64,000 nt of DNA from Chloracidobacterium sp. N (GTDB lineage Bacteria > Acidobacteriota > Blastocatellia > Chloracidobacteriales > Chloracidobacteriaceae), in assembly GCF_018304765.1 (NCBI RefSeq), contig NZ_CP072643.1:496001-560000 (forward strand), written 5' to 3'. Positions within the stretch are counted from its first letter, which is position 1, and each line of letters starts with the position of its first letter. Below the pieces are notes generated by a model. That model did no database searches. It saw nothing but the letters and a program-made list of their open reading frames with translations, and had not been told where the DNA came from. Positions 1 to 64,000 of this stretch are shown piece after piece. The translations under genes were made by a program, and so were the position numbers.

Positions 1-326
1 TTGTTTTTCTGACGATGTACACCACGATCGCCGAACGCAAGCGGGACATCGGGATTCTGAAATCGCTTGGCGCGTCGCCGTGGTGGATTATTCGGGCCAT
101 CGAAGCCGAGGCGCTGTTTGTCGGCCTGCTTGGTCTTCTGCTGGGGATTGGAGCCGCGTATCTGGCCGTTGCCGGCATCACGACGTTTACGGCCCTGCGC
201 CCGGAGATCGAACTCCGCTGGCTGGGCCTGGCGGCGCTCATCAGCCTGCTCAGTACGGCGCTGGGCGCACTGTATCCGGCCTGGCGGGCGGCGCGGCTTG
301 ACCCGGTGGAAACTCTGGCTGAATAA
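1..326 (+). CDS. FtsX/MacB-type ABC transporter permease, C-terminal fragment
   Basis: The reading frame is open to the left edge: codons before the first ATG at 15 read VFLT, so this is the tail of a longer gene and not a complete small protein. The segment ERKRDIGILKSLGAS is the conserved cytoplasmic loop of FtsX-like permeases. Two hydrophobic helices follow (GLLGLLLGIGAAYLAVAGI and LGLAALISLLSTALGALYP), then the usual tail PAWRAARLDPVETLAE. Such permeases work with a LolD/MacB-type ATPase to move lipids, peptides or lipoproteins across the envelope. The partner genes lie outside the window, so the substrate cannot be stated. Confidence 0.88.
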   Translation, partial: VFLTMYTTIAERKRDIGILKSLGASPWWIIRAIEAEALFVGLLGLLLGIGAAYLAVAGITTFTALRPEIELRWLGLAALISLLSTALGALYPAWRAARLDPVETLAE

Positions 327-390
327 CACTGGTTCGGAAAACGAAAGGCTGCCGGAACAGACGGACGGGAAAGGTATAAACGGCACTCGT

Positions 391-406
391 GCGTCCGGCC
401 GGACGC
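391..406. promoter_or_regulatory. 16-bp perfect palindrome upstream of the Fe-dependent dehydrogenase, possible operator
   Basis: GCGTCCGGCCGGACGC is a perfect inverted repeat in the gap before the dehydrogenase gene. A TATAGT hexamer (412-417) sits just downstream and could be a -10 box, but no convincing -35 is visible. A repressor site overlapping a promoter is an inference from position and symmetry only. Confidence 0.3.
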
Positions 407-484
407 TACGCTATAGTGACCGGGCCAGGCGTAACCTGTCCTGCGCTCCCAAGTTCATCTCCACACAACTGAGGACCTTTTCTG

Positions 485-1690
485 ATGGGCTTCATCTCCG
501 GCAATCCACCCCTGACCCGCCCGGATGCCACGTTTGCCGTTCCGACCGAAATCAAGTACGGGATTGGCAAAGTCGGCAACCTGACCGTTGAACTCCAGCT
601 TGCTCCCGATTTGGCCGAACGCACCCGCCTTGCCGTCTTTACGGACGCTGGCGTGGCGGCTGCCGGTTTGCTTGATGTCGTCCGGCAGGCCTTTGCCGAT
701 TCGGATTACACCATCGTGGCCGTCATGGACGACGTACCGGCCGAATCGGACACGGAGTTTGTCAAGCGTGCGGCCGCCAAACTCAACGAAGCACAGGTGT
801 CGCTCATCGTGGCCGTGGGCGGCGGCAGTGTCATGGACACGGCCAAGATTTCGGCTGTCATTGCGGCTTATGGCGGGGAAGCCAGTGAGTATGAAGGTGG
901 GTTTATGGTGCCCGGCCCCATCACCCCGATTCTGGCCATTCCCACCACGGTTGGCACGGGCAGTGAAGTCACGCTGGCAGCGGTTGTCAAAGACAACGTT
1001 CAGCGCCGCAAACTCACCATTGCCAGCCCGTTCCTGTTTCCGCGCATGGCGATTCTCGACCCCAACATGGTGGCGACGCTACCGGCCAGACTCGTCGCCT
1101 GGACGGGATTTGACGCGCTCACCCATGCCATCGAGGCCTATTCCTGCGTTGAGCGCGAACCCATTTCGGCCGCGCTTGCCCTGAGCGCCATCGAACTCAT
1201 TGCCGACAATCTGGAAGCGGCTGTCCGGGAGCCAGGGCCGACCGAAGCCCGCGCCAAAATGCAGTATGCGGCAACCATGGCCGCCATGGCGTTTTCCAAC
1301 TCGCCGGTCGGCGCGGTGCACGCCATTGCCCACTCCGTCGGCGCGCTGTTTGGCGTGCACCACGGGCTGTCCAACTCGATTGCCCTGCCCTTTGTCATGG
1401 AGTTCAACCTGCCGGCGGTGGCGACCTACTACGCCGCCGTTGCCCGCGCCATGGGCATTGCCGACACCGGGCAATCCACCGAGGCGTTGGCAACGGCCGC
1501 CATTGCCGCCGTACGTGAGCTGAAGCAACGGTGCGGCGTCCCGATGCAGTACCGGGAAGTCGGCGTGCCGACGGATGCCGATACAGCGGCGGCAATTACC
1601 GACCTGACTTTGGAAGACATCTGCCTGTCCTTCAATCCGGTGAAAGGTGAACGTGAGGACATTCTCGCCCTGGTGATGCGCACCCTGTAG
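485..1690 (+). CDS. iron-containing alcohol dehydrogenase
   Basis: This 401-residue protein is full length for the Fe-ADH family (about 380-400). Visible family marks are the nucleotide-binding loop AVGGGSVMDTAK (near residue 110), TTVGTGSEVT (near 155) and the metal-ligand regions GFDALTHAIEAY (near 208) and AHSVGALFGVHHGLSNS (near 280). These supply the Asp and His ligands for the catalytic divalent metal. The enzyme should interconvert alcohols and aldehydes or ketones with NAD(P)H in the cytoplasm; the substrate cannot be read from sequence. Start is the ATG at 485 after GAGGAC. The gene appears monocistronic, with a palindrome in its leader. Confidence 0.93.
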   Translation: MGFISGNPPLTRPDATFAVPTEIKYGIGKVGNLTVELQLAPDLAERTRLAVFTDAGVAAAGLLDVVRQAFADSDYTIVAVMDDVPAESDTEFVKRAAAKLNEAQVSLIVAVGGGSVMDTAKISAVIAAYGGEASEYEGGFMVPGPITPILAIPTTVGTGSEVTLAAVVKDNVQRRKLTIASPFLFPRMAILDPNMVATLPARLVAWTGFDALTHAIEAYSCVEREPISAALALSAIELIADNLEAAVREPGPTEARAKMQYAATMAAMAFSNSPVGAVHAIAHSVGALFGVHHGLSNSIALPFVMEFNLPAVATYYAAVARAMGIADTGQSTEALATAAIAAVRELKQRCGVPMQYREVGVPTDADTAAAITDLTLEDICLSFNPVKGEREDILALVMRTL

Positions 1691-1740
1691 CCCCGCGCCG
1701 GCGCGGGTGGCCGAACAGTGAATCGAGGGAGCACCGCCCC

Positions 1741-3051
1741 ATGAGTCAAACCCTGGATGATCCCTTTGCCTTTGATCTGTTTGCCCAGCCCGTGGCCCCG
1801 GTTGAACCGGAAGCGACGCCCCCACCAACGGAGGAGCCGCTGGCCCGCGAGCGGCACTGGACGGACGCGCTGCCCAAATGCTCCCGGGCCGAGGTCGAGG
1901 CCAGCCGCAGACTGGGCAGCGTTCCGACCTGGCTTTTCGGAGCGATGTTCCGGGCAGCCGCGCCCCGGTTGCTGACCATTCTCCGTACGCCGCCGGAACT
2001 GTTCGGGATGACTTCCTTCGGTTGGTCTGAAGTCAGCGCAGCCGAACTTGGGCAAACCACGGACAGTCACCGTTTCTGCGCCACTTTTGGCGTTGGTCAA
2101 CCGGAAGCGACTCTGTTTCTGCAAACGGACGCCAGCTTTGCGGCGGCGCTCGTGGAACGCATGCTGGGCGGCAACGGCACCCCGCCGGACGGTCTGCGCC
2201 AGGTCACTTCAGCCGAGGCAGCGGCGCTGGAGTTTTTGCTGCTTACCCTGGCCTGGGATGTCAACGCCTTGCTTGGCGAGCCGACGCTGCGGCTGACATC
2301 CTGCGCGCGCTGGCTGTCCTTTGGACATTTCCAGTCGGCCGCCACGTCCGACACCCCGACCCGCTATCTGGTGGGCACCGTCAGCCTGAAGTTTGCCGAA
2401 GCCGTCGGATTTGCCGAATTCATCCTGGACGCGGCAACGCTCGAAGCATTTCGCCAGGTGGGCAGCCACCTCTTGGCGCGGCCGGTTTCCGACCCCACAC
2501 TGGCGCTCATTCGCCAGAAGCACGTGGCTGAGCTGGCCAGGGTGCAGCCGACGTTTTCCGCCGCACTGGTCATCGGACTGGTCGAAGCGACCTACGGAGA
2601 GCTTCGCACGCTCGAAATCGGCGACTTTGTCATCCTCGAAACAATCCAGTCGGTGCTCCAGCCGGGCGGCATCGGGAGCGTCACGGTAGGCGTTCCAGAA
2701 ACCCTGATGCTGTTCGGTGAACTGGATGACGAATTTCGCTTGACCATCCAGGACATCGTTCCCACATTACCCATGCTTTCGTCCGAGGAAACTTCCATGC
2801 CGACTGAAGAAACGGCCACGCCACCGGCCGTATCCCTGGATGACCTTGCCGTGACGGTACGCATTGAGCTGGCGGCGCGCCGCCTGCGCCTTGAGGAAGT
2901 GGCCCAGTTGCGCACAGGGTACGTCCTCGAACTCGGTTGCAAGCCGACCGATCCGGTGACGCTGACGATTGATGGCCGTCCCATTGCGCGCGGTGAACTC
3001 GTGGATGTCGAGGGCCGTCTGGGGGTACGCATCACCCAGGCACGGAGCTAA
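1741..3051 (+). CDS. type III secretion / flagellar C-ring protein with two SpoA domains (SctQ/FliM-FliN-like)
   Basis: 436 residues. The N-terminal ~40 residues are Pro/Glu-rich and the middle resembles the FliM/YscQ core. Two SpoA (surface presentation of antigens) domains follow: one at roughly residues 262-335 (RVQPTFSAALVIGLVEATYG...) and one at 364-436 (VTVRIELAARRLRLEEVAQL ... VDVEGRLGVRITQ). Tandem SpoA domains in one chain are the SctQ/YscQ arrangement; flagella normally split them between FliM and FliN. The product should form the cytoplasmic sorting ring below the export gate. It starts a tight run with FliO-, FliP- and FliQ-like genes. Whether it serves a flagellum or an injectisome is unresolved. 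Confidence 0.75.
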   Translation: MSQTLDDPFAFDLFAQPVAPVEPEATPPPTEEPLARERHWTDALPKCSRAEVEASRRLGSVPTWLFGAMFRAAAPRLLTILRTPPELFGMTSFGWSEVSAAELGQTTDSHRFCATFGVGQPEATLFLQTDASFAAALVERMLGGNGTPPDGLRQVTSAEAAALEFLLLTLAWDVNALLGEPTLRLTSCARWLSFGHFQSAATSDTPTRYLVGTVSLKFAEAVGFAEFILDAATLEAFRQVGSHLLARPVSDPTLALIRQKHVAELARVQPTFSAALVIGLVEATYGELRTLEIGDFVILETIQSVLQPGGIGSVTVGVPETLMLFGELDDEFRLTIQDIVPTLPMLSSEETSMPTEETATPPAVSLDDLAVTVRIELAARRLRLEEVAQLRTGYVLELGCKPTDPVTLTIDGRPIARGELVDVEGRLGVRITQARS

Positions 3052-3054
3052 GCC

Positions 3055-3456
3055 ATGCTGGCGCTCATCGGATGGCAGGCCACCACCGAACCGCTTCCGC
3101 CAACCGGCGGCGGTTTCTTTTGGGCACTGCTCCAGACCCTCGTCGCGCTGGGGATTGTCTGTAGCGTCGCTTATGTCACCCTGCGGGTTGTCCTGCCGAA
3201 ACTGGGCGGCCTCGGTCTGCGCCGGCCGACCGGGTTGATGCACATTGTGGACGTTCTGCCGCTCGAACCGCGCCGGACGCTGTATGTCGTTGAAGTCAAC
3301 GGAAAGTACCTGCTGGTCGGCGTCTCGGAAGCCGGACTTCAGGTTATGGAAACCCTTGATGCGGCTGCCGTCGGGAAGCACCTGGCAGCGCGTGAGACCT
3401 CCCAGCCCCCGCCGCTGCTGGCGCAGTCCGTCGGGCGGTGGCTGATGCGAAAGTGA
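3055..3456 (+). CDS. FliO-like export-apparatus membrane protein
   Basis: 133 residues with one transmembrane helix (about residues 21-47). A cytoplasmic domain follows whose core LMHIVDVLPLEPRRTLYVVE, then GKYLLVGVSEAGLQVMETLD, matches the FliO pattern of a small beta-rich domain after the membrane anchor. FliO assists assembly of the FliP pore in flagella and is usually absent from injectisomes, so its presence beside injectisome-like SctR/SctS features is notable. The gene begins 3 bases after the SctQ-like stop and is followed closely by the FliP-like gene, indicating one operon. Confidence 0.7.
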   Translation: MLALIGWQATTEPLPPTGGGFFWALLQTLVALGIVCSVAYVTLRVVLPKLGGLGLRRPTGLMHIVDVLPLEPRRTLYVVEVNGKYLLVGVSEAGLQVMETLDAAAVGKHLAARETSQPPPLLAQSVGRWLMRK

Positions 3457-3463
3457 GGCGCGG

Positions 3464-4228
3464 ATGGCATTGCGTTCTGGTCTTGTGAAAGCCGTGGCGA
3501 CGCTTTCCCTCTTTGCCGGGATGGGCATCAGTTCGTCTCTGGTGGCGACGGCGCAGGGGGCGCTTCAGGCGAACCCGGTGGTGTTGGTTGTCACCCTGGG
3601 CGCGCTGGCGCTGGCTCCGTTTGCGCTCATCATGATGACCTCGTTCGTCAAAATCTCGGTTGTCCTTTCCATCCTCAGAAACGCGCTGGGCACGCAGCAG
3701 GTGCCGCCCAACCAGGTTATCACCGGGATTTCGCTCATTCTGACGATATTCATCATGGCGCCTGTCGCTGAGAAAATGCTGGAGGAAGCCGGCCTGTCGG
3801 ACGCCACCGCGCCGGTTTTCACGGAAATGCGGGCGGATACGCTGTTCAAGGCGCTGGACAAGGGCAAGGAGCCACTCCGTGCCTTTCTCGAACGCAATGC
3901 CCACGAGGCTGACCGCCGCCTGTTTCTGGGGCTGGCCCAGCGTCTGGCGCAGAAAAACGGCAAGGACCCGAATGCCATTACGGTACGGGATTTCCGCGTC
4001 GTCGTGCCGGCGTTTGTCACCAGCCAGTTGACCGAGGCGTTTCAGATTGGCTTCCTGCTGTTCATTCCCTTCCTCGTCATTGACATGCTCGTGTCGAACA
4101 TCCTGCAGGCGATGGGGATGTTCATGCTGTCGCCGACGATGATTTCCCTGCCTTTCAAACTGCTGCTCTTTGTGCTGGTCAAAGGCTGGGTGACGCTCAT
4201 CCAGAATCTCGTGCTCAGCTATGCCTGA
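3464..4228 (+). CDS. type III export gate protein SctR/FliP
   Basis: 254 residues, typical for FliP/SctR, with a hydrophobic leader (FAGMGISSSLVATAQ), then four membrane segments. The signature MMTSFVKISVVLSILRNALG, followed by QQVPPNQV, is nearer to injectisome SctR (TSFVKI...LRNALG) than to flagellar FliP (TSFTRI...LRQALG). The C-terminal block SQLTEAFQIGFLLFIPFLVI is shared by both. The protein forms the core of the export pore with SctS and SctT. Start ATG at 3464 follows GAGGCGCGG. The stop codon lies inside a 19-bp tandem duplication. Confidence 0.9.
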   Translation: MALRSGLVKAVATLSLFAGMGISSSLVATAQGALQANPVVLVVTLGALALAPFALIMMTSFVKISVVLSILRNALGTQQVPPNQVITGISLILTIFIMAPVAEKMLEEAGLSDATAPVFTEMRADTLFKALDKGKEPLRAFLERNAHEADRRLFLGLAQRLAQKNGKDPNAITVRDFRVVVPAFVTSQLTEAFQIGFLLFIPFLVIDMLVSNILQAMGMFMLSPTMISLPFKLLLFVLVKGWVTLIQNLVLSYA

Positions 4229-4257
4229 CGGCTTCGTGTATGCCTGACGGCTTCGTG
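4220..4257. repeat. 19-bp perfect tandem duplication at the sctR stop
   Basis: TATGCCTGACGGCTTCGTG occurs twice in immediate succession. The first copy contains the sctR/fliP stop codon. The second pads the gap to the next gene. It looks like a recent local slippage duplication. Confidence 0.9.
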
Positions 4258-4271
4258 CAACAGGTGCGCCT

Positions 4272-4541
4272 ATGCAGACATTTTTGACGCTGGCCAACCA
4301 AACCCTCTGGCTGATTCTCATTTTGTCCCTGCCGGCGCTGGTGGTGAGTCTTGTCGTGGGGCTGGTCATCAGCCTGCTGCAAGCCCTGACGCAAATTCAG
4401 GAGCAGACGCTGACGTTCGTGCCCAAGATGATTGCTACCGTACTGACGCTGATTTTCTTTGGAAGCTGGACGTTTACCCAACTCATCACCTTTACGCAGC
4501 AGGTGATGTCCTACATTCCGAAGGTCAGTGCACTGCCGTAG
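4272..4541 (+). CDS. type III export gate protein SctS/FliQ
   Basis: 89 residues, the standard size, with two membrane helices. The conserved inter-helix block LLQALTQIQEQTLTFVPKM is diagnostic for the FliQ/SctS family. QIQEQTL is the injectisome-like form, while FVPK also fits flagellar proteins. The protein packs around the SctR pore in the basal-body export gate. It is the fourth gene of the local operon. The expected next gene, SctT/FliR, is not here; a RAYT transposase follows instead and the SctT/FliR gene lies at 15890. Confidence 0.9.
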   Translation: MQTFLTLANQTLWLILILSLPALVVSLVVGLVISLLQALTQIQEQTLTFVPKMIATVLTLIFFGSWTFTQLITFTQQVMSYIPKVSALP

Positions 4542-4618
4542 GACGACCGCCTCATCCGCCTGTGGAGCCGTCATGGCGCGAGCGCGGGCAGGGCTGGAAA
4601 AGGCAGGGAGCCGGCAGC

Positions 4619-5326
4619 ATGCGGTATGACCCTGAAAGGCATCACCGCCGTTCAATCCGCCTGAAGGGCTACGATTACACCCGGATGGGGGCGTATTTTG
4701 TCACCCTCTGCACGCAGGGGCGGGTGTGTCTGTTTGGGGAGATCATGGCGGGTGAAATGCGGTTGAATGCGTACGGGGAAATTGTTGCCGAATCCTGGCG
4801 GTGGCTGGCGACGCAATACGATTATGTGGAATTGGACGAATGGGTGGTCATGCCCAACCACCTGCACGGAATCATCGTGATCACGGGCGATGGCCGGGGC
4901 GGTTCCGGCGGCACGGACGGTTCCGATGGCAGGGGCGGTGATGATGTTGCGGACGGTTTTGATGTTACGGGCGGTTCGCATGGTAGGGGCGGTTCGCATG
5001 GTAGGGGCGGTTCGCGAACCGCCCCTACCACCATGGCACCGACCGCCGCACCAACCACCCCCACCACGCCGACCGTTCCTGCGGGAAAACGCAAACCCCT
5101 CGGCCGTTTGATCGGCGCATTCAAAACGGTATCCACCAAACGCATCAACGATCGCCGTGGCACGCCCGGCGCAACCGTCTGGCAACGCAATTATTACGAA
5201 CACATCATCCGCCACGCGGAATCCCTCAACCGCATCCGCGCCTACATCCTGAATAACCCCCTTCAATGGCATCTGGATCACGAACACGCGCCGGCAACCG
5301 ACGCTCCCCCGTGGGCGGACGAATGA
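4619..5326 (+). CDS. REP-associated tyrosine transposase (RAYT, Y1 family) with a repeat-derived insert
   Basis: From the ATG at 4619 the protein has 235 residues. An upstream GTG at 4562 would add 19 residues without family similarity. Y1-transposase marks are YFVTLCTQGRVCLFG, the metal-binding histidine pair in VVMPNHLHGIIV, and RAYILNNPLQWH with the likely catalytic tyrosine. RAYTs nick single-stranded DNA at cognate REP palindromes. Between the histidine motif and the C-terminal helices lies a Gly/Arg/Ser- then Thr/Pro-rich insert (roughly residues 92-160) encoded by degenerate GGGGCGGTTC repeats and one perfect palindrome. The insert is translated in frame, so the gene may still be functional. 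Confidence 0.88.
   Translation: MRYDPERHHRRSIRLKGYDYTRMGAYFVTLCTQGRVCLFGEIMAGEMRLNAYGEIVAESWRWLATQYDYVELDEWVVMPNHLHGIIVITGDGRGGSGGTDGSDGRGGDDVADGFDVTGGSHGRGGSHGRGGSRTAPTTMAPTAAPTTPTTPTVPAGKRKPLGRLIGAFKTVSTKRINDRRGTPGATVWQRNYYEHIIRHAESLNRIRAYILNNPLQWHLDHEHAPATDAPPWADE
4899..5030. repeat. in-gene array of GGGGCGGTTC-type repeats ending in a 32-nt perfect palindrome (4999-5030)
   Basis: Several degenerate copies of a GGGGCGGTTC unit run head to tail. The last two direct copies are ATGGTAGGGGCGGTTCGC (starting near 4980 and 4998). The second meets an inverted copy, GCGAACCGCCCCTAC, so 4999-5030 is perfectly self-complementary. The layout is that of a REP palindrome. The same GTAGGGGC(A)GGTT arm occurs in the intergenic palindromes at 61981 and 62125. 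Confidence 0.85.
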
Positions 5327-5428
5327 GCGGTGTGGCTTGGCGTACAGGCCGGACGTGGTATGGTTTGAATGTCCCCAGGAAACGAATGTGTGTCAGTGTC
5401 ACGCGCGACTGAAATCTGGAGAACTCAC

Positions 5429-5623
5429 ATGTACTGGCTCATCAGCTTCCTGCTTCTGCTGTATCTCGCCGTTGGGATTTACACCTTCATCCGGGCGCTC
5501 AAGATGCCAGGCAACCTGGTTGCCGCAGCCCTTGCCGGTGCGTTCTGGCCCATGTTCTGGCTGGTCGGGAAGCAGGAAAAAGAGCGGCGACTGGGCGGAA
5601 GGCGGGGCGGCTATCTGCCTTGA
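5429..5623 (+). CDS. small membrane protein, unknown function
   Basis: 64 residues from the ATG at 5429, preceded by GGAG at a suitable distance; an upstream in-frame start at 5369 has poorer context. Two hydrophobic stretches (YWLISFLLLLYLAVGIYTFI and LVAAALAGAFWPMFWLVG) are followed by a basic tail (KQEKERRLGGRRGG). This suggests a two-helix inner-membrane protein with a positively charged cytoplasmic end. I do not recognise a family. Confidence 0.55.
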   Translation: MYWLISFLLLLYLAVGIYTFIRALKMPGNLVAAALAGAFWPMFWLVGKQEKERRLGGRRGGYLP

Positions 5624-5792
5624 GCCAGTGGGCATTCCACAGCCGTGGCGTCACAGCAGTGCCTTTCTGGCTGGCTTGCCAGACAGTTGTTCACGCCAAC
5701 CGGCCAGGCCAGTGAAGGGTTCACCCGACACCCATCATCGTGTATGCTTTTGACAGGCATTCACCTCCCTCGCGTTTACGGAGAAGTCTCAC

Positions 5793-6080
5793 ATGAGCTC
5801 GATTGAAGGCAATTTCTCGAATCTTCCCCTGTCGGAAAAAATCTTCCACCTGCACCAGATTGGTGTCGAAACAACGCTTTCGGTGCTGAAGTTCATCCCG
5901 GGTCTCCCATTCAAAGGGATTGACGCCATCGGCGAACTGACGGCGTTGCCGGTTTCCGCCATGCGCGGCATCATGGCGGGCCTGTCCGGGACACCGGCCA
6001 CGACCGATACGCCGGCATCTTCCGCCAAGAGCGCGGCCAGTGAAGAGCCAAAGCGCATCGTCCTCACCACCAAGTCTTAG
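5793..6080 (+). CDS. 95-residue protein of unknown function
   Basis: Start ATG at 5793 follows GGAGAAG. The protein has a short polar N-terminus (SSIEGNFSNLPLSEK), an amphipathic or weakly hydrophobic centre (IFHLHQIGVETTLSVLKFIPGL, then ITALPVSAMRGIMAGL-like residues) and a Ser/Ala/Thr/Lys-rich, probably disordered tail. It has neither a clear signal peptide nor a standard transmembrane helix. It stands alone between a membrane protein and the Fe-S carrier gene. The size and amphipathic build would fit a peripheral envelope protein, including a chlorosome-envelope type, but no motif proves that. Confidence 0.55.
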   Translation: MSSIEGNFSNLPLSEKIFHLHQIGVETTLSVLKFIPGLPFKGIDAIGELTALPVSAMRGIMAGLSGTPATTDTPASSAKSAASEEPKRIVLTTKS

Positions 6081-6221
6081 GCCAGGTCCCGGGGCCAGGT
6101 ATCCCCACGTCACCATTGAGCCCCAAGGCAACGGAAGGGCGGGTGGCAGCCTGTCCAGTGCACTGCCGGGTGCTGCTCACTTGCCTTGTCTCTTGCAACA
6201 CGGCTGTTTCGGGAGCGTTCG

Positions 6222-6251
6222 TTGACAGGGTTCGCCGGAATTCAGTAAAGA
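6222..6251 (+). promoter_or_regulatory. possible promoter of the Fe-S carrier gene
   Basis: A consensus -35 TTGACA (6222-6227) lies about 18 bases before TAAAGA (6246-6251), a weak -10. It is placed about 50 bases upstream of the chosen start codon. Confidence 0.3.
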
Positions 6252-6300
6252 CCAAGGTAGGTCACCAATCTCCACCTTGTAAGTGATGAGGCGTGCGGTC

Positions 6301-6636
6301 ATGATCTTTTTGACAGCCAAGGCAGTTGAAGAAGTGAAGAAGTTTATGGCATCCGAGAACATTGGGGCGGACGGTGGTTTGCGCGTCCGCGTCATGCCCG
6401 GCGGGTGCTCAGGCTTCCAGTATGGACTCGATGTCGAGGATGCCCCACGTGAAGATGATGAAATCATCGTTCACGACAACAATGGTGGCATCCGCCTGTT
6501 CGTGGACCCCTTTAGCGGGCAATATCTGGAAGGCGTGGAAATTGATTATGTGTCGAGTGTGATGGGTTCAGGCTTCACGTTCAAGAACCCCTCGGCAACC
6601 GGCTCATGTGGCTGTGGCACTTCGTTCACGGTGTAG
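6301..6636 (+). CDS. A-type iron-sulfur carrier protein (IscA/ErpA/SufA family)
   Basis: 111 residues from the ATG at 6301, which has GAGG about nine bases upstream; GTG 6283 and ATG 6286 are in frame but lack a good ribosome site. The three conserved cysteines are visible in PGGCSGFQYGL and in the C-terminal GSCGCGTSF. The chain also shows LFVDPFSGQYLEGVEIDYV, normal for the family. These proteins accept Fe-S clusters from scaffolds and hand them to client enzymes in the cytoplasm. No isc or suf genes adjoin it, so the specific name is left open. A strong bidirectional terminator follows. Confidence 0.93.
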   Translation: MIFLTAKAVEEVKKFMASENIGADGGLRVRVMPGGCSGFQYGLDVEDAPREDDEIIVHDNNGGIRLFVDPFSGQYLEGVEIDYVSSVMGSGFTFKNPSATGSCGCGTSFTV

Positions 6637-6697
6637 GTGGCAGACGCATCCCGCCGCCACGTCAGGCGAAACGCCACTCAAACACCAGTTCAAACGC

Positions 6698-6729
6698 AAA
6701 AGCGCCAGAGTGATTTCTCTGGCGCTTTT
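6698..6729. terminator. bidirectional intrinsic terminator
   Basis: A 13-bp perfect stem (AAAAGCGCCAGAG with CTCTGGCGCTTTT) encloses a 6-base loop. It has an A tract on one side and a T tract on the other. It separates the convergent Fe-S carrier (plus) and TerB-like (minus) genes. Confidence 0.88.
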
Positions 6730-6760
6730 CCTTTGTGGAGGGCAATCGGGCAGGTGGTCT

Positions 6761-7261
6761 TCAGAGCTTGGTGATGATTTCCCGTCCCCGCTGCTCAATG
6801 GCAATACTGTCGAGCGTCCACTGGATGAAGTCGCGCGCGGCATCGGAGTTGAGGCCGAACACACCGGCAATCTCGACAAGCTTCAAACGCTCTTCATCCG
6901 CCAGGTGGCCATCTGCGACGGCAACTTCGACACAAGTCTGATACAACGCCCGGCGCAGGAGCGGATTGGTGACCGGTTTGATGACTTTCTCAATTGGCGA
7001 TGGACCGGCGAGTTCGGCTTCGATGGCCGCCTTGACGTCCTCATCGAGAATGGAAAGACCGGTCTGGTGAACAAGGCCGTAGAGCATCACACGCTCTTCT
7101 TCAGCCACCTTGCCATCTGCGGCCACGATGTTGGCCACACCACGCACGAAGGCCAGCAACTCCTCCCGTGGAAAACCGGCAAAGGGCTGGTCATCTGTCG
7201 GGACTTCAGCCGCAGCCTCAGTTGAAGGTACGTCGGGCATCGTGTTGTCTTCCATAGTCAT
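6761..7261 (-). CDS. TerB-like / tellurite-resistance-family helical protein
   Basis: 166 residues from the ATG at 7261, which has AAGGGG just upstream; a longer frame to 7309 is less likely. After an acidic N-terminus the protein has two related helical segments, each with an acidic loop: NIVAADGKVAEEERVMLYGL and VEVAVADGHLADEERLKLVE. The pattern A-D-G-x-x-x-x-E-E is typical of TerB/DUF533-type domains, which may bind divalent metals. The exact role is unknown. It lies downstream of a Ser/Thr kinase gene on the same strand, about 150 bases away. Confidence 0.72.
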   Translation of the reverse strand: MTMEDNTMPDVPSTEAAAEVPTDDQPFAGFPREELLAFVRGVANIVAADGKVAEEERVMLYGLVHQTGLSILDEDVKAAIEAELAGPSPIEKVIKPVTNPLLRRALYQTCVEVAVADGHLADEERLKLVEIAGVFGLNSDAARDFIQWTLDSIAIEQRGREIITKL

Positions 7262-7410
7262 CGGCAACCCCTTCAGAGCATTCAAAAAATCGGCATACAA
7301 GGCACCCAAACCGACGGGACGATACTTGACTCACCATATCCGAAACAAGGTGTTTCCGTCCGGCGGCGAATGGGCAAAGCCCGTACGAACATTGCCGGCC
7401 CGGCGTCGGT

Positions 7411-9261
7411 TCACAGCCCCGTGCAGTCGCGGAAACGGCCCTCCGCCCGGCGGGTGTCACGCCAGGCACTTTCCAGTAGCGAGCGGTCTCGTCCAAGTTC
7501 CTGCCGTTCTGATTCAGCGAACCGCTCACGGGGCTGGGACATGTCGAAATCCGTTCGCGAAAAGGCGTTTCCCAGGTTACGGACTGAAACACCGTAGTTG
7601 TGCAAGGCGTCCCGAAGCTGCTGGTAGCGCTCTCCCAAAGCACGACACTCTGCCGCGCAGGTATCTGGCACTTCTGCGTTCAGCCACTTTTCCGCAGCCT
7701 GCGCCACCTGGTTTTCAGCCGCCTCAACCTGTTGTTGATGTGAGGTAATGGTGGCCGGATTCAACGCCGTCACCCGCCGCAGCTCACGCAGCAACGGGTC
7801 TTCACGGTCATCCAGCGCCAGCGGCTCGACCGCCTGGTAAACCTGGCGGGAGACCTGGTCAAAGCGGCTGCGCAGGGCATCCGACACCCGTGCCGGGGCT
7901 TTGCCCGTCGCCTGGGGCGCCTCACCAACCTGGGGAACGGCACCGGTCGCGCCAGAAGCTTCGGCCCCCGAACCTGCCGCACGTCCCCTCATGACATACA
8001 CGCCCACGGCCAGCAGCAGCCCCACGGCCAGCAACGCCGCCACGGCCACGGTCCACACCGGCACGCCCAACCGTGGCGATGAAGGCGCAGCATAAGGCGT
8101 GGCATATCCAGCCGGGGGAGGTGGGGTGTCCTGGTGCTCCGTCTGACTCAGGGTGAGCGTCCGGGAGGCCGGAGGTGGCTGGCCTGGACTGCCAGCAGCA
8201 GGAAGCGTTGGAGACAGCCCTGAAGAACGTGTCGGTGACACCCGCGAGGTCGTGATGTTGCCGGTTGCTTCAGGGATACCGGGCGGCGTCGTGGATGGCG
8301 GGGTGGGCAGGGGCGTATCAAGCACCGCAGCAATGAGGTCCGTGCCGCTGCCAAGCAGCGGGGCGCTCATCTCCCCGATGACGCCCCCCTGCCGTGCCGC
8401 CCGGAAGCCAGCCAGAAAATCCAGGGCCGTTGCGGGACGCCCATCCGGTTTTTTGGCCAGCGCCCCAATCACAAAAGCCTCCAGCGACTCCGGCAACTCC
8501 GGCGCGTGCGTGCGCAGCGGCGGCGGCGGTGCCGTCAGGTGCATGGACACAATTTCGCCAATGGTCTTGCCCTGAAACGGCAACACACCGGTCAGCATGC
8601 GATACAGAATCACGGCCAGACTGTAGAGATCAGCGCGGGGATCAATGTCGCCGCCGTGAATGAACTGTTCCGGGGAGGCATAGAGTGGCGTCCCGATGGC
8701 CTGACTGACTTTGCCGACGCCTTCATCCAGTGATTTGGCAATTCCGAAGTCGAGAATTTTGACCTGCTCGGTCGGCTGGCCCGCCCCCACGAGGGCAATG
8801 TTGGCCGGTTTGAGATCGCGGTGTACCAGCCCCGACTGGTGGGCATAGTGGAGGGCGTCGCAGATTTGGCTCAGGATGCGTTCAATCCGGTCGAGCGGAA
8901 ACGTCCTGCTCCGCTGGAGTTCGTCTTCGAGCGTCGGCGATTCCAGCAGCTCCATCGCCATGAAGGGTGTGCCGTCCGGCAGGGTATCGGCATCGGTGAC
9001 GGAGATGATGTTCGGATGGGACAGTCCGCCGGAAATTCTGGCTTCCCGGTGAAAAGCCTCGGCAATCGTCACATCGGCGGCGGCCACGTCGGGCTTGAGG
9101 ACCTTGAGCGCCAGGTTGCGGTTGATTCCCGTGTGCTGGGCCAGATAGACAATCCCCATGCCTCCAATGCCCAGTACCGCATCCAACCGATACTTGCCGT
9201 TGATGACGGTGCCCACCAGGTGATAGGGGTCAGACAGGTTTTGACGGCGTGGGTTGGACAT
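7411..9261 (-). CDS. PknB-type serine/threonine protein kinase with one transmembrane helix
   Basis: 616 residues from the ATG at 9261, preceded by a GGGGG run; an upstream ATG at 9282 is possible. The N-terminal kinase domain is complete: glycine loop LGIGGMGIVYLAQ, lysine in NLALKVLK, HRDLKPANI, DFGIAK, and YASPEQF in place of APE. A Pro/Ser/Thr-rich linker leads to a transmembrane helix near residues 400-425 (AVAALLAVGLLLAVGVYVM). The remaining ~190 residues are extracytoplasmic and include a coiled-coil-like part. The layout suggests an external sensor signalling to cytoplasmic phosphorylation targets; ligand and targets are unknown. Confidence 0.93.
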   Translation of the reverse strand: MSNPRRQNLSDPYHLVGTVINGKYRLDAVLGIGGMGIVYLAQHTGINRNLALKVLKPDVAAADVTIAEAFHREARISGGLSHPNIISVTDADTLPDGTPFMAMELLESPTLEDELQRSRTFPLDRIERILSQICDALHYAHQSGLVHRDLKPANIALVGAGQPTEQVKILDFGIAKSLDEGVGKVSQAIGTPLYASPEQFIHGGDIDPRADLYSLAVILYRMLTGVLPFQGKTIGEIVSMHLTAPPPPLRTHAPELPESLEAFVIGALAKKPDGRPATALDFLAGFRAARQGGVIGEMSAPLLGSGTDLIAAVLDTPLPTPPSTTPPGIPEATGNITTSRVSPTRSSGLSPTLPAAGSPGQPPPASRTLTLSQTEHQDTPPPPAGYATPYAAPSSPRLGVPVWTVAVAALLAVGLLLAVGVYVMRGRAAGSGAEASGATGAVPQVGEAPQATGKAPARVSDALRSRFDQVSRQVYQAVEPLALDDREDPLLRELRRVTALNPATITSHQQQVEAAENQVAQAAEKWLNAEVPDTCAAECRALGERYQQLRDALHNYGVSVRNLGNAFSRTDFDMSQPRERFAESERQELGRDRSLLESAWRDTRRAEGRFRDCTGL

Positions 9262-9326
9262 CACAGCCCCCGGAATGACCACGGGCCGGCAGCAGGTTCA
9301 CGTCCGGCGTGCACCACACCAACGGC

Positions 9327-10700
9327 TCACAGTGGGAATCGAAAAATCTTTGTGGCCTTGGCATCCGTGAATTGGACTTCCCGGATGCCACTACTGCGCA
9401 GCAGCGGGAGGTTGCCCCCCTCACTGACGGACAAGGCGCGGTACAACTGCTCGGCCGTCGGCTGGTCAATCAGATCATGCGAGATGCGCAACACGTCCCG
9501 TTCGTCGCCGACCACTTCGATCCGTGCGCCAGCGCGTCCGAACTGCTCATTCATCAGCTTGATCATCTCAGCCCGAATGCGTTCGAGGGAAACCGTCCGC
9601 GGAATGTCATTGCGCCAGCGCGGCCCAAGCTCCCGGACACGGGCATTGTCGCGCGCCGTCAGCATTTCCGATTTGTATCTGTAGTCGTAGTCAATATCCA
9701 CATCGGCAATGCCCCGCGCCACAATCTGCAGGTTCAGCAAAGCACCGTCCGGCAGGAAGGCATACACCAGCAGCCGCCCATCCCGGTCGCGGTGGTCGCG
9801 GGCGGCATTGGCCGGGTCATACGCGAAGCGCAGCCGCTTGCCCTGCACCAGCTTGACGGTTTCAAGCCGGGCCAGTTCACCGGCTTTGGCCGTGCTGTTC
9901 TGGACCCCAATGAGGGCAACCGGCCCCAGTGTCGGCACATCGAGCACCGCGCAGCTTTCCACCCGTATGTTGCTGTAGGTGGCTTTGGTGTCGAGTTCTG
10001 GAGCCGAGGTCGGGCGTGGCGTCCCCGACGAGGCACGCTCCATGGCGCCGCCGCTGGACTCACTGCCCATGCTGGTCATACCCGTCGCCCCGGAACGCGC
10101 CCCATCGTTCGGGGATTCCCCTTCCGCTGGAGGGGCAAAGTCCGGCTCTTCATAGACACGCCCTTCCCGCTTGGCGATGGCTTCAGGTGATTCCGTAGCC
10201 TGCGCCCAGACGCCCAACCTGGCCTTCCGGGCCTGGTATTCCGCGGCCAGCAGAATGTTTTTCGTCCGCACGTCAATGAAGTGCTGACTGAAGTAGTAGG
10301 CATCGCCATCGCGGAGGATTTCGGCATTGAGCAGCTTCCGGTTTGGCAGCAGGTAGATGTAGGACAGTTGCCGTCCGTACTTGTCCCGGTGCCCCAGATC
10401 GAGGTTCTGGTTTTCAAGCCAGACTTCAACGGTTTTGCCCAGAACGAGCTGCCGGACCCGTTCCCGCGCCTGCTCGGCCGCCGGCCCTGAAGGAGGGGCG
10501 AGGATGCCAATCAGGCGTACAATCGTCCCATCTTGCAGCACAATGGTATCACCGGTCAGAACCTGCTTGATGGTTGTAATCTTCGTTGAGGTTCCCGTTG
10601 CCACCTGAGCCACTGCCGGCAGAGACAGCCACCCGGCGATCAACAGCCCCAGCGACGCAGCGACGCAGGGAAACCTGCCTGAAATCCAACGCTTCACCAT
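9327..10700 (-). CDS. secreted protein with tandem staphylococcal-nuclease-like domains
   Basis: 457 residues from the ATG at 10700 (MVKRWISG...), with a signal peptide ending near LSLPAVAQVA. The first SNase-like domain (about residues 40-180) has TGDTIVLQDGTIVRLIGILAPP and HRDKYGRQLSYIYLLPN. A low-complexity Gly/Ser/Thr linker follows. A second, more divergent copy (about 245-370) has VALIGVQNSTAKAGELARLE and DRDGRLLVYAFLPDGALLN. Catalytic Arg/Glu positions are hard to assign, particularly in the second copy, so nuclease activity is not certain. A C-terminal alpha-rich region (~90 residues) is unrecognised. Confidence 0.78.
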   Translation of the reverse strand: MVKRWISGRFPCVAASLGLLIAGWLSLPAVAQVATGTSTKITTIKQVLTGDTIVLQDGTIVRLIGILAPPSGPAAEQARERVRQLVLGKTVEVWLENQNLDLGHRDKYGRQLSYIYLLPNRKLLNAEILRDGDAYYFSQHFIDVRTKNILLAAEYQARKARLGVWAQATESPEAIAKREGRVYEEPDFAPPAEGESPNDGARSGATGMTSMGSESSGGAMERASSGTPRPTSAPELDTKATYSNIRVESCAVLDVPTLGPVALIGVQNSTAKAGELARLETVKLVQGKRLRFAYDPANAARDHRDRDGRLLVYAFLPDGALLNLQIVARGIADVDIDYDYRYKSEMLTARDNARVRELGPRWRNDIPRTVSLERIRAEMIKLMNEQFGRAGARIEVVGDERDVLRISHDLIDQPTAEQLYRALSVSEGGNLPLLRSSGIREVQFTDAKATKIFRFPL

Positions 10701-10790
10701 GGATGCAAACCTCACTTGGGCAGAACACTGCCACGGTTGGTTGGCGTCACGGCCTGTCACCGGGAGTAAGGGAGACAGCCGCCGGCGCCG

Positions 10791-11612
10791 TCACTTCGGA
10801 CCATAGGCATGAAAGAGGCGTGGCACATAGAGGTCCAGCATGCGCCGCCACCACGGCCAGTCATGATTGACATCATAGCCCCACAGATCGAGCGAGTGCG
10901 GAATCCCACGGCTGTACAGCACCCGTGACAGGTCACGCGACCGCTCCGGTGCCTCATAAGCCCCCTGCCCTGAAATGATGTGAATGTCGGTGTGGTGCCG
11001 CAGCAGCGGCAGGAAGTAGTCGTCGTTCAGGTGCTGCAGATACTCGATGGGATTGTTGAAATACACATCGTCATTGTGAAAGCCATCGCACCAGGGACGG
11101 ATGTCATAGGAACCGGACATGGCAATCAGGGTGTCGAAACTGCCCGGATTGCGAAACACGGAGTTGGCGGCATGATAGGCCCCGAAGCTGGCTCCGGTGG
11201 CGGCAATTTTGATGGGCGAACCACCGCAGTCGCTGCGGATGAACGGGCATACTTCATGAGAGATGTAGTTGCTGTAGGCCATCTGGCGCGCGGCCCGCTG
11301 GGCCGGATACAGGTTCTCATTCATCCAGCTTTCACGGTTGATGCTGTTGATGGAGTAGATTTTGACGATCCCGGCATCGAGGTAGGGACGCAGCACATCA
11401 ATCACCAGAAAACGCTCGTATTCCTCGAAGTCGGCCGCCGCCGTGGGGAACATCAGCAACGGCTTGCCATAGTGGCCATACACGGCAATCGGCATTTCCT
11501 TGCCAAGGTGTGGACTGAACCAACGGTGGACTTGTTTACGCACGGATGTATGATTCTCCAGGGGAAAGATGGATGGTACGGAATGAAGCGGATTTGGGCG
11601 CGACGATACCAT
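10791..11612 (-). CDS. alpha/beta-hydrolase, esterase family (COG4947-like)
   Basis: Up to 273 residues. The family core begins near VHRWFSPHLGKEMPIAVYGH, so the true start may be the GTG at 11543 and not the ATG at 11612. The nucleophile elbow is GASFGAYHA, an acidic residue may lie in HIISGQGAYEAPERS, and the histidine is in GYDVNHDWPWW. The protein has no signal peptide and is probably cytoplasmic. Family members are annotated as putative esterases with undefined substrates. It lies upstream of the nuclease-like gene on the same strand. Confidence 0.8.
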   Translation of the reverse strand: MVSSRPNPLHSVPSIFPLENHTSVRKQVHRWFSPHLGKEMPIAVYGHYGKPLLMFPTAAADFEEYERFLVIDVLRPYLDAGIVKIYSINSINRESWMNENLYPAQRAARQMAYSNYISHEVCPFIRSDCGGSPIKIAATGASFGAYHAANSVFRNPGSFDTLIAMSGSYDIRPWCDGFHNDDVYFNNPIEYLQHLNDDYFLPLLRHHTDIHIISGQGAYEAPERSRDLSRVLYSRGIPHSLDLWGYDVNHDWPWWRRMLDLYVPRLFHAYGPK

Positions 11613-11669
11613 GAACCCAAACCGATGTGCAGGCTGTTTTGAACATGGCGGTGCGCCGGGTTGGTGTCA

Positions 11670-13171
11670 CTACGACCGGGCTGAAGCCGGGACGAGCAAA
11701 CCTTCACGGCGTAATTCAACCACCATCTGCATCGCTTCCAGGTCTCCCTCCAGCGACTGCAGGCACTCCCGGAAGGTACGCTGCCCGTCAAACAGCGCCT
11801 TGAGAAAGCTGATTTCCGAAGCAAAATCCTCCGGGACGACGAGCGAGGCAAACCGGTCACTGACGATGTATGGACGGTCCAGGTCCGGCTCGGCATCGAG
11901 CAGGGATTGGGTCTCGTCATAGCGGCGGACGGCTTCCAACAGAAGCTGCTGGGTCGTCAGGGGAATCTGCGGCAGTCGGTCCACCGGAGCGCTCCGAAAG
12001 GAAAACTCGCCGCGCAACCAGCCGATGACGATATACACCACGCGCACTCCCTGGTAAGACGCGAGTTCGGTATCCAGCACTTGTCCCTCGCGGACGTACA
12101 ACGTGGCCTCACGCCCGGCGGAAGTCACCTTGAGCAGCCCGGTTTTACGGCCCCCTTCAATGATTTGAAGCACTTCAGGAAAGGAAACTTCCTGGAGCCT
12201 GCCGCGAAAATCGGCATTGGGTTGCAGCCGGCGCAGCAGGTTCTTGACGCAAAAGGTCAGTTCGGTGGCGCTGAAGGGCTTGACCCAGTAATCCTCGACG
12301 CCCCGCTCGAAAGCGGCCAGGCGCTCCTCCGGCTGTCCCTTGGATGACAGGCACACGAAGGGCACGTCCCGGAGCGTGGGATGCCGGCGCGTCCAATCGA
12401 AAAACTGGCGGCCGTCCATGCGTGGCATCAGCAGATCGCAGATGATGAGTGAGGGCTGGTGCCGCAGCGCGACTTCCTGCGCCGCCTCGCCATCCTCGGC
12501 GTGAGTACGGTGCAGCCCAGGCGGCGCAGACACAGATTCAGCACTTCACAGGTGCCCGGCTCATCATCCACCACCAGAATGGTCTGGTCGGGAAACTGCT
12601 CCCGGCGTTCGGAGCTGAATGACCGCTCCCCGCCAGGGTCCAGCCATGTACCACGCGCGCCCTGGGCCCATTCCTGCCGGTTGATGTTGACCAGATCAAC
12701 GAGTTCCTTGCGGTACTTGGCATCCTGCTCGCCCAGCGGCGGCAGAGTTTCGACATAGCCACGGGCTGCGGCCAACTCGTGGTGGGTCAGAAGAAGTTCG
12801 ACGACCTGTTGTGCGCGCTCAAAGGCATCACTGTAGCGCCCCAACTGGATCATCAGTTCCACCATCAACCGCAGGAGCCGGAGGCGTTCGTCGCTGGTGG
12901 CCAGGCGTTCCGCACGCCGAAAATAGGCCAGCGCCGTCTCAGGGTTCCTCTGGGAGCGATACAGTTCCCCAATGCGACAGAGCAGGTCCACCGCCTGCCG
13001 GCTCTGGCCGGCCTGCTGGTAAGCGTCACTCAACTGCTGCATCAGGAAAGTATCTTCCGGGGCAGCCGCCAGTTTCCGCTCCAGCTCCTCGATGTCGTGT
13101 CGCTGGCGGATGTCGGCAATCAGTCCAACGACCTGTTCGCGCATCGAGCGAACCTTGTCAAACAGGCCCAT
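11670..13171 (-). pseudogene. TPR - receiver - PATAN (DUF4388) regulator, interrupted by one frameshift
   Basis: Read on the minus strand, 12428-13171 gives a TPR-like helical N-terminus (residues ~30-150). This is followed by the receiver start QTILVVDDEPGTCEVLNLCL and RRLGCTVLT, which then goes out of frame. The adjoining frame resumes as EDGEAAQEVALRHQPSLIIC, then DLLMPRMDG, VFVCLSSKG-type residues and DYWVKPFS, completing the receiver. It continues into a PATAN/DUF4388 domain (SFPEVLQIIEGGRKTGLLKV ... YVREGQVLDTEL). One missing base near 12500 restores a ~500-residue protein. It may be a sequence error or a real mutation. PATAN regulators often act with type IV pili or gliding motility. 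Confidence 0.8.
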
Positions 13172-13340
13172 GCTTGAACCGCTCCGTGGCTTTCAGCTAG
13201 GTTTCCCGGCGGTATGCAAGTCTAGCACAGGCCCCCGGATGGGAAACCAACGCCCCTGCCATCCAAAACGCCCGGACGAGTTTATTGAACGCTGTATTCA
13301 AACCCCAACGGCATAGCCAGACATCACATGACCAGACCTC

Positions 13341-13736
13341 ATGAGTGACGTGATCCCTGCCATTGAACATCCACGCGGGTTGGAACGCGCGTTGGAATAC
13401 GACCGGCGCCCCTGGGGGCAGTATGTTGTTCTCGACGAAGGCCCAGGTTACAAGGTCAAACGCATCGAAGTTCTGCCGGGCCGGCGCATGAGCTACCAGA
13501 AGCACACGCGGCGGCATGAGCACTGGATCGTGGTGCAGGGACGCGCCCAGGTGACACTCGACGGCCACGAACACCTTGTCCACACCGGCGAAGCCGTGGA
13601 TGTGCCGGTAGGCGCAGCGCACCGCATTGCCAACCCGGATGACATCCTGCTGGTGCTCATCGAAGTTCAACGTGGCGACTACCTGGGCGAAGACGACATC
13701 ATCCGGCTTCAGGACGACTACGGGCGCGCAACCTAG
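13341..13736 (+). CDS. cupin protein, mannose-6-phosphate isomerase type II-like
   Basis: 131 residues forming a single cupin barrel. RPWGQYVVLDEGPGYKVKRI, LPGRRMSYQKHTRRHEHWIV and GEAVDVPVGAAHRIANPDD match the C-terminal isomerase domain found in bifunctional ManC/AlgA proteins and in stand-alone type II phosphomannose isomerases. The metal ligands would be the His/Glu set in HTRRHEHW and the His of AAHRI. It should interconvert mannose-6-phosphate and fructose-6-phosphate for GDP-sugar supply. It stands alone, divergent from the TPR-receiver gene. Confidence 0.85.
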   Translation: MSDVIPAIEHPRGLERALEYDRRPWGQYVVLDEGPGYKVKRIEVLPGRRMSYQKHTRRHEHWIVVQGRAQVTLDGHEHLVHTGEAVDVPVGAAHRIANPDDILLVLIEVQRGDYLGEDDIIRLQDDYGRAT

Positions 13737-13784
13737 CGACACGACCGGCAGCCACGGCAGCCTGTCCACTGTCCCTGGCTTCGG

Positions 13785-15251
13785 CTAGTGACCACCGTTG
13801 CGCGCCTGCAGAATCAGCCGCATCTTCAGGTCGTAGAGGGATTGTTCCAGCCCTACCGGGTAGATGTGCGGATTGACAAACCGCTTCAGCCCCGGCGCCA
13901 GCCGGGCCAGCCCTGATTGCGCCCGCTGCCGGACGGCTTCCAGGGACGGCATCCCATACACACACTCACCGCGCCGAAAAACCGGCACGAGCAGGTCTTC
14001 GTACGTCGCCTCAGCCGGGATGCGCTTGCGCCGGGTCGGATCAAGGGGGTCAATAATGACGCACCCGGAAGCCGGCGGTGAGGGAAGGTCATAGATGGCG
14101 TCGCCGAGGAGTTCGCCATCCACGCTGTAGCGCCGCACCTGGTGAATACCCGGTGTCGAAATCTTGATGGACTGCTCCGACAGCTTGATGCAGTAGCGCC
14201 AGGAGTCGTCACCACGGTCACGCAGCGCCGTCAGCTTATAGACGCCGCCCAACGTCGGCTGGTCGTAGCCAGTCACGAGTTTCGTGCCCACGCCCCACAC
14301 GTTGATGCAGGCTCCCTGCTGCTTGAGGCTGTTGATGATGGTTTCATCGAGGTCATTGCTGGCAACGATACCGGCGTCCGGGAAACCGGCGGCATCGAGC
14401 ATTTTGCGCGCCTCGATGCTCAGGTAGGCCAGGTCTCCCGAATCAAGCCGGATACCGATCATTTCATGGCCCTGCTCGCGCAGCCAGCGGCCAACCTCGA
14501 TGGCGTGGCGTACGCCGTCGAGCGTGTCGTAGGTGTCCACCAGAAAGACACAGTTGTTGGGCATCGCCGCCGCATAGGTGCGAAACGCCTCCAGCTCGTC
14601 GCCAAAGGACATCACCCAACTGTGGGCATGCGTGCCGCGTACCGGAATGCCATACACCTTGCCAGCCAGGACGTTCGAGGTCGCCGCACAGCCGCCGACA
14701 TAGGCCGCCCGGCTGGCCGACAGCCCCCCATCCGGTCCCTGCGCCCGACGCAGCCCAAACTCGATGACCGGTTCCCCCTGCGCCGCCAGGCAAATCCGCG
14801 CCGCTTTCGTGGCGATGAGGGTCTGGAAGTTGATGATGTTGAGAATGATGGTTTCAAGCAGTTGGGCCTGCACGAGCGGCCCCGTCACCCGCACGAGTGG
14901 CTCGAAGGGAAAGACAATCGTGCCTTCGGGGATGGCGTCTATGTCACATGCCAGCCGAAAGTCGCGCAGTGTCGCCAGAAAGTCAGGCTCAAACAGCGGC
15001 TGACCATCCCGTCCCGGAAGGCTGGCCAGATAAGCCAGGTCACTGTCATCAAAAGTGGCTTCTACCAGCATCTCGATGAGTGAGTGCAGCCCACAGGCAA
15101 TGGTAAAGCCACCGTCGAACGGGTGCCGGCGGAAAAACATCTGGAAGACGGCTTCCTTTTCGCCACGCCCCGACTTCCAGTAGGCTTGCGCCATGGTGAG
15201 CTGATACAAATCGGTCAATAATAGGGACGGAACGGGCCGTGTCGTCGGCAT
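13785..15251 (-). CDS. pncB: nicotinate phosphoribosyltransferase
   Basis: 488 residues from the ATG at 15251, preceded by GGAGAG; a TTG four codons upstream is also in frame. The N-terminus LLLTDLYQLTMAQAYWKSGR and the blocks FRRHPFDGGFTIACGL, EFGLRRAQGPDGGLSASRAA, GTHAHSWVMSFGDE, GIRLDSGDLAYLS and GVGTKLVTGYDQP are all diagnostic. It converts nicotinate and PRPP (with ATP) to nicotinate mononucleotide in the Preiss-Handler NAD salvage route. The gene stands alone. Confidence 0.96.
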   Translation of the reverse strand: MPTTRPVPSLLLTDLYQLTMAQAYWKSGRGEKEAVFQMFFRRHPFDGGFTIACGLHSLIEMLVEATFDDSDLAYLASLPGRDGQPLFEPDFLATLRDFRLACDIDAIPEGTIVFPFEPLVRVTGPLVQAQLLETIILNIINFQTLIATKAARICLAAQGEPVIEFGLRRAQGPDGGLSASRAAYVGGCAATSNVLAGKVYGIPVRGTHAHSWVMSFGDELEAFRTYAAAMPNNCVFLVDTYDTLDGVRHAIEVGRWLREQGHEMIGIRLDSGDLAYLSIEARKMLDAAGFPDAGIVASNDLDETIINSLKQQGACINVWGVGTKLVTGYDQPTLGGVYKLTALRDRGDDSWRYCIKLSEQSIKISTPGIHQVRRYSVDGELLGDAIYDLPSPPASGCVIIDPLDPTRRKRIPAEATYEDLLVPVFRRGECVYGMPSLEAVRQRAQSGLARLAPGLKRFVNPHIYPVGLEQSLYDLKMRLILQARNGGH

Positions 15252-15362
15252 ACGGTTCAACTCTCCATCGCGCTGTCAAACTCCCGACTGTGCCAGCAGG
15301 GGCTGTAACTGTTCCGCGTTGGCGTCAATTTGGCAAGCCATTCTTTCCCGTACTCAAGGCCT

Positions 15363-15857
15363 ATGCTTCCAAAACCCATTCCGCCACAACCCGGCCAGGA
15401 ATCCGTCTGGGACTATCCCCGTCCGCCGCGCCTCGAACGCACGGCGAAACGGCTGCGCGTCGTCTTTGCCGGCACAACCATTGCCGAAACGACCCAGGGC
15501 TGGCGCGTCCTCGAAACCAGCCATCCGCCGGTCTATTACTTTCCGCCGGCGGACATCCTTCCCGAGGCCCTCGTGGCCACGCCCCGCACGTCCTACTGCG
15601 AGTGGAAAGGCATGGCTCAGTACCACAGCGTACGGGTCGGGCAGCGGATCGCACCGGATGCGGCCTGGAGTTACCCGCGGCCGACGCCTTCGTTTATGCC
15701 CATTGCCGGTTACGTCGCTTTTTACGCTGCCGCCATGGATGCCTGCTACGTGGACGATGAACTGGTCGTCCCCCAGCCGGGCGGTTTTTACGGCGGCTGG
15801 ATTACCAAGGACATCGTTGGGCCGTTCAAAGGCGTTCCCGGCTCATGGGGCTGGTGA
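15363..15857 (+). CDS. DUF427 domain protein
   Basis: 164 residues from the ATG at 15363; an earlier in-frame start at 15330 lacks support. The DUF427 pattern is clear: ETTQGWRVLETSHPPVYYFP, then DILPEALVATPRTSYCEWKG and further along VVPQPGGFYGGWITKDIVGPFKG. DUF427 proteins are small beta-rich soluble proteins of undefined activity. The gene ends about 30 bases before the SctT/FliR-like gene and may be co-transcribed with it. Confidence 0.85.
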   Translation: MLPKPIPPQPGQESVWDYPRPPRLERTAKRLRVVFAGTTIAETTQGWRVLETSHPPVYYFPPADILPEALVATPRTSYCEWKGMAQYHSVRVGQRIAPDAAWSYPRPTPSFMPIAGYVAFYAAAMDACYVDDELVVPQPGGFYGGWITKDIVGPFKGVPGSWGW

Positions 15858-15889
15858 TGCGCCAACTTGTGAGGGCCGGCGCATGAGGT

Positions 15890-16732
15890 ATGACGGACCC
15901 GATTGGCTTCATTGATGCACTGTTGCGCCTGCTCGACGTGCAGGTGTCAGTGGCGGCGCTGCTCGTGCTGGGCGGACTGGTCTTTGCCCGCATGCTGGCC
16001 TTTGTGACCGTCGTGCCCTTTTTCGGCGGACAGAGCGTGCCCAACCAGATCAAGGTCGCCGAAGCCGTGGCGTTCGTCCTGCTCATCGTGCCGGGTCTGA
16101 GCGCGAGCGTGCCGGAACTTGCCCTGCGCGGCGGGCCCTTTGGCTTTGCCATTCTCGTCATCAAGGAAGTGGCCGTGGGGTTTACCCTGGGCTTTGTCGC
16201 CTCGCTGGTTTTTGAGGCCATTCAGGTTGCCGGGCGCATCATTGACGCGCAGCGGGGCGCGATGATGGGCGAGATGCTCAACCCCATGCTTCAGGAACAG
16301 GTCTCCGAACTGGGGCAGTTCAAGCTTCAGGTGGCTATTGTCATTTTTCTGGCGCTGGGCGCGCACCGGTTGGTCATCGAAGCCCTGTTTCGCAGCTTTG
16401 ACCTCATCCCCGTGACGGACTTTCCCAAGCTGGGCACGGGCCTGTCGCCGGCACTGACCAGCATCATCCTGCTGACAGGTGAAATCCTGACGCTTGGCGT
16501 CCGCCTGGCCGCGCCTGCCATGGCTGCCCTGCTGCTGACCGATGTGTTTTTCGGACTCATCAACCGCGTTGCGCCGCAGTTCAACGTGTTCTTCCTCAGC
16601 ATGCCGGTCAAGATGGCGCTTGGTATTTTCATCGTCATGCTGTCGCTGGCCATCTATGCCGAACAGTATCAGGCGGCTTTCAGGGAGGCACTGCAAGCCT
16701 TCGAGGTGCTGATGCGGCAGCTTGCGCCGTAG
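15890..16732 (+). CDS. type III export gate protein SctT/FliR
   Basis: 280 residues with about six membrane segments. Family blocks are [58 protein letters not shown] and [20 protein letters not shown]. The ID-x-QRG motif and the RxxPQxNVFF-x-MPVK block lean to injectisome SctT over flagellar FliR, though both families share the fold. It completes the SctR5-SctS4-SctT1 type of pore with the genes at 3464 and 4272, from which it is separated by 11 kb of unrelated genes. No SctU/FlhB or SctV/FlhA is in the window. Confidence 0.87.
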
Positions 16733-16802
16733 GTTACTATGGCGGATTACAGTCCCCCCAGATACACCCGGCCTGCCTTCACTGCCGCACACCTTGCCCG
16801 TT

Positions 16803-19244
<2,442 letters not shown>

Positions 19245-19253
19245 TGTATAATA

Positions 19254-19904
19254 ATGCTTGTGGAAAGCACTATAAGCACAGGCAAGGCGGCAAAACTCCT
19301 TGGTGTCTCGGTCAAGACGTTGCAGCGTTGGGAACGCGAAGGAAGGCTAATTCCGGTGGCCCGAACGGACAGCAACCGCCGCCTCTACACTGAGACGCAG
19401 ATCCGTGAGTTCATCGGTTTGCGGCAGGCCAACCATGCGCCAACAAAGCTTGTCGCCTACTGTCGGGTATCGAGTGCGGCGCAGAAGCCGGACCTGGCGA
19501 ATCAGCGCAAAGTGCTGGAAGCGTTCGTGGTGGCGAAGGGATTGGCGGGGGTCGAGTTTATCGAGGAAGTGGGCGGCGGGCTGGACTTCAGGCGCAAGCG
19601 GTTTCTGGCCCTTATGGACGAGATTGGGCGACGGGAAGTCAGGATGCTAATCCTCGCTCACCGGGACCGCCTCACCCGTTTCGGCTTTGAGTGGTTCGAA
19701 CATTACGCCCAAACCCATGGCTGCGAAGTGCTGGTACTCAACCAGGAACGGCTGTCTCCCGAACAGGAAATGGTGCAAGACTTAATGACCATCGTGCGCT
19801 GTTTTTCGTCTCGGCTATACGGTTTGAGGAACTATCGAAAGAAGTTGGATGAAGCGCTGAAACAGGATGCGAATGACGTCAAAAAGGCCCAACAATGCAA
19901 CTGA
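19254..19904 (+). CDS. tnpA: IS607 transposase TnpA (serine recombinase)
   Basis: 216 residues. The N-terminal MerR-like helix-turn-helix is STGKAAKLLGVSVKTLQRWE. The serine-recombinase domain follows, with YCRVSSAAQKPDLANQ (catalytic serine in RVSS), LILAHRDRLTRFGFEWFE and LSPEQEMVQDLMTIVRCFSS, the DLxxI-x-CFSSRLYG form usual for IS607. The order (DNA-binding head before catalytic domain) is the IS607 arrangement. It should catalyse transposition through a circular intermediate. If the promoter call is right, the GTG at 19260 may be the real start. The stop overlaps the tnpB start by 10 bases. Confidence 0.95.
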   Translation: MLVESTISTGKAAKLLGVSVKTLQRWEREGRLIPVARTDSNRRLYTETQIREFIGLRQANHAPTKLVAYCRVSSAAQKPDLANQRKVLEAFVVAKGLAGVEFIEEVGGGLDFRRKRFLALMDEIGRREVRMLILAHRDRLTRFGFEWFEHYAQTHGCEVLVLNQERLSPEQEMVQDLMTIVRCFSSRLYGLRNYRKKLDEALKQDANDVKKAQQCN

Positions 19905-21235
19905 CCCACAAGATTGCTCTTTGTCCGACTCCTGAGCAAGTGGACTACTTCAAGCGCGCCTGCGGCACGGCGCGGCGTGTTTGGAACTGGGCGCTCAATG
20001 AGTGGAACAGGCAATACGCAGCAGGCGGCAGGCCAAACGCCATGGCGCTCAAAAAACAGTTCAACGCCATCAAGTACACCGACCCGCAGTGGCTCGATGA
20101 GAACGGTCGGCCTTGGTTGCAAGACATTCACCGGGATGCCCACGCCCAGCCGTTTGCCCATCTCGCCAAAGCCTGGGAAAGATTCTTCACCGACCTCAAG
20201 GCTGGCAAAGAGGCACACGCACCGCGCTTCAAGAAAAAGGGGCGCTGCCGCGACAGCTTTTACGTAGCCAACGACAAGTTCCGTCTGGTCGGTAAGACGA
20301 TCCGCCTACCCAAGATCGGCGAAGTCGCCATGACCGAGGAACTGCGATTCAAAGGAAAGATACTGGGCGCAACGGTTTCTCGCACCGCGGATCGTTGGTT
20401 TGTGGCAATACAGGTCGAGGTGCCTGATGCGCAATTCTATCGGCGTCGCACGTCGCACGAGGTCAACGGCATCGACCTGGGCATCAAGGCTGCTGCAACG
20501 ATCTCCAGCGGTGAAGTCATCGAGGCGCCAAAGCCGCTCAAAGCCGCGCTGCGCCGTCTGGAAATCCGTAGCCGACGTCTCAGCCGCAAGCTGGAAGCCG
20601 CCAGGAAGGCAGCCGGATTTGAACGCCATGCCCGCCTGCCTGAAGGAACGCGCCTGCCGGTATCGAACAACCGGCAGAAGTCCGCTGCGATATTGGCACG
20701 GCTCTATGCCCGCATGGCCAATATCCGAGCGGATTTCACCCACAAGCTCACGACTCGACTCTGCCGCGAAAACCAAGCGTTGGTGATCGAGGATTTAAAC
20801 GTCAAAGGGATGCTGCAGAACGAGAAACTCGCCCGCGCCATCTCTGACGTGGGTTTTGGGATGTTGCGCTCGCAGTTGGAATACAAGGCCCGGCGCTACG
20901 GTACTCAGCTTACCATCGCTGATCGCTGGTATCCAAGTAGCCGACTGTGCTCCATCTGTGGCTGGAAGAACGAGGCGCTGACATTGAGAGATCGAACATG
21001 GGTGTGTGCTCAATGTGGTGCGCACCATGACCGTGACCTCAATGCGGCGCTGAACCTGAAACGGCTGGCAACCGAAACTGCCCTACCCGTGGCGAGTCCG
21101 TCCAGCAATGGCGGCGCTGCGGCGGGGACCGTCCCCGCCGTAGTCGGGAAAGTCACGCCTGTCAGATACGACGGTGGTCAACAGGACGCGTCGGGGCAGG
21201 AAGAGAACCGTGCGCACTTTTGCGCACATTCTTGA
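19895..21235 (+). CDS. tnpB: TnpB RNA-guided nuclease of IS607 element
   Basis: 446 residues. The RuvC-like catalytic residues are visible: Asp in NGIDLGIKAAATIS, Glu in LVIEDLNVKGML, and Asp in HHDRDLNAALNLKR. A four-cysteine zinc ribbon (CSICGWKNEALTLRDR, WVCAQCGAHHDRD) sits before the last. TnpB proteins cut DNA guided by an omega-RNA made from the element's 3' end. The ~55-residue tail beyond the last catalytic Asp is low-complexity and hairpin-rich at the DNA level, consistent with overlap by the guide scaffold. All three acidic residues are present, so the nuclease looks intact. Confidence 0.95.
   Translation: MQLTHKIALCPTPEQVDYFKRACGTARRVWNWALNEWNRQYAAGGRPNAMALKKQFNAIKYTDPQWLDENGRPWLQDIHRDAHAQPFAHLAKAWERFFTDLKAGKEAHAPRFKKKGRCRDSFYVANDKFRLVGKTIRLPKIGEVAMTEELRFKGKILGATVSRTADRWFVAIQVEVPDAQFYRRRTSHEVNGIDLGIKAAATISSGEVIEAPKPLKAALRRLEIRSRRLSRKLEAARKAAGFERHARLPEGTRLPVSNNRQKSAAILARLYARMANIRADFTHKLTTRLCRENQALVIEDLNVKGMLQNEKLARAISDVGFGMLRSQLEYKARRYGTQLTIADRWYPSSRLCSICGWKNEALTLRDRTWVCAQCGAHHDRDLNAALNLKRLATETALPVASPSSNGGAAAGTVPAVVGKVTPVRYDGGQQDASGQEENRAHFCAHS
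21090..21235 (+). ncRNA. candidate omega-RNA scaffold of the IS607 TnpB
   Basis: By family knowledge the omega-RNA overlaps the 3' end of tnpB and ends at the element border, with the guide read from flanking DNA. Here the region has a strong hairpin (GGCGGGGAC / GTCCCCGCC, 21121-21139) and a terminal hairpin (GTGCGCA / TGCGCAC, 21210-21227) just before the tnpB stop. The guide would begin at about 21236-21245, inside the msrQ region. Position and structure support this; no transcript evidence is available. Confidence 0.4.
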
Positions 21236-21249
21236 TAGCAGCTGATCGG

Positions 21250-21894
21250 TTGAAGCCATCCAATCCAAAACCGACGACAGCAACGTTGTTTGACCCAGCC
21301 TTTGCGCAGCGGCTGGTGCTGCTCAACGGACTGTTTCCGCTGGCGCTGTGCGGATGGGACGGATTCCGGGGCCAGCTTGGGGCCAATCCGCTGGAGTTCA
21401 TCCTCCGCCTGACCGGCGGCCTGGCGCTGGTCTTTCTGACCCTGACCCTGACCGTAACCCCGCTGGTGGCCTGGTTTGGTCCGCCCTGGCTCATCCGGCT
21501 GCGGCGCACGCTGGGACTGCTGGCGTTTTTCCATGCCAGCCTGCACTTCACGGCTTACGTCTGGTTCGACAAGATGTTTGACTTGGCGGCCGTGGGTGTG
21601 GATGTCCTGCGCCGGCCGTTCATCCTGTTCGGCATGCTGGGTTTTCTCGTCATGATTCCGCTGGCGGCCACATCCACCAACCGGATGATCAAGCGGCTGG
21701 GCGCGGCGCGCTGGAAACGCCTGCACCGCCTGACCTACGTGGCAGCCGTGGCTGGCGTCATCCACTTCTACCTGTTTGTCAAAGCCGATACGACCATGCC
21801 GCTGGCCTTTGCCGCCATCGTCGGCCTCCTGCTGGTCTATCGCTGGTTGCGGGCACAGCAACTCACCACCCTGGGCCTCGACCCCAAACGCTGA
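21250..21894 (+). CDS. msrQ: MsrQ/YedZ-type heme b membrane subunit of the periplasmic methionine sulfoxide reductase system
   Basis: About 214 residues with six membrane segments and the ferric-reductase-like pattern RRTLGLLAFFHASLHFTAYV, ATSTNRMIKRLGAARWKRLH and RLTYVAAVAGVIHFYLFVKA. These blocks provide the conserved heme-ligand histidines. MsrQ passes electrons from quinones or flavin to the molybdoenzyme MsrP, which repairs oxidised methionine in periplasmic proteins. No ATG is available: the frame runs back into the IS607 end, and TTG 21250 is only the best guess. msrP, normally upstream, is absent, perhaps separated or lost at the insertion. Confidence 0.82.
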   Translation: MKPSNPKPTTATLFDPAFAQRLVLLNGLFPLALCGWDGFRGQLGANPLEFILRLTGGLALVFLTLTLTVTPLVAWFGPPWLIRLRRTLGLLAFFHASLHFTAYVWFDKMFDLAAVGVDVLRRPFILFGMLGFLVMIPLAATSTNRMIKRLGAARWKRLHRLTYVAAVAGVIHFYLFVKADTTMPLAFAAIVGLLLVYRWLRAQQLTTLGLDPKR

Positions 21895-21915
21895 CACAGC
21901 CGCGTCGGAAAAACT

Positions 21916-21930
21916 TGAAAACAGTTTTCA
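21916..21930. promoter_or_regulatory. Fur-box-like 7-1-7 dyad upstream of feoAAB
   Basis: TGAAAAC-A-GTTTTCA is a perfect 7-1-7 inverted repeat with the spacing and TGAxAA...TTxTCA ends of the Fur consensus. It lies about 75 bases before the first feoA start, where iron-Fur repression of ferrous iron uptake would be expected. Confidence 0.6.
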
Positions 21931-22004
21931 TTTCACTTACGGTTGACGGCTGCCATGGTGGCCTCCGGCCACGTGATGCCGACGACCGAGGTATGCCCTG
22001 ACCT

Positions 22005-22274
22005 ATGAAACGCTGGCTTGCCGCCTTACGCCCTTCCTCGGCAACTTCCGCCACACCCCAAACCCTGGCCGATGTCCCGGCCGGCGAGCGCGTGCGCGTC
22101 CGGCGGCTGCTGGACATGGACGGCGCGGAAACCCTGCGGGAGCGCGGGCTGTGTGAGACTTCTGAAGTGCGTGTCATTGCGGACGGCGATCCGCTGGTGT
22201 GTTCCGTGCTCGGCGTACGGATGACGCTCAACCGCCACACGGCGCAGGGCATTCTCGTGGAGCGCCTGCCATGA
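22005..22274 (+). CDS. feoA: FeoA-domain protein (first copy)
   Basis: 89 residues with an SH3-like FeoA fold: AGERVRVRRLLDMDGAETLR, ERGLCETSEVRVIADGDPLV and CSVLGVRMTLNRHTAQGILV. It has about 15 extra residues at the N-terminus. FeoA is a small cytoplasmic partner of the FeoB ferrous iron transporter. Its stop overlaps the start of the second FeoA gene (ATGA), so the two are translationally coupled. The Fur-like dyad upstream suggests iron repression. Confidence 0.88.
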   Translation: MKRWLAALRPSSATSATPQTLADVPAGERVRVRRLLDMDGAETLRERGLCETSEVRVIADGDPLVCSVLGVRMTLNRHTAQGILVERLP

Positions 22275-22498
22275 CACTCGATGCCCTGGCCATCGGTGCG
22301 ACGGCCCGCGTCGAGCGCGTCCGGGGCGGGCGGGCCATTGCCCAGCGCCTCCAGGAAATGGGTCTGACGACCGGCGTTGTGGTCAAACTCATCCGCGTTG
22401 CCCCGCTGGGCGATCCGCTGGAAATCGAGCTGCGGGGCTATCGGCTGTCGCTGCGCAAGGATGAGGCCGCTGCCATTGAAGTCTCCCCAGGTGAGTAA
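22271..22498 (+). CDS. feoA: FeoA-domain protein (second copy)
   Basis: 75 residues, classic FeoA length: MTLDALAIGATARVERVRGG, AIAQRLQEMGLTTGVVVKLI, RVAPLGDPLEIELRGYRLSL. It is coupled to the preceding copy by a 4-base overlap and ends just before the feoB GTG. Two tandem FeoA proteins may form a hetero-assembly on FeoB or serve separate regulatory roles; this is not decidable from sequence. Confidence 0.92.
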   Translation: MTLDALAIGATARVERVRGGRAIAQRLQEMGLTTGVVVKLIRVAPLGDPLEIELRGYRLSLRKDEAAAIEVSPGE

Positions 22499-22503
22499 CA
22501 TTC

Positions 22504-24696
22504 GTGAGTGACGAAACACCTTCCCGCCGGCTGGCGTTGGTCGGGAACCCCAACTCTGGCAAAACGACGCTTTTCAATGCCCTGACGGGCCTGCGCCAGA
22601 AGGTCGGCAACTATCCGGGCGTCACGGTCGAGAAAAAGGAAGGCCGCCTGACCGTCGGCGAAACGGAAGTCACCCTCATTGACCTGCCGGGGGTCTATAG
22701 CCTTTCAGCGCGTTCGCTGGACGAACGCATCACGCGCGATGTCGTTCTGGGACGACAGACCGACACGCCGCCGCCGGAGGGCATTCTGGCCATTGCCGAT
22801 GCCAGCAACCTGGAACGCAACCTGTACCTTGTCACGCAGGTCATGGAACTGGGGCGGCCCGTCTGGCTGGCGCTCAACATGATGGACCTGGCAGAAGCCA
22901 AAGGTCTCGTCTTCGATCTCGACCGGCTTTCCCAGGGATTGGGAATTCCCGTCGTGCCCATCGTCGCCAGCAAGGGCATCGGGCTTGAAACCCTGCGCCG
23001 GAAACTCGTCGGGCCGTTGCCTGCGGTACCCACCCGACAGTGGCGACTCCCGCAGGTCATCGAAGCCGAAGTTTCGGCACTCGCGGAACAACTGCGCCAG
23101 CGCCGGTGGGCAACGGATGCCGCCGCCGAAGGCGAAGCCATCCGGCTGCTGCTCAACGAGCCGGCCGAAGACGACACGCCGCCACCGGCGGACATCCAGG
23201 CGGCCGTTGCGGCGGCGCGGGAACGGCTGGAAGCCATGGGCATCGAGTGGTGGAGCGCTGAGGCCGAAGGGCGCTACGGCTGGATTCAAACCCTGTGCCG
23301 GGCGGCCATCCAGCAACCGGGCCAGTTTCAACGCACCACCAGCGACCGGATTGATGCCATCGTCACGCATCGCCTGTGGGGGCCGGTACTGTTTGCCGGC
23401 CTGATGCTGTTCATCTTCCAGAGCATCTTCACCTGGGCGCAGGTGCCGATGGATACCATCGGCTGGATGATGGACCGGTTGGGCGCGCTCGTCCGGGAAC
23501 GTCTCCCGGCCGGCGAACTCAACGACCTCGTGGTGGGCGGCGTCATTGCCGGCGTTGGCGCGGTTGTTACCTTCCTTCCGCAGATTCTCATCCTGACCCT
23601 GTTCATTGCCCTGCTCGAAGACACAGGCTACATGGCGCGGGCGGCATTCATCATGGACCGGCTGATGCGCCGGGTGGGACTCAGCGGCAAGTCGTTCATC
23701 CCACTGCTTGGTTCCTTTGCCTGCGCCATTCCGGGCATCACGGCGACGCGCACCATAGAAAACGCCAAAGACCGGCTGGTGACGATTCTCATTGCGCCGC
23801 TGATGAGCTGTAGCGCGCGGCTGCCGGTCTATGCCCTGATGATTGGGGCCTGTTTTCCGGCCGACCGGCGGCTGTGGGGCGTGTTTTCCCTGCCCGGCGT
23901 CGTCCTGTTTGCCATGTATGCCCTGGGCATCCTGGCGGCGCTGGCGATGGGCTGGCTTTTCAAGAAAACCCTGATTCGTGGGGCATCGCCGCCGCTTATT
24001 CTGGAACTGCCCCCGTACCGGCTGCCTTCCCCACGGACCGTCCTGCTGACGATGTTTTCCGCCGGCGGTCAGTTTCTCTACCGCGCCGGGACGGTCATCC
24101 TGGCCATCTCGATTGTCCTGTGGTTTCTGGCAACGCATCCCCGGTCGGTGACACTCAGCCGGGACTACGCCGCTGAGCGCGCAGCCATTACCCAGACCGG
24201 GCAGATGTCCGGGGAAGAAGCGGCCGACCGGCTTCAGGTGCTCGAACGGCTCGAAAAAGCCGAACGGCGGGAACGCAGTTTCATCGGGCAGGCCGGCAAG
24301 CTCATTGAGCCGGTCATTGCGCCGCTGGGATTCAACTGGAAAATCGGCGTCGGCATCATCTCGGCATTTGCGGCGCGGGAAGTGTTCGTGGGAACGCTGG
24401 CTATTGTCTATGGCATCGGCGATGACGAAGACGCCGCCGGCAACCAGGCGCTCCACGCGGCGCTGCAAGCCGACCGTCACGCGGATGGGCGGCCGGTGTT
24501 TTCGCCTCTCGTGGCCGTGTCGGTGATGGTCTTTTTTGTGCTGGCGATGCAGTGCATGTCCACGCTGGCCGTCGCCTGGCGGGAGACAAACAGTTGGCGC
24601 TGGCCCGTGGTGATGTTTGCCTACATGACGGCGCTGGCTTACGTCGGCAGCCTGCTCGTCTATCAGGGAGGCCGGTGGCTCGGCTTGGGACAGTGA
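22504..24696 (+). CDS. feoB: ferrous iron transporter FeoB
   Basis: 730 residues starting with GTG at 22504. The N-terminal G domain has G1 GNPNSGKTTLFNAL, switch region GNYPGVTVEKKEG, G3 DLPGVYSL and G4 LNMMD. A helical GDI-like segment follows. The membrane part includes EDTGYMARAAFIMDRLMRRV, SFIPLLGSFACAIPGITATR and a second half with GAREVFVG-like AAREVFVGTLAIVYG. FeoB imports Fe2+ across the inner membrane. It is the third gene of a feoA-feoA-feoB operon downstream of a Fur-like site. No FeoC is visible. Confidence 0.97.
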   Translation: MSDETPSRRLALVGNPNSGKTTLFNALTGLRQKVGNYPGVTVEKKEGRLTVGETEVTLIDLPGVYSLSARSLDERITRDVVLGRQTDTPPPEGILAIADASNLERNLYLVTQVMELGRPVWLALNMMDLAEAKGLVFDLDRLSQGLGIPVVPIVASKGIGLETLRRKLVGPLPAVPTRQWRLPQVIEAEVSALAEQLRQRRWATDAAAEGEAIRLLLNEPAEDDTPPPADIQAAVAAARERLEAMGIEWWSAEAEGRYGWIQTLCRAAIQQPGQFQRTTSDRIDAIVTHRLWGPVLFAGLMLFIFQSIFTWAQVPMDTIGWMMDRLGALVRERLPAGELNDLVVGGVIAGVGAVVTFLPQILILTLFIALLEDTGYMARAAFIMDRLMRRVGLSGKSFIPLLGSFACAIPGITATRTIENAKDRLVTILIAPLMSCSARLPVYALMIGACFPADRRLWGVFSLPGVVLFAMYALGILAALAMGWLFKKTLIRGASPPLILELPPYRLPSPRTVLLTMFSAGGQFLYRAGTVILAISIVLWFLATHPRSVTLSRDYAAERAAITQTGQMSGEEAADRLQVLERLEKAERRERSFIGQAGKLIEPVIAPLGFNWKIGVGIISAFAAREVFVGTLAIVYGIGDDEDAAGNQALHAALQADRHADGRPVFSPLVAVSVMVFFVLAMQCMSTLAVAWRETNSWRWPVVMFAYMTALAYVGSLLVYQGGRWLGLGQ

Positions 24697-24702
24697 CCCC
24701 GA

Positions 24703-27024
24703 TCAGGGAAGCGGGGCGGCAACGGCCCGCGGCCGCCAGTGCAGCAGCCGCAGCGCATTCGTCAGCACAAACAGGCTTGACAGCCCCATGGCCGCGCCGG
24801 CCGCAACAGGTGAAAGTTGCAGACCGAACGCAGGGTACAGTACGCCTGCCGCCACCGGGATGAGCACGACGTTGTAGGCAAAAGCCCAGAACAGGTTTTG
24901 CCGGATGTTGCGCATCGTCGCCCGCGCCAGATCGCATGCCTGCAGAACGCCGACCGGATCACCGGACATGAGAATCACATCGGCAGCCTCGATGGCCACA
25001 TCCGTTCCGGTGCCCAGGGCAATGCCCACGTCGGCAACGGCCAGCGCCGGGGCGTCGTTGATGCCATCCCCGACAAAAGCCAGCCGCCCGCGCTGCCGAA
25101 GCCTCCGCACGATGTCAGCTTTGTCGGCCGGACGCGCCCCGGCAAACACCTCATCAATCCCCAGGCGGGCGGCAACCGCCTGGGCCGTTGCCGGATGGTC
25201 GCCCGTGACGAGGACGACTTCAAGCCCCTGGGCGCGCAGGTGGGCCACAGCCGCGGCCGCCGTTGGCTTTATCTCATCGGCTACGGCCAGCACCGCCGCC
25301 AGGCGACCATCCAGCGCCGCATACATGGGCGTTTTCCCGGCGCGCGCCAGTTCAGCGATGACCGGCGCGCCGGCTTCAGTCGCCACGTTCAGATGCGCCA
25401 TCAGCCGGTCGGTGCCCACCGCCACGTGATGTCCGGCCACGGTCGCTGTGACGCCCTGCCCCGGCAGCGCCGTGAAGTCGGTTGGCGTCGGCAGCGGCAG
25501 GCCGCGCGCCTCGGCCTCTGCCACGACGGCCCGGGCAATGGGATGCTCCGAAGGCTTCTCCACCGCCGCCAGCCAGCCCAGCAGGTCGGTTTCCGACACT
25601 TCCGGCGGCAGGTCACAACCGTGCAGGTCAGTCAGCCGAGGGTGGCCGGCCGTCAGCGTGCCGGTCTTGTCAAAGACGACCACCCGCAGTTCGTCCAGCA
25701 TCTGCAGGGCGCTGCCCTTGCGAAAGAGAACGCCAAGCCGTGCCGCCTGGCCGGTGCTGACCAGAACGGAGGTCGGCGTTGCCAGTCCCAGGGCACAGGG
25801 ACAGGCAATGATGAGAACGGACACGGCGTTGACCAGAGCCAGCTCAAAGGTTGCCTGCCACCACCAGACACCGAACGTGACCAATGCCACGCCGAGAACC
25901 GCCGGTACGAACCACCGTACCACCCGGTCGGCGACATCCTGAATGGGCGGCTTGGACCCTTGCGCCGCCTGCACCAGCCGGACGATGCCCTGCAACACGG
26001 TCTCTGCGCCGACGCGACTGGCGCATACCACGAGATAGCCCTGGCCGTTGACCGTTCCGCCGATGACCTCCGCACCAACGGTCTTGTCCACCGGCAGCGG
26101 CTCGCCGGTCAGCATGGACTCGTCCACGAAAGAAGCGCCTTCCACGACCGTCCCATCCACGGGAATGCGCTCGCCGGGACGCACGACGACTTCATCACCC
26201 GGATGGATCAGCGCCACCGGCAGCTCGAAGGTCTGCCCGCCGCGCCTGACCTGGGCCGTTTTCGGCTGCAATGCCAGCAGATGGCGAATGGCCGCGCCCG
26301 TTCGCCCTCTGGCGCGCGCCTCGAAATACCTGCCCAGCAGTACCAGTGCCACGACGGTTGCCGACGCCTCGAAGTACACGTGCGCCGTCCCGGGCGGAAA
26401 GGCCGCCGGAAAGCACACAACGGCGACGGAGTAGCCGTAGGCCGCCGTCGTCCCCAGCATCACCAGCGTGTTCATATCCGGCGACCAGACGCGGACCGCA
26501 GCCCAACCGGCGCAGTAAAAACGCCACCCCGGACCAAACTGCACCAGTGTCGCCAGCAGCAGGCCGATTCCACGCCACGTACCTTCATCCAGGACGGCCA
26601 GCCGGGCATGATGCAGCGCCGGGATGAGCATCGGCAGCATCTCCAGGGCAAACAGCGGAAGAGCCAGCAGCCCGGCAACAAGCGCCTGCCGGCCAAGCTG
26701 ACGCTGCTCCAGCATCGCCGTCTCATCGGCCGCTGTCCCGTCTTCGGCTGTTGTCGGCGGGACGACCCCATAGCCGGCCCTTTCAATGGCGGCATGCAGG
26801 GCCGGCAGGTCGGTCATCCCCGGCTGGAACGTCACCACGGCCTGCCCGGCAGCCAGACTCACCGCCGCCGCCGTTACGCCCTCCACCCGCCGCAGCACGC
26901 GCTCGATACGGCTGGCGCAGGCAGCACAGGTCATGCCGTTGATGCCGATGACGGCCGTTTCAATTTCGGCCGCCGGTGTCGCTGGGTTTGACGACGCCGG
27001 TGCCGCAGAAGTCAGCGGCAGCAT
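24703..27024 (-). CDS. copA: copper-translocating P1B-type ATPase
   Basis: About 773 residues from the ATG at 27024, which overlaps the copZ stop (TGATG). It has one N-terminal metal-binding domain ([20 protein letters not shown]), eight predicted helices, the TGEPLPVDK actuator, the intramembrane CPC motif in [20 protein letters not shown], phosphorylation site [10 protein letters not shown]1B-type SEHPIARAV and hinge [17 protein letters not shown]. The C-terminal NAVSVL-type and MGLSS residues are consistent with Cu+ export (CopA-like). It pairs with copZ in one operon, ending 6 bases from the convergent feoB gene. Confidence 0.94.
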
Positions 27025-27224
27025 CACACCACCTGAAAGCCAGCGTCCTCGACGGCTGCCGCAATCTGCGCCCGGTTGACGGTTGCCGGGTCATAGGCCA
27101 CGGCGGCGCGCCCGATTTCCACCCGCCGCACTTCGACGCCGGCCAGCGACCGCAGCGCCGTCTCGACCGCCTGTATGCAGTGGCCGCAACTCATGCCTTC
27201 AATTTCGATGGTTTCTTCGTGCAT
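27024..27224 (-). CDS. copZ: copper chaperone CopZ (heavy-metal-associated domain)
   Basis: 66 residues from the ATG at 27224, with GGGGAAG upstream. A longer in-frame ORF reaching 27473 has no family similarity before this point. The metal site is [20 protein letters not shown], and the rest ([20 protein letters not shown]) completes a ferredoxin-like HMA fold. It should deliver Cu+ to CopA, whose start codon overlaps its stop. A divergent thioredoxin/NHL gene starts about 60 bases away. Confidence 0.93.
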
Positions 27225-27282
27225 GGCTTTCACTTCCCCGGATGTACTTCCGGCCTTGTCAGACCGGCGGCGGCACAGCACC

Positions 27283-29322
27283 ATGCGCCGCATGAAACGC
27301 TTGTGGCTGGTATGTTGTATCACGCTCCTGGGTTTTGTTCTGCCGACGCTGCCCGTCGCCCTGCCGGCGGCCGCGTTTTCACCGATGCCGGATTCACCTT
27401 CCCTGTCTCGTCCGACCCTGCAAATGGGCCCGGTCCGCGCGCCCGAACTGGAAGGCGGCATGGCCTGGTTCAACGTTCCGGGCCCGCTGTCGCTCGCCCA
27501 ACTGCGCGGGAAAGTCGTCCTGCTCGACTTCTGGACCTACTGCTGCATCAACTGCCTGCACGTCATTCCCGACCTGAAAGCCCTTGAAGCCAAATATCCC
27601 AACGAACTGGTGGTGATTGGCGTGCATTCGGGCAAGTTCAAGACCGAAAAGGAAACGAACAGCATTCAGCAGGCCGTCGTGCGCTACGACATCCGGCATC
27701 CCGTCGTCAACGACGCCAACTTTGCCATCTGGAACGCCTATGCCGTTCGCGCCTGGCCGACGCTGGTGCTCATTTCGCCGGATGGCTACGTGGCCAGCCG
27801 GTACGCCGGCGAAGGCCACCGCGAGGAACTCGACCGCGACATTGCCGCCCTGATTGCTGAAGCCCGCAAAAAAGGCACGCTCAAGCTGGACCCCGTTGAA
27901 GTTGTCCCGCGGCCGTCCCAGGAAACCGACAGCCCGCTTCGCTTTCCCGGCAAGGTGTATGCCGACGCCGCCAGCCAGCGGCTGTTCATTGCCGACACCA
28001 ACCACCACCGCATTGTCGTTGCCGGCTTCGACGGAAAGGTGCTCGACACCATCGGCTCCGGCGCACCCGGCACGCGGAACGGGCAGTACGACTTTGCCGA
28101 GTTCCGGTATCCCCAGGGCATGGCGCTCGATGGCGATTTCCTGTACGTCGCCGACACGGGCAACCACCTCCTCCGGCGCGTCAACCTCAAAACCAGGATG
28201 GTTGAAACCGTTGCCGGCACCGGCAAAAACGAACGCAGCCGGCAGACCGGGCCAGGAACGAGTGTCGGCTTGAGTTCCCCGTGGGACCTGGCCATCCACG
28301 GGCGCACCCTGTTCATCGCCATGGCCGGCGCGCATCAGATTTGGCAGTACAACCTCGATACCGGCGTGGTTGGTCCTTATGCCGGCACAGGCGCCGAAGG
28401 ACGGCAGGACGGCACCCTGGAGACGGCTGTTTTTGCCCAGCCGTCGGGGCTGTCCACCGACGGCAAGCGGCTCTACGTGGCCGACAGTGAAATCAGCGCC
28501 GTGCGGGCCATCGATCTGGCAACGGGGCAGGTGACAACGCTGGCCGGCGGCGATCTGTTCGACTTCGGCGACGCCAACGGCAAGGGCGAAAATGCCCGGT
28601 TTCAGCATCCTTTGGGCGTGGCGGCCGCCGAGCGCAAGCTGTATGTCGCCGACACCTACAACCACAAACTGCGCACCATTGACCTGCGCACGCGGTTCGT
28701 CTCGAACCTCATCGGCAGTGGCGTGCCGGGGCTTCAGAATGACCTGCCGGCGCTGTTTCACGAACCCGGCGGGCTGTCCTACGCCGCCGGAAAACTGTTT
28801 GTCGCCGACACGAACAACCACGTCATCCGGCTTGTGGAGTTTGAGCCGACGCGGGTAAGCACCTTTGCTTTTGACAAGCTCACGGCTCCGACGCCCATCA
28901 AACTCAAGGCCGACGCCCTGCCCAACGAAGAGCAGATCGGCGTCCCGACCCAGCGCCTCACGCCCGGCGCGGGTGAAATCGTCGTGGACATTCTGCTTCC
29001 GCCGGGCTTCAAGTACGCGCCTACGGCCGAGCAACGGTATTTTGTCAGCATCGAGGCCGGCACCGAAGGCCTGACCATTCCGGCCAAGGCCATGGCGGTC
29101 ACGTCGTCCAAGCTGCGGTTTCCCGTCAGCATCCCCTACACGGTGACGGCCAACGGCATGGGCGCGTTCGATGTCGTGGTTTCCGTCACCTTCTGCAAGG
29201 AAGGCAACGAAGGCTTCTGTTCGGTCGCCACCTACCGGTTTCACGTGCCGTTTATCGGGCGGCCCAAAGGCAGCACCAAACGGCCCGTCCTCCTGAAATC
29301 CATTCCCCCGCCGACGCCGTAA
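27283..29322 (+). CDS. exported thioredoxin-like protein with NHL-repeat propeller (NHLRC2-like)
   Basis: About 679 residues from the ATG at 27283. A signal peptide (WLVCCITLLGFVLPTLPVAL...) precedes a thioredoxin-like domain with the redox motif WTYCCINCLHVIPDL (CINC as CxxC) and AVRAWPTLVLISPDG. An NHL beta-propeller follows, with repeats such as FIADTNHHRIVVAGFDG, YVADTGNHLLRRVN, YVADTYNHKLRTID and FVADTNNHVIRLVE. A C-terminal beta domain ends the chain. The domain order matches animal NHLRC2 and bacterial homologues. A thiol-redox or scaffold role in the periplasm is likely; substrates are unknown. It is divergent from copZ, which may or may not be meaningful. Confidence 0.88.
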   Translation: MRRMKRLWLVCCITLLGFVLPTLPVALPAAAFSPMPDSPSLSRPTLQMGPVRAPELEGGMAWFNVPGPLSLAQLRGKVVLLDFWTYCCINCLHVIPDLKALEAKYPNELVVIGVHSGKFKTEKETNSIQQAVVRYDIRHPVVNDANFAIWNAYAVRAWPTLVLISPDGYVASRYAGEGHREELDRDIAALIAEARKKGTLKLDPVEVVPRPSQETDSPLRFPGKVYADAASQRLFIADTNHHRIVVAGFDGKVLDTIGSGAPGTRNGQYDFAEFRYPQGMALDGDFLYVADTGNHLLRRVNLKTRMVETVAGTGKNERSRQTGPGTSVGLSSPWDLAIHGRTLFIAMAGAHQIWQYNLDTGVVGPYAGTGAEGRQDGTLETAVFAQPSGLSTDGKRLYVADSEISAVRAIDLATGQVTTLAGGDLFDFGDANGKGENARFQHPLGVAAAERKLYVADTYNHKLRTIDLRTRFVSNLIGSGVPGLQNDLPALFHEPGGLSYAAGKLFVADTNNHVIRLVEFEPTRVSTFAFDKLTAPTPIKLKADALPNEEQIGVPTQRLTPGAGEIVVDILLPPGFKYAPTAEQRYFVSIEAGTEGLTIPAKAMAVTSSKLRFPVSIPYTVTANGMGAFDVVVSVTFCKEGNEGFCSVATYRFHVPFIGRPKGSTKRPVLLKSIPPPTP

Positions 29323-29358
29323 GTCGTGCGCCCTGAGTCACCAACTGAGTCACCAACG

Positions 29359-30255
29359 ATGAAAGTCCAGCCATTTACGATTGGCCTCGTGCAGATGCGG
29401 TGCGCCGCCGACCGGGCGGAAAATCTCGACCGGGCGGCGCACTTCGTCCGGGAAGCGGCCGACCGGGGCGCGCGGGTGATCTGCCTGCCCGAACTCTTTC
29501 AGTCGCCCTACTTCTGCCAGATGGAGGACACGGCGCTGTTTGACCGCGCCGAACCGTTCGACGACAGTCCCTCTTTGCGGGCAATGCAGGCTGTGGCGCG
29601 GGAGACGCGGACGTACCTCTTCGTGCCGTTTTTTGAACGGCGGGCGGCCGGCCTCTACCACAACAGCGTGGCGCTCGTGGATGACCGGGGCGACATCCGC
29701 GGGCTGTACCGCAAGATGCACATTCCCGACGACCCGGCCTACTACGAAAAGTTTTACTTCACGCCCGGCGACCTGGGCTTCGTCGCCTTCGACACGCCCT
29801 ACGGACGCTTAGCCTCGCTTATTTGCTGGGATCAGTGGTTTCCCGAAGGCGCACGGCTGGCGGCGCTGCGCGGCGCGACGGTGCTGTTTTATCCCACGGC
29901 CATCGGCTGGCATCCCTACGAAAAGGAAACCCACGGGGCCGCCCAGCGCGACGCCTGGCGGACGGTGCAGCGTGGGCATGCCATTGCCAACGGGATGTAT
30001 GTCGCGGCGGTCAACCGGATTGGCTTTGAACCGTCGCCAACCGATGAGCTGGGCGGACTGGAGTTCTGGGGCAGTTCCTTTGTGGCCGACCCCCAGGGCG
30101 TGATCGTGGCCGAGGCGCCGACGGATGAAGAAACCATCCTGCTCGCCGAGGTCAACCCCTCCCGACTGGAAGACGTACGGCGCAACTGGCCCTTTCTGCG
30201 TGACCGGCGCATTGAAGCCTACGACGGGCTGACCCGGCGCTTTCTCGATTCGTGA
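29359..30255 (+). CDS. aguB: N-carbamoylputrescine amidase
   Basis: 298 residues from the ATG at 29359. The nitrilase-fold triad is visible: Glu in ICLPELFQSPYFCQ, Lys in LYRKMHIPDDPAYYEKFYF, Cys in SLICWDQWFPEGARLAALRG. The block IGWHPYEKETHGAAQRDAWR and GGLEFWGSSFVADPQG are typical of AguB. It hydrolyses N-carbamoylputrescine to putrescine, CO2 and ammonia. Agmatine deiminase (aguA) lies two genes downstream, giving the two-step route from agmatine. The stop overlaps the next start (TGATG). Confidence 0.94.
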   Translation: MKVQPFTIGLVQMRCAADRAENLDRAAHFVREAADRGARVICLPELFQSPYFCQMEDTALFDRAEPFDDSPSLRAMQAVARETRTYLFVPFFERRAAGLYHNSVALVDDRGDIRGLYRKMHIPDDPAYYEKFYFTPGDLGFVAFDTPYGRLASLICWDQWFPEGARLAALRGATVLFYPTAIGWHPYEKETHGAAQRDAWRTVQRGHAIANGMYVAAVNRIGFEPSPTDELGGLEFWGSSFVADPQGVIVAEAPTDEETILLAEVNPSRLEDVRRNWPFLRDRRIEAYDGLTRRFLDS

Positions 30256-32411
30256 TGCAAAGCATGTGGCGCAGGGGTTGGCTGGCGGGCTTCTGGGTGC
30301 TGTGGCTCGTCTTTTCGGGTGTGGCCCAGCCGGAGACCCCGCCGGAGACGCCGCTCTCCCTGGATGAACCGGTGAAGCTTTCTGTCTGGAAATACCGGCC
30401 GGGTGATGATCCGCGCTGGGCGGACCCCAACCTGGATGACCGGGACTGGAAGGTGCTGCACCTCGACACCCAGGCTTTCACCGAAGCCGGGTGGCGCTCC
30501 GGGCCCGGCTGGTATCGCACCACGGTGGTTGTTGCCGACCAGTCCCTGTTGGGTCTCCTGGTCGTCCATGCCATCTCGCACTCCGCCTATGAAGCCTATG
30601 TCAACGGCCACAGGATCGGCCAGCTTGGCCGCCTTGCGCCGCAGCCGTCGTTCCCCAATGGCTTTACTTATGCACCGCTGCGGATTCCGGCGGAAGCTTA
30701 CGGTGGTCAGGGCCGGCTCGTCATTGCCATTCGGACGTGGGAAAAGCTGAGTCCGCCGCTGGTCACGGGCGGGGCCTTCTACGGCGCCCAACTTGGTCAC
30801 ACTGACCGGCTTGACCGCGATCTCCAGAAGTTGCGCGCTGAACGCATGCAAAGGGATATAGCGCGGGTGGCCACGGCCCTGACCATTGGCTTTTTCGCCG
30901 TCTATCATCTGTATCTCTACTTCAGCCTTTATGTTTACCAGGGGAGAAGCAGTCAGCGGGAATACCTCTGGCTGAGTCTGTTTGCGGCCGGCTACGCCCT
31001 GAACTCGCTCTCGCTCGCCAATCTTTTGCTGGAGTACGTCTCCCTGCTGGCCTACAACCAGCTCAACGTGGTCTCCATCCAGTTTCAGCTCATCACGGGC
31101 ACTGGCTTCCTGTTCAGCTTTCTCAAGCTTCCCCCGCCGCGGTGGGTGCGCTGGTTTCAGATCACGCTGGGCCTGGTGATTTTGGGCACGCTTGCCCTGC
31201 CCGGCTGGTTTTTGCAAGGTCTGGTCCGCAGTCTGATATTTGCCGTTCCCGTGGCCGCCCTGTTGGGCTTCACGAGCATTCTGGTCGGACGTGAGGCGTG
31301 GCGGGGCAACGTGGCCGCCCGAACCCTGTGTTTTTCCATGGGGCTGATCATACTGGCCGAAGCGGTCCAGATTACAAAAACCATCGTCCTGCCCATGGTT
31401 GAACCCCAGTCGGCGGTGGCCATGTGGTTCGCCGGCCCGGTTGCGGGCTACCTGGTGGAAATCAGTTTCGGGGCGTTGCTCCTGACCATGGCCGGGGCTG
31501 TGGCGCGGCGCTACCGGGACGAGATTGACGCGGTCAACCGCAATCTTGAACGTCTGGTGTCTGAGCGGACGGTCGAGGTGCAGCGGCAGCGCGATGAACT
31601 GGAGCAGAAAAATCAGGACATCGAAGACAGTCTGCGCTACGCACAAACCATGCAGCAGGCCGTACTGCCGGACATCAAAAACCTGCACGCGACCTTTGCC
31701 GAGGCCTTTGCACTGTGGAAACCACGTGACATCGTCTCCGGCGACTTTTACTGGTTTCACCAGACCGAACGGGCCTGTCTGGTGGCCGTGGCCGACTGCA
31801 CCGGCCACGGCGTTCCGGGCGCGTTTATGTCGTTTATCGGCAACGATCTGCTCACTCAGATCGTCGTCGAGCGCAAGATTGACGACCCGGCCCGCATTCT
31901 GGCCGAACTGGACGCCGGTGTGCAGCGTGCCCTCAAGCAGGGCAGCCACGAGTCGGTCAGCGTGGAAGACGGCATGGACATCGGCATCTGTCGCTTTACG
32001 GCCGACGGAGTGACGTTTGCCGGCGCGCGCCGTCCGTTGTATGCCGTCGCCGACGGCCAGTTGACCGAATACGCCGGCTCACGGCATCCCATCGGGGGAC
32101 GGGCGCGCAAACCACGTCACTTCGAGAATGTCGCCGTTGCCGTCACATCGCCGATGATGCTTTACCTGACCACGGACGGTTTCGCCGACCAACCGGATGC
32201 CCAAGGCAAGCGGTTCAAGACGGGTCCGCTTATGCAACTCCTGCGCGACATCGCCACCCGCCCGGCCGGGCAGCAACGGGTGGCGCTCGAAACGGCGCTG
32301 GACGAACATCAGGGCCACACCGCGCAACGTGATGACATCACGATTGTCGGTTTACGGCTTGATGCCTCACTGGTTCGCTGGAATGGAAGCACCACCCATG
32401 CAACTCCTTGA
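30255..32411 (+). CDS. membrane-bound SpoIIE/PP2C-type phosphatase with seven-helix sensor module
   Basis: 718 residues from the ATG at 30255, which overlaps the aguB stop. After a signal peptide (LAGFWVLWLVFSGVAQ) comes a jelly-roll-like extracytoplasmic domain (about 30-180: GPGWYRTTVVV, AYEAYVNGHRIGQLGRL). About seven membrane helices follow (about 200-410), as in 7TMR-DISM proteins. A coiled coil (RNLERLVSERTVEVQRQRDE) leads to a PP2C-like SpoIIE domain with RDIVSGDFYWF, VAVADCTGHGVPGAFMS, YLTTDGFADQ and RDDITIVGLR. It should dephosphorylate an anti-sigma-antagonist-type target in response to an external ligand. It lies inside the agmatine operon. Confidence 0.88.
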   Translation: MQSMWRRGWLAGFWVLWLVFSGVAQPETPPETPLSLDEPVKLSVWKYRPGDDPRWADPNLDDRDWKVLHLDTQAFTEAGWRSGPGWYRTTVVVADQSLLGLLVVHAISHSAYEAYVNGHRIGQLGRLAPQPSFPNGFTYAPLRIPAEAYGGQGRLVIAIRTWEKLSPPLVTGGAFYGAQLGHTDRLDRDLQKLRAERMQRDIARVATALTIGFFAVYHLYLYFSLYVYQGRSSQREYLWLSLFAAGYALNSLSLANLLLEYVSLLAYNQLNVVSIQFQLITGTGFLFSFLKLPPPRWVRWFQITLGLVILGTLALPGWFLQGLVRSLIFAVPVAALLGFTSILVGREAWRGNVAARTLCFSMGLIILAEAVQITKTIVLPMVEPQSAVAMWFAGPVAGYLVEISFGALLLTMAGAVARRYRDEIDAVNRNLERLVSERTVEVQRQRDELEQKNQDIEDSLRYAQTMQQAVLPDIKNLHATFAEAFALWKPRDIVSGDFYWFHQTERACLVAVADCTGHGVPGAFMSFIGNDLLTQIVVERKIDDPARILAELDAGVQRALKQGSHESVSVEDGMDIGICRFTADGVTFAGARRPLYAVADGQLTEYAGSRHPIGGRARKPRHFENVAVAVTSPMMLYLTTDGFADQPDAQGKRFKTGPLMQLLRDIATRPAGQQRVALETALDEHQGHTAQRDDITIVGLRLDASLVRWNGSTTHATP

Positions 32412-33537
32412 TGCGGCCCCGGCTGCCCTTGGTTTCCGCCATCCGGCCGAATGGGAGCCCCAGGCGGCCACCTGGCTGGCGTTTCCCCATAACCGTACGG
32501 ACTATCCGGGCAAGCTCCGGCCCGTGCAGTGGGCCTACGGGGAAATCATCCGCAAGCTGGCCGACCGGCAGCCGGTTCACGTGGTCGTTCAGGATACGAC
32601 GCTCCAGGCACAGGCCCGGAATATGCTGCGGCGCATGGGGGCCAACCTCGCCCAGGTACGCTTTTTTCGCGTCCCCACCAATCGCGGCTGGCTGCGCGAT
32701 GCCGGGCCGATTTTTGTCGTCCGCGACCGGGACGGCGCACGCGAAGCCGCCATCTGCAAGTTTCGCTTCAACGCCTGGGCCAAATACCCGGATTTCCGGC
32801 TCGACGACGAGCTGGCCCTGCGGCTGGCAAAGCAGCTTGGCTTTCCGGTGTTCGTTCCGCACGCCAAAGGGCAACCGGTTGTGCTGGAAGGCGGCGCCGT
32901 GGATGTCAACGGGCAGGGCGTGGTGATGACCACCGAGGAATGTCTGCTCGATACGGTGACGCAGCCGCGCAACCCGCACCTGTCACGGGCGGAAGTGGAA
33001 GCCGTGCTGCGCGACACCCTGGGGGTTTCGACCGTCTGGTGGCTTGGGAAAGGCATTGCCGGTGACGACACCCACGGCCACGTGGACGATCTGGCCCGGT
33101 TCGTCAATCCGACGACACTGGTGCTGTGCGATGAAACCGATGCCGGCGATGCCAACTACGCAGCGCTCAAGGAAAACCACGAGCGCGCGCAGGATTTCCG
33201 GCTGCCCGACGGCTCACGTCCCGAGGTCATCCGTCTGCCGATGCCGCGCCCACTCATCTTTGCCGGCCAGCGATTGCCGGCCAGTTATGCCAACTTTTAC
33301 ATCGCCAACGGGCTGGTTCTCGTGCCCACGTTCAACGATCCCAACGACCGCGTGGCGCTTGGCATTCTCGGTGAGTGCTTTCCGAATCGGACCGTGTGCG
33401 GTATCCATGCCGTGGATTTGGTCTGGGGGCTGGGCACCCTGCACTGCCTGACTCATGAACAGCCGGCCGGCGTACCGGCCGCTCCCGAACCGGCACCAAC
33501 TTCCCCACAGGGTGCAAGTTTGGTTGAAACGGACTAG
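32398..33537 (+). CDS. aguA: agmatine deiminase
   Basis: 379 residues from the ATG at 32398, overlapping the preceding gene by 14 bases. The agmatine deiminase marks are EWEPQAATWLAFPHNRTDYP, NRGWLRDAGPIFVVRD, FNAWAKYPDFRLDDELA, VLEGGAVDVNGQGVVMTTEE, GDDTHGHVDDLARFV (catalytic His/Asp) and the nucleophile Cys in LGTLHCLTHEQP. It converts agmatine to N-carbamoylputrescine and ammonia. With aguB it completes putrescine synthesis from agmatine. Arginine decarboxylase is not in the window. Confidence 0.95.
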   Translation: MQLLDAAPAALGFRHPAEWEPQAATWLAFPHNRTDYPGKLRPVQWAYGEIIRKLADRQPVHVVVQDTTLQAQARNMLRRMGANLAQVRFFRVPTNRGWLRDAGPIFVVRDRDGAREAAICKFRFNAWAKYPDFRLDDELALRLAKQLGFPVFVPHAKGQPVVLEGGAVDVNGQGVVMTTEECLLDTVTQPRNPHLSRAEVEAVLRDTLGVSTVWWLGKGIAGDDTHGHVDDLARFVNPTTLVLCDETDAGDANYAALKENHERAQDFRLPDGSRPEVIRLPMPRPLIFAGQRLPASYANFYIANGLVLVPTFNDPNDRVALGILGECFPNRTVCGIHAVDLVWGLGTLHCLTHEQPAGVPAAPEPAPTSPQGASLVETD

Positions 33538-33616
33538 GATTGCAGGTCGTACCCGTGCGGTGTCTGCCCCCAGGCGCCGATACCATTGCCCGTCACGTGG
33601 AGTATCGAAAACCCCT

Positions 33617-34633
33617 ATGGCAAGCTGGCAGGCAGCAGCGCTCGCGCGCTTCATCGCCTTCAAAATCAAGCGCAAGCCGACCTCGCAGGACGAAATGCAG
33701 ATCGTGCGTCAGGCGCGACAGAAGCTGGGACACATGCCCGGCTACGTTCAGCCGGCGATTCCTGAAGACCTGCACATTCGTACCGTGTCCCTGACCACGC
33801 TGGACAGCGACATCATCCGGGGTGAATGGCTGGCGTGGAAGACGGACTATCCGCCTGCCACGGTGCTGTATCTCCACGGCGGAGGCTATATCGCCTGTTC
33901 GCCACGAACCCATCGCCCTATCACCGTAACACTGGCCACACTTCTGCGCGGACGGGTCTTCGCGCTGGATTACCGGCTGGCCCCGGAACACCGCTTCCCG
34001 GCAGCTCTCGATGATGCTGTTGCCGCCTACCGCTGGCTGATTGAAGGGCAGCGGATGGCACCGCGCCAACTCGTCCTGGCCGGCGACTCGGCAGGCGGGG
34101 GGCTGACGCTCTCCACCCTGGTCCGGCTGCGTGAGCTGGGTCTGCCCCAACCGGCTGGCGCGGTACTCTACTCGCCCTGGACGGATTTGGCCGGCACGGG
34201 TGAAACGCTCGAAACCAATACCGACCGGGATGTGATGTTTTACGGCGCGGGTATCCGCCTTGCCGGCCGCATTTATGCCGGGGACACACCGCCCGACCAT
34301 CCGCTGGTTTCGCCGCTTTACGCCGACCTGCATGGGCTTCCCCCGTTGCTGGTCTTTGCCAGTTCCAGCGAAGTGCTGCTTGACGATGCCCGCCGCCTGG
34401 CAGCACGTGCGGAAGCCGCCGGTGTTTCGGTCGAGTTGCACATCGAAGCCGACCTGCCGCACGTGTGGCCGATTTTCTGCCGCCTTATCCCGGAAGGACG
34501 GCGCACGCTGGCAGCGACGGCGGCGTTCATCCGGCGCGCCGTCAACCACGCTTCGTCCTCAAATTCTCAGCTTCCAGGGCCTTCCATCCATGACTACCGC
34601 CTCGCTGCAAGCACTGCTGTCACGGCTCATTGA
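33617..34633 (+). CDS. alpha/beta-hydrolase of the hormone-sensitive-lipase (family IV) type
   Basis: About 338 residues from the ATG at 33617. The family IV marks are the oxyanion motif LYLHGGGYIACSPRTHR, YRLAPEHRFPAALDDAVAAY, nucleophile elbow LAGDSAGGGLTLST, an acidic-residue region in SSSEVLLDDARRLA and the His in DLPHVWPIF. It should hydrolyse short-chain esters or small lipids; the natural substrate is unknown. There is no signal peptide. Its 3' end overlaps the next gene by 44 bases. Confidence 0.9.
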   Translation: MASWQAAALARFIAFKIKRKPTSQDEMQIVRQARQKLGHMPGYVQPAIPEDLHIRTVSLTTLDSDIIRGEWLAWKTDYPPATVLYLHGGGYIACSPRTHRPITVTLATLLRGRVFALDYRLAPEHRFPAALDDAVAAYRWLIEGQRMAPRQLVLAGDSAGGGLTLSTLVRLRELGLPQPAGAVLYSPWTDLAGTGETLETNTDRDVMFYGAGIRLAGRIYAGDTPPDHPLVSPLYADLHGLPPLLVFASSSEVLLDDARRLAARAEAAGVSVELHIEADLPHVWPIFCRLIPEGRRTLAATAAFIRRAVNHASSSNSQLPGPSIHDYRLAASTAVTAH

Positions 34634-35447
34634 CTACGCCGGGCTGTTCCCGCCGGCGGCGCTGGATTTGGCAAACGCCGTGGAGAACTACCGGCGTTTC
34701 CGCACCTCGGCCGATGCCTGGATGCTGGGGGCATTTGTGCTCCCGGCCGGCCAGGTCAGCGCTTTCCAGTCGGCAACCCAGATGGCGGCCTCGCCGGACG
34801 ACCCACCGTTCCGCTGGCCGGTCAGCCTGCTCGTTGAAGCTACCGATCTGCCCCCGGACGGATTGCATGTGGTGGCGGTCGAAGCCAAAACCAACGATCC
34901 GGCCGTGGTACGGCGGTTCGTGGAACGCTGGCCCACAGCTCAGGTCTTCATCGAACTGAATCCGACGGACGAGCGCGAAGTGATGTGGGCGACGCTGCGC
35001 GAACTGGGGGCCGGGGCCAAAATCCGCACCGGCGGACTGACAGCCGAGGCGTTCCCTTCGCCTGAAACTGTGGCGAGCTTCATCCTCCGCGCTGCTGACT
35101 GGCGGGTGCCGTTCAAGGCCACGGCCGGACTCCATCATCCCATCCGCGCCATGTATCCCCTGACCTACGCCCCTGACAGCCCGCAGGGACTCATGCACGG
35201 TTTTCTGAACGTCTTTCTGGCCGCCGCCTTCGCCTGGCATGGCATGGCCCCGGACAACGTCGAACGGGTGCTCCTCGAAGAAGACGTGTCGAACTTTCAG
35301 TTCACGGACGCCGGTGTGACCTGGCACTGCCAGACCCTTCCAACGGAAGCTATCGCGGCGGCGCGGCAGAGTTTTTGCCGCTCTTACGGCTCCTGCTCCT
35401 TTGACGAACCACGCGCCGATTTGCGCGCCCTCGGTCTTCTGGACTGA
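34590..35447 (+). CDS. conserved hypothetical protein
   Basis: 285 residues from the ATG at 34590. It begins MTTASLQALLSRLIDYAGLF and PPAALDLANAVENYRRF, and later has LGAGAKIRTGGLTAEAFPSP, VPFKATAGLHHPIRAMYPLT and HGFLNVFLAAAFAWHGM. The conserved K(I/F)(R/K)TGG and KATAGLHHP blocks suggest a TIM-barrel-like enzyme, but I do not recognise a named family. It has no membrane segment or signal peptide. It overlaps the upstream lipase and is followed after 23 bases by proA. Confidence 0.75.
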   Translation: MTTASLQALLSRLIDYAGLFPPAALDLANAVENYRRFRTSADAWMLGAFVLPAGQVSAFQSATQMAASPDDPPFRWPVSLLVEATDLPPDGLHVVAVEAKTNDPAVVRRFVERWPTAQVFIELNPTDEREVMWATLRELGAGAKIRTGGLTAEAFPSPETVASFILRAADWRVPFKATAGLHHPIRAMYPLTYAPDSPQGLMHGFLNVFLAAAFAWHGMAPDNVERVLLEEDVSNFQFTDAGVTWHCQTLPTEAIAAARQSFCRSYGSCSFDEPRADLRALGLLD

Positions 35448-35470
35448 CCCATCTGGATTTGCCCTGCCGT

Positions 35471-36739
35471 ATGTTTGAACTACGCCACCACCTCATGGCT
35501 GCGAAACAAGCCAGCCGCCGGGCCGCCACCCTCAATGCCAACATCAAACATCAGGTCCTGCTGGCGCTGGCCGATGCCATTGACGCCCGGCGCGCCACCC
35601 TGCAGGCCGCCAATGCGGAAGACCTGGCTGCGGCTGAACGCGCCGGGCTGGCCGCGCCGCTGCGGGACCGCCTCGCGCTGACCGACAAAACGTTGACTGC
35701 CATGGTCGAAGGTTTGCGGGAGATAGCCGCCCAACCCGACCCGGTTGGCGAAATTGCCGAACTGCGCCGGCAGCCCAACGGCCTGCTCGTGGGACGGATG
35801 CGGATTCCGCTGGGAGTTGTGGCCATCATCTATGAATCGCGCCCCAACGTGACCGTGGATGCGGCGGCGCTGTGCCTCAAGGCCGGCAATGCCGTCGTGC
35901 TGCGCGGCGGCTCGGAGGCGTTTCATTCCAACCAGGCGTTGGGGCAGTTGATGGGCGCGGTGTTGGAATCGTTCGGTCTGCCGCCGGCGCTGGTGACGGT
36001 CATCCCCACGCCCGACCGCGCCATAGTCGCCGAACTGCTGGCCTGCGATGACCTCGTTGATCTTGTGATTCCACGCGGCGGAAAGGAACTCATCCGCTTT
36101 GTTGCCGGGCACTCACGGATTCCGGTCATCAAGCACTATGAAGGTGTCTGCCACACCTATCTGGATGCCAGCGCCGACCCGGCCATCGCCGTTCCGGTTG
36201 TGGTCAATGCCAAGGCCCAGCGTCCGGCGACGTGCAATGCCACCGAAACCCTGCTCATTCACGCGGCTGCCGTCGAGACCTGCCTGCTCCCGACAGTTCA
36301 GGCGCTGGTGGCAGCCGGCGTCGAGCTGCGCGTCTGTGAGCGTACCCAACAGGCGCTGCGTGAGCGGGGCTATGCGTCCGACCGGATCGTGGCGGCGCAG
36401 CCTTCTGACTTTGGCTGCGAGTTTCTGGACAACATTCTGGCCGTCAAAATCGTGGACGACTATGCCGCCGCCGTGGCGCACATTCAGACCTACGGTTCAC
36501 AGCACACCGAAGCCATCATCACCCGCGACCATGCGACAGCCATGCGCTTTCTCCGCGACATTGACTCCTCCACCGTCGTGGTCAATGCCTCAACCCGCTT
36601 TGCCGACGGGCAACAACTCGGCCTCGGCGCTGAAATCGGCATCAGCACGACCAAACTCCATGCCTTTGGCCCGATGGGTGCCCGCGAACTGACGACGCAG
36701 AAGTTTGTCGTTCTGGGCGAAGGACAGACCCGCACCTGA
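35471..36739 (+). CDS. proA: glutamate-5-semialdehyde dehydrogenase (gamma-glutamyl phosphate reductase)
   Basis: 422 residues from the ATG at 35471. Signature blocks are RMRIPLGVVAIIYESRPNVT, CLKAGNAVVLRGGSEAFHSN, LVIPRGGKELIRFV, HYEGVCHTYLDASAD, the catalytic-Cys segment QRPATCNATETLLIH, and GLGAEIGISTTKLHAFGPMG. It reduces gamma-glutamyl phosphate with NADPH in proline synthesis. proB and proC are not nearby. Confidence 0.96.
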   Translation: MFELRHHLMAAKQASRRAATLNANIKHQVLLALADAIDARRATLQAANAEDLAAAERAGLAAPLRDRLALTDKTLTAMVEGLREIAAQPDPVGEIAELRRQPNGLLVGRMRIPLGVVAIIYESRPNVTVDAAALCLKAGNAVVLRGGSEAFHSNQALGQLMGAVLESFGLPPALVTVIPTPDRAIVAELLACDDLVDLVIPRGGKELIRFVAGHSRIPVIKHYEGVCHTYLDASADPAIAVPVVVNAKAQRPATCNATETLLIHAAAVETCLLPTVQALVAAGVELRVCERTQQALRERGYASDRIVAAQPSDFGCEFLDNILAVKIVDDYAAAVAHIQTYGSQHTEAIITRDHATAMRFLRDIDSSTVVVNASTRFADGQQLGLGAEIGISTTKLHAFGPMGARELTTQKFVVLGEGQTRT

Positions 36740-36854
36740 TGCCGAAGGGCTGGATTTACGGGGCAAAAGGGCTGTTTGGACAGCCCGGCTTCGTGTAGGA
36801 TGTCGCCTGCCTTGACCTCACCATCATCCTCACCGACAAGGGGTTGTTTTCCTG

Positions 36855-38066
36855 ATGACGCGCGACGCTTTCATCTTTGACGCGATTCGTACTCCGCGCG
36901 GCCGTGGTAAGTCCTCCGGCGCGCTCTACGAAATCAAGCCAATTGATCTTGTCACCCAGCTTTTGCGGGAACTTCAGCGGCGCAACGGCTTCGCTACTGA
37001 CGAAGTGGACGACATCATCCTTGGCTGCGTGACGCCCATTGGCGACCAGGGCGCCAACCTTGCCAAGACGGCGGCGCTCTATGCCGGCTATGCCGAAACC
37101 GTTGCCGGACAGCAAATCAACCGGTTCTGCGCTTCGGGTCTGGAGGCGGTCAACCACGCCGCCATGCGGGTGCGCTCCGGCTGGGAAGACCTGGTCATCG
37201 GGGGCGGCGTGGAGTCCATGAGCCGCGTGCCGATGGGTTCCGACGGCGGCCCGATGATGCTCGATCCCAAAGTCAGCGCCACGCTCCGATTCGTCCCGCA
37301 GGGCATTGGGGCGGATTTGATTGCAACACTCGAAAACTTTTCGCGTGAAGACGTGGACGCCTATGCCTTGCGTTCGCACCAGCGTGCAGCCCAGGCGACA
37401 GCCAACGGCTACTTCCAGCGTTCACTCATTCCGGTTACGGACTTCAATGGGATGCTGGTGCTTGACCGGGACGAACACATCCGCCCGGACACGACGCTCG
37501 AAGCCCTGGCGCAACTCAAGCCTTCCTTTGCCGAAATGGGCGGGATTGGCTTCGATGCCGGTGGCGCAGTTGCGGTATCCCGGCGTCGAGCGGATTCGGC
37601 ACGTCCACACGGCCGGCAACTCGTCTGGCATTGTGGATGGTGCGGGCGCTGGTGCTTGTCGGAAGCCGGGAAAAAGGGCGAGGGCGCTGGGTCTGAAGCC
37701 CCGCGCCCGGATTGTCGCCGCGGCCGTGACCGGCAGTGAGCCAACCATTATGCTCACCGCCCGCTGCCGGCCACGCGCAAAGCCCTGGCCAAGGCCGGGA
37801 TGACGACGGCCGACATTGATCTCTTTGAAGTCAATGAAGCCTTTGCCTCGGTCGTCCTGAAATTTGCCCGCGACATGGACATTGACCCCGACAAGATCAA
37901 CGTCAACGGCGGCGCGATTGCCATGGGGCATCCCCTGGGTGCGACCGGTGCGATGCTGCTCGGCACGGCGCTCGACGAACTGGAACGTCGCCAGAAGGCC
38001 ACAGCGCTCATCACCCTGTGTGTCGGCGGCGGCATGGGTATTGCCACCATCATCGAACGGGTCTGA
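36855..38066 (+). pseudogene. acetyl-CoA C-acyltransferase (thiolase), frameshifted in this sequence
   Basis: The first ~235 codons (36855 to about 37557) are clean: [20 protein letters not shown], the active-site Cys in [19 protein letters not shown], and [17 protein letters not shown]. After that the frame shifts at least four times within about 200 bases (near 37560, 37645, 37680 and 37763). The remaining peptides are perfectly recognisable: [54 protein letters not shown] and the second Cys in [12 protein letters not shown] restored protein would be about 400 residues. It would carry out the last thiolytic step of beta-oxidation, with the next gene. Confidence 0.85.
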
Positions 38067-38098
38067 CCAGGCGGAGAATCTGACCAGAAAGGGAGCCT

Positions 38099-40241
38099 AT
38101 GGTGTTTCGGTACGAAAAAGACACGGACAACATTGTTACCATCACAATGGACATGCCGCAGCGGTCGGCCAACGTCATCAACGCCGAGTTCAACGCAGCG
38201 CTGGCGGAAACCTTCGCCCGGCTCAAGGCCGAAACCGAGCTGACGGGTGTCATCATCACCTCGGCGAAAAAGACGTTCCTGGCCGGCGCCGACCTGGAGC
38301 CGATGCTGGAAGTGCGTGGATCCGGCGGCATTGTTTCAGGAAATCCAGCAGGTCAAGCGCATCTTTCGCGGCATGGAAACGTTTGGGAAACCCTTTGTCG
38401 CAGCCATCAATGGCGCAGCGATGGGCGGCGGACTGGAACTGGCGCTGGCGTGCCACTACCGCCATTCTCATTGACCGCCCGGACGCGCAGGTGGGTTTGC
38501 CGGAAGTGACCCTGGGCCTCATTCCCGGCGGCGGCGGCATCACGCGCCTGACACGCCTGCTGGGGCTTGAAACGGCGCTCCCGCTGCTGACCGAAGGCAA
38601 ACGGCTCTCTCCAGCGGAAGCCAGGACGCTGGGCATCGTCAACGAACTGGCGGCAACCCCGAAGAACTCATTGCCAAGGCCAAAGCCTGGATTCAGGCCA
38701 ATCCAGAGCCGCGCCAAACCGTGGGATACGAAGGGCTACCGGCTGCCCGGCGGCGATGCGCGCACGCCGAAGGTGGCGCAGATGCTGGCGGCCGCATCCG
38801 GCCGTGCTGCTCAAGAAAACCCGGGGGAACTTCCCGGCCCCACTGGGCCATCCTGAGCGCCGCCGTGGAAGGGACGCTGGTGGACTTCGATACGGCCGAC
38901 CGCATCGAATCGCGCTACCTGGCGAACGTGGCTACAGGGCAGGTTGCCAAAAACATGATCGCGGCCTTCTGGTTTCAGCCTCAACAAGATCAATGGCGGC
39001 GGCAGTCGTCCGGCCGGTATTCCCCCGGCCACCTTCTCCAAAGTCGGCGTCCTGGGGGCCGGGATGATGGGCAGCGGCATTGCCTATGCCTGCGCCATGG
39101 CCGGACTGGAGGTTGTCCTCAAGGATGTCACGCTGGAACAGGCCGAAAAGGGCAAGTCCTACACGGAAAAGGTGCTCCGCCCACGGGTCGGGAAAGGCCG
39201 GATGACCGAAGCCGATCTTGGCGGCGACGCTGGCGCGTATCCACCCAACGACGAAGGCTGAAGACCTGCGTGGCTGTGAGCTCATCATCGAGGCCGTCTT
39301 GAAGACCGGGCCATCAAGAAGGAAGCCACCCAGGAAGCCGAAGCGCAACTGGCGCCAACGGCCATTTTTGCCTCAAAACACATCCACCCTGCCGATTACC
39401 AGTCTGGCCCAGGTGTCCGAGCGGCCGGGAAAACTTCATCGGGCTGCACTTCTTTTCGCCCGTGGACAAATGCCGCTGGTTGAAATCATCGTCGGCGAAA
39501 AGACCTCGCCGGAAACCCTGGCGCGCAGCTTTGATTTCGTCCGGCAGATCAAAAAGACGCCCATCGTCGTCCAACGACCGGCGTGGGTTTTACACCTCGC
39601 GGGTGTTTGCCACCTACACCTCGGAAGGCATGACGCTGTTGCTTGAAGGCCAGCCGGCCCAGCGTCATCGAGGCCGCCGGGATGCAGGCCGGGATGCCGG
39701 TTGGCCCGCTGGCCGTTTCGGACGAGGTGAGCCTGAAGCTGATGCACTACGTACGCCAGCAGACGGATGCGTGATTCTGGCAGCGGAAGGCAAACCCATC
39801 CCGGAGCAGCCGTCGAATCGCGTCCTTGACGCCATGCTGGCCCAGGGACGCGCCGGCAAGGCGGCCGGCGCCGGTTTCTACGAATATCCGCCCGAAGGCA
39901 AAAAGTTCCTCTGGTCGGGACTACAGGAGCTTTTCCCAGCCCAGACCGCCTTGCCTTTCGAGGACATCCGCGACCGGTTGCTGTTCATTCAGGCGCTTGA
40001 AACCGTTCGCTGCCTCGAAGAAAACGTGGTGCGTTCGGTGGCGGATGCCAACATCGGCAGCCTGTTTGGCTGGGGCTTCCCGGCCTACACCGGTGGGACG
40101 TTGCAGTTCATCAACGGCTACGGCGTTCGGGGCCTTTGTTGAACGCGCCCAGGCCCTGGCCGCCAGGTACGGAGAACGCTTCACCCACCGGCGCGGTTGC
40201 TGGCCATGGTGGAAGCCGGTGAGTCATTCCCTGCACTGTGA
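38099..40241 (+). pseudogene. fadB: fatty-acid oxidation complex alpha subunit (enoyl-CoA hydratase / 3-hydroxyacyl-CoA dehydrogenase), heavily frameshifted in this sequence
   Basis: Pieced together from three frames, 38099-40241 encodes about 714 residues of a FadB/FadJ-like protein. The hydratase half shows [40 protein letters not shown] and VGLPEVTLGLIPGGGGITRL. The dehydrogenase half shows FSKVGVLGAGMMGSGIAYAC, NTSTLPITSLAQ-like residues, FFSPVDKMPLVEIIVGEKTS and GFYTSRVFATYTSEG. C-terminally it has AGAGFYEYPPEGKKFLW and GWGFPAYTGGTLQFINGYG. Ten or more single-base shifts separate these well-conserved peptides. Start ATG at 38099, stop TGA at 40239-40241. It pairs with the upstream thiolase as a beta-oxidation operon. 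Confidence 0.83.
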
Positions 40242-40263
40242 TGCCTGGTCGTAAGGGCGCTTG

Positions 40264-41632
40264 ATGAACCATCCATCTCAACAGCAGCAATCCGTCGCGG
40301 TTTTTGCCATTGGTGTCCCGGAAGGGTTCCTGCGCGAGCTGAGCCAGGCGTTCGGCTCGCGCTTCATATTCGTGGCCGGTGGCCACTGAAGCCGACCTGC
40401 GGGAGCAGGCCGGGCCGGGCCACAGCGCCCATCATCCTGTGTGGCGAACCGCCCCGGTGTGGGTCTCTGGCGAAGCCATCGTGGGGGACATCCCCAAGTG
40501 GCACAAAACCGCCGCAAGGCATCCTGCTCATCGAAACCAACCGCATCGTCAGCACGCTCGGAACGCCGGACGCCCTGCGCGACTTTCGCTACATTGGCCT
40601 GCCGCTGGATGTGTTTTGCTGCACGTCAGACGCTGGAAGCTGCGGCCGAAGTGGCGGCGCTGCGGCAGGAAAACCAGACCCTCATCCACGATCTGGAGCG
40701 GTATCTGGTGACGCTGCGCGGTGGCCTCGGAAGACCGGGTCAAACAGATCGCGCAGGAGCGGGATGAGTACCGTCGGCAGAACATGCGCATACTGGACAG
40801 TATCCGCAATGCCGAGCGAATCCAGCGCGCCATTCTGCCTTCCGAGGCCAAACTGGATGCACTCATCACCCAGTACTTTCTCATCTACAAACCACGGGAC
40901 ATTGTATCGGGTGATTTCTACTGGGACGCACATCGTCAAGGACGAAGAAACACACTGTGTTCTACCTGGCGGTGGCCGACTGCACCGGGCACGGTGTGCC
41001 GGGGGCCTTTCTCTCGATGGTGGGCACGACGCTGCTCAACCAGATCGTCGCCCAGAACCCACGCCACCTGCCGGGCACGATTCTCGAACAGTTGCATGAT
41101 GGCGTGCTGCACTCGCTGCGCCAGACGAGTCGGCGGCTCGAAATTGACGACGGAATGGAAATTTGCCTCTGCCGGCTGGACGACTCCAAAGTCACCTTCG
41201 CTGGAGCGCGCCCGCCCGCTCTATGTTGTATCCCAACAGGAAACCGTCGGTGGGACCTCGAGGAGATCAAAGGTGATCGGCGCACGATTGGTGGCGGACG
41301 CAAGCGGGAAGGCTGGCAGTACACCAACCACGAACTCGAACTGCCACGTGGGGCCATGCTCTACCTGACCACGGACGGCTATGCTGACCAGGGCCAACCC
41401 GCAGTCCGAACGCTATGGAGCGCGGCGCCTGCGTGACAAGCTGCTCGAAGTCGCCCCGATGACCTGCCTCGGTCAGCGTTTTGCGCTCGAAAAGGAAATG
41501 AGCCAGTTCCAGCAAAACGAGCCACAGCGGGATGACATGACCATCCTTGGCGTGCGGTTGCCGATTGTGTCGGCCGCAGCCATGCAACTGCCCTCCGGGG
41601 CCTTCAGCGTCACCGGCAATCTCATCCTCTAG
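40264..41632 (+). pseudogene. cytoplasmic SpoIIE/PP2C-type phosphatase, frameshifted in this sequence
   Basis: Across frames the gene reads as an N-terminal ~100-residue part (MNHPSQQQQSVAVFAIGVPE..., IETNRIVSTLGTPDALRDFR), a coiled coil (RQTLEAAAEVAALRQENQTL, KQIAQERDEYRRQNMRILDS) and a SpoIIE domain. The latter has IYKPRDIVSGDFYWD, YLAVADCTGHGVPGAFLSMV, DDGMEICLCRLDDSKVTFAG, MLYLTTDGYADQ and QRDDMTILGVRLP. It closely resembles the membrane phosphatase at 30255 but lacks the sensor module. The frame breaks several times; the final 80 residues are clean. A partner-switching regulator is the likely role. Confidence 0.8.
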
Positions 41633-41749
41633 CGCCACCTCTGGCGGCATGCGGCACGGTCAGTTCCCGGGGGCAGGGTGAAGCGCCCCTGTGGGCACCC
41701 GTGCCGCATCAGCCGCCATGGACGGTTCACCCGACCAGATAAATAAGCC

Positions 41750-41779
41750 TTTACACTGTCGTAAAGCGCGGCGTAACAT
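41750..41779 (+). promoter_or_regulatory. possible promoter of the exported-protein gene
   Basis: TTTACA (41750-41755) and TAACAT (41774-41779) are separated by 18 bases in an otherwise empty ~245-base gap. The downstream gene starts about 100 bases later. Confidence 0.35.
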
Positions 41780-41877
41780 AGATGTCACGGCAGTAAATTC
41801 TGGCGTTTCCGCTGCATCTGGCTTGGCACCGGTCTTCAGTGTGCGACCAAACTTCCCAAACTGACGAGGAAGCTGCA

Positions 41878-42757
41878 ATGTCGTGGATGAAATGGCTCAC
41901 GGCTGTGCCGTTCCTGTTTCTTTTCTTTACTGTCAATCTGGTCACGGTCGAGCCGGCTTGGGCGCAGGCCGAGGGCGCGTCCGACAGTGAACTGCCAGCC
42001 GCCATCAAGGCGCTGCGGGGTGAAATCGCGGCTCTGCAGGGCGAGCTTGCGAGCTATGTCGCCGGGTTGCAGGGAGGTGACAAGGCGCGTCGCGGCAAGG
42101 GTTTTGAGGCTTACCGCAGGCAGTTCGAGACGCTGGGTGGCCGGATTTCGAGCTGTCGTGAGCGGTTGCAGTATTTTTCACGAGCAGGTGTCGCGGCTCT
42201 ACCGCACCATGCCCACCTCTTCGCCTCTACCTCGCCGCCCGGCAGGCCTATGCCGATTGCCAAGCAGGACTTTGACGCCCTGGCTTCAAACTTCTCCAGC
42301 AGTCCGCGCCCGGAGACCCTCCAGATTGCGGAAGTCCGGGTCACAGATGGACGGCTGACCAGGCATCTTGCGCGGACAGCGCCCGAGCCAGCCCCGGTCA
42401 AACCCGAGCAAAGTATCGGGCGGGACATTCCTTGAAGCCGATGACATCCGCTACATTGGGAAGTTCGATTCGGTCGAAGTCTATCTCGTCACCATCAAGG
42501 ATACCGCGTACTACCTGCTGACAGGCCTTCGGGAACGAACCGTTGAATCCGAACGGACGTGTCACCGAGGTCGTGCGCCAAACCATTCTCTATTCCGAAC
42601 CCTTCCCGTCCAAACAGGCGGCCGGACGCCAGACTGACCCAGCACTTTGAAGCCGTGTTGCAACAGAAATTCACCCTTCTGGCAGACGGACGAAAGTACG
42701 GCCAACCTGGTCCTGGATGAATTGCTCAAGGCGCGCAGCTACGCCCGCGTGGAGTAA
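41878..42757 (+). pseudogene. exported protein of unknown function, frameshifted in this sequence
   Basis: The ATG at 41878 follows GAGGAAG. A clear signal peptide (MSWMKWLTAVPFLFLFFTVN..., cleavage near EPAWAQA) leads to a charged helical region (IKALRGEIAALQGELASYV). After about 42165 the frame shifts repeatedly. Later peptides ADDIRYIGKFDSVEVYLVTI, AYYLLTGL and TANLVLDELLKARSYARVE, which ends at TAA 42755-42757, look like genuine coding sequence in changing frames. About 290 residues would result. I recognise no family. Confidence 0.55.
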
Positions 42758-42764
42758 CCCTCAC

Positions 42765-42813
42765 CACTCGCCACTCGCTACTCGCCACTCGCTACTCGCT
42801 ACTCGCTACTTAC
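42765..42813. repeat. 7-bp tandem repeat (CACTCGC / TACTCGC), seven units
   Basis: Units CACTCGC and TACTCGC alternate, with the last unit degenerate (TACTTAC). The array starts just after the exported-protein stop and, on the minus strand, supplies the last codons and stop of the PATAN gene (VSSE*). Confidence 0.9.
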
Positions 42814-43156
42814 GGTACATGCCACTTCCCCGACGGCAGGTTCAGGGACGAGTACCGTCAGTTCGGGCCAGGACAGCTCCAATGTCTGGTCAGGGGCATA
42901 AAAAGCCGGGTATGACGCGAAAACGCCCGGACTTCCAGCGGAGCAGGGCAAGGAGGCGCCGGCTCGCCAGCCAGCGTGTCCAGCATGGCGTTAGCACCAC
43001 CCGGCCGTTTTCAAAGTATATCCAGCCGCATTGCTCATCCTGTACGAGTTCAAGTGCCGCCAGGCGGCCGGCGCGGCAGAGAATCTGGGTGAGTGTCAGA
43101 AGGTCCAGGTCAGAAAGTGATCCAAAAGTAGCCACGTTGTTCCGTACAGGCTCCAA
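42799..43156 (-). pseudogene. PATAN (DUF4388) domain protein, frameshifted in this sequence
   Basis: Reading from TTG 43156: FGSLSDLDLLTLTQILCRAG, RLAALELVQDEQCGWIYFEN and GRVV. The frame then shifts to NAMLDTLAGEPA, back to ALLRWKSGRFRVIPGF, and once more to YAPDQTLELSWPELTVLVPE with a stop at 42799-42801. The pattern (strand, helix, GxIYFENGRVV, ALLRWKSGRF) is a PATAN domain. It lies directly downstream of a receiver gene, and together they resemble the TPR-receiver-PATAN gene at 11670-13171. PATAN proteins occur with type IV pilus and motility regulators. Confidence 0.6.
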
Positions 43157-43185
43157 ACATCAATGGAGCCAATGGTTTGGGCGTA

Positions 43186-44128
43186 TTATTGCCTGAGATG
43201 GCGACGGACACCCAGCAGCAGGTCTTCCGTCTTGAAGGGGTTTGGGCAGGTACTGCGCCGCCCCAGCCAACCGGCTCTGCACCTTGTCCAGAAGGCTCTC
43301 CCGGCTGGAGAGCATAATCACCGGAATGCTGCGCCGTGATTTTCTGCGCGAATCTGCTTGCAGAGTTGGTAGCCATGCCATCCCCCCCGGCAAAGCCACA
43401 TCGAGAATCACGAGATCGGGGGTGATGTCCTTCAGCTTGGCCAGCGCCTCGTAGCCATCCGCCGCCGTGATGACCCGATAGCCCTGGCTTTCCAAAGCCT
43501 GGGTGATGACCCGCCGTACCGTCAGGCTGTCATCCACGGCCAGGATGACTTTGGCTCCGGGAGGCGGTTCGGGCCGGAGGCTTGGCTCGACTTTTTCCAT
43601 CTCACCGGTTTTCCCAGGGGCCGGACGCACCGGCGCCGGCGCCGGGCGCGGGGCCGTGACCGCCGGCATCGCCTGCACCGTGGCTGCTGCCCGCGGCGGG
43701 GTGGGTGACGGCGGGCGGTCCGGCGAAACCGAAGGCGGCGCCGAAAATGAGGGCAGATCACTGACCGTCGGCGAATCCGGGGAGGGTGTAACCTGGTGCG
43801 CACCGGTCGAACCCGAACGCCCAGGTGGCTCTGGGGAACCTGTCACGAGTGGTCTGGTCACGGCTGGCGGCTGGTCCTGTAACTGCCGGATTTTATCCAG
43901 CCACTCCTGGGCCTGCCGATTGGCCGGGTTGATGTTCAGCACCTTGGTCAGGCACCACGCAGCGTCCTTTGGCGTCAGCGATACCGAAGCCCGCCACATC
44001 CAGGCGACTTCGTTGTTTGGGTCAGCTTCGGTCACTTCGATGAGGAGTCCACGCGCGCGCGCCTTGTCGCCAGACTTGGCCGACTCGATGGCTTGCCGAA
44101 GCAATTCGTGGAGTTCGGTGGACGGCAT
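43186..44128 (-). pseudogene. response regulator with TPR-like N-terminus and Pro-rich linker, frameshifted near its end
   Basis: From the ATG at 44128 the protein has a TPR-like region (LLRQAIESAKSGDKARARGL, VLNINPANRQAQEWLDKIRQ), a long Pro/Ala/Ser-rich linker and a receiver (VILAVDDSLTVRRVITQALE, DLVILDVALPG, SIPVIMLSSRESLLDKV, AAQYLPKP). The frame shifts around 43350-43390 and again near 43240. The restored C-terminus reads FKTEDLLLGVRRHLRQ with TAA at 43186-43188. The first ~250 codons are intact. It is probably a CheY/PatA-like regulator acting with the following PATAN protein. Confidence 0.75.
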
Positions 44129-44289
44129 GGCGTCTCTTGACCGCGCCTTGGCGAAATAGGCGCTGCACACAACCAACCAGACCTGCAACCTCAACTGTGA
44201 CTGATTGGTTACAGCCGCTATGCAACCGATTGTATGGCGATTGGAAGGGTTACGCAACGCTGCCCCCACCCCATCCGGCTGGAACCGAT

Positions 44290-46038
44290 CTAATACCCGG
44301 CAGCCTGTCCGTCCTTGCGGGATTCGGAAGCTCCGTAATAGACGCCCTGTTCGGCGTCCCACCGGATGGCCTGATAGCCGCCATAGTCCCCGACGGAAAC
44401 ACCGACGCGGTGGCCTGACCGGATGAGTTCCCGCACCACTTCATAGGGAAACCCGGTTTCCAGCGTCACCGTCCCGACTCCGGTGGCGCGCTCGCCCGTC
44501 GGCTCCGAGGAACCCTGGTGGTCTATGCGCGGTGCGTCACCCGCTTCCTGAAGATTCATCCCAAAGTCAATGATGTTGATGAGTATCTGGACGTGTCCCA
44601 GCGGCTGGAAGCCACCGCCCATCACCCCAAAACTCATCCACGGACGCCCGTCTTTGGTGACGAAAGCTGGAATGATGGTGTGAAACGGACGCTTGCCGGG
44701 GGCATAGACGTTGGCGTGACCGGCTTCGAGCGAAAACATCTCCCCCCGGTCGTGCAGCATAAATCCCAGGCCGTCGGGCACCATCCCTGACCCCATGCCC
44801 CGGTAGTTGCTCTGAATGAGTGAAACCATCATGCCGTCCCGGTCGGCCGTGGTGAGGTAAATGGTGTCGCCAGCTTTGAGCGCCGGCTCACCGGCTTCGT
44901 ACCGCGCGCCGGCCCGGACGGGATGAATCAGCTTGCGGCGCTCTGCGGCGTATGACTTCGACAGCAGTTCCGCAACCGGAACCTGGGCAAAGGCCGGGTC
45001 TGCATAAAACCTGGCGCGGTCTTCATAAGCCAGCTTTTTGGCCTCGACAAAATAGTGGATGTGCTCGCGGCTGCCGAAGCCGAACTTCGCCAGGTCATAG
45101 CCTTCGAGCAGGTTCAGCATCTGCAGGGCCGCCAGCCCCTGCCCGTTTGGCGGCAACTCCCAGACATCGTAGCCGCGATAGTTGGTCGCAATTGGTTCCA
45201 CCCAGTCGGAGCGATGGGCAGCCAAATCTTCGGCATCCAGCAAGCCCCCCTGCCGGGCCATGAAGTCGGCGATGACCCGCGCGATCTCTCCCCGGTAGAA
45301 GACTTCCCGCCCCCCGGCAGCAATCTTTTCGAGCGTGGCGGCGAGTTGGGGATTGCGAAACACATCGCCCTTGCGTGGGGTGCGGCCGTTCGGGGCATAC
45401 ACGTCACGGACGTTGGGAAACGGCGCCAGCGCCGCGACATTGCGCTCCCAGTAGTAGGCAATGAGTTCGGAGACCGGAAACCCGTCACGCGCATAACCGA
45501 TGGCCGGTGCCAGCAGGTCTTTCATCGGCAGCCGGCCGAAACGCCCGTGCAGTTCAAACCAGCCGTCCACACAGCCCGGCACGGTGACGGGCAGTGGTCC
45601 GTAGGACGGGATGCGCGTCAGGTTCCGCCGCCGGAACTCATCAAGGGTCAGGCGTTTGGGCGACCGCCCGCTGGCGTTGAGTCCGTGCAGGCGCTTTGTT
45701 TTGGGGTCCCAGACCAGCGCAAACAGGTCGCCGCCGATGCCACAGCCGGTTGGTTCAACCACGCCGAGCACGGCATTGGCGGCAATGGCGGCATCCACGG
45801 CCGTGCCGCCCCGTTTGAGAATTTCGACGGCCACCTGCGTCGCCAGCGGCTGACTGGTGCAGGCCATGCCGTGGCGCGCAATGACCTCTGAGCGTGTCGC
45901 AAAGGTGCGCCCTGTGATGCGGTCTCCCGGAGTTGTCCGCGCCGGTGCACCACTTGTTGTCTCAACCAGTACAGGGCTGAGGCACGCCAATCCCAGCATG
46001 CCAACCAGAATGCAAGCCAACCAGGCTTTCCGGTTCAT
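44290..46038 (-). CDS. ggt: gamma-glutamyltransferase (Ntn-hydrolase), first copy
   Basis: 582 residues from the ATG at 46038, with GGAG upstream. Signal peptide (WLACILVGMLGLACLSPVLV). The family blocks are GGTAVDAAIAANAVLGVVEP, GCGIGGDLFALVWDPK, RPWMSFGVMGGGFQPLGHVQ and the autoprocessing/nucleophile region DTIYLTTADRDGMMVSLIQS with the Thr. It cleaves gamma-glutamyl bonds of glutathione and related peptides in the periplasm. Its end spacing isolates it from the TetR gene, which is divergent. A second member lies at 51823. Confidence 0.94.
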   Translation of the reverse strand: MNRKAWLACILVGMLGLACLSPVLVETTSGAPARTTPGDRITGRTFATRSEVIARHGMACTSQPLATQVAVEILKRGGTAVDAAIAANAVLGVVEPTGCGIGGDLFALVWDPKTKRLHGLNASGRSPKRLTLDEFRRRNLTRIPSYGPLPVTVPGCVDGWFELHGRFGRLPMKDLLAPAIGYARDGFPVSELIAYYWERNVAALAPFPNVRDVYAPNGRTPRKGDVFRNPQLAATLEKIAAGGREVFYRGEIARVIADFMARQGGLLDAEDLAAHRSDWVEPIATNYRGYDVWELPPNGQGLAALQMLNLLEGYDLAKFGFGSREHIHYFVEAKKLAYEDRARFYADPAFAQVPVAELLSKSYAAERRKLIHPVRAGARYEAGEPALKAGDTIYLTTADRDGMMVSLIQSNYRGMGSGMVPDGLGFMLHDRGEMFSLEAGHANVYAPGKRPFHTIIPAFVTKDGRPWMSFGVMGGGFQPLGHVQILINIIDFGMNLQEAGDAPRIDHQGSSEPTGERATGVGTVTLETGFPYEVVRELIRSGHRVGVSVGDYGGYQAIRWDAEQGVYYGASESRKDGQAAGY

Positions 46039-46107
46039 GGTCACACTCCATTCCGTCCCTGCCGCCGGAACCCGTCCGGGACACAGGGCGGTTCAGAAAA
46101 AAGTCCC

Positions 46108-46137
46108 TTGACAAAAATGAACGCCGTTCACTAAGCT
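46108..46137 (+). promoter_or_regulatory. tetR promoter with TGAAC-N3-GTTCA operator between -35 and -10
   Basis: TTGACA (46108-46113) is followed by the inverted repeat TGAAC-GCC-GTTCA (46118-46130) and a weak -10 (TAAGCT, 46132-46137). The dyad placement in the spacer is typical of TetR autorepression. The same dyad recurs before the thioesterase gene. Confidence 0.6.
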
Positions 46138-46163
46138 AACAGTATTCGGAAGGAAATCCGGCT

Positions 46164-46781
46164 ATGGGTGTACAAGAGCGCAAAAGTCGGCACAAGGCCA
46201 ATGTCCGGCGGCTGATTCTCGATGCCGCCCGCGACCTTTTCGTGACTGAAGGCTACCAGCACACCTCACTGCGCAAAATTGCCGAAAAAATCGAATACTC
46301 CCCCGCCACCATCTATCTCTACTTCCAGGACAAGTCCGAACTGCTCGACGCCCTGCTGACCGAGACCTTCACCGAACTCGACGCCAAACTGCGGCACATC
46401 TCCCTGCGCGAAACCGACAGCCTCACGGCGTTGCGCCGTGGGCTGCGCACCTACATCGAGTTCGGGCTCAGTCACCCCAACCACTACCTGTTGGCGTTTG
46501 TCCAGAACGAAGCCCTCTTTGAGGGGGAACGCAAGCATTACAAACTCAAACACGGTCCAGCCTGTTTTGACAACCTGCGCCAGGCCGTACGGCGTGCCAT
46601 CAGCGACGGGCATCTCACGGACGAAGACCCCGAAACCACGGCCCAGGCGCTGTGGGCAGCCGCGCATGGTCTCACGTCCCTGCTCATCACCCAGCCTGAC
46701 TTTCCCTTCGTTGCCAGGCGCCGGCTCATCGAGCGCATGCTCACCCTGCTGCTCGACGGCGTGCGCCGCCGGCAGGGGTGA
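46164..46781 (+). CDS. TetR-family transcriptional repressor
   Basis: 205 residues. The N-terminal helix-turn-helix is ILDAARDLFVTEGYQHTSLR and KIAEKIEYSPATIYLYFQDK. The helical ligand domain (TALRRGLRTYIEFGLSHPNH ..., LWAAAHGLTSLLI) matches the TetR_C type common in regulators of lipid or drug exporters. It heads the thioesterase-ABC exporter gene set on the same strand, separated from it by about 50 bases containing a second operator. Autoregulation plus control of the exporter is inferred. Confidence 0.92.
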   Translation: MGVQERKSRHKANVRRLILDAARDLFVTEGYQHTSLRKIAEKIEYSPATIYLYFQDKSELLDALLTETFTELDAKLRHISLRETDSLTALRRGLRTYIEFGLSHPNHYLLAFVQNEALFEGERKHYKLKHGPACFDNLRQAVRRAISDGHLTDEDPETTAQALWAAAHGLTSLLITQPDFPFVARRRLIERMLTLLLDGVRRRQG

Positions 46782-46804
46782 CCGCTCATTTTTTTCCCTG
46801 AAAG

Positions 46805-46817
46805 TGAACATTGTTCA
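46805..46817. promoter_or_regulatory. second TGAAC-N3-GTTCA operator, before the thioesterase gene
   Basis: TGAAC-ATT-GTTCA is the same dyad as in the tetR promoter. It lies 17 bases before the thioesterase start codon and next to its AAGGA ribosome site. Confidence 0.6.
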
Positions 46818-46833
46818 AAAAAAGGACGCCGTT

Positions 46834-47340
46834 ATGAACAGCACCCGCCTGGAACGCTTCCGCCGTCTGATTGGCTGCCCTCTCGCCACCCACAGCCCCT
46901 CCCCTCTGGCGCGCTGGCTGGGCGGAACGCTCACCGCGGCCCGGCCCGGCGAGACCACCTTCACCTTCATCGTCCGGGAAGACATGACCAATCCTGCCGG
47001 TATCCTGCACGGCGGCGCAGCCGCAGCCATCATGGATGAAGTCATCGGCGCCACTGTCCACGGCACGCTCGACGTGGAGGTGTTTTATACGTCCGTCAAC
47101 CTCACCATTGACTTTCTTGGCAGCGTCCCGGCCGGGGCGGTCATCACCGCCACCACGCGCGTCATACGCCACGGCAAAAACATCATCAATGCCGAGTGCT
47201 GGCTTTATGACGCCGGCCAGCGCTGTCTGGCACACGCAACCAGCAACCTGCTTCGCACCAGCGTACCAGTCCAGGACATCGGCCCCGCTTCAGACACCCC
47301 GGACACCACGCCCCCACACACGCCATCCCCAGCACCGTGA
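46834..47340 (+). CDS. PaaI/YbgC-like hotdog-fold thioesterase
   Basis: 168 residues from the ATG at 46834 with AAGGA upstream. The hotdog pattern MTNPAGILHGGAAAAIMDEV (with the HGG catalytic loop), SVNLTIDFLGSVPAGAVITA and AECWLYDAGQRCLAHATSNL is clear. It likely hydrolyses acyl-CoA or acyl-carrier thioesters. As the first gene of the exporter operon it may provide or edit the acyl part of an exported lipid. A Pro/Thr-rich C-terminal tail is unusual. Confidence 0.88.
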   Translation: MNSTRLERFRRLIGCPLATHSPSPLARWLGGTLTAARPGETTFTFIVREDMTNPAGILHGGAAAAIMDEVIGATVHGTLDVEVFYTSVNLTIDFLGSVPAGAVITATTRVIRHGKNIINAECWLYDAGQRCLAHATSNLLRTSVPVQDIGPASDTPDTTPPHTPSPAP

Positions 47341-47347
47341 GGTAGCC

Positions 47348-48493
47348 ATGAATTTCGTCGCGCTCAAAATGCTCCTTGGCGACCGTTCCAAATTTCTTGG
47401 TCTGGTGTTCTCCATTGCCTTTGCATCATTTCTCATGGCGCACCAGGCATCCATCTTCTCCGGGCTGATGAACCGCACCCGCAGCCAGATCAGGGATATT
47501 CCCGATGCCGATCTGTGGGTGATGGACAAAGAAACCCAGTACATTGATGAAGTCGCCGCGCTCACCACCAACGATCTGTACCGCGTCCGGGGCATTTCCG
47601 GAGTCGAGTGGGCCGTACGGCTCTTCAAGGGTAATCCACGGGTACGCGCGGCAGACGGACGGTTCCGAACCGTCATTCTGATGGGACTCGATGATGAAAC
47701 GCTGGTCGGCGCCCCCCGGCGCATGCTCGTGGGCCGCATTGAAGACCTCCGGCAGCCGGATGCGGTCATCATTGACCGCGCAGGATTTTACTTTTTCTTC
47801 CCCAAGGCCCCGCTCAGCGTCGGACAGGTCATGGAAATGAATGACCGACGGGTGACGATTGTCGGCATCTGCGAAGCCAGCGCGCCGTTCGCCACGTTCC
47901 CCGTCATGTTTACGCGCTACAGCCAGGCCGTGAACTACGTCGGACGTGAGCGCAATCATCTGTCTTTCATTCTGGTCAAGGCCGCCGCTGGCGTGGATAT
48001 TCCCGACCTCTGCCGCCGGATTGGCGAAACCTCCCCAAAGCTCAAAGCCATGACGGGCGAGGCGTTCGAGTGGGAAACCATCGGTTACTACATCCGCAAT
48101 ACGGGCATTCCGGTCAACTTTGGCATTACCGTCCTCATTGCGCTCGTGGTGGGGACGGTCGTGGCCGGGCAGACCTTCTACATCTTCACGATTGAAAACC
48201 TCAAACAGTTTGGCGCCCTCAAGGCCATTGGCGTCACAAACCTGCGGATTGTCAGCATGATCCTGCTGCAAGCGGTGGTAGTGGGCATCATCGGCTATGC
48301 CTTGGGCATGGCCATGTGCGCGGCATTTTTTGATCTGACGCGGGACGCCGCCATTCAACTGCGCGGTTTCATCCTGCTCTGGCAGGTCGCCATCGGCACG
48401 GGCGGCGTCGTGTTTTTCATCGTCCTGCTGGCCAGCCTGCTGAGCATTCGCAAGGTGCTCTTTCTCGAACCCGCCATCGTCTTTCGCGGCTAG
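47348..48493 (+). CDS. DevC-type ABC exporter permease (FtsX-like)
   Basis: 381 residues from the ATG at 47348, with GAGG upstream. The MacB/FtsX topology is present: an N-terminal helix (LVFSIAFASFLMAHQASIFS), a large periplasmic domain, and three C-terminal helices with LKQFGALKAIGVTNLRIVSM. The N-terminus MNFVALKMLLGDRSKFLGLV and AQIRDIPDADLWVMD-like residues follow the DevC family of the cyanobacterial heterocyst-glycolipid exporter. Adjacent genes encode the ATPase, fusion protein and outer-membrane channel. Confidence 0.88.
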   Translation: MNFVALKMLLGDRSKFLGLVFSIAFASFLMAHQASIFSGLMNRTRSQIRDIPDADLWVMDKETQYIDEVAALTTNDLYRVRGISGVEWAVRLFKGNPRVRAADGRFRTVILMGLDDETLVGAPRRMLVGRIEDLRQPDAVIIDRAGFYFFFPKAPLSVGQVMEMNDRRVTIVGICEASAPFATFPVMFTRYSQAVNYVGRERNHLSFILVKAAAGVDIPDLCRRIGETSPKLKAMTGEAFEWETIGYYIRNTGIPVNFGITVLIALVVGTVVAGQTFYIFTIENLKQFGALKAIGVTNLRIVSMILLQAVVVGIIGYALGMAMCAAFFDLTRDAAIQLRGFILLWQVAIGTGGVVFFIVLLASLLSIRKVLFLEPAIVFRG

Positions 48494-48582
48494 GCCGTCG
48501 CGCCCTGGAGATGACGCACATCCCATGACGCATATCCTAAAGGACTTTTTCCCGGATGCAGTGGCTTTGGAGGCCAATGACC

Positions 48583-49329
48583 ATGAACCACACCACACCC
48601 TTGGAACCTGAACGTGGAGGCGTCCTGCCAGCGACCGGAGGCCCGGCCGTTGCCTGCCATGGCGTGACGAAAGTCTTTGGACAGGGTGAATCCAGAACCC
48701 TCGCCCTGCGTGGCGCCGACTTTGAGGCCAGATTTGGTGAAATGACCTTTCTGGTCGGTGAAAGCGGCTCCGGCAAAACAACACTCATCTCCATTATCGC
48801 CGGACTCCTGGAGGCCACCGAAGGTGAAGTTCACGTTCTGGGACAGACGCCCTCGCGGCTGTCCAACACCCGGCAGGTACAGTTTCGCCGGCGGCACCTT
48901 GGTTTTGTCTTTCAGCAGTTCAACCTGCTTCCGGCCCTTACCGCCGCCGAGAACGTCGCCGTCCCCCTGCTGGCGGCCGGCGTGCCGCGCGCCCGTGCGG
49001 TGGCACGTGCCACCGCATTGCTCAGCCAGTTGGGGCTGTCCCATCGGGTATCGAGTTTCCCCTCACAGCTTTCCGGCGGCCAGCAGCAGCGCGTGGCGCT
49101 GGCGCGGGCGGTGATTCACGAACCACGGCTCATTGTGTGCGATGAGCCGACCTCGGCGCTCGATGGTGTCACGGGCCGGGCCGTCATGGAGCTGCTCACC
49201 TCTGTTGCCGTTGGACCGGGCCGTGCCGTCATTGTTGTGACGCACGACAGCCGCATCTTCAACTTTGCCCATGCCATTGCCCACATGGCCGATGGACGGG
49301 TTACACACACGGAAAGGCAGGACGTATGA
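48583..49329 (+). CDS. DevA-type ABC exporter ATP-binding protein
   Basis: About 248 residues from the ATG at 48583, nine bases after GGAGG; ATGs at 48556 and 48577 are alternatives. Walker A is GESGSGKTTLISII, the Q-loop is VFQQFNLLPALTAAENVAVP, the signature LSGGQQQRVALARAV, Walker B LIVCDEPTSALDG and the switch VVTHDSRIF. This is the LolD/MacB/DevA type of ATPase. It overlaps the next gene by 4 bases (ATGA), confirming one operon. Confidence 0.92.
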   Translation: MNHTTPLEPERGGVLPATGGPAVACHGVTKVFGQGESRTLALRGADFEARFGEMTFLVGESGSGKTTLISIIAGLLEATEGEVHVLGQTPSRLSNTRQVQFRRRHLGFVFQQFNLLPALTAAENVAVPLLAAGVPRARAVARATALLSQLGLSHRVSSFPSQLSGGQQQRVALARAVIHEPRLIVCDEPTSALDGVTGRAVMELLTSVAVGPGRAVIVVTHDSRIFNFAHAIAHMADGRVTHTERQDV

Positions 49330-50381
49330 AATTTCAAGTCTGGACACTGCCGCTTGTCACGGTCGCGGCGCTCAGTTATGCGGGCTATTCCGTCTATGTC
49401 TCCCAACCGGTCCGAACAGCCGAACGGCCGCCGGCGCCGCCGCCCCGCGCCGTCCATGCCCGGAGTGTGGCCGGTGTGGGACTCATCGAAGCCAGCAGCG
49501 AAAACATTGCCATCAACACCCCGGTGGCGGGACTCGTGATGCGCGTCTTCGTGGCCGTCGGGGACAGGGTCAAACCCGGCGACCGGCTGTTTGAACTCGA
49601 CGGACGTGACCTTCAGGCGGAGCTTCTGGTGCGGCGCCAGTCCCTGGCGGTGGCGCGCGCCCGGCTGGAGCGCCTCGAACAGGCGCCATGGAGCGCCGAC
49701 CGCCCGGCCCTTGCCGCGCGGGTACAGGAAACCGCCGCGCAACTGGCGGATGCCGAAGGAAACCTCAAACGTATCGAGCAGGTTGCCGACCAGCGCGCGG
49801 TCCGCACCGAAGAAGTCGAGCAGCGCCGTTTTGCGGTTGCCGCCGCCAAAGCGCGTCATGAGGAAGCCCAGGCCCAGCTTGCGCGGCTGGAGGCCGGCAC
49901 GTGGAAAGCCGATCTCGATGTCGCCCGCAGCGAGGTCAAACTGGCGGAAGCCCATGTGAAGCGGATTGAAACCGATCTCGAACGCCTGACCATCCGTGCG
50001 CTGACCGACGGCACCATCCTTCAGTGCAACGTTCATCCCGGCGAATATGCCCAGGCCGGTCAACTGACGAAGCCGCTTCTCATTCTGGGGAGCGCCGATC
50101 AGCTCCATGTCCGGGTGGAAATTGACGAGAACGAAGCCCACAAAGTGCGTCCTGGTTCCAAGGCCGTCGGCTACCTACGTGGGCAGGCCAACGTGGCCCT
50201 GCCGCTGGAGTTCGTTCGCCAGGAACCGCTGGTCATTCCCAAGAAATCACTCACCGGTGATGCCACCGAGCGGGTGGATACCCGGGTGTTCCAGGTGATT
50301 TACCGCGTGACCACGAAGGACACCCCGATTTTCGTCGGGCAACAAATGGATGTTTACATTGACCAGGGAGGGCAGCCATGA
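49326..50381 (+). CDS. DevB/HlyD-type membrane fusion protein
   Basis: 351 residues. A single N-terminal helix (WTLPLVTVAALSYAGYSVYV) anchors it. The lipoyl-like half motif is INTPVAGLVMRVFVAVGDRV plus KPGDRLFELDGRDLQAELLV. A long alpha-hairpin (residues ~100-215) follows and then the beta-barrel part (TIRALTDGTILQCNVHPGEY, VRVEIDENEAHKVRPGSKAV). It should bridge the DevC/DevA pump to the TolC-like channel. Start ATG overlaps the ATPase stop; its stop overlaps the next start. Confidence 0.9.
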   Translation: MKFQVWTLPLVTVAALSYAGYSVYVSQPVRTAERPPAPPPRAVHARSVAGVGLIEASSENIAINTPVAGLVMRVFVAVGDRVKPGDRLFELDGRDLQAELLVRRQSLAVARARLERLEQAPWSADRPALAARVQETAAQLADAEGNLKRIEQVADQRAVRTEEVEQRRFAVAAAKARHEEAQAQLARLEAGTWKADLDVARSEVKLAEAHVKRIETDLERLTIRALTDGTILQCNVHPGEYAQAGQLTKPLLILGSADQLHVRVEIDENEAHKVRPGSKAVGYLRGQANVALPLEFVRQEPLVIPKKSLTGDATERVDTRVFQVIYRVTTKDTPIFVGQQMDVYIDQGGQP

Positions 50382-51811
50382 CAGGTGATGTACCGAAGGA
50401 CTGGCTTCGCGCCGGAGCGACACTGTGCCTTGCCGTGGTGGTTGCCGGTTGTGCGGCCAGACCGCCGATTCGCAAAGTCGTCGTCGAGACGCCTTCCGCC
50501 TGGACCTCACCCATGGGCGAGGGGGTTTCACCACAATCCGCCAGACTCGACACCTGGTGGACACACTTTCATGACGCGCAATTGACGCACCTCGTGGAAC
50601 GCGCCCTCAACGCGAACCTTGACATTCGCATCGCCCTGGCGCGGGTTCGGGAAGCACGCGGACAGGCTGGTGTGGAAGCCTCCACCCAGCGCCCGAACCT
50701 CTCGGCCGCAGCCAGTACGCAACGCCTCCGTGGCGGGCTTCCCCAGGGTATCGGACGGATCACCAACCTGCCCGGCATTTCCAGCGAAACAGGTATCTTC
50801 CAACTCGGCTTCGATGCCAGTTGGGAACTTGATTTCTTTGGTGGCACACGGTTGCTGACCCTGGCAACCCGCGAGGACGCCCGTGCGGCCGAAGAAGCCA
50901 TGCATGGCATACGGCTCATGACGGCAGCCGAAGTGGCTCGGATTTACATCGATCTGTGCGGAGCGCAGCAGAAACTGGCACTGGTGCGGCAGCAGCTCCA
51001 AATCCAAGGTGACATCCTGGAACTCACCCGCACACGGTTTCAGGCCGGGCTGACCTCGCAGCTTGACGTGACACGTGCAGCGGCACAGTGGGAGGAACTG
51101 CGGGCGGCCGTGCCGCCCCTCGAAGCCAGCATCCGCGACAGCCTGTACCGCTTGAGCGTCCTGGTGGGAACGCCCCCCGGAACCCTGGCCGAACCTCTGA
51201 CCGAGAGCGCGTCCCGGCCCATGTCTCCACCGGAGATTCCCGTCGGCCTTCCCTCCGACCTCCTGCAGCGCCGACCCGACATCCGACAGGCGGAAGCCGA
51301 ACTGGCGGCTGCCCTGGCGCGGCTCGGCGCGGCCAGAACGGACCGGTTTCCAAAGTTTGCCCTGACGGCCGGTGTCGGGCGTCAGGCCACAAGCGTGGCC
51401 GGATTGACCCTTGGCGCCGGAAATTTCTTTGCCGCCGGCCCGACGGTCCGGCTGCCTATCCTGACCGGCGGACGCATCCGCAACCAGATTGCGGTGCGTG
51501 ATGCGCAGACCGAGCAGGCCGCCCTCCGGTATGAACAAACCGTGCTCCGCGCTTTCGAGGAAGTCGAGCGCGCGCTGGTGAGCTACCTCCGCGAAGGTGA
51601 GCGGCGGCGCGCGCTGGCCGCGGCGACAGAAGAGCAACGGGAGAGCGCCCGCCTGGCCGAAGTCCGTTATGCCAGCGGGCTGGAAGACTTCACGACCGTT
51701 CTGGAAGCGCGCCGCGGACAACTTTCCAGCGCCCTCGACCAGATTGAAAGCGAAACCCAGCAACTGCGCCAGGCCGTCGCCCTTTACAAGGCGCTGGGTG
51801 GAGGCTGGTGA
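50378..51811 (+). CDS. TolC/NodT-family outer-membrane efflux lipoprotein
   Basis: 477 residues. The N-terminal lipobox VVVAGCAARP marks a lipoprotein. Two related halves carry the OEP pattern: LTHLVERALNANLDIRIALA, VREARGQAGVEASTQRPNLS, DASWELDFFGGTRLLTLA and LPSDLLQRRPDIRQAEAELA, LPILTGGRIRNQIAVRDAQT, YASGLEDFTTVLEARRGQLS. It forms the trimeric outer-membrane exit duct for the upstream ABC exporter. Start ATG overlaps the fusion-protein stop. The convergent ggt2 ends 12 bases away. Confidence 0.94.
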   Translation: MTGDVPKDWLRAGATLCLAVVVAGCAARPPIRKVVVETPSAWTSPMGEGVSPQSARLDTWWTHFHDAQLTHLVERALNANLDIRIALARVREARGQAGVEASTQRPNLSAAASTQRLRGGLPQGIGRITNLPGISSETGIFQLGFDASWELDFFGGTRLLTLATREDARAAEEAMHGIRLMTAAEVARIYIDLCGAQQKLALVRQQLQIQGDILELTRTRFQAGLTSQLDVTRAAAQWEELRAAVPPLEASIRDSLYRLSVLVGTPPGTLAEPLTESASRPMSPPEIPVGLPSDLLQRRPDIRQAEAELAAALARLGAARTDRFPKFALTAGVGRQATSVAGLTLGAGNFFAAGPTVRLPILTGGRIRNQIAVRDAQTEQAALRYEQTVLRAFEEVERALVSYLREGERRRALAAATEEQRESARLAEVRYASGLEDFTTVLEARRGQLSSALDQIESETQQLRQAVALYKALGGGW

Positions 51812-51822
51812 TTGACCGTTTT

Positions 51823-53556
51823 TCAGTATCCAACCGCGAGGGCGTCAGGGTTGCGGGGGTCACTGGCGCCCAACCGGATGCCGGTTTCATCAATCATGAC
51901 GCCTTCCGCATCACCGTTGTAGCGCGGCACGATGTCCAGCCGGTGTCCTTTGGCCTCCAGCGCGCGTCTGGTGTCGGCGGTCATCCCATAAGGCTCCCAC
52001 ATCACCACATCCGGCAGCCACTGGTGATGCAGACGCGGCGCATCAATGGCCTGCTGAAGGTTCATCCGGTGGTCAATGATGTTGATGACCACCTGCACCA
52101 CGGTGGAAATGATGGTCGGCCCGCCGGGACTGCCAATGGCAAACCAGGGCCGGCCCTCCTTGAGAACAATCGTCGGCGTCATGGACGACAGCGGACGCTT
52201 GCCGGGCGCAATGCAGTTGGCTTCTCCCTGCACCAACTGGTAGTAGTTCGGCGCCCCCGGCTTGGCCGCAAAATCATCCATTTCGTTGTTGAGCAGAATG
52301 CCTGTCCCCGGCACGGTCACGCCCGACCCGTAGGGACCATTGAGCGTGTAGGTATTTGTCACGATGTTGCCTTCGGTATCCACGACGGTGAAATGCGTCG
52401 TTTCACTGGCCTCCGAAACCGGCGCGTCCAGCCCCGGTCGGATGTCGGCGCTGGGTGTGGCGCGCTGCGGATCAATCGTCGCGCGGCGCGCCCGGGCGTA
52501 GTCTTTTGAGATGAGTTCCGCAACCGGAACGGTGACGAAATCGGGATCGCCCATCAGGGTGGCGCGGTCGGCGAAGGCGCGTCGCATCGCCTCGATGAGC
52601 AGATGGCTGGCTTCCGCCGAGCCGGCCCCAAGGGCGGCCAGGTTGTCGCCTTCGAGCTGGTTGAGCACGTTGAGCAGCACGATGCCGCCGGAGCTGGGCG
52701 GCGGGAAGGTGATGATCTCGTACCCCCGGTACGTCCCCCGGAGTGGCTCGCGTTCCACCGGACGGTAGTTCTTCAGATCATCGAGGGTGATGTAACCACC
52801 ATTGGCGGCCATGGCGGCAGCAATCCGCCGGGCGGTTTCGCCTTCGTAAAACTCGCGCGGTCCGCGCTTTTCCAGGCGCGCCAGCGTGGCCGCCAGTTCC
52901 GGCTGGCGGAACACTTCGCCCTCCGCGTAGTAGTTACCGTCCCGACGGAAAATCCGGCGGCTGTCGGGAAACCTGTCCAACCGCTCAGCCATACGCAGGC
53001 CGCGGGAGAAAGCGTAACTGACCGGAAACCCCTCCTGTGCCAGCCGCCGGGCCGGGGCCACAACCTGCGCCCATTTCAGCCGCCCGTACTTGCGCAGTGC
53101 CAGATCGAAACCGGCCACCGTACCGGGAACCCCCACGGCAGCATAGCCCAGGGTTGATTTCTCCGGGATGGGATTGCCGTTGGCGTCAAGGTACATGTTG
53201 CGGCTTGCCCGGGCCGGCGCGGTTTCACGGTAGTCAATGGCCGTTGTCCGGCCGTCCGCCATGCGGATGAGCATGAAGCCGCCGCCGCCGATGTTGCCGG
53301 CAACCGGGAAGGTCACGGCCAGCGCCAGCCCGACGGCTACGGCGGCATCCACGGCATTGCCGCCTTCCTGCAGAATTTTCACCCCGACCTGCGAGGCAAA
53401 CGAACTGGACGAGGCCACCATGGCGCGCCTGGCGCGCACCGGCTGCCGCGCCACCTGCCCTTTCATCTGTGGCGGCAACAGGGCGGCGACGCAGACCAGG
53501 ATCAGGAAGCTGCGTCCGGCCAGCTTCCAAAACAGCGGTATCGAACAGGGTTTCAT
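51823..53556 (-). CDS. ggt: gamma-glutamyltransferase (Ntn-hydrolase), second copy
   Basis: 577 residues from the ATG at 53556. A signal peptide (SFLILVCVAALLPPQMKGQ) precedes the family blocks GGNAVDAAVAVGLALAVTFP, VAGNIGGGGFMLIRMADGRT, the nucleophile segment ASETTHFTVVDTEGNIV, NEMDDFAAKPGAPNYYQLVQ and AIGSPGGPTIISTVVQVVIN. It is closer to the classical E. coli Ggt type than the copy at 44290: it has the NNEMDDF lid and PLSSMTPT blocks. Both probably act in the periplasm on glutathione-like peptides. Confidence 0.95.
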   Translation of the reverse strand: MKPCSIPLFWKLAGRSFLILVCVAALLPPQMKGQVARQPVRARRAMVASSSSFASQVGVKILQEGGNAVDAAVAVGLALAVTFPVAGNIGGGGFMLIRMADGRTTAIDYRETAPARASRNMYLDANGNPIPEKSTLGYAAVGVPGTVAGFDLALRKYGRLKWAQVVAPARRLAQEGFPVSYAFSRGLRMAERLDRFPDSRRIFRRDGNYYAEGEVFRQPELAATLARLEKRGPREFYEGETARRIAAAMAANGGYITLDDLKNYRPVEREPLRGTYRGYEIITFPPPSSGGIVLLNVLNQLEGDNLAALGAGSAEASHLLIEAMRRAFADRATLMGDPDFVTVPVAELISKDYARARRATIDPQRATPSADIRPGLDAPVSEASETTHFTVVDTEGNIVTNTYTLNGPYGSGVTVPGTGILLNNEMDDFAAKPGAPNYYQLVQGEANCIAPGKRPLSSMTPTIVLKEGRPWFAIGSPGGPTIISTVVQVVINIIDHRMNLQQAIDAPRLHHQWLPDVVMWEPYGMTADTRRALEAKGHRLDIVPRYNGDAEGVMIDETGIRLGASDPRNPDALAVGY

Positions 53557-53587
53557 CAGGAATGGGCCACGGTTGGTTACAGCCCTT

Positions 53588-54556
53588 TCAGGGCTTGGGT
53601 TTGACACTGAGCACCACGAAGTCGCCGAGTTTGCCAAAGCGCGCCACGTCAAACGTTTCCGGGTCATCGGCATCGGCGACGACCGTCACCATGAGCATGC
53701 GGGTACCCTTGCGGTAGGTCGCCAGGTGCTCTGGAATCCCCAGACCTTCTTCACTGTGGAAGCGTCCGTTGAGGTGAATGACAAGGGCGCGTGGCACCTG
53801 GGCGAGGGTTTCCGCAATGGCATGGGCCATCCCGGCATCCCACAGCGACTGGGCATCGAGCATGCGCGAAAGGTTCGGCATCTGGCGTTCCCCGTCGCCG
53901 CCTGCCGCGCCGTGCATCCCGGCCATCAGGCTGCGGAATTTGGCTTCGTAATCGGCCGAAGCAGCCCCGTAGGGCAACGGCGGCAGCAGCGCCCGGGCCG
54001 GCTGGGAAAGCCTGGTCAGGGCGTCGCGCCCTTCACGTCCGACGAGGTTCACGTAGCGGCGGGGCGGATTGGCCGCCACGACCGGCAGGCGCTGGGCTCT
54101 GGCGAACTCCACCAGCGGACGATAGTCGCTCTGGTAGTTGTTCCACGGACGACTGCACGCCAGAAACTGGGTTTCGGGAATGAGACCGGCCAGATACTCA
54201 TCGAGAACAAGCTGCACGTCCCGCTCGAACATCTCCAGCGAGAGCACCACCTGCCGCTTTTCGGCGGCGGTATCCGTACCGTAGCGCGCGTGGGCAGCCT
54301 GAAGCAGGTCGCGCTGGAGCGCGTGCGCGCCGGGGTCATCGTGGGACTCGCCAATGAACACCACCTCGACCCGCGCCAGGGCGGCCACAATGTCATCGAG
54401 CGTGGCCGGCTGGCCGTCCGGCTTGTAAATGCGGTATGGCGGCGAGGTTGCCTGACCTTGGATTTGTTGTGACATCGCGCCTCCCAACACGAACCATCCG
54501 ATGAGGGCATACACCACCCAACCAGGTCTGCCTTTGCGCATGGCGGAATACCTCAT
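53588..54556 (-). CDS. ChaN-like lipoprotein/heme-binding family protein
   Basis: 322 residues from the ATG at 54556, which overlaps the upstream stop (ATGA) and has AAAGG upstream; ATG 54541 with GAGG is an alternative. After a signal-like helix (VVYALIGWFVLGGAMSQQ) come the ChaN blocks VEVVFIGESHDDPGAHALQR, VLSLEMFERDVQLVLDEYLA, LPVVAANPPRRYVNLVGREG and QSLWDAGMAHAIAETLAQVP. ChaN proteins bind heme in some bacteria; the role here is unproven. It is the third gene of an overlapping minus-strand set. Confidence 0.85.
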   Translation of the reverse strand: MRYSAMRKGRPGWVVYALIGWFVLGGAMSQQIQGQATSPPYRIYKPDGQPATLDDIVAALARVEVVFIGESHDDPGAHALQRDLLQAAHARYGTDTAAEKRQVVLSLEMFERDVQLVLDEYLAGLIPETQFLACSRPWNNYQSDYRPLVEFARAQRLPVVAANPPRRYVNLVGREGRDALTRLSQPARALLPPLPYGAASADYEAKFRSLMAGMHGAAGGDGERQMPNLSRMLDAQSLWDAGMAHAIAETLAQVPRALVIHLNGRFHSEEGLGIPEHLATYRKGTRMLMVTVVADADDPETFDVARFGKLGDFVVLSVKPKP

Positions 54557-55530
54557 TTCAGAGCCTTTACCGGACGGGGCAGGACAGACGGTGACAGCGT
54601 ACGCCAGCAAAAGCCAAAGGCCGCCTCGCTGCGCGCAAGGAGAAAAGCCCAGCCGTGACCGCCGGAAGCCAGCGTAAACTCGTGGGGTATGCCAAGGGAC
54701 TCCAGGGTTTCATGCAGCCGCTGATTGCCGACATCAAAGCGGTAGCGGTCTTCCGAGCCAACGTCGAAGTAGATTTTGAGCTGGCGCAGGGCCGCAGCCT
54801 GCCGGCGCGCCAGCGTCAGAGGACTGTGCTGGTCAAAAAACTCCGGGTCCGGCGGATCGCCATACAGTTTGGTGGCGAGTCCGTAGCGCCACGTTCCGAT
54901 GCGGTCATCGGCTCCCTGGGACGGCCGTGGCACCTCGGTAAAAATCGCAGCACAGTGTGCAGCAACACCGGCAAAAAGCTGCGGATGCTTGAACGCAATC
55001 AGCAAAGCGCCATAGCCACCCATGGAAATGCCGGCCATCAGACGGCCGGCGCGCGTGCCGAGCGTGCGGTACCGCTGCTCGATGAAGGGCAGAAAGTCCT
55101 GCACGATGGCGTCTTCGTAGCGTTCGCCCTGCCTGGCATTGATGTAGAAGCTGTTTTCACCGCGTGGGATGGCCACGATGAATTCGCCCACCTGCCCCCT
55201 GGCGCGCAGGGCATCCAGCGCTGCCTGGACACCCCGGCGCTCCCAGTCACGCTCGTCATTGAACATGCCGTGCAGAAAAATGACGAGCGGGTAACGCCGC
55301 TCCGGCGACGTGCGGTATGACGGCGGCAGCGACACCGCATAAGGCACCTCCCGCCCCAGGCTGGCCGAGTGAAACACCCCGTAGTCCATCGCGTCCGTCT
55401 TTCCCGGAAGCGGCTCTGTCGGCGTCTGAACCGCCTGCCCCACCGCCGCCGTGCCAGACAGGCCAACCCACCCCAGAAGCCACAGCCAACCCAGAAACCA
55501 CAGCCGGTTCAGGCTTCGGATAGGCTTCAT
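54553..55530 (-). CDS. secreted esterase (esterase D / tributyrin esterase family)
   Basis: 325 residues. The signal peptide (LWFLGWLWLLGWVGLSGTAA) leads to an alpha/beta-hydrolase: VPYAVSLPPSYRTSPERRYP, IFLHGMFNDERDWERRGVQA, nucleophile MAGISMGGYGALLIAFKHPQ, acidic residue in YFDVGSEDRYRFD and His in LASGGHGWAFLL. It resembles S-formylglutathione-hydrolase/tributyrin esterases but is exported. Start and stop overlap both neighbours by 4 bases. Confidence 0.9.
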   Translation of the reverse strand: MKPIRSLNRLWFLGWLWLLGWVGLSGTAAVGQAVQTPTEPLPGKTDAMDYGVFHSASLGREVPYAVSLPPSYRTSPERRYPLVIFLHGMFNDERDWERRGVQAALDALRARGQVGEFIVAIPRGENSFYINARQGERYEDAIVQDFLPFIEQRYRTLGTRAGRLMAGISMGGYGALLIAFKHPQLFAGVAAHCAAIFTEVPRPSQGADDRIGTWRYGLATKLYGDPPDPEFFDQHSPLTLARRQAAALRQLKIYFDVGSEDRYRFDVGNQRLHETLESLGIPHEFTLASGGHGWAFLLARSEAAFGFCWRTLSPSVLPRPVKALK

Positions 55531-55931
55531 GACGCGCTGGAGCCTGACGAGGACGCGCCAGCGGCAGGCGGTGTCGTGGGAAAGTGGTTGAGGTTGAGGC
55601 GCTCGGCGCAGCGATCCGACAGGTCAATCATGGCCGCAGCATTGATGGCGGCCGCAATGCAGATGGTTTCGCTGATTTCTTCCTTGGTCGCCCCCAGTTC
55701 GAGCGCTTTCTTCATGTGACCGTCCAGACAGCCTTCGCACTTGGCCACCAGCGAAGCCGCAATCGAGATGAGTTCCTGGATTTTCGGATCGAGCACCCGC
55801 CGCTCCGGGGTGTAATACAGCTCTTTGTAGTAAGCCCCATAGACTTTCTTCATGCGCGGTTCAAGCATGGAATAGGAATTGGTCGGGGCACTTCCAGCGG
55901 TTGGAATCAACGGCTCCTGCGTGTCAGACAT
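55527..55931 (-). CDS. carboxymuconolactone decarboxylase / AhpD-like protein
   Basis: 134 residues. LDPKIQELISIAASLVAKCE, GCLDGHMKKALELGATKEEI and SETICIAAAINAAAMIDLSD give the all-helical CMD/AhpD fold with the redox pair C-E-G-C and a nearby His. Such proteins act as alkylhydroperoxidase partners or unknown thiol enzymes. The long N- and C-terminal Ser/Pro tails are likely disordered. It starts the overlapping set with the esterase and ChaN-like genes. Confidence 0.9.
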   Translation of the reverse strand: MSDTQEPLIPTAGSAPTNSYSMLEPRMKKVYGAYYKELYYTPERRVLDPKIQELISIAASLVAKCEGCLDGHMKKALELGATKEEISETICIAAAINAAAMIDLSDRCAERLNLNHFPTTPPAAGASSSGSSAS

Positions 55932-56074
55932 GAACGTTACTTTCCCCTGTAGGCCTGGCTCCGGGCGGGCCAGTCATGGCAGCGCCAGCGCAAAAAACAC
56001 AGCAGCGCCAGCCGGCAAAAGGTTTGGCAGGAGGCAGAAACGGCGGCAAGCCCGCCGGCTCACCGCCGTGTACC

Positions 56075-56725
56075 TCACTTCGTCTTCACCATCTCCAGTT
56101 TTTCGGTAAAGGAGCGGTCGCCGTAGTTGATGGTCATCTCGACCATGTTCTTCCTGAACACAAGCGAAATCCGCATGGCGTCGCTCTGGGGTGCGCCGGG
56201 TGTGAATTCAATGGGGCGCGAAGCCACGATGGGACCATCGGGCGTCTCGGTAAAGACGTTGCCCGGCACGAGAAACGTTCCGCCCTCGCTGCGCGGCTGG
56301 AAGCTGCGCACCTGCATCCCCATTTTGGGAGCAAGCCCCTTGGGCACGATGGTCAGAACATAGTCGCCCGGCTCAAATTCCCGACCGAAAAACTTGACGC
56401 GGGTCTTGAGGGTCAGATGGGCCACGGGCCAGGTCCGGGTGCTGTAGAACTGGTTGCCGCCATTTTCAATGTAACCAAAGGTCTGCGCTCCCCAAGGCAG
56501 GTTCAGATAGCGAACCATCACGGCATCGGCCACGTTGCCGAGCCTGGCTGAGGTCGTCTGAATGGTCGTCGCCTTGCGGGGATCGTTTTCACCCATCCCC
56601 ATCTGCCCTTGCCCCATCTGCGCCGGGGCCGCCGGCTGCGCCAGGGCCGCAGGCGGGAAGGTTCCGGCAGAACTCAAGCCCAGCAGGGCCACCAGGGTCA
56701 ACGCTCCGGTACGAACAACGGTCAT
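56075..56725 (-). CDS. exported protein of unknown function, possibly DUF2911-like
   Basis: 216 residues from the ATG at 56725, with AGAGGA upstream. The longer frame to 57046 is an antisense shadow. A signal peptide (TLVALLGLSSAGTFPPAALA) is followed by a Met/Gly/Gln-rich stretch and a beta-rich domain: VMVRYLNLPWGAQTFGYIEN, RTWPVAHLTLKTRVKFFGRE, FEPGDYVLTIVPKG. The GDYVLTI block recalls DUF2911, but the match is weak. Likely periplasmic. Confidence 0.65.
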   Translation of the reverse strand: MTVVRTGALTLVALLGLSSAGTFPPAALAQPAAPAQMGQGQMGMGENDPRKATTIQTTSARLGNVADAVMVRYLNLPWGAQTFGYIENGGNQFYSTRTWPVAHLTLKTRVKFFGREFEPGDYVLTIVPKGLAPKMGMQVRSFQPRSEGGTFLVPGNVFTETPDGPIVASRPIEFTPGAPQSDAMRISLVFRKNMVEMTINYGDRSFTEKLEMVKTK

Positions 56726-56792
56726 TGGATTTTTCCTCTCGGAATGGATTGAAGGTTTTCGAGGCGTTTCATCAAACGCATCACACGCTTTC

Positions 56793-58895
56793 CTACGGTA
56801 GCATGAGTGCTTCCTGAATGAAGCCATCAATTGCCTCGATATAACGCTGCGGAGCGAGCGGATAGGCTTCCCCATGCGCCGCCCCCTCGATGATGAGCCG
56901 GCGTTTTGCCGGATGCCGGGCCGCCTGGTACAGCGGTTCGAGCGTCGTTTCCACCGGCATGCGCCGGTCCTGGCGACCACCGATGAACAGTATCGGCACG
57001 GTGATCCGGCGCACGGCGCGTTCAACGTCAAAGTCACCGGGCGCAAAGCCCATCCGCCAGGCCGTTGTGTAGGCCAGCACCGGCGTCAGCGGCCACCGGG
57101 GCAGCCCCAGGTAGCGTACGTCATTGGCCACCGCATCCTGAAATGACCGAAAGCTGCTGTCACTGATGACCGCCGCGACTTCCGGGGTTTCGGCCGCCGC
57201 CAGCAGGCTCGCGGCGGCTCCCATCGAGATGCCCAACAACACGATGCGGTCATAGGGTGCGCGCTGGCGGACAAACTCCACAGCCGCCCGCACATCCCGC
57301 CGCTCGGCGTAGCCGACGGTCGAAAACTCACCACGACTCCGCCCGTGGCGGCGTACGTCGTAAAGCAACACCCCGTAGCCCAACTTCCACAGCGCCACGC
57401 CGCGCTCCAGCGTTTCATACCGGGAGCGGAAAAGCCCGTGGGTGATGACAATCGTGACCGGATGGGTCCGGGCCGGCAGATACCATCCGGTAAGTGGAAT
57501 GCCGGCCGACTCAAAGGCAACGTTCTCGTACTGTGCGCCCAGCGCCGCCGGTGTATCCGTGCGCCGACGCTCATCCGGGCGCGTCCGCGCCTTGGTCACG
57601 GCGACACTCACCAAGTAAGGCAGTCCCAGTCCCAGGATGAGCGCCCACACCATGACGCGCCGCAGGACAAGCGGCCAGAGCCGCGGCCGGGGAACGTCCC
57701 CGGACACCCGTCCCACCTGTGGATCGTCGAGGCCGCGCAGGCAGGCCCAGGCCACGACCGTGACGCCAGCGCAGACGGCCGCCACGGCCAGAAAGCCACC
57801 GGCACGGTAGGCAACACCGGCAAGCGCCACCGTGGCCACGATGCCCAGTTGCGAGCAGCCATTGCGCAGGGCAATGAAAGCTGGGCGTTCATGTGGGGCA
57901 ACCAACTCGCTGGTGAGCGCCTGAAGGGGTGCCACGCGCACGGCCGCACACAGTGCCGCAAACGCCACGGAGACGTAGAGGCCCCACGTCCAGGCAAAGG
58001 TAGGCACCAGCAGCAGCCCCAACGCCATCCAGCCACTGGCGAGAACGGCCACCCGCCGCTTGCCGTAGCGGTCAGCCAGCCTGCCGCCCACGGCCCCCCC
58101 GATGACAGCCCCAATCCCGGTGAGGCCAAACATCAGCCCGATGCGGAATTCGTCGGCGCGAAAGGCATCCGACAGCCACGTGCCCAGCAGGGCAGAAAAG
58201 GCGACGAGACCGCCGGAAACGAAAGCCGCGCTGATGAGCGCCAGCCGGGTCGAACGGGAGCGGTTGGCCATCTGCCACAGGCTTCGCATGCCTCCGGCCT
58301 TTGGCGTCGGGGTGGGTGCCGCCGGCAATGTTTCCGCAAGCGGAAACCGGAGCACCAGCGCGCCGGAAAGCGTCGTGGCCAGCGCCGCAAACCAGAAGGC
58401 GGACGCCCAGCCGAAGCGTCCGACGAGAAAAGCGCCCAGCGGCACGCCAATGACCGGCGCCAGAAAGTAACTCACCGCCACGCCGCTCATCTGCACCCCA
58501 CGGGCCGCATAGCTCGAAGTGTTGGCCAACGCGGCAATGGCCAGGGCGGAGACAAGACCGCCGGAAAAGCCGGCCACCATCCGCGCCAGATAAAAGACCC
58601 ACAGGTTCGGAGACAGGGCGGCCACGACGGACGCCACGACGGACAACAGTGCCGCCAGCGGCAGGCCGCGGATGGGATGCAACGCGCGGCCCGGCCCGAC
58701 CAGCCAGAAGGCCGTTGCCGCATTGGCCAGCGAATACACGGCGGCGCTCTGGGCCACCGCCGTTTTGGAAGCGCCGATTCCAGACGCAATGCTTGGGGCA
58801 ATGGCCCCGATGAGCTGCGAATCCACCAGCGCCGCGAGCATCAGCAGGCACACGGCCCAGTAGGCCACGGTCTCACGGCTTCCGGGATGACTCAT
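56793..58895 (-). CDS. fusion of MFS transporter and alpha/beta-hydrolase
   Basis: About 700 residues from the ATG at 58895, ten bases after GGAG; ATG 58934 is an alternative. Residues ~1-395 form a 12-helix MFS transporter (LVDSQLIGAIAPSIASGIGA, YLARMVAGFSGGLVSALAIA, GGRLADRYGKRRVAVLASGW). After a further helix near 420-440, residues ~470-700 form an alpha/beta-hydrolase: VTIVITHGLFRSRYETLERG, VLLYDVRRHGRSRGEFSTVG, nucleophile LLGISMGAAASLLAAAETPE, acid in ILFIGGRQDRRMPVETT and His in IEGAAHGEAYPL. The reading frame is continuous, with no stop between domains. Coupled transport and hydrolysis is inferred. Confidence 0.85.
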   Translation of the reverse strand: MSHPGSRETVAYWAVCLLMLAALVDSQLIGAIAPSIASGIGASKTAVAQSAAVYSLANAATAFWLVGPGRALHPIRGLPLAALLSVVASVVAALSPNLWVFYLARMVAGFSGGLVSALAIAALANTSSYAARGVQMSGVAVSYFLAPVIGVPLGAFLVGRFGWASAFWFAALATTLSGALVLRFPLAETLPAAPTPTPKAGGMRSLWQMANRSRSTRLALISAAFVSGGLVAFSALLGTWLSDAFRADEFRIGLMFGLTGIGAVIGGAVGGRLADRYGKRRVAVLASGWMALGLLLVPTFAWTWGLYVSVAFAALCAAVRVAPLQALTSELVAPHERPAFIALRNGCSQLGIVATVALAGVAYRAGGFLAVAAVCAGVTVVAWACLRGLDDPQVGRVSGDVPRPRLWPLVLRRVMVWALILGLGLPYLVSVAVTKARTRPDERRRTDTPAALGAQYENVAFESAGIPLTGWYLPARTHPVTIVITHGLFRSRYETLERGVALWKLGYGVLLYDVRRHGRSRGEFSTVGYAERRDVRAAVEFVRQRAPYDRIVLLGISMGAAASLLAAAETPEVAAVISDSSFRSFQDAVANDVRYLGLPRWPLTPVLAYTTAWRMGFAPGDFDVERAVRRITVPILFIGGRQDRRMPVETTLEPLYQAARHPAKRRLIIEGAAHGEAYPLAPQRYIEAIDGFIQEALMLP

Positions 58896-59206
58896 CAGCA
58901 CCAGACTCCACAGGCGACAGTCGGCCGGAGCCATCGGCAGGGTCCCTCTGCCATCGCGCGGCCCGGATGACGCGGGACGATACACCAACCGGCCGCCAGC
59001 CCGGAGCAACGCCCCGCCGGGTAGCCATCCGCCGGCAAAACACCTACGATAGACGCCCTGAATCGGCGTCTTACACCGCATTGCGCTGGCGCCGACCAAC
59101 TTCCGCCTTTTCCCGTGGCGGACGGCGCCGGGTCAGAAGACCTACCCGATTTCATCCGGTTGCTCCTGGCGCGATGTTCTGATGTTCCAACCAAGGAGAA
59201 TGCCTC
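58896..59206. other. divergent intergenic region
   Basis: About 310 bases between the MFS-hydrolase and cation-ATPase genes. It must hold both promoters, but I see no clear -35/-10 pairs. A ribosome site AAGGAG precedes the ATPase start. Part may be coding if the fusion gene starts at 58934 or upstream. Confidence 0.5.
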
Positions 59207-61960
59207 ATGCAGCGAGACGACTCGGCCGCCACCAATGCCCTGCCGCCCACTCCGTGGCATGCCCTTTCAGCGCAGGACATCTACGCCCGCCTGCAAACGA
59301 CTCCCGACGGACTCACTCCCGACGACGTGGCGGCGCGCCAGCGTCAGTATGGACGGAACCTGCTCCCCACCAAGCCGCCGCCCCAGCTCTGGCTTGTCAT
59401 TCTGCACCAATTCACGAATTCGCTCATTTACATTCTGCTCATTGCCGGCCTGGTCGCCCTCGCCATCGGCGACTTCAAGGATGCCGCTTTCATTTTTGGC
59501 GTCGTCATCCTCAATGCCATCATTGGAACCTATCAGGAATGGCGGGCTGAACAAAACGCCTACGCCTTGCAGAGCCTGCTCGAAATCCGCTCGCGGGTCC
59601 GGCGGTGCGGCGAAGTGCTCACCGTTTCGGCCGAAGACCTCGTGCCGGGCGACATCGTGCTGTTTGAATCCGGCGACAAGGTGGCCGCCGACGTGCGTCT
59701 GGTTCAGGTGTCGAACCTGGGCGTGGATGAGGCGCTGCTGACGGGCGAATCCATGCCGATCACCAAGTCCGTCGCACCGCTGGCTGAAACCACACCGGTC
59801 AGCGACCGGACGAACATGGTCTTTGCCGGCTCGCTGGTGGTGACGGGGCGCGGTATGGGGGTCGTGGTCGAAACCGGCACCCGCACGGAAGTCGGCCGCA
59901 TTGCCCAGTCACTCATCGAGGTCGCCAGCGCCAAACCGCCGCTGCTCGTGCGCATGGAGCAGTTTTCCCATCAGGTCGGCATCATCATTCTGGCCTGCTC
60001 CTGTCTGCTCGGCGTGGTGTCGGTGTTTCAGGGTCTGCCTGTCCGGGAGGTGTTTCTCGTCATGGTTGGGCTGGCCGTGGCGGCTATTCCAGAGGGGCTG
60101 CCGGTGGCGCTCACCGTGGCGCTCTCCATTGCAACGGCGCGAATGGCTAACCGCAAGGTCATTGCGCGGCGCCTGGTGGCCGTGGAAAGTCTTGGGAGCT
60201 GCACGGTCATTGCCAGCGACAAGACCGGCACGCTGACCCTCAACGAGCAGACGGCGCAGGTGCTGGTACTGCCGGACGGGCAACGCTTTGAAGCCACCGG
60301 TCAGGGCTACTGCGGGGAAGGTGAAGTCACGCTGGCTGATGGTCGTCCGCTGACCGACGCCCAACGCGAGGTATTGCGCCGCCTGGGACGGGCGGCCATT
60401 CTGTGCAATGAAGGGGCGCTGACACGCACTGCCGAGGGCTGGCGGCACAGTGGCGACGCCATGGACGTGGCCCTGCTGGCTCTGGGCCACAAACTCGGCC
60501 TGACACCCGAAACGGAACGGAAAAACCATCCGCTTCTGGAAGAAATCCCGTTTGAATCCGAACGGCGCTATGCGGCTGTTGCCTACCGCAGCGGCGACCA
60601 CATCCAGGTGGCCGTCAAGGGGGCGGTCGAGGTCGTGGCCGGTTTCTGCCAGACCATGCTGGCCGCCGACGGCGAACGCCCGCTGGACCTCAACCATGTG
60701 GTGCAGCAGTCCGACGCACTGGCGGCCGAAGGCTACCGCGTGCTGGCTATCGCCCACGGCACGGTAGCCCCGGCAGGCGATGCACTGCCCGACCTGACGC
60801 AGGTCAAAGGACTCACCCTCGTTGGACTCGTGGGCTTCATTGACCCGCTGCGCCCGGAGGTCAAAGCCGCCGTTGCCCAGGCGCGGCGCGCCGGCGTCAA
60901 GGTGCTGATGATTACTGGCGATCATCCACTGACCGCGCTGGCCATTGCCCGTGACCTGGGACTGGCGCAAAGCAAGGAGGAGACCGTTGCCGGAAAGGAA
61001 CTGGCCGGACTGACCGGCGAACAACTCCGGCAATGGCTCGATGCCCATCCGCAGGTGCGGGTGTTTGCCCGGGTTACGCCGGACCAGAAACTGGCCATTG
61101 TGGATGCGCTCGTGGCACGTGGTGAAGTCGTCGCCGTGACTGGTGATGGCGTCAACGACGCTCCGGCGCTCAACCGGGCCAACATTGGCGTGGCGATGGG
61201 TTCCGGCACGGACGTGGCCAAGGAAGCAGCGCAGATCATCATCACCGACGACAACTTCGCCTCGATTGTGGCTGGCATCGAGGAAGGTCGTTACGCCTAC
61301 GCCAACATCCGCAAAGTCACCTGGTTTCTCATTTCGACCGGCGCGGCTTCGCTCATTCTCATCGGCGGCACGGTCGCCCTGGCACTGCCTATGCCGCTGT
61401 CGGCCGTGCAGTGGTTGTGGCTCAACCTGGTGACGAACGGCATTCAGGATGTGGCGCTGGCATTCGAGGCCGGCGAGGAGGGTGCGATGCGGCAGCCGCC
61501 ACGCGATCCCAAGGAGGGTATTTTCGACCGGCGCATGATCACCCGCGTGCTGCTCGGCGGCATAACCATGGCCGTGCTGTGCTTTGGGCTGTGGGTGTAC
61601 CTGATGAACAGCGGTGTGGAAGTCAACTCAGCGCGCAACATTCTGCTGGCATTCTTTGTGCTGATTCAGTTTTTCTACGTGCTTACCTGCCGGTCGGAAA
61701 CGGCATCGGCCTTCAGCATTTCCTGGCGACGCAACCCGGTACTCATTGGCGGGGCGCTCACGGCGCTCAGCGTTCACATCCTTTCGATGAACTGGTCGGT
61801 GATGCAGTCGGTCCTGCGCCTTGAACCCTTGTCTCTGGACAAGTGGTTTGGACTGGCGGCACTGGCAACCATCGTGTTCATCGTGATGGAGACCTACAAA
61901 CGCTGGCAGCGGATGAGTCAGGAGCGCACCCTGGCCCAGGAAACCCCAACCACGGCCTGA
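59207..61960 (+). CDS. P2-type cation-transporting ATPase (calcium-ATPase-like)
   Basis: 917 residues with the full P-type set: N-terminal cation domain (DGLTPDDVAARQRQYGRNLL), actuator LTGESMPITKSV, helix-4 motif AAIPEGLPVALTVALS, phosphorylation site SDKTGTLTLNEQTAQVL, KGAVEVV nucleotide site, TGDHPLTALAIA and hinge VTGDGVNDAPALNRANIGVA. Helix 6 is LVTNGIQDVALAFEAGE, a P2A/PMR1-like variant of the calcium-pump motif NLVTDGxPA. Ca2+ or another divalent cation is the likely substrate. The gene is monocistronic, with AAGGAG before the ATG. Confidence 0.92.
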   Translation: MQRDDSAATNALPPTPWHALSAQDIYARLQTTPDGLTPDDVAARQRQYGRNLLPTKPPPQLWLVILHQFTNSLIYILLIAGLVALAIGDFKDAAFIFGVVILNAIIGTYQEWRAEQNAYALQSLLEIRSRVRRCGEVLTVSAEDLVPGDIVLFESGDKVAADVRLVQVSNLGVDEALLTGESMPITKSVAPLAETTPVSDRTNMVFAGSLVVTGRGMGVVVETGTRTEVGRIAQSLIEVASAKPPLLVRMEQFSHQVGIIILACSCLLGVVSVFQGLPVREVFLVMVGLAVAAIPEGLPVALTVALSIATARMANRKVIARRLVAVESLGSCTVIASDKTGTLTLNEQTAQVLVLPDGQRFEATGQGYCGEGEVTLADGRPLTDAQREVLRRLGRAAILCNEGALTRTAEGWRHSGDAMDVALLALGHKLGLTPETERKNHPLLEEIPFESERRYAAVAYRSGDHIQVAVKGAVEVVAGFCQTMLAADGERPLDLNHVVQQSDALAAEGYRVLAIAHGTVAPAGDALPDLTQVKGLTLVGLVGFIDPLRPEVKAAVAQARRAGVKVLMITGDHPLTALAIARDLGLAQSKEETVAGKELAGLTGEQLRQWLDAHPQVRVFARVTPDQKLAIVDALVARGEVVAVTGDGVNDAPALNRANIGVAMGSGTDVAKEAAQIIITDDNFASIVAGIEEGRYAYANIRKVTWFLISTGAASLILIGGTVALALPMPLSAVQWLWLNLVTNGIQDVALAFEAGEEGAMRQPPRDPKEGIFDRRMITRVLLGGITMAVLCFGLWVYLMNSGVEVNSARNILLAFFVLIQFFYVLTCRSETASAFSISWRRNPVLIGGALTALSVHILSMNWSVMQSVLRLEPLSLDKWFGLAALATIVFIVMETYKRWQRMSQERTLAQETPTTA

Positions 61961-61980
61961 ATCCACCGAACACAATTGAC

Positions 61981-62010
61981 GTGGGGGCAGGTTCCCAAAC
62001 CTGCCCCTAC
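61981..62010. repeat. REP-like palindrome, first copy
   Basis: GTGGGGGCAGGTT and its near-complement AACCTGCCCCTAC flank a 4-base centre (CCCA). One mismatch lies in the arms. It follows the cation ATPase stop by 21 bases. Confidence 0.8.
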
Positions 62011-62124
62011 GCTAGACCTGCGGCAAACCGGCCCTGTTCCTGAACCTGCCCCATCGTGGTGCCCCATCATAAGGGTGATTTATGTATGTGGTTGCATAAA
62101 GGCAGGTTATGTGGGATCGGTCAT

Positions 62125-62153
62125 GTAGGGGCAGGTTTTGAACCTGCCCCTAC
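62125..62153. repeat. REP-like palindrome, second copy
   Basis: GTAGGGGCAGGTT and AACCTGCCCCTAC form perfect 13-base arms around a 3-base centre. Degenerate half-copies lie between it and the first copy (near 62041 and 62100). The arm resembles the repeat inside the RAYT gene at 4.9-5.03 kb. It lies 44 bases beyond the bchU stop and could act as an mRNA end. Confidence 0.85.
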
Positions 62154-62197
62154 ACGGGTTGTGGCCATGGGTTGAGGCGGTTTGTGTATCGGCGCAA

Positions 62198-63268
62198 TCA
62201 CCCCTTGCGCGCCTGGTAGAGCACGTGGCCGTGGCGCTCGACCTTCCGGGCCTCCACCAAACCAAGCTGCTGGAACACGTCGAAGTATTCGTCCTGCCGC
62301 TTGAAGGTCATCATTGCCGGATCAACCCCCACGCTGGTCAGGAAATGTGCCAGGTAGTCGTAGTTGGCCAAGCCACGTTCGTCGCGCAGCAGCATGTCAG
62401 CCACGATGACGCGCCCGCCCGACGGCAGCGCCGCCTGCGCTTTCCCCAGCAGCATGGCGCACACCTGGGCGTTGAAGGGATAGAGAATGCGGGCAAACAG
62501 TACGGCGTCGCAGGCCGGGTACGGATCGCGGTACATATCCAGGGCCACCGGCACAATGCGGTCAGACAATCCGTGCGCGGCCACGTTGTCCCGCACAATT
62601 TCCAGCGCCGACGGCAGGTTGACCAGCGTGATGCGTTCGATAGACGGAAACCGCTTGGCCAGAGCAATCGCAATGTCGCCATTGCCGCCGCCGACATCGA
62701 GCAGATGCGTGACGCCTTCGAGATCGGCTTCCTCCACGAGCAGGTTGCGGACGAAATGGTTGTTGCTGCGGTGGATTTCCTCGTAAAACGCGCTGTCTTC
62801 GCGGGTTCTGGGCGGCCAGGGCGTCAGCGCCGTGAAGTCCATCTCGCCCCGGATGACCTTGGCCAGATGCAGGTGATACCGCTCCATAATCGTGACGGCG
62901 TAGCGCACAAAAGGCTCCATGGTCAGGTTTTCGTTGGCCGGATTGGGCGGCAGGAAAAACTGGCGGGCAAAGGGCGTCAGCGCCAGCCGGCCTTCAGCAT
63001 CCCTGGTGAGCAGCTCCATTTCCACAAGCATGTCCGTAAACTTGACCAACCGGTTGAGACGGCTTCCGGTGGCGGTTGCCAGCGCCTCGACCGACTGGGG
63101 CTGCTCAGCCAGATGACCAAACAGACCAAGCTCATAGGCGGCCTTGAGGACAAACAGATCCACCGTGCCGCGATAGGTCATATCGCACGCACGCACATAC
63201 TGTTCATAGAGCGCATCATCGAGCACATCGGCCGGGTGTTCGGCGGCCGCTGGAACCGGACTTGACAT
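62198..63268 (-). CDS. bchU: bacteriochlorophyllide d C-20 methyltransferase
   Basis: 356 residues from the ATG at 63268, with AAGGAG seven bases upstream; the frame continues to 63841 but without family similarity. The helical dimerisation N-terminus (TYRGTVDLFVLKAAYELGLF) precedes a Rossmann methyltransferase core with SAM loop LLDVGGGNGDIAIALAKRFP. WPPRTREDSAFYEEIHRSNN, LVEEADLEGVTHLLD and PACDAVLFARILYPFNAQVC align with Chlorobium BchU as I recall it. BchU methylates C-20, the step that gives BChl c instead of BChl d for chlorosomes. This gene is the strongest evidence for a green-type phototroph. Confidence 0.9.
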   Translation of the reverse strand: MSSPVPAAAEHPADVLDDALYEQYVRACDMTYRGTVDLFVLKAAYELGLFGHLAEQPQSVEALATATGSRLNRLVKFTDMLVEMELLTRDAEGRLALTPFARQFFLPPNPANENLTMEPFVRYAVTIMERYHLHLAKVIRGEMDFTALTPWPPRTREDSAFYEEIHRSNNHFVRNLLVEEADLEGVTHLLDVGGGNGDIAIALAKRFPSIERITLVNLPSALEIVRDNVAAHGLSDRIVPVALDMYRDPYPACDAVLFARILYPFNAQVCAMLLGKAQAALPSGGRVIVADMLLRDERGLANYDYLAHFLTSVGVDPAMMTFKRQDEYFDVFQQLGLVEARKVERHGHVLYQARKG

Positions 63269-63433
63269 AGGGAACTCCTTTGCCGGGCGACAGCCTGCCA
63301 GCCCGGAGATGATGGTGAGTGAAATCCTTATCCAACGTACAAAAACCGACGCTGATGCGCTATGTTGGTTTTGTAAGCTGGAGCCAAAGAGTGAGTTCCC
63401 CGCTCGAAACGTATCCAGAGGAGGGTCACTGCC

Positions 63434-63541
63434 ATGACGGCCATTCTGCTTGCCTGCCTGTTCGTCCTGGGTGGTTACGCGGCGTTGTGGGGCATCATCA
63501 AGCTTGTCGTTGCCAACACCAAGGACATCGCTGCCAACTAG
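63434..63541 (+). CDS. 35-residue single-helix membrane protein, unknown function
   Basis: The sequence is MTAILLACLFVLGGYAALWG, then IIKLVVANTKDIAAN. Residues 2-27 form one hydrophobic helix and the C-terminus is polar. The ribosome site AGAGGAGGG (63417-63425) ends eight bases before the ATG, the best in the window, and a very strong intrinsic terminator lies 80 bases past the stop. These mark a real, probably abundant product. It is divergent from bchU across ~165 bases. The size and single helix match low-mass subunits of photosynthetic or respiratory complexes; that identity is inferred, not shown. Confidence 0.75.
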   Translation: MTAILLACLFVLGGYAALWGIIKLVVANTKDIAAN

Positions 63542-63620
63542 GTGCCAACCAGGCAACCGAGCCAACGGAAAAAGCCCGGCTTCAGCCACCGGAAGGCGGC
63601 ACGTCGCCGGGAACACCTTT

Positions 63621-63673
63621 CGCACCCGCCCTGGGAGGTTGACCTCCCAGGGCGGGTGCGTTTGTCTTTGTTT
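63621..63673 (+). terminator. very strong intrinsic terminator after the 35-residue gene
   Basis: A 19-bp perfect stem (CGCACCCGCCCTGGGAGGT paired with 63642-63660) closes a minimal loop and is followed by TTTGTCTTTGTTT. There is no T tract on the other strand, so it acts only for the plus strand. Confidence 0.92.
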
Positions 63674-64000
63674 CAGGATTTCAAGGCGGCGCGTGGCACG
63701 GCCGTGTTTTGCCCGGATGATGGAAAGTACCGGTAGTGGCCGGTCACCCGCCAGGCAAACAGCACATCTTCCAGACTTGCGCAGACATGCGCTGGTGCCA
63801 ATGTTGTGAACGATGAGCGTGTCACCCGCAACCTCATCCACAGCCAGCCCAAACCACCGGCGACAGCGGACGTTCCAAAGTCGCTGGCGTGCCCGCCTGC
63901 CCCCCTACGGGTTGCCAGACTTCGGGACAGCAGGCAACAGCCCACAGCACCAGAATGACCGGAAGGGCAACCGGCCTGGCTTGTGCCCCTCACACCGGAA
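63673..64000 (-). CDS. possible partial gene at the right edge, frame uncertain
   Basis: A minus-strand frame open to the window edge ends at 63673 with SLEDVLFAWRVTGHYRYFPS and QNTAVPRAALKS. A neighbouring frame holds VDEVAGDTLIVHNIGTSACL, and a third has a signal-peptide-like LPVILVLWAVACC. A coherent exported protein would need one or two frameshifts. I cannot decide whether this is a real gene. Confidence 0.2.
   Translation of the reverse strand, partial: SGVRGTSQAGCPSGHSGAVGCCLLSRSLATRRGAGGHASDFGTSAVAGGLGWLWMRLRVTRSSFTTLAPAHVCASLEDVLFAWRVTGHYRYFPSSGQNTAVPRAALKS

Follow-up and report, generated by a model that had tools for sequence, protein, structure and literature searches.

A RAYT gene of Chloracidobacterium with an in-frame REP, and a helix that predicts the REP half-site among its relatives

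Introduction

TnpAREP genes that carry a REP within their own coding sequence have been described before. According to Quentin 2018 (PMC6006769), genes of TnpAREP subclass 2.4 contain REPs that are inserted with the reading frame kept, generally between the HuH motif and the Y, and double-foot REPs are described in the same article. It also equates subclass 2.4 with RAYT group 4 of Bertels 2017, and in its account the insertion of subclass 2.4 lies where helix aB ends, remote from the projected DNA surface. In the portions of the article drawn on here, subclass 2.4 alone is described as having frequent internal REPs, and some members of another small subclass also have one. Intragenic REPs are reported from other genes as well (PMC3733652).

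Several studies bear on how such enzymes and their repeats are matched. Co-evolution of RAYTs and REPs at the level of trees was proposed in 2010 (PMC2817692). For the TnpAREP of E. coli, K82 of the DNA-binding helix a3 is reported to contact C27, a bulged base in the REP (PMC8266576), and the structure 4er8 holds a REP transposase in complex with a REP hairpin. The 2021 SELEX study that reports the C27 contact names the recognition of perfect-palindrome REPs by RAYTs, in its case those of group 3, as an open question (PMC8266576).

Here we examine a gene in a 64,000-nt stretch of the genome of Chloracidobacterium sp. N. This whole stretch is called the window, and positions refer to it unless a contig (C1 or C2) is named. 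An in-frame REP in a RAYT gene is an already published class feature, to which the window gene adds a member. Genes that contain their own target also offer an opportunity, in that sequence alone suffices to deduce a recognition rule, which can afterwards be put to the test.

A RAYT gene with its own palindrome

The features of the gene are collected in Table 1. Its frame is open from either start with zero internal stops (ORF analysis), and the product has a Y1 HuH fold with both the HuH motif and the Y---NP motif (PNHLH and YILNNP) expected of a RAYT, or TnpAREP; by family motif, Tyr209 is the putative catalytic residue. Pfam Y1_Tnp is matched above threshold (24.7 bits, cut-off 23). The NCBIfam model NF047646 REP_Tyr_transpos (REP-associated tyrosine transposase) is matched below its curated cut-off of 80, with 64.3 bits in two stretches, and the match is probably split by the linker. 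An AlphaFold2 model built from 27 sequences (mean pLDDT 75) contains a helix at residues 51-66, strands at 70-77 and 81-88, a low-confidence linker, and a helix at 161-180. Its best structural match is 4er8 (Z 13.2, rmsd 2.8 over 126 residues); the IS608 transposase, at Z 12.9, counts as a tie with 4er8 in this comparison. Assignment to the IS200/IS605 transposases was rejected, as these require a Y---Q motif and the window gene has YILNNP. The original prediction that the ORF encodes a RAYT is upheld by its motifs, by the Y1_Tnp score, and by 4er8 as top fold match, tied with IS608 transposase.

Table 1. Positions in the window of the RAYT gene and of the features within it
Feature	Positions	Strand	Basis
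RAYT / TnpAREP gene	4619..5326	+	ORF; 235 aa from ATG 4619, GTG 4562 alternative start
Block replaced relative to congener, residues ~54-172, proposed specificity cassette	4778..5134	+	40-column identity profile, four-fold sites
End of helix aB and turn, residues 59-69, second co-varying patch	4793..4825	+	Mutual-information scan, sister-pair test, helix 51-66
HuH motif PNHLH, residues 79-83	4853..4867	+	Sequence motif
Variable linker, residues 89-159, probably disordered	4883..5095	+	Low pLDDT over most, varying length
18-nt tandem array, degenerate left REP arms	4888..5013	+	Tandem Repeats Finder and sequence
In-gene double-foot REP, GTAGGGGC-GGTTCG arm twice	5001..5028	.	Inside 32-nt palindrome 4999-5030
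aC motif, residues 160-178 (PLGRLIGAFKTVSTKRIND), best half-site predictor	5096..5152	+	Prediction tests; helix 161-180 in model
WQRNYYE (from residue 188) to Tyr209 (YILNNP)	5180..5245	+	Invariant columns

The palindrome is perfect, with two 16-nt arms and no loop, and it is read through in frame without a stop, as had been claimed; it proves to be a GTAG-tagged REP. In 1000 codon shuffles of the window gene the longest loopless arm was 10 nt. Tandem Repeats Finder reports 7.0 copies of the 18-nt unit with 75% matches, and the left arm of the palindrome is identical to the adjoining unit. The degenerate repeats noted earlier are degenerate arms of the gene's own REP, and both array and palindrome lie, as predicted, between the HuH motif and the WQRNYYE/Tyr209 region. 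The linker that contains them is probably disordered, because the model gives pLDDT below 50 at residues 93-113, 117-143 and 150-152, that is, over most of the stretch; this agrees with the disorder first proposed.

The window gene resembles subclass 2.4 in its WQ motif, its YIxNNP motif, its variable insertion between b3 and aC, and its double-foot REP in frame between HuH and Y. It differs at the HuH motif, for which the subclass table lists NH[IFV]H and where the window gene has NHLH. The remaining features are also found in relatives that have NHVH, NHIH and NHFH, and we read NHLH as variation within the group, which nonetheless lowers any claim of strict subclass 2.4 membership. A further difference is that a scan of both flanks with the double-foot pattern found no double-foot REP within 1.5 kb of the gene. 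The E. coli TnpAREP (4er8; group 2) shares the fold, and its helix a3 should, judged by position, be the counterpart of aC. Its REPs are bulged and have a single GTAG foot, unlike the perfect double-foot REP of the window gene. Rickettsia palindromic elements and other intragenic REPs likewise place palindromic repeats in frame in protein genes; according to PMC3733652 their hosts are mostly unrelated genes, whereas the repeat in the window gene sits in the gene of its own enzyme.

Few cognate REPs in the same genome

A large population of cognate REPs in the own genome was sought by exact-copy and double-foot searches and rejected. The double-foot pattern GTAGGGGC-N4-30-GCCCCTAC has 10 matches there, of which two overlap inside the window gene; the word GGTTCG is absent from the other eight, the nearest being GGTTGA at C1:1503472. 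The 11-mer GGGGCGGTTCG occurs 13 times, three of these within the window gene. One outside copy belongs to a single-foot REP with GGTTCG (C1:2058735, L355) that has 12/14 pairs, and the remaining nine outside copies are not REP-like. Genome-wide abundance of the repeat thus failed to appear, with one further copy of the word found. The activity of the window gene is weakly supported, because its own genome has one other found REP of its word and this is single-foot; with so small a REP population, the gene may be recently acquired or inactive.

This genome has one other RAYT match (L012, C1:623436-624229). At the equivalent linker site it, too, has an array of 18-nt units together with a palindrome (GGGGCGGGTTCTGAACCCGCCCC), and downstream of the palindrome the reading frame is broken. 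Three of the other eight double-foot REPs are of an AGGT type (C2 558125, 720353 and 807945), and by sequence they appear close to the prediction from the aC of this second RAYT. Palindromes of the AGGTT type also occur in the window at 61981-62010 and 62125-62153, fitting the second, broken RAYT and not the window gene. Elsewhere, at C2:14787-14905 (L013), four REP-like units (GTAGGGGCGGGTT) are spaced by 30 nt, and the last is near a full palindrome.

In-gene REPs among the relatives

Relatives were collected from one contig scan with the window protein as query for set 1, from which the best 80 of 484 related stretches were taken, and from added loci in cyanobacteria, Chloroflexi, Nitrospirae and Bacteroidota, also best-scoring matches, with phylum names from record titles. 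Bacteroidota apart, the collection came to 222 non-redundant genes including the window gene, a sample of best matches and not a census. For set 1, the 92 genes with clean ORFs were reduced to 68 that have at least 12 of 14 positions paired, single-foot and weak REPs being dropped. The 178 loci L140-L317 comprised 16 with no clean ORF, 5 with no aC, 46 with no REP, 44 with a weak REP and 67 with a REP. Removal of near-duplicates left 45 of the 67, among them one with a 5-nt half-site that was kept for prediction and dropped from column scans. From 30 Bacteroidota loci, 28 were usable, 25 were non-redundant and 20 were scored. The held-out set includes RAYTs from set-1 genomes, de-duplicated at 0.9, and the predictor was fixed beforehand on set 1.

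Among the matches listed, 111 of 222 genes have a double-foot REP (at least 12/14 pairs) in the linker. The supposition that the in-gene REP is an unusual feature does not survive this count of genes with one at the equivalent site, nor the description of the class in 2018. In 152/222 genes the palindrome in the linker exceeds those of all 20 codon shuffles, compared with 9/222 for a control stretch of equal length upstream of HuH in the N-terminal part. The distance from HuH to W ranges from 40 to 366 residues across the 222 genes. The largest value belongs to L020, where the segment consists mostly of short tandem repeats around a GCAGCG REP and the frame stays open.

Conservation of the insert in distant RAYTs, as an ordinary domain would show, is seen at the DNA level in one group of relatives and fails at the protein level. 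In the 17 GGTTCG genes, a group chosen by its word, the 28-mer is 0.97 identical versus 0.32 at four-fold sites. Among genes with a window-like aC (score at least 0.70, n = 22 including the window gene), the exact 28-mer occurs in 12 and all are within 5 mismatches; among those with an unlike aC (score below 0.5, n = 177) none comes within 3 mismatches and the closest has 4, intermediate scores being uncounted. Conservation of the peptide was considered and rejected: GACCGG is in frame 0 in 4 genes and in frame 1 in 4, and ACGGCA in 5 and 2. The conservation of the insert does not point to a protein domain, because some words are translated in two frames across genes.

Extra REP arms are present in 30 of the 111 genes with an in-gene REP. 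They keep the polarity of the palindrome, with 21 left arms on the 5' side, 32 right arms on the 3' side, and one of each in the opposite position. This suggests, from sequence, that arrays grow outward from the palindrome, and the choice of the best palindrome may favor the count. RAYTs with a TMTT-type aC (L024, L092, L306, L310 and similar genes) have single-foot, looped REPs of the AGACC/CAC type, and it seems likely that they are a second recognition class. Several of the single-foot or weak REPs that were dropped look type-specific too, an example being a TMTT-type aC with AGACCT-like arms. Two small genomes, G066 and G092, hold 198 and 159 double-foot REPs; in G092, which has two RAYT matches, several different words are found among the places listed.

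Helix aC predicts the half-site

Each 14-nt REP arm has six variable bases, nt 9-14 following GTAGGGGC, which we call the half-site. A shared palindrome goes with a shared following helix across genes, a regularity first noticed by eye. In a leave-one-out nearest-neighbor test on the 68 set-1 genes, the 19 residues of aC predicted 5.06 of 6 bases, compared with 3.82 for the N-terminal 90 residues, 3.16 for the C-terminal 40 residues and 2.58 for random pairs. The partial Mantel correlation was 0.52 in set 1, the largest of 500 permutations being 0.13.

The same relationship holds in the 65 held-out genes, for which the 68 set-1 genes were the sole training data. Here aC predicted 5.03 of 6 bases and was exact in 30/65, the N-terminal domain predicted 3.38 (10/65 exact) and the C-terminus 2.69 (5/65 exact); the best of 2000 permutations reached 2.89. 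Gene by gene, aC outdid the N-terminus 40 times, fell short of it 8 times and equalled it 17 times. In the Bacteroidota alone (n = 20) the values were 4.65 for aC, 2.95 for the N-terminus and 2.75 for the C-terminus. As a predictor of the six variable arm bases, aC far outperforms the rest of the protein. No published report of a residue-to-REP rule or of a cassette swap was found in literature searches that covered mainly the main text of open-access articles, and neither is among the subclass 2.4 features given in the portions of PMC6006769 used here.

REPs that flank the genes give a related picture. Such REPs, 72 in all, accompany 39 other genes; 59 of them agree with the in-gene word at 5-6 of 6 bases, and the mean match of 4.93/6 compares with a permuted value of 2.55 (maximum 3.25). 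The main support for the in-gene REP as the cognate repeat thus comes from relatives. For 14 genes that lack a good in-gene double-foot REP, a set that includes weak or single-foot in-gene REPs such as that of L078, aC predicts the flanking REPs at 3.50 versus 1.99 when permuted (4/5000 permutations as high), with all 111 genes used for training. Prediction from the N-terminus gives 2.71 (103/5000 permutations as high) and from the C-terminus 1.93 (3325/5000). One such case is L153, which has a GSFKS helix, no internal REP, and a GAGGCA REP upstream; the GSFKS helix of L054 and L085 accompanies GACGCA. An internal double-foot REP is not required, because there are many genes without one.

Two patches of residues carry the signal

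A mutual-information scan over aligned columns of the 111 genes (effective number 85) gave its strongest signals at aC residues 163, 166 and 162 and in the patch at the end of aB, which surfaced without being sought. Residues 59-69 and 160-174 are the standout patches in the column scan, and the 2018 insertion at the end of aB probably includes the first of these. Several pairings are tight: Gly at 162 with G at nt 9 (66/66), Arg at 163 with T at nt 11 (19/19) and Glu with G (15/15), Gly at 166 with C at nt 13 (39/41), Arg at 67 with G at nt 14 (51/51), and Leu at 63 with T at nt 12 (37/37). Others are loose, such as Pro at 162, which goes with A at nt 9 in 20 genes and G in 9, or Ala at 163, which goes with C at nt 11 in 20, A in 15 and G in 3. 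When single-residue rules were learned on 67 set-1 genes and checked on 44 held-out genes, residue 163 gave nt 9, 10, 11 and 13 at 0.93, 0.80, 0.75 and 0.82, against baselines of 0.73, 0.34, 0.18 and 0.50. Weaker results were obtained for nt 12 from the best set-1 column (0.61 versus 0.50) and for nt 14 from residue 67 (0.77 versus 0.55). A 100-degree helical periodicity was not significant in either helix, with 739/5000 shuffles as high for aB and 1003/5000 for aC.

Linkage was controlled for by arranging 110 genes into 55 disjoint sister pairs according to identity outside the block. The mean correlation with half-site agreement was 0.41 for aC and 0.32 for the end of aB, and it was 0.07 for columns 71-88, 0.17 for 175-187, -0.07 for 1-53 and 0.09 for 188 onward. 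Columns 71-88 fall below the aB patch (Mann-Whitney p 0.0005) and above columns 1-53 (p 0.0014), and columns 175-187 fall below aC (p 0.0012); the columns in these tests are not independent. Distance alone fails to explain this pattern, since columns 71-88 sit between the aB patch and the REP. Three columns of the C-terminal tail (223, 225 and 228) have r of 0.42-0.43, which is at odds with the picture of two patches.

The middle of the gene differs in a congener

The congener locus L019 is the orthologous site. The ORF upstream of the window gene, which we take to be fliQ-like, is identical there at 270/270 positions, and the downstream stretch is 90.6% identical. An exact 19-nt tandem duplication lies at 4220-4257 in the window, at the end of the ORF that precedes the fliQ-like one, and the alignment to L019 has 19 gap columns at this place. 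Within the RAYT gene, 155 of 273 aligned columns agree over 4780-5133, with many gaps, and identity is about 95% in the parts of the gene that adjoin this segment to left and right. The share of unchanged four-fold sites is 24/24 before the block, 4/13 inside and 26/27 after. The replaced block takes in the aB patch, the REP, and aC through residue 172; the window gene has GGTTCG as its REP word and LGRLIGAFKTVSTK as its aC, and the congener has GACCGG and LASFVAGFKSAVTK.

Similar mosaics are found elsewhere. In 6 of 13 sister pairs, hand-picked among the closest, the DNA of the patches is less identical than both flanks by at least 0.20, as in L053/L170 (N 0.79, patches 0.44, C 0.85); five pairs have no dip, and two of the 13 have no or almost no N-terminal data. 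From these alignments we read the middle of the gene as a putative exchangeable specificity cassette with its own target.

Discussion

We consider it likely that the window gene is a TnpAREP of the subclass 2.4 type whose middle third is an exchangeable specificity cassette that includes a copy of the cognate REP. The cassette would consist of the end of aB, the HuH strand, the disordered linker with its REP copy, and helix aC. A REP would have entered the linker by the enzyme's own activity and would persist there as the linker tolerates insertion. Homologous recombination at the conserved flanks could then carry cassettes from gene to gene, and a swap would let the enzyme change its target and its label in one step. 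Both aC and the end of aB would contact the REP stem, aC mainly at nt 9-13 and the aB end mainly at nt 12-14. With somewhat less assurance, we favor the view that in such self-labelled enzymes residues 162, 163, 166, 167 and 170 of aC and 63, 66 and 67 at the end of aB set the six variable stem bases, with label and block exchanged as one cassette. By analogy, aC fits the role of a reading helix, because E. coli a3, its counterpart by position, contacts REP base C27. A role of the aB end in DNA contact would conflict with the 2018 view of an insertion away from the DNA.

Other explanations must be weighed against this one. The association may be partly due to linkage, because both patches move together with the REP as a single block. 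Taken to its limit, linkage would make the REP a neutral passenger of a recombining block, tracking aB and aC by co-inheritance and unread by the protein. The movement of the block as a unit is what such co-inheritance calls for, and so is the stronger association of columns 71-88 than of 1-53 (p 0.0014), yet columns 71-88, nearer the REP than the aB patch is, associate less than that patch (p 0.0005), and columns 175-187 associate less than aC (p 0.0012; columns not independent in either test). The outside REPs of genes without a good internal double-foot REP also follow aC and not the C-terminus, and the single-residue rules learned on set 1 carry over to held-out genes (nt 11 from residue 163, 0.75 versus 0.18), which together lead us to regard linkage alone as unlikely.

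A hairpin kept as a site where the enzyme binds its own gene or mRNA, thereby limiting its own expression, would account for a DNA word that is 0.97 conserved versus 0.32 at four-fold sites in the 17 GGTTCG genes (a group chosen by word). The 111 of 222 genes with no double-foot REP at the site speak against such autoregulation, for which the case is made from sequence, and we think it quite improbable. Replication slippage, giving an ordinary low-complexity linker and the palindrome as a by-product, might be proposed from the 18-nt array and from the additional arms in 30/111 genes. Slippage is nevertheless scarcely credible given a palindrome arm of 16 versus a maximum of 10 in codon shuffles, site palindromes that beat all 20 shuffles in 152/222 genes versus 9/222 in the control, and an in-gene word that matches REPs outside the gene.

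The specificity cassette with its cognate REP remains the preferred reading. The earlier idea of a RAYT that has absorbed its cognate REP stands in part, in that the observation and the cognate link are supported and the abundance of the repeat and its unusualness are not. If the cassette model is true, a RAYT can change its target without losing its cognate repeat. Genomes would then reveal predicted targets for many enzymes, and retargeting would be open to design and testing. The predicted target of each such enzyme may be readable directly from its gene.
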